Positions 1 through 25,839 of a DNA stretch of 25,839 nucleotides are shown in pieces (within the stretch, counting starts at the first letter, position 1; the number at the start of each line of letters is the position of its first letter). The position numbers were made by a program, and so were the translations under genes. The notes under the pieces are model-generated. The model was not told the DNA's origin, ran no database searches, and was given only the letters and a program-made list of their open reading frames with translations. The DNA comes from a virus, in IMG/VR virus record IMGVR_UViG_3300044639_000931, positions 1-25,839 of that record. One strand, written 5' to 3'.

Positions 1-859
1 TGACTAATTGAGTTTGATAAATATGTAGTTTGACATAGATAAGTTTTTTACCCTTATCAATTGACGTTTCGACTAATGTAGTTGGATCGTTTGAGAAACC
101 GTAATCCTGTCCGAATACAGAACCGTTATCATTGTTAAATTGTCCTACTCTCCAATTGTTATAAATAACTCCTTCGGCTTTATCTAACCAGCCACCTAAA
201 ATAGTATGTTTATATTTCTCAGGTCGTCTTTGTTTAATATCATTTATTTGATTTAAGAAACTTTCTGATAGGTTTTCAATATTATCTAGATAAGTCGTAT
301 GAATGTACGTTACATCATCTTTAATTACGTTTGTTCCTGCTTCTACTCCTTTATTTTCAAAGAATTTTTGATAAATAAAATGTTCTTTTGTCGCAGGATT
401 TAAGATAAGTATTACTCTATTGTCTTTTATCTTATTTCTAATTGAGAAATCAATCTTATCAAATGTTTCTTCATCTGTTAACTCCTCCGCTTCATCTAGT
501 ACCCAAGTTGTGACACCAGCTAAAGATTTTAAATTAGCCGTTTGTTGTCCAGAGCTTGTTTTTATTCCTTTAAATATTATTTTAGAACCTGTTTTAATAT
601 TAATTATTTCATCTTTGGTAATATGAAAATCGCTATACCTTTCTATAATTTCAATCTTTTCAATGAACTCTGGAATAATTGAAACGTGAGCCGAAGTAAG
701 TGTATAACGAGTAAATAATATAACGTGACCGACTTCATAAGTAAGTGCTAATAAAAAGCTATTTATTGAAAATGATTTTCCGCTTCCCCTTCCACCCGTG
801 ACTACAAAGTATCTACTATCTGAAAACAGCCCGTTATATTTATTGCTTAATTCTAACAA
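1..859 (-). CDS. terL: Terminase large subunit, N-terminal 286 residues (truncated by window edge)
   Basis: This is the ATPase/nuclease motor that packages DNA into the prohead. The reading frame runs off the left edge. The visible part has a Walker A P-loop GGRGSGKS at about residues 22-29, a Walker B strand TWVLDEAEE with the acidic pair at about 122-123, and a coupling-type LNPAT motif near 154. The RNase H-like nuclease domain opens with GQDYGFSNDPTTL, whose Asp at about 252 would be the first metal ligand. The frame is closed by a stop just upstream of the start, and the best start I can find is a TTG at 857-859, overlapping the TerS gene by 20 bases; no ATG is available before the P-loop. 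The family is clear; the exact start is inferred. Confidence 0.93.
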   Translation of the reverse strand, partial: MLELSNKYNGLFSDSRYFVVTGGRGSGKSFSINSFLLALTYEVGHVILFTRYTLTSAHVSIIPEFIEKIEIIERYSDFHITKDEIINIKTGSKIIFKGIKTSSGQQTANLKSLAGVTTWVLDEAEELTDEETFDKIDFSIRNKIKDNRVILILNPATKEHFIYQKFFENKGVEAGTNVIKDDVTYIHTTYLDNIENLSESFLNQINDIKQRRPEKYKHTILGGWLDKAEGVIYNNWRVGQFNNDNGSVFGQDYGFSNDPTTLVETSIDKGKKLIYVKLHIYQTQLV

Positions 860-1115
860 TATCTTTTATATTGAAATCGTTTAGTGTTAATGTTTGCTCA
901 ACTGTTTCTTTTGGTTTACCAAATATATGTTCTGAAATAAATATCTTACCACGTTCAAAAGTAAGCAAATCCTTAGCAAGTTCAATTCTCGCTTCTTCAT
1001 CTGTTTCAACATTCTTAACTTGTTTAATTGCAGCAATAAAAATAGCGTTTGTTTTTTGCTCATCTGCTACTGCTTTTCTACCTGCTCCTGGGGTTGCCCC
1101 TCCTTTACCTGCCAT
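840..1115 (-). CDS. terS: Probable terminase small subunit
   Basis: This 91-residue protein directly precedes and overlaps the large terminase gene. It begins with the Gly/Ala-rich MAGKGGATPGAGRK stretch, a common start for Bacteroidetes phage small terminases and similar DNA-binding proteins. The middle is helical and acidic, and the tail carries FGKPKETVEQ, a phrase common before the oligomerisation region of TerS proteins. In the family TerS recognises the packaging site and recruits TerL. The assignment rests on position, size and these phrases, as there is no catalytic motif to check. Confidence 0.72.
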   Translation of the reverse strand: MAGKGGATPGAGRKAVADEQKTNAIFIAAIKQVKNVETDEEARIELAKDLLTFERGKIFISEHIFGKPKETVEQTLTLNDFNIKDIVRIKQ

Positions 1116-1134
1116 TGAAAAAAGTATTGATTAT

Positions 1135-1365
1135 TCAATTGTTATCTAAAACCTTTTTAAGCTCTTTTATTAAATCTCTCCAACAACTACCACACATTGT
1201 CGGTTGTTCGTTCTTAGAAAACACTCTATTGAATATCTGAACTAATCTAAGTTGTTCTAAAGGTGAAGCTTCCTCACTTAAAAAAGCATCGTTTAAAAAT
1301 TCAATCTCATTTAATTCTAAAGGCAAATGGTTTGCCACTTCTAATTTACATTTTTTCTTTGCCAT
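1135..1365 (-). CDS. Small phage protein with CxxC motif, unknown function
   Basis: This 76-residue protein lies between the sigma factor and TerS genes, 3 bases downstream of the sigma-factor stop. It starts with a basic MAKKKCK and ends with a helical segment that follows PTMCGSCWRDLIKEL. The CGSC pair (about residues 57-60) could bind a metal or be redox active, but with only one further Cys near the N-terminus a full zinc site is doubtful. The position suggests a role tied to packaging or late-gene switching, but I recognise no family. Confidence 0.6.
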   Translation of the reverse strand: MAKKKCKLEVANHLPLELNEIEFLNDAFLSEEASPLEQLRLVQIFNRVFSKNEQPTMCGSCWRDLIKELKKVLDNN

Positions 1366-1368
1366 CTG

Positions 1369-1881
1369 TTATATTCTTTCGTAATCTTTGTTAATATAAT
1401 CTATATAGTCCTCTTCAATCTCAATTCTTATTTTCTCTTTAGTTTTCTTCAATGAACGTAAAACAGTTGAAGGAGCTATATTAAATTTCTTTGCTATTTT
1501 TCTCATCGATAAACCTTTCACAAAGTAGTTATTCAATATTATAACGTCTGAATAGTGTGTTTTGTATTTAACGGCTTCAATCTTAGTGTTTATTTTTGTA
1601 AAAGAATCAAACTCGTTAATATCAAATTCATCATTTACAAGCTCTCTAACGTCATCAATTGATATTGTTGTAATCTTATTCTCTAATCTAAGTTTATCGA
1701 AGTAGATTGAACGTAAAGTTAACCAAATGTAAGCGGAGTTAATCTCTTTGTTTATCTTATTATCGTAAACTTTTAAATACATATCCTGGACAATATCTTC
1801 TGATGTTTCTCCAGCACCAAATGAACGAGCTATTGATACCCATTGCTTATGATTTTCTACTAGTTTGTTTAGTTGTTTCAA
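1369..1881 (-). CDS. Phage-encoded RNA polymerase sigma factor, ECF-like
   Basis: The 170-residue protein has the two-domain layout of an ECF-type sigma-70 factor. A region 2-like segment with SEDIVQDMYLKVYDN (about residues 27-41) and aromatic/basic YIWLTLRSIYFDKLR (51-65) would bind core polymerase and the -10 element. A linker follows, then a region 4 helix-turn-helix GLSMRKIAKKFNIAPSTVL (about 123-141), with basic residues after it, for -35 recognition. It overlaps the upstream 70-residue gene by ATGA and sits at the distal end of the early transcription direction, just before the terminase genes. That suits a switch to late transcription. Candidate target sites are the CGTTAA elements before three late genes; that link is inference. 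An alternative is a sigma-like DNA-binding activator. Confidence 0.8.
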   Translation of the reverse strand: MKQLNKLVENHKQWVSIARSFGAGETSEDIVQDMYLKVYDNKINKEINSAYIWLTLRSIYFDKLRLENKITTISIDDVRELVNDEFDINEFDSFTKINTKIEAVKYKTHYSDVIILNNYFVKGLSMRKIAKKFNIAPSTVLRSLKKTKEKIRIEIEEDYIDYINKDYERI

Positions 1882-2090
1882 AGTATTAGTGTCATTTGTT
1901 TATTAAACATTGCATCTACAACAGTTTGACAACCGTATCTTTTAACCGCTAAGTCTATAAAGTAAGGCTCTTTTCTTACTCTATAATTTGACTTTACAAT
2001 AGGCAAAGGCTCGATTAGAATACCATCTACAAACGTAGCTTTGATATTTCGAAGCTTACAATACTGCTCTAATTTTTCTAGTTGTAACAT
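1878..2090 (-). CDS. Small phage protein, unknown function
   Basis: This 70-residue protein ends with its stop codon overlapping the ATG of the sigma-factor gene (ATGA), so the two are probably translated in a coupled way. The sequence is mixed basic and hydrophobic with no signal peptide, membrane helix or metal motif. The N-terminal part (LEKLEQYCKLRNIKATFVDGI) reads like a small helix-strand fold. No family recognised. The coupling suggests it could modulate or accompany the sigma factor. Confidence 0.55.
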   Translation of the reverse strand: MLQLEKLEQYCKLRNIKATFVDGILIEPLPIVKSNYRVRKEPYFIDLAVKRYGCQTVVDAMFNKQMTLIL

Positions 2091-2176
2091 ATCTTATGAT
2101 AAAGATAATAATATTTTTCACATCTGATGTTTTCGTAAACGATTATTTCAAACCATTCAAAAAGTTCTTTTGTCAT
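2078..2176 (-). CDS. Very small gene (32 residues), unknown function
   Basis: A 32-codon frame fills the gap between two annotated genes. Its ATG overlaps the stop of the upstream 60-residue gene as ATGA (positions 2173-2176), and its 3' end overlaps the next gene's start by 13 bases. The product, starting MTKELFEWFEIIVYEN and ending in a Tyr-rich YYYLYHKICYN, is aromatic and slightly amphipathic. The support is positional: the exact stop/start overlap and the otherwise empty gap. No homology can be claimed. Confidence 0.45.
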   Translation of the reverse strand: MTKELFEWFEIIVYENIRCEKYYYLYHKICYN

Positions 2177-2355
2177 TTGTATGTTTTAAATTGTGAATAC
2201 TCTCTAACTATGTAGATAACGAACTCGTGCATAAATACGCTACTACCTTCTGACTTGTACCATTCGCTTGTTGTTCGGTGCAAGTCTTGTATTCGTCCGT
2301 ACTTTGTAATTATATTTCTACGATTTGGTAAATCTAAAATGGGCTGTATTAACAT
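2173..2355 (-). CDS. Small phage protein, unknown function
   Basis: This 60-residue protein overlaps the gene upstream by 7 bases and the 32-residue gene downstream by ATGA. It has an Arg-rich front half (NRRNIITKYGRIQDLHRTT) followed by a hydrophobic FMHEFVIYIVREYSQF stretch too short and charged for a firm membrane call. No family recognised. It belongs to a tight run of very small genes between the resolvase and the sigma factor. Confidence 0.5.
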   Translation of the reverse strand: MLIQPILDLPNRRNIITKYGRIQDLHRTTSEWYKSEGSSVFMHEFVIYIVREYSQFKTYK

Positions 2356-2711
2356 AACTTATTTTCTTTTAACCATAAATCAATAACTACTTTGGACTTG
2401 TTTAAATCACTTTCAAACTCCCCTTTCTTTTCTGAACGTTCTAATCGTTTAACAATGTCAAATAAATAAGCATTCCAACCTCGCTCTTTTGCAATCTTAT
2501 ATAAAGTTCCATTATCATTGTTATAATGTTTAGGTATGTCCGTATTACAATTACTAGATATATCAAATGAACTTGTACTCCAATAGTCAATCTTACCCAC
2601 CTTATGATAATCATCTGATACAAGGACTTGACCTTTAATTATATGTTCGTCCATTTCTGACACTTGTATTATTAAACTTGTTGTTTTACTTTCTGCAATA
2701 GTATTTTTCAT
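2349..2711 (-). CDS. Hypothetical phage protein (120 residues)
   Basis: The protein starts with a beta-rich section (residues about 10-60, with KTTSLIIQVSEMDEHIIKG and a YWSTSSFDIS strand) and ends in a charged helical region containing RLERSEKKGEFESDL. No catalytic motif, signal peptide or metal cluster is visible. Its ATG overlaps the stop of the 35-residue gene upstream (ATGA). It is cytosolic by composition; I do not recognise the family. Confidence 0.6.
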   Translation of the reverse strand: MKNTIAESKTTSLIIQVSEMDEHIIKGQVLVSDDYHKVGKIDYWSTSSFDISSNCNTDIPKHYNNDNGTLYKIAKERGWNAYLFDIVKRLERSEKKGEFESDLNKSKVVIDLWLKENKLC

Positions 2712-2815
2712 CTTTGTTCTAAATAAATCTTAATCATTTTTTCAATTGACTTATCGATATGTTTCTCACCGTTTTCACGAAACCACATAAAGAAATAAAA
2801 TAGTTCCTTTTCCAT
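2708..2815 (-). CDS. Very small gene (35 residues), unknown function
   Basis: A 35-codon frame starting MEKELFYFFMWFRENG lies in the gap between the 120-residue gene and the HELGH-motif gene. It starts at a TAATG overlap with the gene upstream (2813-2817) and ends at an ATGA overlap with the gene downstream (2708-2711). Being coupled at both ends is strong positional evidence for translation. The N-terminal third is aromatic and the rest is basic and helical. Confidence 0.55.
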   Translation of the reverse strand: MEKELFYFFMWFRENGEKHIDKSIEKMIKIYLEQR

Positions 2816-2988
2816 TATTTTAAATCGTCTAAGTAACCATTAACACAATTTGTAAAATTATGCCCTAATTCGTGAGATAAAGTAATTAACTCAACTCCAA
2901 ACTTACCTATTGCATCAATCTGTAAATATGGATCACGTAATTCAATAGCTTCTTTTAATTTCTCTAATTGTAATTCTAATTCTTTCAT
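2815..2988 (-). CDS. Small protein (57 residues) with an HELGH motif
   Basis: A 57-codon frame begins MKELELQLEKLKEAIEL, an amphipathic helix. At residues 39-43 it carries HELGH, which fits the HExxH zinc-metallopeptidase signature. The protein is far shorter than any normal metallopeptidase and I see no third zinc ligand with the usual spacing, so the match may be chance. The stop overlaps the next ATG (TAATG) and the start lies 31 bases after the resolvase stop. A nearby gene (3346-3645) has a similar EQELGH phrase without the first His. Confidence 0.55.
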   Translation of the reverse strand: MKELELQLEKLKEAIELRDPYLQIDAIGKFGVELITLSHELGHNFTNCVNGYLDDLK

Positions 2989-3019
2989 AATTCTATTTTT
3001 AAATTTTCAGCTAATATAA

Positions 3020-3346
3020 CTATTTTTTTTCAATCAAATCAAATTTGATAAATTCTTTTCCTTTCTCAACTATAAATTTTTGTGCTTCAATCTGATAAAC
3101 GTCTCTATCATTAAAATCATATTTTACAGTCAAACAATCCTGAAATACTTTAATACAATTATCTAAGTCTTGAAGTTTAGAAGATAAGCCAAATTCTAAT
3201 ATTAGTTTATACGGTGGTCTACCTATGAACTTAATCGGTAACTGGCTTAAAACTTCTTTTACATAGTCTTTATGTACTTGATTTTTAAATCGTTTACCTT
3301 GATAGCAACTATTAACCGATAATGCTTTTATATTTATTTGTTCCAT
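3020..3346 (-). CDS. RusA-like Holliday-junction resolvase
   Basis: This 108-residue protein matches the RusA fold in length and key residues. KLQDLDNCIKVFQD carries the DxDNxxK signature (Asp60, Asp62, Asn63, Lys66), followed about 18-20 residues later by the further acidic cluster NDRD (80-82). In RusA, Asp70, Asp72, Lys76 and Asp91 are spaced the same way. RusA enzymes cut Holliday junctions symmetrically; phages use them to resolve branched replication or recombination products before packaging. It overlaps the upstream gene by TAATG and follows the replication genes. The family call is firm; actual activity is inferred. Confidence 0.85.
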   Translation of the reverse strand: MEQINIKALSVNSCYQGKRFKNQVHKDYVKEVLSQLPIKFIGRPPYKLILEFGLSSKLQDLDNCIKVFQDCLTVKYDFNDRDVYQIEAQKFIVEKGKEFIKFDLIEKK

Positions 3347-3645
3347 TATAAATCTTTTATAGTTTGTCTAATTTCTTCACCTAAAATTTGTCTAACTCTA
3401 TATTTTAAACCTCTTAAATGTTCATTTTGTTCCTGTATTTTTTGTCTATTCCTTCTAATACTTTCGGCATTCGTCAATACATTTGAGTGTGCAAATAGAT
3501 TTAAAAATAGTTCCGCTGATAAATTTATCATTTCGTGTCCTAGCTCTTGCTCCCAGAATATAGAAATTAATTCACTATCGTTGTCCCTTGTTGATGGAAC
3601 TAATTCTAAAATACTTCTTACTTTTTGTTTAATATCTTTTTTCAT
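3346..3645 (-). CDS. Conserved phage protein of unknown function, SIRRxRQK type
   Basis: This 99-residue protein has the layout of a widespread phage family I cannot name. An N-terminal helix is followed by an STRDNDSELISIFWEQEL segment (about 18-35). The C-terminal ESIRRNRQKIQEQNEHLRG (about 62-80) is the phrase such proteins share. The Arg/Gln-rich tail suggests nucleic-acid contact. It overlaps neighbours on both sides (TAATG downstream, ATGA upstream) and belongs to the replication/recombination block. The EQELGH phrase at 32-37 resembles the HELGH of the 57-residue protein but lacks the first His. Confidence 0.65.
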   Translation of the reverse strand: MKKDIKQKVRSILELVPSTRDNDSELISIFWEQELGHEMINLSAELFLNLFAHSNVLTNAESIRRNRQKIQEQNEHLRGLKYRVRQILGEEIRQTIKDL

Positions 3646-3929
3646 ATCATTTTTATTAGTTCTTCGTTCTTTTTAATCTGATTATTTGTTTCTGTTTTTG
3701 CTAGTAACCAAAGTTTCTCCAAATCAAAACTTCTTTGTCTTGAAATATTATATTCCATCTCTAACTTTTTAATCGTTTCTAAGCAATATTTTAAATCGTT
3801 TGATATTTCTACTAGTCCAACCTTTTTAAATTCACTAGTCGTGCTTAAATTAGCCTTTACAATCATTTTACTCATCGTTAATAAAAGATTTGTTTTTGAA
3901 ACGCTAATCATTAAATCTATTTTATCCAT
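3642..3929 (-). CDS. Coiled-coil phage protein, unknown function
   Basis: This 95-residue protein is almost entirely helical by composition. Heptad-like Leu/Ile spacing runs through LKYCLETIKKLEMEY and the C-terminal FDLEKLWLLAKTETNNQIKKN. No catalytic motif is present. It is coupled to the ATPase gene upstream by TAATG and to the 99-residue gene downstream by ATGA, so it is likely made together with the replication ATPase. A loader or accessory subunit is possible but not shown. Confidence 0.6.
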   Translation of the reverse strand: MDKIDLMISVSKTNLLLTMSKMIVKANLSTTSEFKKVGLVEISNDLKYCLETIKKLEMEYNISRQRSFDLEKLWLLAKTETNNQIKKNEELIKMI

Positions 3930-4825
3930 TAAAAATCTGTATTTGGTTGAATTGCTTCGTTAGTAATAATTATATTTTTTCTTTTTATGCAGTCAATACC
4001 ACCAACTTTAAACCCTAATCCTTTGTTATAATCTAAAAGAACTGGACTATTTAATTTTGTTGGCATTCCACCCGTATCGGTATCTTTCACCTTTACAACT
4101 TCGCACATTGTTAAGTTCCACATATCTGGGTGCTGTGTCATTCTATGTATTACAATAAAGTCATCAGCTTTATTCGCAAATGCTTTTCCACCTTCAATAT
4201 CACTCTTTAAAGGTGGCATAACATGACCAGCCCAAGCATGCTTTTCAGGGAATATTGCTGAACGTCTACCACTTGCAGAACTTGGGTGAGTATTTACATA
4301 AATTGTTTTTCCTGTTTTTGTAAAATGTTTTAAATCATTTAGTACATCATAATTACTAGAATAACTCATTGCAGTTTTTAAACCATTAAAAGGGTCTATA
4401 AGATAATTATCAGTATCAGAACCATGAAAAACATTTAATAATTCATCTGGAGTATATCTTTTTTGATTATCCACAAATTTAAAATAGTGTTCCATTTTCA
4501 TTTCTCCCTTTCTTAATTCTGTTGGTGTTAAATCTTTGAAAGGTTTACCAGCATACATCTGAATTAAATCTCTCATTACCTTACCTTGGTAGTTTTCGTC
4601 CATAAATAAAGTAAATGTTAAATCGTATTGACTTGCTAAAGCTAAAAAGTACCATTCCATAAAATAAGTTTTACCAACGTTATCGTGTCCTAGAATTATA
4701 TTTAATTGCCCTGTTTTCCAAGTTAAATGATCATCTAAATAACAACCTATTCCTTTACCAAATTGAATTTTACCATTTAAATAGTCGTGTAAATAGTCTG
4801 TGCTATGTCCTGAAGGTAGTATCAT
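3929..4825 (-). CDS. RecA/DnaB-like ATPase, probable replicative helicase
   Basis: The 298-residue protein is a single RecA-fold ATPase. GQLNIILGHDNVGKTYFMEW gives the Walker A loop GHDNVGKT at residues 46-53, and YLIDPFNGL at 141-149 gives Walker B. Between them lies FTLFMDENYQGKVMRDLIQMYAG, the region that holds the catalytic acidic residue in DnaB/RepA enzymes. TIYVNTHPSS further on is the sensor-type strand. There is no N-terminal DnaB domain or primase fused, so it resembles the short RepA/AAA_25-type phage helicases. It overlaps the initiator gene upstream by ATGA, the usual initiator-helicase pairing. Role: unwinding at the phage origin; a RecA-like recombinase is the less likely alternative. 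Confidence 0.82.
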   Translation of the reverse strand: MILPSGHSTDYLHDYLNGKIQFGKGIGCYLDDHLTWKTGQLNIILGHDNVGKTYFMEWYFLALASQYDLTFTLFMDENYQGKVMRDLIQMYAGKPFKDLTPTELRKGEMKMEHYFKFVDNQKRYTPDELLNVFHGSDTDNYLIDPFNGLKTAMSYSSNYDVLNDLKHFTKTGKTIYVNTHPSSASGRRSAIFPEKHAWAGHVMPPLKSDIEGGKAFANKADDFIVIHRMTQHPDMWNLTMCEVVKVKDTDTGGMPTKLNSPVLLDYNKGLGFKVGGIDCIKRKNIIITNEAIQPNTDF

Positions 4826-5478
4826 AATAATTTATTTGCGTTAACTTGTTTCATAACATTTGCAACGTACTCATCTTCGTTACTTAATTTTGTTTCTATG
4901 GTTTTTAAAGAATATTTATCTAATGTTTGTGAACGAGATATAAATTCAGGTGTACAATATTGATAACCGTTATCTTTATGGTATTGATTTTCTTTTAAAT
5001 TATCAATACAGTTTTTAATATCCTCTATTTCATATCCTTCTTTTATTCTAGATTTATATTTAGCTTTTATATTATCATTTACTTTTAAAAAGTTTCTTCC
5101 AAATGAATTATTAATGTATTTAAGTAAACGATCAAAGTCGATAGGCTTTGCAATAGTGTATTCTACTTTCTCTTTCTCTTTCTCTTTTACTTGTTCTTGT
5201 ACCGAAGGGGCTACCTCACCCCCTAGCGTAGGGTCTACCTTACCCCCATTAATAGGGTTAAATTTTTCATTTTTTGTTTTGTCATAATATCCTTTAATTT
5301 GAGCATTAATAGAGTGTTTTTGAGATAGATAAGCAAATTTTGCCATACCATTTAAATTTGGTTCTATATTTTCAAATTGCTTATTCATTATAGCATCATA
5401 AAAATTCAACCTATCTTTGTCGCTTAACTCATTAGCTATGTCATAATAGCTTCTAAAAAAATTTATTGCCTTTCTCAT
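4822..5478 (-). CDS. Replication initiator (DUF6291-like N-terminus, Phg_2220_C-like C-terminus)
   Basis: The 218-residue protein has two parts and a low-complexity linker. Residues 1-70 (INFFRSYYDIANELSDKDRLNFYDAIMNKQFE and after) match the DUF6291-type winged-helix front end of phage replication proteins. Residues about 112-190, with LLKYINNSFGRNFLKV, SRIKEGYEIEDIKNCIDN and a TPEFISR segment, match the conserved phage replication C-terminal domain (Phg_2220_C type). The linker (about 75-110) is encoded by two 24-bp direct repeats, which are much more GC-rich than their surroundings and may be origin repeats, as in many phage initiator genes. It is followed directly by the helicase gene. Family assignment is from memory of sequence phrases. 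Confidence 0.78.
   Translation of the reverse strand: MRKAINFFRSYYDIANELSDKDRLNFYDAIMNKQFENIEPNLNGMAKFAYLSQKHSINAQIKGYYDKTKNEKFNPINGGKVDPTLGGEVAPSVQEQVKEKEKEKVEYTIAKPIDFDRLLKYINNSFGRNFLKVNDNIKAKYKSRIKEGYEIEDIKNCIDNLKENQYHKDNGYQYCTPEFISRSQTLDKYSLKTIETKLSNEDEYVANVMKQVNANKLL
5200..5247 (+). repeat. Two tandem 24-bp direct repeats inside the initiator gene (possible origin iterons)
   Basis: Positions 5200-5223 and 5224-5247 are adjacent 24-mers identical at 20 of 24 positions, sharing the core CTACCT and a terminal ACCCCC. They encode GGKVDPTL and GGEVAPSV in the linker of the initiator. They form a GC-rich island in an AT-rich gene, next to a polypyrimidine run at 5168-5189. In many phages the initiator binds repeats inside its own gene; that role here is inference. 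Confidence 0.6.
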
Positions 5479-5480
5479 AA

Positions 5481-5681
5481 CTATTTCATTTCTTTATGAA
5501 GTAAATGTAAAGCTCCAATTAAATGGTACATTTCCTTTTTATTTAAAAGAATTTCATTCCATTCACAATCTATTTTTCTTACTGAAAAACTAATATATTC
5601 CCCACTGTAAATTTTATCACTTTCTGAATTGATTAATTCAATTTCTAATTCTTTTAATGCCCTGTTAAACTTGTAAATCAT
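5481..5681 (-). CDS. Small phage protein (66 residues), unknown function
   Basis: I start this gene at the ATG at 5679-5681 (MIYKFNRALKELEIEL). The frame is open further up to a GTG at 5735 or an ATG at 5723. Those extensions would translate the terminator hairpin and its U-tract into a false hydrophobic stretch (FFIYLIIYF). The product is acidic-basic mixed, with a beta-rich middle (IYSGEYISFSVRKIDCEWNEI) and a helical end. It lies between the structured RNA at 5703-5807 and the initiator gene, 2 bases before the latter's ATG. No family recognised; the position suggests a replication accessory role. Confidence 0.55.
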   Translation of the reverse strand: MIYKFNRALKELEIELINSESDKIYSGEYISFSVRKIDCEWNEILLNKKEMYHLIGALHLLHKEMK

Positions 5682-5702
5682 AAAATAAATTATTAAATAA
5701 AT

Positions 5703-5758
5703 AAAAAAAGCCCTGTAAATCATTAAGGGTCTCACTTCTTAATTCATTACAAGGCTTT
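5703..5758 (-). terminator. Rho-independent terminator (hairpin 2 of the small RNA)
   Basis: Stem arms lie at 5747-5758 and 5707-5718, 12 bp with one G-U pair, with a short second stem above (5738-5742 with 5723-5727). A T-tract of seven follows at 5709-5703 in the minus direction. It would stop transcripts from the lipoprotein operon and from the promoter at 5800-5829 before the replication genes, unless an alternative fold of the complementary loops relieves it. Confidence 0.75.
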
Positions 5759-5797
5759 AAATTCCTTTTGTTACTATGGTGTGAGACCGTAACTATG
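5703..5797 (-). ncRNA. Candidate structured small RNA / attenuator with two loop-complementary hairpins
   Basis: Read on the minus strand, hairpin 1 (5793-5770) pairs GTTAC with GTAAC and, inside, GGT with ACC, leaving a CTCAC loop. Hairpin 2 (5758-5707) has a 12-bp outer stem with one G-U pair, a UGAA/UGAU internal loop able to form tandem G-A pairs, a 5-bp TTAAG/CTTAA stem and a 10-base loop containing GTGAGACC. The two loops are complementary (CUCAC with GUGAG, extendable to GGUCUCAC with GUGAGACC, 8 bp), so a kissing or pseudoknot fold is possible. Hairpin 2 runs straight into seven U residues, giving a terminator. A perfect host-type promoter ends 3 bases or so upstream, so a free RNA of about 90 nt is expected. 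Boundaries and function are inferred. Confidence 0.6.
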
Positions 5798-5799
5798 CA

Positions 5800-5829
5800 C
5801 AAATATATAAATAATTATTTAATTAACAA
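5800..5829 (-). promoter_or_regulatory. Host-type promoter (TTG-N19-TATATTTG) for the structured RNA
   Basis: On the minus strand TTG (5829-5827) is followed after 19 bases by TATATTTG (5807-5800), a perfect match to the Bacteroidetes -33/-7 TAnnTTTG promoter. The predicted start falls a few bases downstream, right at the beginning of hairpin 1. The -33 part lies inside the 3' end of the lipoprotein gene. Confidence 0.75.
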
Positions 5830-6006
5830 TCTTTTTTTATAAACTTTCACTCTTTTTTTTCTGCTATCTCTTATTTTCTGTTGTTCGTTCCTACTTTTTT
5901 GATCAAATTGTAGCATTCTTTTACATTGAGTATCTAGATTGTATTGGTGAATACTAGTATTGCAGGATAATAAAAGTAAGATTAAAACACTATAAAAATA
6001 ATTCAT
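5815..6006 (-). CDS. Small predicted lipoprotein
   Basis: The 63-residue product begins MNYFYSVLILLLLSCN: a short hydrophobic signal segment with a lipobox-like LLSC, so the Cys at residue 15 is the likely lipidation site. The mature part, about 48 residues, is very basic, with KKRVKVYKKRLLIK at the end, and has no aromatic core, so it is probably an extended helix. It overlaps the gene upstream by 17 bases and ends just before the promoter at 5800. Phage lipoproteins of this size act as superinfection-exclusion factors or as outer-membrane spanins (Rz1 type). It is far from the holin and endolysin genes, which argues for exclusion or host modification over lysis. The function is inferred. 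Confidence 0.62.
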   Translation of the reverse strand: MNYFYSVLILLLLSCNTSIHQYNLDTQCKRMLQFDQKSRNEQQKIRDSRKKRVKVYKKRLLIK

Positions 6007-6205
6007 TACTATTTAAAATTTCTCTAATTTTTTCTCTAACTTGTTCGGCTGTTTCTATTTCTTCCCCCTTTTCGGAATATTTGTAAATAGAACGATAATA
6101 TTGGTCTAGTTCCCACATTGAACACTTCCATTTATTTGCATTTAATGCTGTTTGTGCTTCTTCGCTTTCTTCGAAACTATCAAATTCTAGTGTTATTTTT
6201 CCCAT
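5990..6205 (-). CDS. Conserved small phage protein with W-x-LDQYxR motif
   Basis: I place the start at the ATG at 6203-6205 (MGKITLEFDSFEE), because similar phage proteins begin with a M-K-x-T-L-E-F strand; a TTG at 6226 would add seven residues. The 71-residue product has the layout of a common phage family: an N-terminal beta strand, an EEAQTALNANKW helix, then MWELDQYYRSIYKYSE and an acidic helix ending VREKIREILNSN. The function of that family is not known to me. It follows the metallophosphoesterase gene within about 25 bases and overlaps the lipoprotein gene. Confidence 0.68.
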   Translation of the reverse strand: MGKITLEFDSFEESEEAQTALNANKWKCSMWELDQYYRSIYKYSEKGEEIETAEQVREKIREILNSNELFL

Positions 6206-6230
6206 AAGTTGTTGTGTTTTTTGCAATATG

Positions 6231-7349
6231 TTAAAATAAAGTTGTTAATCTGGCAACTTGGCCGAATTGTTTGTGAAATATAAACCCTTCAATTGCTAAA
6301 GGTGAGTGTTGATAACCACTTTTATGGTGCCAACTGTCTGCGGGGCTAGGTGAACGTAGCGATTCAATTTGTACACTCATTACATCTTTACTCGTTTTGT
6401 GGTGAACATGATGAGTAAACCAATAACGGTGCTTACATTTATGCCAAAATTCACTAGCTTCGTGGCACATTAATAAAGGTAAGTCATTTTGTTTAGCTCC
6501 ATCGCCATGAGTAGTACCGATTAGATTATTTCCGTAAATTGTATATTTTCTGTGACTAGGTGAACGATTAAAAGTTATGTTTTGGTGTTTATTATACCAA
6601 CTATAAAGAGAATCCATTAAGAAAAAACCACTCATCTCATCATGATTAGAAACGTTGTAAACGATTTCTAAGTCTGCAATAGATACCAATGTTTGAATAA
6701 TGTCAATATATAGTTGTTTAGCCATTAAAAAAGCATCGAACCAAAGCAAATGAGTTGATTGGTCTGTCCCTTTGGTAGTTTGTCCTTTTGTGTTATCTGT
6801 ATTAAGAATATCATTACCAACTATTAATATAATTTTATCAATATTGAATCCTTCTGATTTTTTTATAATACTAGAAACTCCTTCTTTTACCCTTTGAACT
6901 GCAATCTGTGAATTATAATCCTCTCCTGTTTCAAATGCAGAACATAGCTTATTGATATGAACGTCCGCAGGATCTATGAGTAAACAATGTCCTTCTTTAT
7001 CTACTTCATTTCTAATTATTTGAATATGATTAGGTGCTAAATTTGTTGCAATTTCTATAAAATCATTCTTAAAATCGTTATAATTGAAAGTGTCATTTTG
7101 ACCTTTAACATTTATTGAGTAGTGTTCTCCTTTATACCAATAATGTTTTACCTTGTCGAAATCTATTCCTACTGATTCGCATTCATCAAATATACCTTTA
7201 TCAGCTCTACGTTTAATCAGCTTTGATATAACTCTCCTTTGACTATCTGTATATTCTAAATTTAATTCGCTGCATATAGTTCTAGCTGTTTCAGCCTGAT
7301 TATTATTTTCTTTGTATAATTCAACAATTCGTTCAATATGTTCTACCAT
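6231..7349 (-). CDS. Calcineurin-like metallophosphoesterase with N-terminal HTH-like region
   Basis: The 372-residue protein carries the ordered metal-binding motifs of the metallophosphoesterase fold: DVH (129-131), GND (178-180), NHDE (235-238), HGDG (281-284) and HHVHH (313-317). Such enzymes include Mre11/SbcD nucleases and phosphodiesterases; the phage members are often presumed DNA nucleases. Residues 1-60 look like a helix-turn-helix (IVELYKENNNQAETARTICSELN, then QRRVISKLIKRR), which suggests DNA binding. The gene stands first after a terminator (7453-7481) and an AT-rich leader, so it likely starts a transcription unit. Nucleolytic activity, and whether host DNA or replication intermediates are the target, is inference. 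Confidence 0.8.
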   Translation of the reverse strand: MVEHIERIVELYKENNNQAETARTICSELNLEYTDSQRRVISKLIKRRADKGIFDECESVGIDFDKVKHYWYKGEHYSINVKGQNDTFNYNDFKNDFIEIATNLAPNHIQIIRNEVDKEGHCLLIDPADVHINKLCSAFETGEDYNSQIAVQRVKEGVSSIIKKSEGFNIDKIILIVGNDILNTDNTKGQTTKGTDQSTHLLWFDAFLMAKQLYIDIIQTLVSIADLEIVYNVSNHDEMSGFFLMDSLYSWYNKHQNITFNRSPSHRKYTIYGNNLIGTTHGDGAKQNDLPLLMCHEASEFWHKCKHRYWFTHHVHHKTSKDVMSVQIESLRSPSPADSWHHKSGYQHSPLAIEGFIFHKQFGQVARLTTLF

Positions 7350-7452
7350 AATTAATTAGTTATATAATACTAAATTAATTATATTATCGAATAAATTTGT
7401 TTATTTCAAAAATTAATTATAATTTAATAAGTTATCATTAATAATTTTACAT
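7350..7452 (-). other. AT-rich leader ahead of the metallophosphoesterase gene
   Basis: The 103 bases between the terminator and the ATG at 7349 are almost pure A/T. They hold several TTAATTA-type repeats and a loose TAATGATAA/TTATTA inverted repeat near 7423-7440. I find no convincing -33/-7 promoter pair, though a TTTTTG is present near 7405-7412. A promoter is expected here because of the terminator just upstream. Confidence 0.3.
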
Positions 7453-7481
7453 AAAAAAACCTCGCTACTAATAACGAGGTT
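7453..7481 (-). terminator. Rho-independent terminator after the radical-SAM-like gene
   Basis: On the minus strand AACCTCG (7481-7475) pairs perfectly with CGAGGTT (7464-7458) around a 10-base loop, followed by a run of T to 7453. It closes the methyltransferase/radical-SAM transcription unit. The 90 bases between that unit's stop at 7572 and this hairpin hold no gene beyond a 10-codon frame at about 7508-7540. Confidence 0.85.
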
Positions 7482-7571
7482 AAAACGATAATTTTTTAAG
7501 GATTGAATAGTATTAATTCATTTTACCGTTTTGTTTTCTATTCATGTCCGAACGATACGCAACTAGAATAG

Positions 7572-8369
7572 TTATTTAACATTTAAACCACACATTTCTA
7601 AACAATTTTGACACTTACCTATAAATGCTTTTTTATTCATTTTGCTTATCAATTGTTTTGAATTCATAAATGACATTTTTTTTACGTTTATTATTCCATT
7701 TTTTACAAAATCATTATTTTTTGAAGGTCTAAATACTGTATCAATAGTTAATTCATTTTTAAATAGTTTTCTTTGAATTTGTGACATTATTTTTCCAGTT
7801 TCATTATCTTCATTAAAATCACAACTTACTATTCTTAAAACTGATTTGCAATAAGGTTTTAATCTATTATATTCATCTAATGAATTTTTAATTAACTGCT
7901 CATTATCTAAAGCAGAAATAGAAGTATTTATACAAATGTTATATTTTGATATTTGAATTAATTGTAAATCTGTTAATTTTTTCCAATGTCTTGTAATAAT
8001 TACAATTTGTTTTTTAGAACTAATATCAAATAAAGACAATTGACTACTTTCTCTTATTTGTTTTATAATATTAATTGTATGTTCCCAATTTTCCGAAGGA
8101 TCACCAGCACAACCAATACGAATAAAAGGCATATCAATTTTTTCTATTTGTTTAATTATACTTTGCTTATGTGCTTCGTTTTCAAAATATCGTTCTATTG
8201 ATTTACTAAAGTCTATGCCATATCTTTTAGCAGTTTTATAAGCATAGCAATCATTATAACAACCTTTTTCATTCTCTATTAAACCACTTTCACAACCTTT
8301 AATAGTATCTAAATCCCAAATACCCCTCTCATTTTTTGAAAGGGATATTATATTTTTATAGGTTCTCAT
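7572..8369 (-). CDS. Radical-SAM-like / Gp88-type Fe-S protein
   Basis: The 265-residue protein has Cys26 and a CYNDCYAYKTAKRYG segment (Cys37, Cys41), then TIM-barrel-like strands (PFIRIGCAGDPSENW at 81-94, KQIVIITRHWKKL, ICINTSISALD, KSVLRIVSCDF), and a C-terminal KCQNCLEMCG (Cys253, 256, 260). The strand pattern and GDPSEN resemble phage radical-SAM-like proteins of the Gp88 or Gp37/Gp68 groups, which start with a C-rich loop ending CYA. The canonical CX3CX2C is not complete: the third position is Tyr. The cluster may therefore use Cys26 or the C-terminal triad. It overlaps the methyltransferase gene by TAATG, so the two are co-translated and likely work together, possibly on DNA bases. 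The pathway is inference. Confidence 0.6.
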   Translation of the reverse strand: MRTYKNIISLSKNERGIWDLDTIKGCESGLIENEKGCYNDCYAYKTAKRYGIDFSKSIERYFENEAHKQSIIKQIEKIDMPFIRIGCAGDPSENWEHTINIIKQIRESSQLSLFDISSKKQIVIITRHWKKLTDLQLIQISKYNICINTSISALDNEQLIKNSLDEYNRLKPYCKSVLRIVSCDFNEDNETGKIMSQIQRKLFKNELTIDTVFRPSKNNDFVKNGIINVKKMSFMNSKQLISKMNKKAFIGKCQNCLEMCGLNVK

Positions 8370-9766
8370 TATAATCTACCAATATTTGGATATAAATCTT
8401 TTATTTTTGATGTATCGCCCTTATAAAAAACATAAATACGTTGTTCACATTTTGGATATTTACGACTATTTAATGTTTTCTTTGCAGTTGCTCGTCTTGT
8501 AAACTCACTTTCTAAATAAATAATTTTATTATAGATATGTAAACCTTGTTCTTTAAAAAACAGTTCGTGTTCTGCATCACTTCCATAATAACCTCCATCT
8601 TTATTACGACTATCTCCAGTCATTACTACAAAGAAAGTATTATCATTCATTACAGAAATAGCTCGTTTATAACCTTCAAAAAGCATATCTCTAAATTGTT
8701 CATATGTAGATAAAGAATTTAATTCGCCTTCAGGGGATTTACCATCATAATCTAAATAAGTTTCAACTTTATAATATGGAGGACACGAAAATATTAAATC
8801 ATAATTTTGTTTAGGAGTAAATTTAGCTGTATCTGATTTTAACCATTTAACATTATAAAAATCTTGACATAAAGCATTATTAGCGTCACATTGATTTTGT
8901 CTAATTTCAGAAGATAAATATTCATAACCACAACCACCAGCAACAAAACCCATTTGAACACCACCACCAAAAGGATTATAAACTCTAACACCATCTGTAG
9001 GCATAAACATTCTAACTATAATTTCACAAGCTGTAGGATCTAAAACAGAAGCATTACCATTTAAATCTTTTGAACTATCTGTTAAAATTTCACCATCAAC
9101 AACTTTTTGTTTAGATAAAACAATATTAGACATTCCTGCTTTTCCTTGCCAACATCCTTCACGACTTGCAAATTTTGGGTTTGGTATATTATATTTTAGA
9201 CCAGCATTTTCTAAATCAGTATTCCAAGCTCTTTTTACTTTTAACCATTCACCGCTTGTAGAGTTCCATAAATTTGTCATAGCCATATGACATAATCTTT
9301 TAACTCTTACCTGACTTTCTTCTCCATAATAAATATAAGAAAAATCACTTTTTTCTAAATTTACTTTAAAACCTAATGCTAAAAATACTTTTGGATTTTC
9401 TAAATCGTGTTTTTTAGAAACAGTCATTACCATATGATAACCGTAAGTATTTTGGTCTATAATTTTTTGAACCATCATACTATAAATCTTTTTATCCTTT
9501 TTTTCTGGATACATAGCAGACTGTAATAAACAGAATTCACCTACTTTATGATTTACTTCAAAAGTGAAAAAACCACTAAACTCATCATCTAATTTTAAAA
9601 TAATAGCTGAATGTTTTTGCATATTTTTACGAGCAGCACGATAAGCTATTTTATCAATTAATGCTAATTCTGCTACTTGTGTTTCATATCCTGAACCTAT
9701 TACAGATTCTACATAGATTAATTCAACTTTTTGTTGAAACATTGAAATTTGTTGATCTTTTTTCAT
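8369..9766 (-). CDS. DNA methyltransferase fused to an N-terminal GNAT-like domain
   Basis: The 465-residue protein has a C-terminal amino-methyltransferase domain. Motif I is YNPFGGGVQMGFVAGGCGYE with acidic SSEI after it (about 263-288), and motif IV is DLIFSCPPYY (about 323-332), the S/N/DPPY type that acts on N6-adenine or N4-cytosine. Residues about 30-150 (SAIILKLDDEFSGFFTFEV, GEFCLLQSAMYPE, KVFLALGFKV) look like a GNAT acyltransferase fold. GNAT-fold Mom of phage Mu makes a modified adenine, so this fusion could be a hypermodification enzyme. The middle section (160-240) is of unknown fold and may recognise DNA. It is driven by its own promoter at 9798-9828. The methyltransferase part is firm; the GNAT part and hypermodification are inference. 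Confidence 0.78.
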   Translation of the reverse strand: MKKDQQISMFQQKVELIYVESVIGSGYETQVAELALIDKIAYRAARKNMQKHSAIILKLDDEFSGFFTFEVNHKVGEFCLLQSAMYPEKKDKKIYSMMVQKIIDQNTYGYHMVMTVSKKHDLENPKVFLALGFKVNLEKSDFSYIYYGEESQVRVKRLCHMAMTNLWNSTSGEWLKVKRAWNTDLENAGLKYNIPNPKFASREGCWQGKAGMSNIVLSKQKVVDGEILTDSSKDLNGNASVLDPTACEIIVRMFMPTDGVRVYNPFGGGVQMGFVAGGCGYEYLSSEIRQNQCDANNALCQDFYNVKWLKSDTAKFTPKQNYDLIFSCPPYYKVETYLDYDGKSPEGELNSLSTYEQFRDMLFEGYKRAISVMNDNTFFVVMTGDSRNKDGGYYGSDAEHELFFKEQGLHIYNKIIYLESEFTRRATAKKTLNSRKYPKCEQRIYVFYKGDTSKIKDLYPNIGRL

Positions 9767-9797
9767 AATTTTTATTTTTTAGTTTTAAATTGTTTGA

Positions 9798-9828
9798 CAA
9801 ATATACTACTTTATTTTAAATAACCTAA
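9798..9828 (-). promoter_or_regulatory. Host-type promoter for the methyltransferase/radical-SAM-like pair
   Basis: On the minus strand a TTAG (9828-9825), one mismatch from TTTG, is followed after 19 bases by a perfect TATATTTG (9805-9798). The leader downstream is A-rich and ends TAAAAATT directly before the ATG at 9766, as in the other host-promoter leaders of this window. Confidence 0.7.
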
Positions 9829-9843
9829 TGTAAATTTATTTAT

Positions 9844-10056
9844 TTATTCATTATTCACATATTTTTTTCTATAATTGGTTATATTATACGAAAAATATTC
9901 CTTTTTACAATGTTTTAACACTATTCTAGCTCTTATCTTGCTTGACTTACAGAATAAACTTTTAAAGTCTTTACATCTAAGATATGCTAGTCTGTGTTTA
10001 TTTCTAATTAACGAGTTACGTTTGACGTAATTTTCGTATTTTAAAGTGCTTTCCAT
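9844..10056 (-). CDS. Small basic phage protein, unknown function
   Basis: The 70-residue product is strongly basic, with Lys/Arg throughout (NSLIRNKHRLAYLRCKDFKSL, RARIVLKHCKKEY), and has three Cys residues without a clear zinc pattern. The charge suggests nucleic-acid binding. It is coupled to the gene upstream by TAATG and is the last gene before the promoter at 9798. No family recognised. Confidence 0.5.
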   Translation of the reverse strand: MESTLKYENYVKRNSLIRNKHRLAYLRCKDFKSLFCKSSKIRARIVLKHCKKEYFSYNITNYRKKYVNNE

Positions 10057-10337
10057 TATTCTACATTTAAATTATCAATTAACCATAGTTTTAAGGCTAT
10101 ATATATTTCACTTTGTTGGTTTATTTCTTCTAGAATTGCTGAACTCATTAAAGCATTATCAGTTTTTCTAAATTTTTTCATTAAAGTTCTTGAATTATTA
10201 ACCATATGCTTATCGAAAATGTCCCCTCTTATTGTTGTATTATCTAATAAATCTTCTAAAATATCAGCAATAAATGGTATTAATACAGATGTCGCTACTA
10301 ACTTTTGATTTATACTAAGGCTTTTATTCTTATTCAT
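10056..10337 (-). CDS. Hypothetical phage protein (93 residues)
   Basis: I start this gene at the ATG at 10335-10337 (MNKNKSLSINQKLVATS), 4 bases after the upstream stop and behind an A-rich AAAAACTAAG leader. A farther start at 10379 would overlap the secreted-protein gene. The product has a mildly hydrophobic helix (KLVATSVLIPFIADILEDLL, about 11-30) and a basic middle (RTLMKKFRKTDN). The hydrophobic stretch contains Asp/Glu, so it is more likely a buried helix than a membrane segment. No family recognised. Confidence 0.55.
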   Translation of the reverse strand: MNKNKSLSINQKLVATSVLIPFIADILEDLLDNTTIRGDIFDKHMVNNSRTLMKKFRKTDNALMSSAILEEINQQSEIYIALKLWLIDNLNVE

Positions 10338-10341
10338 TTTC

Positions 10342-10791
10342 TTAGTTTTTAATAAATTTATATGCTGATGTACTTCCACTCATATTGAATTGATAATATT
10401 CATTTTCGCAATAACTTTCGTTTACTCTAATTTTAATTGAAGTTGCATTTAAAAAGTTTAAAATCGCATCACTTGTACTTATGTCATCTACTAAGAATAA
10501 AGTACTGTTTTGACTTCCTTTTGTAGCTATAACGTTATATTTTATCCATACATTGTTAACCAATAAGGAAACATCAACGGGGGGATTGTCATCGCAAAAG
10601 AAACCACCTTGAAGGTAAAATGCAATTTCACCATCTACATTTTCAAGTTTTAAAATCGCTCCGTTATTTTCTTTAGTATGACATATTTTATATGGGTTAT
10701 CAAATCCATTATTTACACTTTTATTCGTCCATTGTGCTATTGACACATTCGCCAAAATTAATCCTCCTACTGTTAAAATTATTCTTTTCAT
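10342..10791 (-). CDS. Secreted protein with Sec signal peptide, possible host-like moron
   Basis: The 149-residue product starts with a classic signal peptide: MKRIILTVGGLILANVSIA then QW, with cleavage expected after Ala19. The mature part is beta-rich and contains four Cys (about residues 37, 67, 128 and others), which fits disulphides in the periplasm or outside. Phrases such as GAILKLENVDGEIAFYLQG and IKIRVNESYCENEYY read like a small exported host domain. It sits among early genes, not with virion or lysis genes, so it may alter the host envelope during infection, for example by blocking receptors or proteases. Its start is fixed by an ATGA overlap with the 37-residue gene upstream. No family name is offered. 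Confidence 0.65.
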   Translation of the reverse strand: MKRIILTVGGLILANVSIAQWTNKSVNNGFDNPYKICHTKENNGAILKLENVDGEIAFYLQGGFFCDDNPPVDVSLLVNNVWIKYNVIATKGSQNSTLFLVDDISTSDAILNFLNATSIKIRVNESYCENEYYQFNMSGSTSAYKFIKN

Positions 10792-10901
10792 TTTTTATCT
10801 ATTTTAAATTTACTACTATCTTTTTTAATACTTACTAAATAATATTCTAATGTTTCAAAGTGAATAAAGTAAATTGTTTTGTCTATTTTAATTGTTTTCA
10901 T
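10788..10901 (-). CDS. Very small gene (37 residues), unknown function
   Basis: This 37-codon frame fills the gap between the zinc-ribbon gene and the secreted-protein gene. It starts MKTIKIDKTIYFIHFETLEYY and its TGA overlaps the ATG of the secreted-protein gene (ATGA). The MKT start is shared by several early genes of this phage. The product alternates basic and aromatic residues in a beta-like pattern. Support is positional. Confidence 0.55.
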   Translation of the reverse strand: MKTIKIDKTIYFIHFETLEYYLVSIKKDSSKFKIDKK

Positions 10902-11193
10902 ATTCTTTTAGTATTTCTTTTAATGTTGGTGCTTTATATTCGTAATTTTCGCCTTCAAAATAAGGTTCTTCTTTATGACCGATAACAGCCTGTCTAATAA
11001 AGTGCATTCCTTTACTAGGTTTTATAACATTTCTCCTATCTTTTCTATTTTTTACTTCATTCTTATAATGACATTGTCTACATCTGTAAGAAAAATATTG
11101 TTTTTGTGTACCTTTTTTATCGTTATAACCTTCCAAGAAGTTAAGTACATTTAACTTCTTTGTAGTTTTACATTGTTTACATTCTCTATTCAT
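10888..11193 (-). CDS. Zinc-ribbon phage protein
   Basis: The 101-residue product has two CxxC pairs, CKQC (about residues 5-8) and CRQC (about 38-41), 29 residues apart, which together can bind one zinc. The second pair is followed by a basic HYKNEVKNRKDRR helix suited to nucleic-acid binding. The layout resembles the zinc-ribbon front of phage HNH endonucleases, but no HNH motif follows, so it is either a stand-alone DNA-binding ribbon or a remnant. The tail (APTLKEILKEYENN) is helical. It is coupled to the gene upstream by ATGA. Confidence 0.65.
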   Translation of the reverse strand: MNRECKQCKTTKKLNVLNFLEGYNDKKGTQKQYFSYRCRQCHYKNEVKNRKDRRNVIKPSKGMHFIRQAVIGHKEEPYFEGENYEYKAPTLKEILKEYENN

Positions 11194-11423
11194 ATAATCG
11201 AAGGTTCTGCTAAAACTATTGATATTGTTTCATTTTGAAATCTGTAATTTTTCATTTCATCACTCCATAATAATTGGTAACCTTTATCGAATAATAACTT
11301 TTCTAAATTTGAATTATAATAACCTATTAATAATACTTTTTGTTTAGTTATTTCTACGTTAAAGAAATTATCTAAATTCAATTCGTAGTGCAATTTTGTT
11401 ACTAAGTCTAATCCTGTTTTCAT
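11190..11423 (-). CDS. Hypothetical early protein (77 residues)
   Basis: The product starts MKTGLDLVTKLHYELN and continues with alternating strands and helices (KVLLIGYYNSNLEKLLFDKGYQLLW), suggesting a small alpha/beta fold. No motif identifies it. It is preceded by an A-rich leader (AAAAATAATTATT) and overlaps the zinc-ribbon gene by ATGA. Part of the early operon transcribed from 12044-12073. Confidence 0.55.
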   Translation of the reverse strand: MKTGLDLVTKLHYELNLDNFFNVEITKQKVLLIGYYNSNLEKLLFDKGYQLLWSDEMKNYRFQNETISIVLAEPSII

Positions 11424-11428
11424 AATAA

Positions 11429-11590
11429 TTATTTTTGTTTAATTGTGTATGTATTTCTGTCCCAACTTTTGATATTTTTTTGTCTTTCCATTTCTTTACC
11501 GTATAATCCCCAGAACCATTGCGCCCAAGAATTATATTCACTAAACTGCAAAGGTGGATATACTGTGTTTTTAATTTTTAAAGTTTTCAT
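11429..11590 (-). CDS. Small early protein (53 residues), Trp-rich
   Basis: A 53-codon frame fills an otherwise empty gap. It starts MKTLKIKNTVYPPLQF and continues with SWAQWFWGLYGKEMER, rich in Trp. Its upstream leader (AACAACTAAAAACAAA, then AATT, then ATG) is nearly identical to those of the genes starting at 14877 and 14666, which supports translation. No family recognised; the aromatic cluster could face a protein partner or membrane. Confidence 0.6.
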   Translation of the reverse strand: MKTLKIKNTVYPPLQFSEYNSWAQWFWGLYGKEMERQKNIKSWDRNTYTIKQK

Positions 11591-11610
11591 AATTTTTTGT
11601 TTTTAGTTGT

Positions 11611-11805
11611 TTATAATTTTTTAATTTCTTCTTTAACTAAACACCACCAAGATATATCATATAATATTTTAATTTCATTTAGTATCTCATCAACACATAT
11701 TAATGCACATTGTTTACTATGTTGTGGGTGCATTATACATAATGGTTTAATAGGTTCTAATTTAAATTTTTTAACTAGTTGTTTTGCTTTTTCTTTTGCT
11801 TCCAT
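11611..11805 (-). CDS. Small early protein, paralogue of the gene at 12145-12354
   Basis: I start at the ATG at 11803-11805 (MEAKEKAKQLVKKF), 4 bases after the upstream stop; an alternative start at 11853 would overlap the upstream gene heavily. The 64-residue product shares SKQCALICVDEILNEI and a C-terminal W-x-x-VKEEIKKL with the paralogue's AKQCAIIAVDEIIESW and WIEVRKEIEKL. These conserved helices suggest a small helical-bundle protein family common in phages. Function unknown. Confidence 0.62.
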   Translation of the reverse strand: MEAKEKAKQLVKKFKLEPIKPLCIMHPQHSKQCALICVDEILNEIKILYDISWWCLVKEEIKKL

Positions 11806-11809
11806 AATA

Positions 11810-12007
11810 TTAATCTTGAATTTGTATTGCTTTTTTATTTTCGTACTTCTCACTAATTACAGTAAATAAAGCAACTTCTTTTGTATCTCCTAATTCAACT
11901 AAAGAATTAAATAATTCTAATTCTGATTTGTTAAAGTTAAATAATACATTATTAAATTCTTTTTCTGTAATCTCTGATGCTAGTTTGTAAATTTCTTCTG
12001 CGTTCAT
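11810..12007 (-). CDS. Small early protein, first gene after a host-type promoter
   Basis: The 65-residue product (MNAEEIYKLASEITEKEFNN) is acidic and helical. It is the first gene downstream of the promoter at 12044-12073 and has the A-rich leader typical of this phage's early genes, ending AAGATT before the ATG. Small acidic proteins at the head of early operons often target host machinery, but nothing in the sequence shows this. Confidence 0.58.
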   Translation of the reverse strand: MNAEEIYKLASEITEKEFNNVLFNFNKSELELFNSLVELGDTKEVALFTVISEKYENKKAIQIQD

Positions 12008-12043
12008 AATCTTAATTTTTAGTTATTGTTTCTTTGTACACTA

Positions 12044-12073
12044 CAAATATACATACTTTTTTTAAATATACAA
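12044..12073 (-). promoter_or_regulatory. Host-type promoter (TTG-N19-TATATTTG)
   Basis: On the minus strand TTG (12073-12071) and TATATTTG (12051-12044) are separated by exactly 19 bases, the same geometry as at 5800-5829. The promoter lies directly downstream of a terminator hairpin (12101-12135), so it starts a new early unit beginning with the gene at 12007. Confidence 0.8.
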
Positions 12074-12095
12074 CTGTTTATTTAAAATAAATGTA

Positions 12096-12135
12096 AAATA
12101 AAAATTAACTACCTGTATTTAAGATAGTTAATTTT
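12096..12135 (-). terminator. Rho-independent terminator closing the ERF/SSB unit
   Basis: Arms at 12122-12135 and 12101-12114 form a 14-bp stem with one G-U pair around a 7-base loop, followed on the minus strand by a T-rich tract. It lies 10 bases downstream of the stop at 12145 and just before the promoter at 12044-12073. Confidence 0.8.
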
Positions 12136-12144
12136 AAAAATAAT

Positions 12145-12354
12145 TCATAGTTTTTCAATTTCTTTGCGTACTTCAATCCAATATTCACTAGCTCCGCAAT
12201 TTTCATATAAATCTTTATTCCAGCTTTCTATTATCTCATCTACTGCAATTATAGCGCATTGTTTAGCAGTTGACTTATATACATAGTCATAAGTTATTAA
12301 ACAAGTTGCTCTCATTTTATCAATTAAATCTATTGCTTTATCTCTTGGTGTCAT
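12145..12354 (-). CDS. Small early protein, paralogue of the gene at 11611-11805
   Basis: I choose the ATG at 12352-12354 (MTPRDKAIDLIDKM) because it forms an ATGA overlap with the upstream stop and aligns with the paralogue's start; an ATG at 12363 adds three residues. The 69-residue product carries AKQCAIIAVDEIIESW and ends YWIEVRKEIEKL, the same pattern as in the paralogue. It is the last gene before the terminator at 12096-12135. Function unknown. Confidence 0.62.
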   Translation of the reverse strand: MTPRDKAIDLIDKMRATCLITYDYVYKSTAKQCAIIAVDEIIESWNKDLYENCGASEYWIEVRKEIEKL

Positions 12355-12566
12355 AAATAACATTTAAATACATTTAATACTTTCTCGCTAACTTGTAACT
12401 TATATATTACAAATTTGTTATAAGTTACCCTATTTATACTTTCTAAAACTTTCTCCCTTAATGGTGACTTTGCCTTAAGCCCTACTGTTATTCTTTGCTT
12501 AAGTTCAAGTGTGACAAAGCTATTTCTAACCTCGTCACACTTTTGTTGATCTACTAATAATTTCAA
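12351..12566 (-). CDS. Small early protein, unknown function
   Basis: The 71-residue product is basic (KQRITVGLKAKSPLREKVLESINR) with a hydrophobic C-terminal strand-helix section. Its start overlaps the DUF3127-like gene by ATGA and its stop overlaps the next gene by ATGA. The close coupling to an SSB-like gene suggests a role in DNA metabolism, but I see no motif. Confidence 0.55.
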   Translation of the reverse strand: MKLLVDQQKCDEVRNSFVTLELKQRITVGLKAKSPLREKVLESINRVTYNKFVIYKLQVSEKVLNVFKCYL

Positions 12567-12892
12567 AATGGTGGCTCTTCTAAGATTGTATTCTCAATTT
12601 GAACCTCATTTGTCACTGGCTCAATTCTCCACGCATCTAATGACACAAAGTTACTTACTATTTGAGTCGTTGGATTAGTCCAGTCACGACCATTTAGATT
12701 ACAACTTACATTAACTTCATCATTCACTTTGAATTTGTCCAATAAAGCACATTTATCTTTCGTTACCTGAACTTTAAACGTGTTTGGGTACGTTTCATTT
12801 GTTAATACTTTAAATTCTCTTTTTGAAAAACTTTCACTTACTACTATCGTTTCGTTGATGCCAACAATACGACCTTTAATTTCAATGTTCAT
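12563..12892 (-). CDS. DUF3127-like OB-fold protein, probable ssDNA-binding protein
   Basis: The 109-residue protein matches the Bacteroidetes DUF3127 layout: IEIKGRIVGINET, then KREFKVLTNETYPNTFKVQ, CALLDKFKVNDEVNV and NLNGRDWTNP, ending with a WRIEP strand and an acidic tail with EEPPF. DUF3127 proteins are small OB-fold proteins thought to act as single-stranded-DNA-binding proteins. The acidic, Pro/Phe-containing end recalls the SSB C-terminal tip that recruits partners. It shares the unit with an ERF annealing protein, the common SSB/annealase pairing. Binding itself is inferred. Confidence 0.75.
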   Translation of the reverse strand: MNIEIKGRIVGINETIVVSESFSKREFKVLTNETYPNTFKVQVTKDKCALLDKFKVNDEVNVSCNLNGRDWTNPTTQIVSNFVSLDAWRIEPVTNEVQIENTILEEPPF

Positions 12893-13061
12893 ACTTATTT
12901 ATTATTATTTGTTTGTTAATATACTCCTCAATAGTTCCTGTTGTGTCTATGTATAATGATTCATTACGTTCATTAATACGATAGTTTTTACTTTCTTTTT
13001 TATGTCGGAACTGCAAAACTAGTACAATTCCGACACAAGGCAATATTAATATTTTAAACAT
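12882..13061 (-). CDS. Small membrane-anchored protein (59 residues)
   Basis: A 59-codon frame fills the gap between two genes. It begins MFKILILPCVGIVLVLQFRHKK: one hydrophobic segment of about 16 residues followed by a basic stop-transfer cluster, so an N-terminal membrane anchor with the rest (about 38 charged residues) in the cytosol is likely. The LILPC sequence could alternatively be a lipobox, though the Pro makes it atypical. It overlaps the upstream gene by 8 bases and the DUF3127-like gene by 11. Confidence 0.58.
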   Translation of the reverse strand: MFKILILPCVGIVLVLQFRHKKESKNYRINERNESLYIDTTGTIEEYINKQIIINKYEH

Positions 13062-13554
13062 TCTTAACCATTATAGACGACTTGCTAAATGTTATAATAG
13101 GTCTTTGCAACACTTCTCCGGTGCTTTCATCTAAGCTACTAACTTTTGAAAGTGCCACTTGTTTATATTTGTCTTCAATTTCTTTAAGATTATCTTTTGC
13201 AATTTTCCACTCCTCAATGTCTGAGAAATCAATCATTCTACGTCCTTCAACTTTTGTAATCATTTTAGAACCGTATTTAAAACTTTTTTCAGTTCTGTTT
13301 TCAGCTTCCTCAATTGCTAGTTCCTGAACTTCTCTATTAACTTTGTCGGCTATATCTTTAACTTCCTTAGATATAGTGTATAGGCTCAAAGCGTCCAATT
13401 CTCCATTTCTTACTGCATTTACCATCATTTCAAAATGATCTTGTAATGTTATTACAGTTGCTTCGGTAACTACACTTAAATGAAACGGGTTTTCAGTTGG
13501 TGTATTTTCCCAATGCATTTGTGCTTCTCTGTCGATGTCGTTTAAATTTTCCAT
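13054..13554 (-). CDS. Coiled-coil phage protein in the recombination block
   Basis: The 166-residue product is mostly helical and charged. Residues 40-85 form a Leu/Val-spaced helix (ISKEVKDIADKVNREVQELAIEEAE), followed by EEWKIAKDNLKEIEDKYKQVAL and a conserved-looking DESTGEVLQRP turn near the end. It has the look of Gp157-like or Gam-like host-nuclease-modulating phage proteins, but I cannot confirm either. The position between ERF and the SSB-like gene supports a recombination or DNA-protection role. Confidence 0.55.
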   Translation of the reverse strand: MENLNDIDREAQMHWENTPTENPFHLSVVTEATVITLQDHFEMMVNAVRNGELDALSLYTISKEVKDIADKVNREVQELAIEEAENRTEKSFKYGSKMITKVEGRRMIDFSDIEEWKIAKDNLKEIEDKYKQVALSKVSSLDESTGEVLQRPIITFSKSSIMVKNV

Positions 13555-13559
13555 CTTAT

Positions 13560-13952
13560 TTAATATTTAATTTTAATTAAGCCCCATAAAATTGATACTT
13601 CTTTTTTTATTTTTATTTCTGCTACTTTTTTAGCTCGTACTATTTTTTTATTTCTAATTGACTTTAGATTAGATAGTTTACTTGATCTATATAAACTAGA
13701 TTCAACAATTAATGTTCTAGCCATTTGCGGATTTGGAATTGAGGTTTTCCATTTGTATAAACTACTAATTTTGTCACCTTTTTTTTCTAACCATCCTAAT
13801 CTTGTTAAAACTACAAAGCACTGGCAACTAACTTTATGCTTTAAAACTACCTCGCTTTGAGTTATTTTAGTGAATTTTTTGTTACTTAATTTATAAACGT
13901 CCTCTAAAAATCTTAAATTTCTATCAATTCTTTCTTGTGTTATTTCTCTCAT
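13560..13952 (-). CDS. Winged-helix-like DNA-binding protein
   Basis: The 130-residue protein has a winged-helix pattern: a helix (LEDVYKLSNKKF), a KHKVSCQCFVVLTRLGWLEKKGDKI section typical of recognition helix plus wing, and a Trp-containing SLYKWKTSIPNPQMARTL. The second half is very basic. Similar proteins occur in Bacteroidetes phages and mobile elements next to recombination genes. It starts 2 bases or so after the ERF stop. DNA binding is a reasonable inference; a repressor role is not shown. Confidence 0.6.
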   Translation of the reverse strand: MREITQERIDRNLRFLEDVYKLSNKKFTKITQSEVVLKHKVSCQCFVVLTRLGWLEKKGDKISSLYKWKTSIPNPQMARTLIVESSLYRSSKLSNLKSIRNKKIVRAKKVAEIKIKKEVSILWGLIKIKY

Positions 13953-13953
13953 T

Positions 13954-14466
13954 TTATTTACTTTTTTCGATTAATAATTTTTCAATTTCATTACTTACAT
14001 TGTACTTAGCTTTGATCTGTTCCAATGTTCCTTTACCTTCTTTAAGTGCGTCTACGCACCTTACAAAATTACTAGATCCAACTTGTAAAACTTCTTTAAC
14101 GATTGGTTGTGGTTGACTTGCTCTATGTCCGTCGTCATCATCCGCCATTAAAGATAAAATTGCCGAAATTTGATAACGACGATAATAAGTTATTTGAGAT
14201 CCGAGAGCTTGGGCTGTTAAATTAGGACTTAAGTCTATATTACTTTCAATCATTTCACCGCTATCAATATCTATTATTTGAGTATGTACTTTACCATCTT
14301 TAATCGGTTGTAGTAAGATCAAACCTTTTTCTAATAAGATTGGCTCAACTGCATTAATTAAAGCATTTAAATCGGCATAAGTATTTTTGAAATGTGGGTT
14401 AGTTTTATTCTTAGATACTTTACCTATCTCTTTTTTAGCCTCGTGTATTTTTGCGTAAATTTTCAT
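13954..14466 (-). CDS. ERF family single-strand annealing protein
   Basis: The 170-residue protein has the ERF hallmarks: a start rich in Lys (KEIGKVSKNKTNPHFKNTYADL), a strand phrase LLQPIKDGKVHTQI, and the diagnostic GSQITYYRRYQISAILSLM with DDDDG (about 89-113). ERF proteins anneal complementary single strands for phage recombination and for circularising or repairing genomes. The C-terminal 50 residues are the variable tail. It shares an operon with an SSB-like protein and is coupled to the gene upstream by ATGA. High confidence in family. Confidence 0.9.
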   Translation of the reverse strand: MKIYAKIHEAKKEIGKVSKNKTNPHFKNTYADLNALINAVEPILLEKGLILLQPIKDGKVHTQIIDIDSGEMIESNIDLSPNLTAQALGSQITYYRRYQISAILSLMADDDDGHRASQPQPIVKEVLQVGSSNFVRCVDALKEGKGTLEQIKAKYNVSNEIEKLLIEKSK

Positions 14467-14666
14467 AATTTCTCGTAAATCAAATTTATAACCTCCTCTA
14501 TTTGTTTTTCTGAAAATATATCAGTTACATCAATATCCTGAATGTATACCGTTAAGTCTTCAATATCGCCACCTTCCTCAGGTTGATACATTGTTGCTGG
14601 CACATATTGGTCGATGCTAAATTCACATCCTAACTCAATGTCTAAGTATTTTACGTAAGTTTTCAT
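14463..14666 (-). CDS. Small acidic early protein, unknown function
   Basis: The 67-residue product is strongly acidic (YQPEEGGDIEDLTVYIQDIDVTDIF), starts MKTYVKYLDIELG and ends with an amphipathic helix. Its leader (AACAACTAAAATT before ATG) copies that of other early genes. The high negative charge would fit a DNA mimic or host-protein inhibitor, but size and lack of motif make this speculative. Its stop overlaps the ERF ATG (ATGA). Confidence 0.6.
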   Translation of the reverse strand: MKTYVKYLDIELGCEFSIDQYVPATMYQPEEGGDIEDLTVYIQDIDVTDIFSEKQIEEVINLIYEKL

Positions 14667-14670
14667 AATT

Positions 14671-14877
14671 TTAGTTGTTTAAAAATTCCTCAATTTTATA
14701 ATCTAATCTTTCAGCGATTAATTCATTTTTTTCTTCACCTTCTAAGTCACTCCATTGATCGAATAGTTGACTATCAGTTGTGAACACTTTAAATGTTTGA
14801 CCGTCTGTAAACTCAATGTTAATTGTCCATTGTCCGTAACCTTGTCTTTTAAATTCTGTGTTGTAAATCGTTTTCAT
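14671..14877 (-). CDS. First early gene, small protein of unknown function
   Basis: The 68-residue product (MKTIYNTEFKRQGYGQWTINI) is beta-rich in the first half and acidic-helical in the second (LEGEEKNELIAERLDYKIEEFL). It is the first gene after the promoter at 14909-14916 and so likely among the first phage proteins made. Similar small proteins with a GxGQWxIxI front are common in phages, with no function known to me. Confidence 0.62.
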   Translation of the reverse strand: MKTIYNTEFKRQGYGQWTINIEFTDGQTFKVFTTDSQLFDQWSDLEGEEKNELIAERLDYKIEEFLNN

Positions 14878-14908
14878 AATTTTTGTTTTTAGTAATTGTT
14901 ATCTTCGA

Positions 14909-14939
14909 CAAATATACATATTCTTTTTTAATTATACAC
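14909..14939 (-). promoter_or_regulatory. Host-type early promoter (-7 TATATTTG)
   Basis: TATATTTG (14916-14909, minus strand) is a perfect TAnnTTTG element, preceded by AAAAAAGAATATG, which is almost the same as at the 12044 promoter. The -33 element is weak: a GTG/TGT where TTG is expected. The leader to the ATG at 14877 contains AACAATTACTAAAAACAAA. Confidence 0.7.
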
Positions 14940-14962
14940 TAGTAAATTTAAATTATTTTAAA

Positions 14963-14998
14963 TAAAAAAAGTGAGATAGTTTTAATTACCTCACTTTT
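14963..14998 (-). terminator. Rho-independent terminator closing the late/lysis operon
   Basis: Arms 14987-14998 and 14967-14978 form a 12-bp stem (AAAAGTGAGGTA type, one G-U) around an 8-base loop, followed by a T-run on the minus strand. It lies 44 bases after the endolysin stop and directly before the early promoter, so it separates the late and early regions. Confidence 0.85.
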
Positions 14999-15041
14999 AA
15001 CAACTTAACTAAAACTAAAATATTATGAATTATAAAGATAA

Positions 15042-15509
15042 TTAAATTTTTATTTCAAAGTGCATAAAATCCATATTCTTTTCAATTCCTAGTGAAATAA
15101 ATCCATGTTTGTAGAAAATATCAATCATAGCTTTATATTCTGGACGGGCAAATCTCGCAGTTCTTGAAGTTTCATGTAATGTATTTCTTGCAGGATCTAA
15201 ATCAATAGCTATTCCCCAAGCATGTTTTGACCATGAACTACCACCTCTCATTTTTCTATAGTTGAAACAACCCCCAAATAAATCAATACCTAGTTCTTTT
15301 ATTTTATCATGTCCGTAGTGAGCTAATAATTCATTAAAAACGGCTTTTAAATTAGATGCTATCAATTTATGACATCTTACTTTTGAAGTTGTTGTATCTA
15401 AGTCCCAAGCTATTCTCAAAGGGTATGGAGTTACTATAGTTTCTAAATATCCATCTCCTGTAATGTTTGGAGTGCCGTATTTTTTTATCGCTTGTTGTGT
15501 CGTTAACAT
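15042..15509 (-). CDS. M15-family peptidase endolysin (VanY/D-Ala-D-Ala carboxypeptidase-like)
   Basis: The 155-residue protein carries the zinc ligands of M15 peptidases: [13 protein letters not shown] gives His96 and Asp103, and MDFMHFEI gives His150 with the catalytic acid just before it. [10 protein letters not shown] (81-90) is the usual substrate-side phrase. Such phage enzymes cut the peptide bridges of peptidoglycan at the end of infection. There is no signal peptide or binding domain, so release depends on the holin-like protein encoded 3 bases upstream. Function is well supported by motif and context. Confidence 0.9.
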
Positions 15510-15512
15510 ACC

Positions 15513-15701
15513 TTAAATTTTAGTTAATTTAGCTATTGCCGTTGCTGTCGCTCCAATTGTTACCATAACCCCACCGATCATAGCTGTAGCGGGCAAAGTT
15601 ATTAAACCACCACCAATTAAACCTACAATTATTCCTAAATGTATAACTTTTTTAAAGAAGTGTGGCGTCTCAGCGTTCCATCGTTTATTTATCTCTCTCA
15701 T
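15513..15701 (-). CDS. Holin-like membrane protein
   Basis: The 62-residue protein has a charged N-terminus (MREINKRWNAETPHFFKK), then two hydrophobic segments at about 20-37 and 39-58 (VIHLGIIVGLIGGGLITLP, MIGGVMVTIGATATAIA), then a short basic end. Two membrane helices, small size and position directly before the endolysin gene are the usual marks of a class II-type holin. No sequence family is recognised with certainty. Confidence 0.75.
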   Translation of the reverse strand: MREINKRWNAETPHFFKKVIHLGIIVGLIGGGLITLPATAMIGGVMVTIGATATAIAKLTKI

Positions 15702-15715
15702 ATTATATTTATTTA

Positions 15716-16333
15716 TTATTGTACTAAAATATTACCGATCTCATTAGTTAAACTCTTAAATTCTTTATAATCAAAGTCACAATTATTATTATTTTTTACA
15801 AAATCTAAGCCCAAATATGCCACGAATTTACCATCCTTAAAATATGGAGCTATATACACGCTTTTTATTCCTTGTCGATTAAGTGCTATATATGTACTCG
15901 TTTCTTTAATGTCTTTAATATCTGAATAAATCATTCTATCCAACATAACTTGTTGAAGAAAATTAGGGAATAAAGAAACAGGTAAATTTTGCAAGTTTTG
16001 AGCTTCTGAACTTATACCATTTGCGCAAACTTCAAAGGACATCGAAGTGTGATTTCTATGAGTATTATCATAGTACATTATACTATTACTAAATTGGAAA
16101 ATATATGCCCTATCACCTCCATATTTAAGCATCAAATTGTTTAGCATTTGCTGAATTAAAACGTTGTTATTAATGTCCTCTTTAACCAGGTCCTCAGTTT
16201 CAATCTTTTTTTCAACTACCTTAGTTATTAAGGGTTGGTATGAATAAAGCACTAACCCCACGAATAGAAGGATTAGTGCTATATTTTTCATTTTCCGTAA
16301 TTCTGAAAGTATTGATTTTATATTGCTTATCAT
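15716..16333 (-). CDS. Membrane-anchored protein with GAF-like domain, lysis-cassette neighbour
   Basis: The 205-residue protein has one N-terminal membrane helix (about 17-34, NIALILLFVGLVLYSYQP). The soluble domain starts with NNLMLKYGGDRAYIFQFSNS and continues with MSFEVCANGISSE, LPVSLFPNFLQQVM, GIKSVYIAPYFKDGKFVAYLGLDFV. That order of strands is GAF-like: a sensory fold with a ligand pocket. A phage protein of this kind next to holin and endolysin genes could sense or delay lysis, or act as a spanin-like factor; both are inference. The gene overlaps the one upstream by ATGA and lies 14 bases before the holin start. Confidence 0.65.
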   Translation of the reverse strand: MISNIKSILSELRKMKNIALILLFVGLVLYSYQPLITKVVEKKIETEDLVKEDINNNVLIQQMLNNLMLKYGGDRAYIFQFSNSIMYYDNTHRNHTSMSFEVCANGISSEAQNLQNLPVSLFPNFLQQVMLDRMIYSDIKDIKETSTYIALNRQGIKSVYIAPYFKDGKFVAYLGLDFVKNNNNCDFDYKEFKSLTNEIGNILVQ

Positions 16334-16551
16334 TGTATTATTTCAGTTAATGTTATTTCAATTGGTTCGCCTAAAATAACCTCTAAACTTTCATCATAAA
16401 TAATATAATAAAAGTTATCTAAATTTGAAAATTTGTAATTACACCAATGATTTGTAATGCAATTTTCTTTTGGATAACCGTAATGATTATCACATTGATA
16501 AACTGCATTTTCCGCTTGAATTTCTGTTGTATATATATATCCTAACATCAT
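16330..16551 (-). CDS. Small late protein, unknown function
   Basis: The 73-residue product (MMLGYIYTTEIQAENAVYQC) has three Cys residues (CDNHYG, ENCITNHWCN) and several aromatic residues, with acidic strands towards the end. It is made between the tail-fibre-like gene and the GAF-like gene, with one-base and ATGA overlaps. Small proteins in this slot are often fibre chaperones or virion parts, but nothing here decides it. Confidence 0.55.
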   Translation of the reverse strand: MMLGYIYTTEIQAENAVYQCDNHYGYPKENCITNHWCNYKFSNLDNFYYIIYDESLEVILGEPIEITLTEIIQ

Positions 16552-17402
16552 TAATATATTGAATAGTGAGTATTTATTGCTGTATTAATTCCTGAAATAT
16601 TAGTTATTTGATCGTTTCTGTACATAATTATTTCACTAAAAAAAACACTCTGAGCATGGCCACCTGTTAGCATGTAAGACATATCGCAACCGACAACACT
16701 AGTACCTGTTAAAGTTGATACTAATGAATTATTTACATACATTTTTCTTGAAGTAGTCCAAGTGTTAGTTACTGATATTAATTTCGGAGCGTTTATTCCA
16801 ATTGTTGTTGAAAAATAATTGTCTCCAATCGCCTGAGTTCCGCCATAATCTAGCCATAAATAACCAGAGCCTTGACCTAAGAAATTAATTATATTACCCG
16901 TTGCGCTTTTTTCGTAAACTGCAAAAAATGAAAAGTTATTACCATCAAATTGCAAAGTCCCTGAAAGATTAATTGTAGTAAGATTTAAGTATTTATTTGA
17001 AGTAAAGGCAATTGTAGGTTTACCCAACTTTAAATTAACAACTCCAGAAGTAACTATAACAGGTTGATTTGCTGCAATTGTTTGCACCATAGTTTTATTA
17101 GTAACACCTGGAAAATATGGATTATTGTTTGAAGTGTCACCACTCTGATTGTACCAAGTTGTGACAAATCCATCTCCAGCACCAACAAACAAAAGAAGAG
17201 AAATAGTATCTAAATTTCCAGATCCGTTAAATCCTATATCCTGCTCAGTATTATCCAGGCTTCTACGTACACGAATACAATTGCCTGTATATGCTGTTCT
17301 TAATTTTCTTAAAGAATAACCCACGGTAGCATTTGTATAAGTGTCTAATATTAGCGAAGGAGGCAAACTTCCTTCTATTTGACTTCTATAATATCTACTC
17401 AT
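16551..17402 (-). CDS. AbfB-like carbohydrate-active fibre protein (LamG-like C-terminus)
   Basis: Residues 28-90 read VGYSLRKLRTAYTGNCIRVR, RSLDNTEQDIGF and FVTTWYNQSGD, the phrases that open the alpha-L-arabinofuranosidase B catalytic-domain family found in many Bacteroidetes and phage adhesins. Residues about 100-283 form a jelly-roll of the concanavalin/LamG kind (FSFFAVYEKSATGNIINFLG, TTSRKMYVNNSLVSTL, FFSEIIMYRND). The 283-residue protein is probably the receptor-contacting or polysaccharide-binding tip of the tail apparatus, following two fibre genes. Catalytic residues could not be confirmed, so it may bind sugars without cutting them. Confidence 0.72.
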   Translation of the reverse strand: MSRYYRSQIEGSLPPSLILDTYTNATVGYSLRKLRTAYTGNCIRVRRSLDNTEQDIGFNGSGNLDTISLLLFVGAGDGFVTTWYNQSGDTSNNNPYFPGVTNKTMVQTIAANQPVIVTSGVVNLKLGKPTIAFTSNKYLNLTTINLSGTLQFDGNNFSFFAVYEKSATGNIINFLGQGSGYLWLDYGGTQAIGDNYFSTTIGINAPKLISVTNTWTTSRKMYVNNSLVSTLTGTSVVGCDMSYMLTGGHAQSVFFSEIIMYRNDQITNISGINTAINTHYSIY

Positions 17403-17403
17403 A

Positions 17404-18525
17404 TTAAGATGGTTTTGTTATCCAATATTCAACTCTAGTCGAGCTTACCCACTCAGCAAAGATAACATTCAATGTAGACGTTGTATAAGTAGCAGTTCCC
17501 ATTTTAACCCACCCAGCAGGGAAAGTTGGTGCAACCGTATGATTGTGGTATATTTTCTGAACTATTCCAATTTTCGCACTTGTTAAACTATCAGTAATAT
17601 TTGAACTTGAAGGACTTGCAACTGAATTGTAAACTTGTGGAACTATAAAAGAAATAACGCTCCCCGTTGTTGCTGTTGTATAAGGTTGGTATGTACTTAA
17701 ATCTTGGTCGCCTGTATTCGTTCCACTTGAAGTCCCTGAGAAAGTACCACTTTGTGTCGCTAAACTTCCCAAACCTAAATTAGTTCGTGCAGTTGTTGTA
17801 TTGGTTAAATCGCTTAAATTATTAGCTTTAAAAAGTAAAGTACTTAAGTCTTGATCTCCTGTGTTACTTCCTGAAAGTGTAGTTATTCCTAACTTTGTTT
17901 TTATAGTTGTAACCGTTTCATCACCTGTATTTGTTCCGCTTGTATTACTTAATACAGTACCTTCATCAGTTGTTATTAATCTTAAATCGTTTGTATCTCT
18001 AACTATTCTATAAGATACTTTAAAAGGATTTTGATTAATTAATGTACAAATAACATAATTGTCTACATTTATTTTATAATCTAATGAATCCTGAGCTTTA
18101 ATAAATTCACTTGAAAATGTAGGTATTGAACTATGATTGTGAATTAATAAAGATTGTGTATTAACATTTAATGTGCCAACTCCTGTTTGAACGGTTATGT
18201 TTCCTGTTAACCCTATAAATTTACCACTTATATCAGTATCAGCATGAATGAATTTTTTATCAAATCTTATCGCTGTGCTAGTGTTTTGAGAACTAGATAA
18301 ACTATCATATTCTTTTAATTTTTCAAAAACAGCGTCTTCGCTTGGACTTTTACTAGTAATTCCATCTGTAATAGTTTGCGAAACTACTGTTCCCAACAAT
18401 TGCGCCCCTGTAACACTCTTTAAATCGTAATCGGTGCCATTATTCACACCAACTATTAATAAATCTGTATTACCTAAAGCCGAACCTTTTGGAGTTAACT
18501 CCGATATTTTTTTAACTATTGCCAT
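17404..18525 (-). CDS. Tail fibre protein with ISELTP anchor and GTNTGD repeats
   Basis: The 373-residue protein starts MAIVKKISELTPKGSALGNTDLLIVG, an anchor shared with the next gene upstream. Residues 51-70 (TITDGITSKSPSEDAVFEKL) and 236-253 (NLSDLTNTTTARTNLGLG) are standard phage fibre linker phrases. SGTNTGD-type repeats occur at about 196, 218 and 267. The C-terminal 100 residues are beta-rich and may be the receptor end or a chaperone-like tip. It assembles on the baseplate or tail tip. The stop/start junction with the upstream gene is a one-base overlap. Confidence 0.82.
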   Translation of the reverse strand: MAIVKKISELTPKGSALGNTDLLIVGVNNGTDYDLKSVTGAQLLGTVVSQTITDGITSKSPSEDAVFEKLKEYDSLSSSQNTSTAIRFDKKFIHADTDISGKFIGLTGNITVQTGVGTLNVNTQSLLIHNHSSIPTFSSEFIKAQDSLDYKINVDNYVICTLINQNPFKVSYRIVRDTNDLRLITTDEGTVLSNTSGTNTGDETVTTIKTKLGITTLSGSNTGDQDLSTLLFKANNLSDLTNTTTARTNLGLGSLATQSGTFSGTSSGTNTGDQDLSTYQPYTTATTGSVISFIVPQVYNSVASPSSSNITDSLTSAKIGIVQKIYHNHTVAPTFPAGWVKMGTATYTTSTLNVIFAEWVSSTRVEYWITKPS

Positions 18526-18974
18526 TATTTAATTATTTTAATTTCGATTTGACTATCTAATAATAAACCATTTGTTAAAACCCCCAAACTACTGTAAGTA
18601 GAAACTCTAAACTTAGTTGTTGAAGTTCTAAAAATTGAGTAAAATCCAATAGTTCCACTACCTAAAGAAATTTGTAAAAATGTTTTATTTAAAGTTAGTT
18701 CAGCACTTGACAAAGTAGCTTCGTATATTCCTGTGCTAATATATGTCCAAGTAATTGTTGATGTTAATTCTGAATAACTATAATTAACCGTTGGCGCACT
18801 TGTAGATGTTTGAGTAATACTAGATAAATATCTTTTAAAAGGATTTACTTTTGCACCTGTAATACTTTTTGTTGAATAAATACCATCTGCTAATTGAGAT
18901 ATAACCATCAAGTCTGTGTCTTGAATAGTTACCGTAGATGCTGTAAGTTCCGATATTCTTTTTTCTAAAGCCAT
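18525..18974 (-). CDS. Short fibre protein with ISELT anchor
   Basis: The 149-residue protein begins MALEKRISELTASTVTIQDTDLMVIS and contains STKSITGAKV, matching the anchor of the next fibre gene (ISELTP, TDLLIV, LKSVTGAQL). The rest is a beta-rich, Ser/Thr-rich domain (SYSELTSTITWTYISTGIYE) of jelly-roll or immunoglobulin character. It is the first gene after the CGTTAA element at 18981-19007, so it probably starts its own late transcript. A virion fibre or head-decoration role fits; the exact place on the virion is unknown. Confidence 0.72.
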   Translation of the reverse strand: MALEKRISELTASTVTIQDTDLMVISQLADGIYSTKSITGAKVNPFKRYLSSITQTSTSAPTVNYSYSELTSTITWTYISTGIYEATLSSAELTLNKTFLQISLGSGTIGFYSIFRTSTTKFRVSTYSSLGVLTNGLLLDSQIEIKIIK

Positions 18975-18980
18975 TATTCT

Positions 18981-19007
18981 TTAACGTATTTATTAATTAT
19001 TTGTATT
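18981..19007 (-). promoter_or_regulatory. Candidate phage late promoter (AATACAAAT-N12-CGTTAA), copy 3
   Basis: On the minus strand AATACAAAT (19007-18999), 12 bases, CGTTAA (18986-18981), then 6 bases and the ATG at 18974. It is one of three near-identical elements. AATAC to CGTT spacing is 16, as in ECF sigma promoters. Confidence 0.6.
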
Positions 19008-19510
19008 TAATCTAGATACCAACTTGTTAGATCAGTTCTAAATTTTGGTTGAACGTCCTCGTCTATTGAAAGTAAATACTCAGGAAACAAAGTATAGTTA
19101 AATTGCATATACTTTAAAAATCTTTCAGCGTAGTTTTCTGCTATAACCCTATGCTTTTCAACTAAATAATCTACTTCGTTTTTACTAACTACTTCGCTAT
19201 TTTCCGCACTATGTTTGTACACACCTTTTGAAGTAATTGAATAGGCTATAAATGGTAGCATCTCAACGGCACTAAAGTGAATTAGCATAGGTTTTATATA
19301 AATATCAATTAAGTTGCTATAATCACTTGTTAACGTGTTATTTTGATAGTCTGTAAGTAACTTTGTTAATAGATTACTACCTAAATATTGCTGAATGTAA
19401 ATGTCCTGTGAAATTGATATGAAGTGCATCATCTTATCAGGATCGACTGAACCATTTAAGGCGGTAAACTTTACCAAATCTTTGTTTGAAATTAAAAGTA
19501 CTTTAGCCAT
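19007..19510 (-). CDS. DUF6712-like head-tail connector protein
   Basis: The 167-residue protein is mainly helical. It starts with AKVLLISNKDLVKFTALNGSVDPDKMMHFI and ISQDIYIQQYLGSNLLTKLL, which match the phage connector proteins of the DUF6712/gp6-like group in Bacteroidetes phages. The C-terminal part includes YAERFLKYMQFN and a FRTDLTSWYLD end. Its position directly after the portal gene supports a neck ring role: joining the portal to the tail. Family name is from phrase similarity, not a search. Confidence 0.68.
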   Translation of the reverse strand: MAKVLLISNKDLVKFTALNGSVDPDKMMHFISISQDIYIQQYLGSNLLTKLLTDYQNNTLTSDYSNLIDIYIKPMLIHFSAVEMLPFIAYSITSKGVYKHSAENSEVVSKNEVDYLVEKHRVIAENYAERFLKYMQFNYTLFPEYLLSIDEDVQPKFRTDLTSWYLD

Positions 19511-19512
19511 AA

Positions 19513-21339
19513 TTAATTAAATCTTTTATTTGTTGGTAAAAATCCATTATATGGCATATCTATAGGTTTTTGATAAACTCGTTTGTCGTTTGTTGGTGCA
19601 ATTTCACCCATTTTACGACTTTCAGCAGCTGTATATTTTTTAGCTAGTGGACTATTTACGTCTGATTTTTTCAAATAAGTTTCACGAACCCAGTAATGGC
19701 CACAAGACCCACCGCCTTTATATAACCAAATTGAATAGGTATCAGCTCCTTTTGGCCCCCAACCTGCATTTACAACTTGATTTTCCATATTAATAATATC
19801 TTCTTTACGGTATACTTTGTTTTGAGAAGTCATTTTATTACAAAAATCTCTAGTACTACTTTGATTTGTACCTGCATAACGATAACGAGTTTTAAAAATG
19901 TTTCCGTCTTGTTCACTTTTAGCGTTACCTCTTGCCGTTCCTGTACTTACTAACTTTGCTAAAAATGATTTTTTAGGTATTAAATTTTCAATTTCTAAGT
20001 CTAGTTCATTTTCCAAATCATAATCAACTTTTCTACTGTCAACTAGTAACCACTCATCGTTTATTTCTTCGCCTATACTTTCAAAATCAAATATTTCTTT
20101 ACTTAATTCTGTAGGAGGTTGTAATTCGCTACCACCTTGTTCGGCTTGTAAACCAACTAACCCACGTATTTCATTTGCAGTCATACTTTCAAGGACTTTA
20201 TTCGCTACTAATGGACTTAAACTATTAATACCATCAATTATACGTTTAGAGCCACCGCTAGCAAGTTCACCCGAACTATCTAAAGGTTGTAATGGTAAAA
20301 ATTCAAGGTTTAAACTGATATTATTAACTGCTAAAATCTTATCAAATGCTTCGATTATAACCTCTTGAAAAGGTCTAATTACCATATTATCAAATAATAT
20401 CGCTGAGTTCTTTAATTCGTCTGCGTTTGAACTAAAACCATTTGAAGTTGCTATTCCAAATAATAATGGACTTGTAACGTTATGACCTACTAAAATTTTA
20501 TTTCTACTTTCTTCACTTAAATACTGATATTGATCCGCAGCCTTTTGAAGTTGAATAGTATCAATAGTTGTCTTAGCTTCAGGATTATCGTTAAATGAAA
20601 TTATAACTTTCTTACCCGTTGACCCTGTTAACTTATTTGTAACGTCTTCACTAATTTGTTTTTTCTGCTCGGGGGTCGCTTGTCCATTATTAAAATTTAA
20701 AATACTGGTCGGGGCGAAAGAGTTACTAACCTCATTTATAAGGTATTCACTAACTTTCTCCTCTAAAACGCAATAGTCTAAAGCGCCTTGATAGTCAACG
20801 TAAGAATAGTACTTCATTCCTGCGCTGTAAGGTTGTATCATTAAAATTTCAATCTCACTTTTTGACGTTCCGAATGCGTCGTATCTAAGTGGTTTATATT
20901 CTCTAGTTTTTTGCCAATTATCAGAATAGTAATAACCTAAAATTTCACCGTCTTCATTACACTTTTCTGAACGAATTAAATTTACAGGCAAATGTAAGAA
21001 CTTAACAACTTCTCTTTTTTTGTTGTAATGAACTTGAATAGATGATTGACCCAACATCTTAACATCTGATATTATTCTTTTAATGTCGTCGGGACTACAA
21101 AGACTTAAAAAGTTAGCATAATCAGTAGGTTTCTTATTTGCGTCAAGTGCTGTAATTCCACGTCCGTAGATTAACTTACAAATGTTATTAATTACTGCGT
21201 TATTCGTTGCTGAATTTTGAAACCTATCAATCAAAAATTGATAATAATCATTCTTTGCTCCAAAATCTACCCAACCTTCGTTTCTTTGTTCAGTAATTAC
21301 GGGAGTTGTATACTGACTTAATTCTATTATTTTATTCAT
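19513..21339 (-). CDS. Portal protein with C-terminal minor-head-like extension
   Basis: The 608-residue protein has a portal core over about residues 1-430: WVDFGAKNDYYQFLIDRF, an ICKLIYGRGI strand, DVKMLGQSSIQVHYNKK, the clip/stem region with KKVIISFNDNPEAK, and LVGHNVTSPLLFGI. The portal forms the dodecameric DNA gate and binds TerL. The last 150 residues are a separate unit: RYRYAGTNQSSTRDFCNKM, YRKEDIINMENQ, WGPKGADTYSIWLYKGGGSC and HYWVRETY. Phrases like these are found in phage minor head proteins and as portal fusions in Bacteroidetes phages. It overlaps the neck gene upstream by 8 bases. The portal call is good; the extension's role is unknown. Confidence 0.8.
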   Translation of the reverse strand: MNKIIELSQYTTPVITEQRNEGWVDFGAKNDYYQFLIDRFQNSATNNAVINNICKLIYGRGITALDANKKPTDYANFLSLCSPDDIKRIISDVKMLGQSSIQVHYNKKREVVKFLHLPVNLIRSEKCNEDGEILGYYYSDNWQKTREYKPLRYDAFGTSKSEIEILMIQPYSAGMKYYSYVDYQGALDYCVLEEKVSEYLINEVSNSFAPTSILNFNNGQATPEQKKQISEDVTNKLTGSTGKKVIISFNDNPEAKTTIDTIQLQKAADQYQYLSEESRNKILVGHNVTSPLLFGIATSNGFSSNADELKNSAILFDNMVIRPFQEVIIEAFDKILAVNNISLNLEFLPLQPLDSSGELASGGSKRIIDGINSLSPLVANKVLESMTANEIRGLVGLQAEQGGSELQPPTELSKEIFDFESIGEEINDEWLLVDSRKVDYDLENELDLEIENLIPKKSFLAKLVSTGTARGNAKSEQDGNIFKTRYRYAGTNQSSTRDFCNKMTSQNKVYRKEDIINMENQVVNAGWGPKGADTYSIWLYKGGGSCGHYWVRETYLKKSDVNSPLAKKYTAAESRKMGEIAPTNDKRVYQKPIDMPYNGFLPTNKRFN

Positions 21340-21751
21340 AAATTATGAAATCGTTATCTGTTTGTTTTTGGTTATATACACCTTCATTAATTGAGTAAGG
21401 TAAACTTTGATCCGTACAAAATGCTTTACCTAAAAATCTAGTTTGTGTTACACTATCTTTGTAAACTCTAATAATATAAAAATGACCTTCAATTAATTCA
21501 AATTCCGCAGTAATTGTATGGTAATATCCGCCTTCGTAACTGCTTATAATTGGTGTTTCACTAGTTACATTAGTTTGTTCATCTGTTATTGATAGCTTGT
21601 TATATGTCGTTCCTGCTGAATTATTTACTAGTATGTTTACAATCTCATTGCTTTGCTCATCTCTAACAGGAAAAACGTCAAAATCTATGTCCTTATTTCT
21701 AGGAATAAAATTAAATGTTTGCTCCGTTGTTTCAGTCGTCAATATAATCAT
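21332..21751 (-). CDS. Late structural/neck protein, unknown family
   Basis: The 139-residue product is beta-rich with an N-terminal TTETTEQTFNFIPRNKDIDF and a strand-turn EGGYYHTITAEFELIEGHFYIIRVYKD typical of small immunoglobulin-like or neck proteins. It ends SINEGVYNQKQTDNDFIIYE. It is the first gene after a terminator (21786-21817) and a CGTTAA element (21758-21784), directly before the portal gene. A virion protein is likely on position; no family recognised. Confidence 0.6.
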   Translation of the reverse strand: MIILTTETTEQTFNFIPRNKDIDFDVFPVRDEQSNEIVNILVNNSAGTTYNKLSITDEQTNVTSETPIISSYEGGYYHTITAEFELIEGHFYIIRVYKDSVTQTRFLGKAFCTDQSLPYSINEGVYNQKQTDNDFIIYE

Positions 21752-21757
21752 ATCTAT

Positions 21758-21784
21758 TTAACGTATTATTTCAAAATTTGTATT
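21758..21784 (-). promoter_or_regulatory. Candidate phage late promoter (AATACAAAT-N12-CGTTAA), copy 2
   Basis: On the minus strand AATACAAAT (21784-21776), 12 bases, CGTTAA (21763-21758), 6 bases, ATG at 21751. The terminator T-tract ends only 1-2 bases upstream, so something must restart transcription here; this makes it the best supported of the three copies. Confidence 0.65.
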
Positions 21785-21785
21785 C

Positions 21786-21817
21786 AAAAAAAAAGGCCTA
21801 CATTTCTGCAAGCCTTT
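21786..21817 (-). terminator. Rho-independent terminator after the tail-tube-like gene
   Basis: Arms 21807-21817 and 21792-21802 form an 11-bp stem (two G-U pairs) closed by a GAAA tetraloop, followed by nine T on the minus strand. It lies 18 bases after the stop at 21836. Confidence 0.85.
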
Positions 21818-21835
21818 AATTTTATTAATTAATTA

Positions 21836-22384
21836 CTATCCTACAACTAATGTAGCCGAAGTAAATAAAGTCACCATTGCACTTTGAGTCGCTGCATTTA
21901 AAAAGTTTGCGTAACATTCTTCCATAGCTTCAAAAGTCAAAGAGTAACCATTGAATGAAGCCATATCACTTCCAGAGCTAAGAGACCCAGCAACTACGTC
22001 ACAACCTTGTCTTAAACCCATTAAGAAAAATTGACCTGCATTCGTCTCAACTACTATGTGAGGACGTCCATAAGCTAAAATTTTCACCACTTTAGACGTT
22101 GCTATATCTTGTTTTTTCAACTTAATATTTAACGTTTGTGTGAAAAAAGTAGTTCCGTTATTTCTGTCTGAATTAATCGTTTGTTCAAATGAATTTTCCG
22201 TAGATTTCAATTCAAACTTATACAAACTATCTACACCTATAACCGCTGTAATTAAGTCTGTATTTGTAACATCATAAGTTACATCACTTTTTTCAATTTG
22301 ATAATTAATAAAGAAAACATTCTTTAATCCTGATACCGAATCCTTGCATTGTTCAATTCGGCCACTTAAAATCGTACACGCCAT
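21836..22384 (-). CDS. Probable major tail (tube) protein
   Basis: The 182-residue protein starts MACTILSGRIEQCKDSVSGLKNVFFINY and later has ILAYGRPHIVVETNAGQFFL, LRQGCDVVAGSLSSGSDMAS and FNGYSLTFEAMEE. The last phrases match the tail-tube pattern (ligand strand, G-rich turn, DxxGYxLTFxxxE). It is isolated between two terminators, as fits a protein needed in hundreds of copies. Location directly after the capsid gene also fits a head decoration protein, which is the main alternative. Confidence 0.65.
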   Translation of the reverse strand: MACTILSGRIEQCKDSVSGLKNVFFINYQIEKSDVTYDVTNTDLITAVIGVDSLYKFELKSTENSFEQTINSDRNNGTTFFTQTLNIKLKKQDIATSKVVKILAYGRPHIVVETNAGQFFLMGLRQGCDVVAGSLSSGSDMASFNGYSLTFEAMEECYANFLNAATQSAMVTLFTSATLVVG

Positions 22385-22403
22385 TTTGTCTATATTTTTT
22401 TTA

Positions 22404-22439
22404 TGAAAAAAGGGGTAATGTATTTCTCACCACCCCTTT
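22404..22439 (-). terminator. Rho-independent terminator after the major capsid gene
   Basis: Arms 22428-22439 and 22409-22420 form a 12-bp stem (AAAGGGGT with two G-U pairs above) around a 7-base loop, followed by six T on the minus strand. It lies about 24 bases after the capsid stop and probably sets the capsid-to-tube ratio by partial read-through. Confidence 0.85.
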
Positions 22440-22462
22440 AGATTATTAATTTAATTTAATTC

Positions 22463-23479
22463 CTATCCTCCGTAAAGAACACCTTTAGTTGCTTGACCTA
22501 CGTGTGCTGCTAATGTATAGATTGAACGTACAAATTGAACATCTCCATCATTAGTTAATTTACCAACTTCAAATTTCAAAATATCATCTTGAAGATCCGT
22601 TAGCCACATTATACAAGACTTTCTTTGTGCGTATGCCATTAAATTGTTAGGAGTAGGTACGAAAATCAACTCAACACCATTGTAGAAACATTTTGCATCT
22701 GCAGCCATTGAATCAAACTCAAAGTTTACTTGTTGTGCAGCTCCTACAGAGTTGTTAGCAATACGTGCTAATTGTCTCCAAGCTCTTGGGCAATAGATAG
22801 CTGTTGGTGAAACTGTATCAGCTAAATTTTCAGCAGGAATTGAAGCGTAAATAAGTCCAACTTGTGCAGCGATATTAGAACTAGTAACCGTAGTTCCTGT
22901 AACTTTAATGTAACCACCTAATGCAGAATTGTCATAAAGAACTCTAGAAAATACTCCATCAAGCAATCTTGGTGAAAGTGCCGCCACCGCTGTTTGTGTA
23001 GCTGCTGTCACAGAACCTTGAGAAGCTCCAGGAGTTAAAGCAGCGATTGCAGTTTGTGTTGCCGATGTAATACCACCCCAAAATAAAGACTCTGCATCTT
23101 GAGAAATATTAGGTGCGTATTGTGCTAATACTGTACTTGCAAATTCTGAACTTTCAATGTTGAATGCTCCAGGATTCATTGAACGACCAAAACGACCTGC
23201 TCTTAATGCTTCCTGTAAAAATGTTTGTTTGTACTCTAATTTAGTAGGAGTAACTATTCTGTCATTGATTGACATAGAACCAGAACTAGATAAAGCCGAA
23301 CCTGTGTACAATTGAGCCGTTACATCAACACCTGCTTCAGTGATAATTGTTCCTGCTTTAATATCAGTTGCGAAAGTTACATACCCTTCTGATACGGTTT
23401 TGTTTGCAAATAATACCTCTTCTAAAATTGGTTCGACAGCTTTTCCTCTGATGTCGATTTGTGTTCCTGTAATTGCCAT
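22463..23479 (-). CDS. Major capsid protein
   Basis: The 338-residue protein has the size and strand pattern of a HK97-fold capsid protein of the kind seen in Bacteroidetes phages: an N-terminal helix (EPILEEVLFANKTVSEGYVTF), a spine helix LEYKQTFLQEALRAGRFG, CPRAWRQLARIANN, and a terminal strand-rich P-domain ending FVRSIYTLAAHVGQATKGVLYGG. Residues 141-150 and 161-170 are a 20-residue-period repeat (TQTAIAALTP, TQTAVAALSP). It follows a protease and a scaffold-like gene and is bounded by a strong terminator. High confidence from context and length, although the fold was not searched. Confidence 0.82.
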   Translation of the reverse strand: MAITGTQIDIRGKAVEPILEEVLFANKTVSEGYVTFATDIKAGTIITEAGVDVTAQLYTGSALSSSGSMSINDRIVTPTKLEYKQTFLQEALRAGRFGRSMNPGAFNIESSEFASTVLAQYAPNISQDAESLFWGGITSATQTAIAALTPGASQGSVTAATQTAVAALSPRLLDGVFSRVLYDNSALGGYIKVTGTTVTSSNIAAQVGLIYASIPAENLADTVSPTAIYCPRAWRQLARIANNSVGAAQQVNFEFDSMAADAKCFYNGVELIFVPTPNNLMAYAQRKSCIMWLTDLQDDILKFEVGKLTNDGDVQFVRSIYTLAAHVGQATKGVLYGG

Positions 23480-23482
23480 TGT

Positions 23483-23650
23483 TTATTTGTTTTTATTTAA
23501 TTTATAATGTTTCAAATCATTTATTAACCACTCTATTTGTTCGTTGGTTAATTTTCCTTTGCAATATGTTTTAATTGTTTTGCTTCCAATTGCTGTTAAA
23601 AAGTGTTCGTAATTTACACCCACCTCAAATGGATTAACAAACTTATCCAT
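23483..23650 (-). CDS. Small capsid-neighbour protein (55 residues)
   Basis: A 55-codon frame occupies the gap between scaffold-like and capsid genes. It starts MDKFVNPFEVGVNYEHFLTAI, has a helical middle (KLTNEQIEWLINDLKHY) and a basic end. It overlaps the scaffold-like gene by 8 bases and stops 4 bases before the capsid ATG. The exact fit into the gap between two virion genes supports a real gene, perhaps a scaffold or capsid-assembly helper. No family recognised. Confidence 0.62.
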   Translation of the reverse strand: MDKFVNPFEVGVNYEHFLTAIGSKTIKTYCKGKLTNEQIEWLINDLKHYKLNKNK

Positions 23651-24221
23651 TCATTCTACTTTTAATATCTCTAAAACGTTCTAATGGAGTTAATGGAGTG
23701 TTGTTTTTAGTTTTGTTTTCAGGGTTAAATTTAATTGCTTTAACTTCTGTAAGTTCAACTACTTCCTCAACTACATTTTCAACTACTTCTTTAACCTTAG
23801 AAAGTTCTAAAATCTTAGCTTCTAATTCTTCAATCTTAGCATTTAATTTAGAAAAATGTTGTTCCTCAGTTGTTGTCTTAACAATCTTTTTTGCAGTTGT
23901 TGTTTGTGGTGCAACTTTCTCAGCTTCTACGGGAACTTCAGTCGGTTCTACTTCTACTTCCTCTTCATTTGGTAATTCAATAGATGAAATAATTCCTTCT
24001 ACTTCTACTTCTAAAATACGACCATCTGCTAGTTCATACTCACCAATTGGTAAAGGCACGGGGTCTGCATTTTCTACAACGATAAATACCGCTTCACCAA
24101 CTTCAAACATATCCGCCTGTATAGTTGTCATTCCATCTGCTAAGGGCATGTCCTCTAATTTTGTTTCCATTCCTAAAAAGGTTTTAAGTGTTTTAATTGC
24201 TTTTTTTACTTCTTTATTCAT
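23643..24221 (-). CDS. Scaffold-like protein
   Basis: The 192-residue protein has a beta-rich front (LEDMPLADGMTTIQADMFEVG, FIVVENADPVPLPIGEYELADGRI), an acidic linker (PNEEEVEVEPTEVPVEAEK), and a long coiled coil (KLNAKIEELEAKILELSKVKEVVENV) ending in PLTPLERFRDIKSRMNG. This domain order is typical for capsid scaffolds in Bacteroidetes phages, which are removed by the prohead protease encoded two genes upstream. It is the first gene after the CGTTAA element at 24228-24253. Function inferred from layout and position. Confidence 0.72.
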   Translation of the reverse strand: MNKEVKKAIKTLKTFLGMETKLEDMPLADGMTTIQADMFEVGEAVFIVVENADPVPLPIGEYELADGRILEVEVEGIISSIELPNEEEVEVEPTEVPVEAEKVAPQTTTAKKIVKTTTEEQHFSKLNAKIEELEAKILELSKVKEVVENVVEEVVELTEVKAIKFNPENKTKNNTPLTPLERFRDIKSRMNG

Positions 24222-24227
24222 AACTAA

Positions 24228-24253
24228 TTAACGATTTAATTTATATTTGTATT
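24228..24253 (-). promoter_or_regulatory. Candidate phage late promoter (AATACAAAT-N11-CGTTAA), copy 1
   Basis: On the minus strand AATACAAAT (24253-24245), 11 bases, CGTTAA (24233-24228), then 6 bases and the ATG at 24221 of the scaffold-like gene. The 9-mer and 6-mer are identical to those of the other two copies; the spacer is one base shorter. Confidence 0.6.
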
Positions 24254-24282
24254 TATTTATTTACTTAACTGTTTGATTTATA

Positions 24283-24882
24283 TTAATTTATCTTTTCTAT
24301 TGTTAATATAACCGAAGGTACTGCGGGGTAATTTGGCGAAGTGCTAGCAACTTCATAAATTAACTCAATTGCATCGTTCTGAACTATCATTAATTGAGCA
24401 TACGAATTAGCCTCTAATTTTATATAGAAATTCCAAGATGCGACTAAGAAATCTGCATTCGCTTGCATTGTTACGTGTGTCGAAGTTGCGGGTACATCTA
24501 CACCATTTTTTCTTAACCATATAATAGCCTGTCTAGAAACCCCACCACTCAACCGATTTAATTGAGCCGAAAATTGGATATTATAAACACCTTCAATGTC
24601 AACTGTTATTTTGCTATTATCTACAATTGAAACTCCATAAGTTGCATCCGTATCTGTATTGTTGTATGTTATAGCTGTTATAGTGTTTATTGTTGGGTAT
24701 TGTGTTTGAGTTGAATAGAAAGAACCATATCTAGGTATACGTACAAGTAAATTAATAGAATCAATTAAATCAGAATATAGAATACGTTGTAATACTTGAG
24801 TATTATTATCATAATAAATGTAGTCACTTTCTTCAATTGTAGTGACTTCTTTATAGCGCCTATTATAATTTAAATCAATCAT
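24283..24882 (-). CDS. Virion protein with TNF/C1q-like jelly-roll domain
   Basis: Residues 50-199 form a compact beta sandwich with phrases common to phage fibre and decoration domains: YGSFYSTQTQYPTINTITAI, SKITVDIEGVYNIQFSAQLN, AIIWLRKNGVDVPATST, ASWNFYIKLEANSYAQLM and a final ILTIEKIN. The 50-residue front (RRYKEVTTIEESDYIYYDN) is the anchor. Such proteins trimerise and decorate heads or act as head fibres; the place between protease and scaffold genes favours a head fibre. It overlaps the protease gene by ATGA. Confidence 0.72.
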   Translation of the reverse strand: MIDLNYNRRYKEVTTIEESDYIYYDNNTQVLQRILYSDLIDSINLLVRIPRYGSFYSTQTQYPTINTITAITYNNTDTDATYGVSIVDNSKITVDIEGVYNIQFSAQLNRLSGGVSRQAIIWLRKNGVDVPATSTHVTMQANADFLVASWNFYIKLEANSYAQLMIVQNDAIELIYEVASTSPNYPAVPSVILTIEKIN

Positions 24883-25469
24883 AATTTATCTAACAAAGAT
24901 TTTATTTCTTCAATCAATATTTCTTCTTCTGTAAGTTCACTCATTTTTAATTGATCCAATCCGTCAAACATTCCCTCAATTGAAAACCCATTAAATTTTC
25001 CTAACTTAATACCGTTATAAACGTCTTCATTATAGATTTTCATCTTAACAACCCATGCACCTTTTACAGCATTTAAACCATATATGTTTGATTTATCATT
25101 CTTAGTGTCTTCAACAATCCAACTTTCAATAAGACTAACTCCGTTTACTGGCTTTTCGTGGTCTATAGTAACGTTATTTGCACGTAGATTTTTCATATAA
25201 AGCTCTTGAACCTTCTCAATTGTAGCTTCTGAAAACTCAATATTGAACTCTACATTGTCTTTACGTCTTAATATCTTCTTATTTGGGACTAAAGCAAGGC
25301 CTACAACCTCTCTTTTTTCATCGTTAACAACCTTTAATTCAACCTCTAAAGCATTTAACATAATGAAATCTTCCATTATAGCGGGTTCGTTTACCAAACT
25401 TATTGCGAATACCCCCTCTTTTAGCTCATCTTTAATCGTTAATTCGATTGTTTGTAGTTCTTTTTTCAT
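24879..25469 (-). CDS. XkdF-like prohead serine protease
   Basis: The 196-residue protein has the phrases of the XkdF/prohead-protease group: REVVGLALVPNKKILRR, an EFSEATIEKVQELYMKN helix, VTIDHEKPVNGVSLIESWIV with His104, KGAWVVKMKIYNEDVYNGI, and KFNGFSIEGMF with Ser163. His and Ser at these places are the expected catalytic pair. The enzyme would trim capsid and scaffold during head maturation. It sits upstream of the scaffold and capsid genes, separated by the jelly-roll gene. The acidic C-terminus is family-typical. Confidence 0.8.
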   Translation of the reverse strand: MKKELQTIELTIKDELKEGVFAISLVNEPAIMEDFIMLNALEVELKVVNDEKREVVGLALVPNKKILRRKDNVEFNIEFSEATIEKVQELYMKNLRANNVTIDHEKPVNGVSLIESWIVEDTKNDKSNIYGLNAVKGAWVVKMKIYNEDVYNGIKLGKFNGFSIEGMFDGLDQLKMSELTEEEILIEEIKSLLDKL

Positions 25470-25490
25470 ATTTATATAACTAAATTTCGT

Positions 25491-25839
25491 TTATAATGTT
25501 GCATTTCTTAACCTATTACGGTCTAATGATTGTTGAGTAGACATTTCACCACTCACGACATAAGCTTGAATAGGCGCTTGTTTTAATTGTTGTAATTGAT
25601 TTGTGCCGTTATTACCTACTATATTAAAGTTTGGAGTTATAACGTTACCTTGCATTGCATTTGTGCCACCACCACCACCACCACCACTTGGAGGAGTTCC
25701 GCCACCGCCACTAGCATCGAATTTTGTAGATGCAATTTTCTTAACATTTAATAACCCAGCACTTAAAGCCAAACCTGCTGCAGCAATACCTAATGCAGGT
25801 CCAACTACAGGAATAGCCGACAAAGAAGAATAAGCACCT
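25491..25839 (-). CDS. Probable tail tape-measure protein, C-terminal end (truncated by window edge)
   Basis: The frame is open to the right edge, giving about 115 residues. It reads AYSSLSAIPVVGPALGIAAA, then a hydrophobic helix with LNVKKIASTKF, a Gly/Pro-rich stretch, and a C-terminal QAYVVSGEMSTQQSLDRNRL. The PVVGPALGIAAAG helix followed by a K-I-x-x-T-K-F phrase and an AYVVSG tail is the usual end of tape-measure proteins in Bacteroidetes phages, which set tail length. The Gly-run (about 39-53) is a flexible linker. A different large virion protein is possible. The gene order, tape measure before capsid genes, is unusual. Confidence 0.6.
   Translation of the reverse strand, partial: GAYSSLSAIPVVGPALGIAAAGLALSAGLLNVKKIASTKFDASGGGGTPPSGGGGGGGTNAMQGNVITPNFNIVGNNGTNQLQQLKQAPIQAYVVSGEMSTQQSLDRNRLRNATL

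Follow-up and report, generated by a model that had tools for sequence, protein, structure and literature searches.

The window analysed here, a stretch of viral DNA of 25,839 nucleotides, carries on its minus strand a primase/helicase-like ATPase, a replication initiator-like ORF and a short ORF (Table 1). Directly ahead of these genes lie a promoter of the Bacteroidota type and a segment predicted to be transcribed into a leader RNA with two hairpins (HP1 and HP2). As the neighbouring genes lie on the minus strand, the leader RNA reads into the 66-aa ORF at 5681 and then into the initiator-like ORF at 5478. Small ORFs of approximately 50-74 aa are frequent between element and initiator, in the window (5481-5681) and in its relatives, and those tested gave no Pfam or PHROG match. 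A sigma-factor-like protein (phrog_1740) is encoded at 1369-1881 of the window.

Table 1. The leader element and the genes behind it, in positions of the window
Feature	Position	Strand	Basis or remark
Primase/helicase-like ATPase of the replication module	3929..4825	-	domain match
Replication initiator-like ORF	4822..5478	-	DUF6291; Phg_2220_C score slightly below its cut-off
First downstream ORF, 66 aa	5481..5681	-	without family hit; ATG 21 nt past the U tract
U7 tract	5703..5709	-	first three U base-paired in the HP2 stem
Leader RNA, ~97 nt	5703..5799	-	start placed by the promoter, end by the U tract; homologs exist
HP2, terminator hairpin	5707..5758	-	12 bp + UGA/GAU internal loop + 6 bp
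HP2 lower stem, 12 bp	5758-5747 / 5718-5707	-	sequence, folding
HP2 upper stem, 6 bp	5743-5738 / 5727-5722	-	sequence, folding
Kissing partner GTGAGACC in the HP2 loop (AA + GTGAGACC)	5728..5735	-	covariation
A-rich linker, HP1 to HP2	5759..5769	-	sequence; linker motif in 83/87 distinct relatives
HP1	5770..5793	-	stem GTTAC 5793-5789 / GTAAC 5774-5770, inner GGT/ACC
Kissing sequence GGTCTCAC in the HP1 loop	5781..5788	-	covariation with 5728-5735
Promoter TTG-N19-TATATTTG, Bacteroidota-type	5800..5829	-	sequence, profile of 86 family elements
TATATTTG box of the promoter	5807-5800	-	sole promoter part conserved in relatives
TTG of the promoter	5829-5827	-	followed by the 19-nt spacer

A sequence-only reading of this region had described a short RNA with its own promoter, two loop-complementary hairpins, its own terminator and seven U, and all of these are found on the minus strand. 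The second hairpin had been given as 12+5 bp; the 12 bp and the G-A-capable internal loop stand, but the upper stem has 6 bp rather than 5. The leader RNA folds with a minimum free energy of -24.1 kcal/mol (z = -3.29), and none of 200 shuffles is as good. The plus strand of the same region folds too, as expected for hairpins. HP2 has the make-up of an intrinsic terminator, that is a GC-containing hairpin followed by a U run. Pairing of 5 to 8 bp had been claimed for the two loops, and in the window the HP1 loop (5788-5781) and the HP2 loop are indeed complementary over 8 nt. The inner GGT/ACC of HP1 competes with this loop-loop pairing; it is not conserved and is missing, for example, in Tenacibaculum phage Gundel_1.

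Gundel_1 was the one named homolog obtained by blastn. Its element is intergenic and lies directly before an antirepressor gene, and its loops (HP1 GCTCTCAC, HP2 GTGAGAGC) exchange a G-C for a C-G pair in the loop-loop helix. DNA-pattern matches in viral contigs add members, e.g. with the loop pairs GTTCTCAC/GTGAGAAC and CGTCTCAC/GTGAGACG, and a descriptor script combining promoter, HP1, loop complementarity and a U-tract hairpin found elements with entirely unlike loops (CTTGGAC, CGTAGGA, GTCAGCAAA and CATCCGAC). The survey was anchored on two replication-helicase families (alignments A3 and A4) with 80 plus 80 loci taken from at least as many matches. Of these 160 helicase loci, the descriptor matched 90 on the gene strand and 22 on the opposite strand, and two of 160 after shuffling. 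A stricter parse with a score of at least 30 gave at least 144 hits over all collected loci versus one in mononucleotide-shuffled copies. Eighteen of the 144 were dropped by eye for AT-rich codes, distant parts or location in other loci; one of these, with the code GTAGGATTC, directly precedes the replication protein gene of Gundel_1 and is probably a real second element of that phage. After filtering, at least 126 hits remained on viral contigs, at least 87 of them distinct, with at least 42 code strings, some of which overlap. Among the matches listed, 116 helicase-anchored loci extend at least 1.8 kb upstream of the helicase; in 81 of these an element was detected by the descriptor or by the sequence model R1 described below, and a looser scan without shuffle control gave a candidate in 10 of 31 of the remaining helicase loci examined.

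When 84,980 bacterial and archaeal species were scanned for the GTTAC..CTCAC type only, a single hit was returned, in Sporosarcina (L091); no terminator was seen there, and the hit is taken as chance. Plasmids gave no match for one query. Flavobacterium phage tant8-1 was rejected as a member, its likeness being limited to the promoter. The window and 15 loci with variants gave no match at the gathering score to the 4227 families of Rfam 15, only sub-threshold scores.

Because the descriptor itself selects for complementarity, R1 was used for the pairing test. R1 is a sequence-only model built without structure, hence blind to pairing and non-circular as a finder; it was trained on TCTCAC-type loops and is biased toward such loops. 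It gave 78 hits, all on the gene strand, in 153 helicase loci searched of the 160 obtained from at least 80 plus at least 80 matches. The window and 59 of the 78 hits form the MAFFT alignment A5 (60 distinct sequences, unselected for complementarity), from which 19 hits were left out, namely near-identical copies and one cut by the contig end. On A5, 97.9% of cells are paired across the eight base pairs of the loop helix. Seven of these pairs show two-sided changes, the eighth is invariant, and one-sided changes are absent from the per-pair table. The HP1 stem is paired in 77.1% of cells, with two-sided changes at all five pairs; the HP2 stems were excluded from the counts because MAFFT misaligns their 3' arms. 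For the whole structure the observed pairing percentage and covariation score were each beyond all 500 shuffles; with the structure slid by 1-3 columns, only 25-48% was paired. Further pair types are not above shuffles (398 of 500 as high). Among the 66 unique R1 hits, the longest complementary run between an element's own loops is on average 7.30, versus 4.26 with swapped partners, a mean that never exceeded 4.80 in 5000 permutations; seven of the 66 have a run below 6, mostly from a misparsed hairpin.

These comparisons show that a predicted 8-bp helix between the two hairpin loops is kept by compensatory change, as is found in kissing-loop RNAs. Compensatory changes in homologous phages were the check that the sequence-only reading had named for its proposal, and its observation is real and larger than one window could show. 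An ordinary intrinsic terminator between operons, with incidental complementarity of the loops, would fit the terminator-like look of the element, but the loop-loop covariation, the shuffles and the slid controls make it the most improbable of the explanations considered here. Kissing-loop regulatory RNA and attenuator, two of the labels first offered, appear to be the best that remain, and the loop-loop covariation supports the kissing.

The other parts of the element vary to different degrees. The perfect TTG-N19-TATATTTG promoter noted earlier is present in the window, but the TTG at -33 is not kept in relatives (TTG at a 19-nt spacer in 7 of 86 family elements); the conservation of the TATATTTG box is partly due to selection of the elements, and HP1 mostly begins 4-6 nt after it. 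Among 87 distinct elements, the HP2 internal loop is of the UGA..GAU type (tandem G-A) in 53, AGUA/GAA in 12, flipped AGUA/GAA in eight and other in 14. AGUA/GAA is presumably the sarcin-ricin (bulged-G) signature. Together with the linker, these internal-loop modules suggest a defined three-dimensional fold. The U run comprises at least six U in 75 of 87 elements and only 4-5 in 12, and the element of the Flavobacterium phage FCV-1 type has its U tract shifted by 3 nt; given these short runs and this displacement, some elements may not need efficient termination.

In all 94 distinct elements that could be evaluated, a co-directional ORF of at least 45 aa starts 0-46 nt past the U tract (median 18.5 nt, 10-90% range 13-25), and none of the 94 has a TANNTTTG box between the element and this ORF; one further element, at a contig end, stands outside this count. 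The survey loci (L214 and up) contain 79 further terminators, some of which may be undetected elements; such an ORF follows within 150 nt in 61 (median 41), at 10-30 nt in 21 and not within 150 nt in 18. The comparison of genomes thus shows a conserved predicted RNA, made up of the TATATTTG promoter, HP1, linker and terminator hairpin, directly before a co-directional gene and with no intervening promoter. Upstream, the nearest ORF stop lies at a median of 16 nt before the RNA (found for 91), and such tight packing on both sides would be expected equally for a free-standing RNA gene in a compact phage genome.

The first ORFs behind the elements fall into 57 clusters, so the element is tied to the position and not to one gene. 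Most annotated first ORFs belong to replication or DNA metabolism. Among the 20 to 30 first- and second-place proteins scanned, matches were to DUF6291, DnaD-like, Lin1244_N and other initiators, and to MT-A70, N6_N4 methylase, BT4734-like, HNH/NUMOD4, GIY-YIG, antirepressor, helicase and ParB-like proteins, and several had no match at all. The position before replication genes noted at the outset is borne out by the downstream initiator-like ORF, the helicase-anchored survey and the domain matches. Several contigs carry two elements, each ahead of its own gene. On one of them (L341), an ORF with an MT-A70 methyltransferase domain (1159-2307) follows the second element. A subfamily with the code GTTACGG, GTTGCGG or ATTGCGG is located before genes with HNH/NUMOD4 endonuclease-like starts (L228 5755-6135, L320, L338, L343, L345, L359 and L367, with L228 alone as the Pfam basis). 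A role in phage DNA replication, as origin or primer RNA, would explain why the element adjoins initiator and helicase genes. It is very unlikely, since elements also precede HNH, methyltransferase, ParB-like and antirepressor genes and occur twice per contig or genome.

We favour, with a probability of about 0.5, a cis-acting, promoter-proximal and attenuator-like terminator leader of replication and early operons in phages of Flavobacteriia, in which termination would be conditional. Host RNA polymerase would start at the TATATTTG promoter and mostly stop at the U tract, producing an RNA of ~95 nt, and the genes behind the leader would be transcribed only by polymerase that has read through the terminator. 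Read-through would be set by the kissing fold, with its loop-loop helix, its linker and the non-canonical HP2 internal loop, as a platform; alternatively, this fold may let a factor change read-through, be it a phage or host protein, a ligand or the transcription or translation machinery. On this reading the leader would function in the manner of the lambda pR'-tR' short RNA under Q or of plasmid rep-leader attenuators, except that it has no antiterminator hairpin in competition with the terminator.

Since HP1 finds its loop partner at the apex of the terminator hairpin, kissing and the terminator are compatible. Relief of termination by switching to the 8-bp pairing, as had been considered, is thus disfavoured: both can coexist, and no covarying competitor of the terminator arms was found. 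Leaving the 3' arm of the terminator unpaired would cost a median of 6.6 kcal/mol. In 87 distinct elements, the terminator arms paired with linker or HP1 equally well in own and swapped combinations, no competing pairing is conserved, and covariation gave no mutually exclusive antiterminator of the kind found in a switching attenuator or riboswitch. A leader peptide was discarded, as the ATG inside the UGA loop yields no consistent ORF. The suggestion of a counter-transcribed RNA fared no better, since leader and downstream gene are co-directional; the window has no antisense promoter at 5501-5850, and antisense TANNTTTG boxes in 95 elements are not in excess over the control (11 of 95 vs 14%).

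The main rival is a free-standing small RNA acting in trans, whose kissing fold would bind a host or phage protein or sequester a defence factor, and whose location would reflect early expression only. Its own promoter, the mostly strong terminator and the lack of an antiterminator speak for it, as does the intricate fold, which is conserved along with its unpaired linker and its internal-loop modules. Against it, a co-directional gene follows within 0-46 nt in every one of the 94 evaluable cases, far tighter than for other terminators, different genes stand behind different copies, and an element's own kissing sequence does not recur elsewhere in its locus beyond expectation (four seen vs 4.5 expected in 66 loci), which gives no nearby base-pairing target. 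We regard this RNA in trans as possible, although rather doubtful. Under sense-sense control, the terminated RNA would build up as the phage copy number rises, and its loops would bind nascent leaders of the same code in trans, resulting in dosage feedback with codes that act like incompatibility determinants. The loops are self-complementary, at least 42 code strings exist, and two elements per contig differ in code in all eight contigs listed, a bare count in which some contigs are near-identical. Intramolecular pairing should, however, outcompete intermolecular pairing, and the code changes no faster than other helices, so we consider sense-sense control unlikely. Diversifying selection had seemed to act on the code, with 0.119 against 0.042 changes per pair over 18 pairs, but those pairs had been chosen for low backbone change, which biased the figure; an unbiased choice of 20 disjoint pairs gave 12 code changes versus 17.5 expected, and the idea was dropped.

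As a cis-acting leader, the element belongs with promoter-proximal terminators and attenuators and with kissing-loop RNAs. To our knowledge, replication-gene control in Bacteroidota phages has been little studied, and from a literature search we know of no description of a hairpin that kisses the terminator's own loop without an antiterminator. From the lambda promoter pR' a short RNA is made that ends at the terminator tR', and antitermination is brought about by Q. In both systems an operon is immediately preceded by a promoter and a short RNA that stops at an intrinsic terminator; unlike the Q system, the phage leader has a conserved kissing-loop fold and precedes replication rather than late genes. 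The packaging RNA of phi29 has two mutually complementary loops whose sequences vary between phages, whereas the leader adjoins replication genes, ends in a terminator and has a longer pairing (6-9 nt). Among plasmids, pT181 and pIP501 have attenuators and repZ has a pseudoknot, with long-range pairing inside the leader. These rep-leader attenuators and the IncI repZ pseudoknot are likewise structured leaders before a replication gene (PMC8383071, in excerpt). In contrast to them, the phage leader shows no sign of a counter-transcribed RNA or of a competing antiterminator, and the loop with which its HP1 pairs sits at the apex of the terminator itself. The phage RNAs GOLLD and ROOL are structured, with kissing loops and covariation; they form multimers, are of far greater size and often occur close to tRNA islands (PMC12286853, in excerpt); the leader shares with them the phage-encoded kissing-loop structure but has only ~95 nt and its own terminator. 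A literature search including excerpts of PMC12286853, PMC8383071, PMC8092290 and PMC4824070 found no description of this RNA; the RNA-seq in the excerpt of PMC8092290 is from bacteria grown without phage only.

Tentatively, and at somewhat less than even odds, we propose a new and widespread leader class, a 'kissing terminator' in which a promoter-proximal hairpin would kiss the apical loop of an intrinsic terminator and gate replication operons without an antiterminator helix, with freely varying locks of 6-9 nt and exchangeable internal-loop modules (tandem G-A, sarcin-ricin-like in either orientation). The element, a defined RNA present in named isolates, covaries with unusual clarity and raises the question whether contact between two loops, one of them that of the terminator hairpin, can set read-through. 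If so, attenuation would here work with no need for alternative helices, and the elements would form a natural collection of orthogonal parts that are ready to use.

Isolates with this architecture are Gundel_1 and the Flavobacterium phages FCL-2, FL-1 and FCV-1; the stretches of phi38:1 and Panino that were scanned contain no element. FL-1 has one element (CGTCTCAC) and a probable second one (GGGCTGAA). In FCL-2 the element (code CATCCAC) is found directly before AIX11908.1 and the helicase-like AIX11909.1. The FCL-2 stretch, as a 181-nt query, matched 78 records, nine of them over at least 80% of its length, the rest of the matches listed covering only ~37-52 nt. The F. columnare phages L374 and L378-L381 have ~52 nt of common sequence, ending near the promoter. 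Four records with partial matches (FCV-1, V156, V186 and FCOV-S1) carry a different element at the same place, with the code GTAGAGAG (7 nt thereof in FCOV-S1) and a U tract that is shifted. Judged from these sequences, element and downstream initiator seem to have been exchanged together as one cassette in F. columnare phages.

Follow-up and report, generated by a model that had tools for sequence, protein, structure and literature searches.

In the Kuravirus phages phiEco32 and SU10, a phage ECF sigma factor (gp36 and CDS32, respectively) works with the host RNA polymerase at a few middle/late promoters ahead of structural genes, the reported element being a single motif, tAATGTATAtA, located 6-8 nt ahead of the transcription start, while the early genes depend on host-type promoters (PMC4281155, PMC4331800). 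In Bacteroidota, ECF-type promoters with a CGT -10 box are known from Flavobacterium psychrophilum SM6, where they serve host genes (type IX secretion and others) (PMC9723704). Searching the open literature for phage ECF sigma factors, leaderless late genes and phage P12024S, we found no paper on such late gene control in phages of this phylum. Here we analyzed a virus record of 25,839 bases from a phage with Bacteroidota-type hosts (the window, meaning the whole stretch of DNA examined), which has ~30% G+C, bears most of its likely genes on the minus strand and is possibly a fragment. It contains three two-box elements directly ahead of late genes, and we consider it likely that these are late promoters for the host RNA polymerase carrying a phage-encoded ECF-type sigma factor, from which leaderless mRNAs would be made.

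Two-box elements ahead of three late genes

On the minus strand of the window, AATACAAAT and CGTTAA occur together three times, separated by 11 nt (24253-24228) or 12 nt (21784-21758 and 19007-18981), and each CGTTAA is followed by exactly 6 nt and then an ATG (gene starts at 24221, 21751 and 18974). The elements and the features around them are:

25478..25502, minus strand: GCAAC-N16-AGTT, a possible fourth site of degenerate form, with 8 nt between AGTT and the ATG that starts head protease gene 24879-25469
24228..24253, minus strand: candidate late promoter 1, AATAC-N15-CGTT, with 8 nt between CGTT and the start (ATG) of scaffold-like gene 23643-24221
23643..24221, minus strand: late gene after promoter 1, scaffold-like, matching phrog_24921 positions 220-318
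21792..21817, minus strand: intrinsic-terminator-like hairpin directly upstream of promoter 2, with a T run after it
21758..21784, minus strand: candidate late promoter 2, AATAC-N16-CGTT, 8 nt before the ATG of gene 21332-21751
21332..21751, minus strand: late gene after promoter 2, adjoining the portal gene 19513-21339
18981..19007, minus strand: candidate late promoter 3, AATAC-N16-CGTT, with 8 nt between CGTT and the start (ATG) of fibre-like gene 18525-18974
18525..18974, minus strand: late gene after promoter 3, fibre-like, with an N-terminus resembling that of 17404-18525

These are the positions at which a first-pass annotation of the sequence had placed the elements, and the pattern was matched 0 times when the window was shuffled 100 times with dinucleotides preserved. 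The AATAC-N16-CGTT geometry given there holds for two copies, whereas the copy at 24253 has a spacer of 15 nt. That annotation had also put the middle copy right behind a terminator, and a terminator-like hairpin stem is indeed found at 21817-21792, with promoter 2 beginning 8 nt past it; such hairpins number 5 in the region compared to 3.7 expected by chance. Promoter 3 abuts the end of gene 19007-19510.

Regarding the roles that had been assigned to the genes, 'fibre' and 'neck' were only weakly borne out by family searches. Gene 18525-18974 had no family match in these searches, and we regard it as a putative fibre gene. The N-terminal part of phrog_24921 matches the protease 24879-25469. 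The portal protein is encoded by 19513-21339 (PHROG portal, 3e-103), with the Nonlabens phages P12024S/L as its nearest cultured relatives (33% identity), and 22463-23479 is the probable capsid gene, judged from its place after the protease and scaffold genes. The possible fourth site ahead of the protease gene is weak on its own; in relatives, GAAAC-N16-CGTT stands 8 nt ahead of the same gene.

The boxes alone hold little information and are nonspecific, being found in coding and shuffled DNA as well. With a loose two-box matrix, we obtained 9 sites scoring at least 11 in the window, of which 6 were classed as coding, and the mean best score was 15.5 in shuffled DNA compared to 16.2 for the real sites. 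The matrix scan was dropped as sole evidence because of these similar scores in shuffled DNA. Thus, concerning the frequency in coding sequence that the first-pass annotation had raised, the loose matrix does match coding sequence, whereas the exact string at the exact distance from a start codon, recurring across phages, is far beyond chance. The matrix also gave AATACAAAACACACTATTCAGACGTT at 1546 (minus), inside the sigma gene, a score equal to that of the real late sites; this match encodes the residues YKTHYSDV, has no start codon after it and was rejected as a late promoter.

Conservation and clade variants in related phages

A scan with gene 22463-23479 yielded 80 related virus loci, and the same kind of element occurs upstream of orthologous late genes. 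We examined 880 distinct regions upstream of open reading frames, taken from 81 capsid-related sequences: CGTT was present exactly 8 nt before the ATG 56 times and at any other distance 0-9 times; the genes were not preselected, and the set includes close relatives, so the 56 cases are not all independent. Furthermore, AATACAAAT-N-CGTT has 14 distinct contexts across the fetched loci, 13 of which sit 8-9 nt before an ATG. Promoter 1 is found exactly in L004, L005 and L009, and GAAAC or AATAC variants occupy the same position in at least ten relatives. Promoter 2 is kept ahead of the orthologous gene in nine phage records, P12024S among them.

For 44 non-redundant sites, all chosen as having [CT]GTT at 8 nt, the sequence logo displays CGTT at -12 to -9 and, at about -33 to -25, an AC-containing box rich in A. 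T occupies position -1 in 86% of these sites (81% compared to 47% at other starts in a separate comparison), and 76 of 80 start codons after the motif are ATG. The core conserved among the sites, A[AT][AT]AC-N15-17-CGTT, is of the ECF -35/-10 type: the AC-containing A-rich box, CGTT and the spacing of 15-17 nt correspond to the AAC-like -35 box, the CGT -10 box and the ~16 nt spacing of ECF-type promoters. While the shared 9-mer and 6-mer of the first-pass annotation are exact within the window, the invariant part in relatives comprises only AC of the -35 box and GTT or CGTT of the -10 box; AATACAAAT and the final AA in CGTTAA characterize the window clade.

The sites mark the same late families in distant phages, namely protease/scaffold, the small gene before the portal gene and a gene of 198-235 aa, which in near relatives is the first gene after the terminase, following the sigma and terminase region. 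Gain or loss of a site is seen before the last gene, where it is present in L086/L087 and absent from L084/L085. The boxes differ between clades as follows:

Window clade: AATAC/GAAAC...CGTT
G009/G010: GAAAC...TGTT
G012/G015: (G/A)TTAC...CGTT
G018/G026: ATTAC/AAAAC...CGTT
G017/G019: -10 box AGTC
G031: -10 box AGTT; one site TGTT, 7 nt away
L096, L098, L100 and L101 (found by sigma alone): one AGTT site each, 8 nt from the ATG
G025: GTCAC...AGTT ahead of the three corresponding genes, the distance to the ATG being 11 nt

Using sites hand-picked from the clade site listings, we found a similarity between sites of different genes of 0.805 within a genome compared to 0.583 between genomes, and 0 of 5000 permutations reached the within-genome value. 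Sites that are alike within a phage and differ between phages are what a co-evolving trans-acting factor predicts, and this concerted change points to such a factor differing between phages. Taken alone, it does not tell a phage factor from a host factor. A chance origin, or an AT-rich bias upstream of genes, might be suspected from the low information content of the boxes, but is extremely improbable given the empty shuffles, the CGTT peak at 8 nt, the contexts near ATG and the permutation result.

The phage sigma gene

The window encodes a candidate for this factor:

1369..1881, minus strand: putative ECF-type sigma factor of 170 aa with sigma2 and sigma4 and a conserved EDIVQDMYLK, recognized by TIGR02937 and fold matches

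The gene starts with TTG in the window and with ATG in relatives. Its product matches NCBIfam TIGR02937 (sigma70-ECF) with 43.8 bits (cut-off 42.9, E 2e-11), and Sigma70_ECF below that profile's cut-off. All 23 aligned sigma members match TIGR02937 (E up to 0.01), just 6 of the 23 match Pfam Sigma70_r2, and 15 match phrog_31712, a family listed with unknown function that is probably a sigma family. An AlphaFold model of the window protein (pLDDT 77.7) has helices for sigma2 (11-69) and sigma4 (88-155); the relative placing of the two domains is uncertain (pTM 0.39). Its best structural matches in Foldseek are sigma factors, ECF types being prominent; the top row, 9n9q_C, is a sigma factor in an RNA-guided transcription complex, on which no open paper was found. 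The protein has only sigma2 and sigma4, and its length falls within the ~150-200 aa expected of ECF sigma factors. Based on profile and model matches, we assign it to the ECF sigma superfamily, with a predicted role in directing the polymerase, in agreement with the ECF-like sigma factor noted at first pass. The window-clade and L091-L101 sigmas share a conserved C-terminal DYINKDYE tail (window 1369-1400, minus), which other clades lack and for which model confidence is low (pLDDT <50).

A sigma homologue is present in 25 of 40 related records, including most near-complete ones; the records without one are mostly short fragments. None was detectable in G006, G008, G015, G016 and G020 (17.8-25.8 kb), which may be fragments; G006, G015 and G016 have sites nonetheless. 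An argument of the form 'no sigma, no motif' was dropped when a profile with larger membership revealed diverged homologues in G025 and G030; in G030, no matching motif was found despite its diverged sigma-like protein. The 62,650-base record G022 (L184-L187) encodes two sigma homologues that differ from each other, both on the minus strand (19950-20474 and 45989-46396), and is perhaps two phages joined or one large phage.

The co-occurrence of the sigma gene bears on whether the sites are promoters at all. A place just ahead of the start codon would also suit a signal at the RNA level, and the sites could be bound by some other phage factor acting in late activation, antitermination or translation. 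We rate this as very unlikely: only a few genes have sites, one of them right behind a terminator, and two boxes at a sigma-like spacing of 15-17 nt occur together with a sigma gene. The main rival for the factor itself is an ECF sigma of the host, with the phage sigma serving other genes. Flavobacteria do possess several ECF sigma factors, and one of their promoter classes is ECF-type, having CGT as its -10 box (PMC9723704), and different hosts could likewise give rise to concerted variation. Against this, the phages carry an ECF sigma gene of their own near the terminase genes, and the sites vary in a concerted, phage-specific way, so that we judge a host ECF sigma to be a quite unlikely reader of the sites.

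Proposed late transcription and comparison with known systems

For transcription by the phage sigma factor, we propose the following order. Early genes would first be transcribed from sigma-A promoters of the host (TAnnTTTG) and have leaders of ~25-30 nt. The sequence TATATTTG agrees with the Bacteroidota sigma-A -7 element TAnnTTTG and occurs 8 times in the window compared to 4.3 expected, which is a mild enrichment only. Three copies are located ahead of genes:

9798..9805, minus strand: host-type -7 box, 31 nt before the ATG at 9766, ahead of a putative leadered early gene, in contrast to the late sites
12044..12051, minus strand: host-type -7 box, 36 nt before the ATG at 12007
14909..14916, minus strand: host-type -7 box, 31 nt before the ATG at 14877

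In F. johnsoniae, sigma-A often starts transcription 4-5 nt after TAnnTTTG (PMC6847099), so the early leaders of the phage would measure about 26-32 nt. The box at 9798..9805 precedes a DNA-methylase-like gene (8369-9766, minus; Pfam N6_N4_Mtase below its cut-off), which is followed by an unmatched gene of 265 aa (the pair spans 7572-9766, minus). Two host-type readings of the late elements were rejected. The reverse complement of one copy has TATATTTG (24242-24249) and those of the other two do not, which we ascribe to chance; as to a sigma-70 -10 box within TTAATAT, this stretch is unconserved between clades and would start transcription inside the gene.

The early operon would then produce the phage sigma, encoded downstream of the early genes, which would switch on the head, tail and fibre operons, with its region 4 reading the -35 box (AATAC, GAAAC or (G/A)TTAC) and its region 2 the -10 box (CGTT; TGTT, AGTT or AGTC in other clades). 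The fixed position in relatives, the sigma gene and the concerted changes thus lend support to the first-pass proposal of sigma-specific, near-leaderless late promoters, from which we infer the sigma-promoter contact, its timing and the start sites.

Given the 8 nt between the end of CGTT and the ATG, transcription is predicted to start at the A of the ATG or within about 2 nt of it, and the late mRNAs are probably leaderless. When +1 is set at this A, the boxes fall at -33 to -28 and -12 to -9, as expected of ECF boxes. The chief alternative to leaderless mRNAs is a short leader of 3-8 nt made from the same phage-sigma promoters. The starts are predicted ones, and in G025 a distance of 11 nt separates the -10-like AGTT from the ATG; leaderlessness in the strict sense may therefore fail in some clades. 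On the other hand, fixation to the single nucleotide at 8 nt, T at -1 and near-exclusive use of ATG agree with a start at the A and make a short leader rather unlikely; with a start further downstream, the start codon would be lost.

Leaderless mRNAs make up only 5.5% in F. psychrophilum (PMC9723704), and ~3.7% of 5' UTRs are shorter than 10 nt in B. thetaiotaomicron (PMC7366714); therefore, their use by the late phage genes would be unusual for the phylum. With less confidence, we lean towards a wider reading, in which a whole group of Bacteroidota phages expresses its virion genes from strictly leaderless mRNAs via a fast-evolving phage ECF sigma, one element fixing both promoter choice and ribosome start; the phages would present a series, formed in nature, of sigma factors co-evolved with their promoters. 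If so, the virion genes expressed late would bypass leader-based initiation in bacteria without Shine-Dalgarno leaders, and the diverged pairs (CGTT, TGTT, AGTT and AGTC with varied -35 boxes) would lend themselves to studying the evolution of sigma specificity.

The system is directly testable in P12024S and P12024L, which are isolated phages with a named host (Persicivirga sp. IMCC12024 in the case of P12024S). In P12024S, whose record has no promoters annotated, seven AAAAC-N16/17-CGTT sites stand 8 nt (in one case 7 nt) before the ATGs of gp01, gp05, gp08, gp35, gp41, gp44 and gp45. Its sigma-like gp33, annotated only as containing Sigma-70 region 2, is encoded shortly upstream of the large terminase gene, and the P12024L homologue is 98.7% identical to it. 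P12024S therefore shares the arrangement of sites and sigma-like gene with the window, although the sigma proteins are only ~23% identical and its sites are more numerous.

Among described systems, the F. psychrophilum SM6 promoters resemble the late elements in their -10 box, and for late genes driven by a phage ECF sigma the known precedent is gp36 of phiEco32. The likeness to phiEco32 is one of arrangement: the genes of the window fit a scheme in which a phage sigma would serve the structural genes and host promoters the early genes. The elements themselves differ, since the window phage has, instead of the single motif of phiEco32 and SU10, a bipartite -35/-10 element held 8 nt from the start codon.
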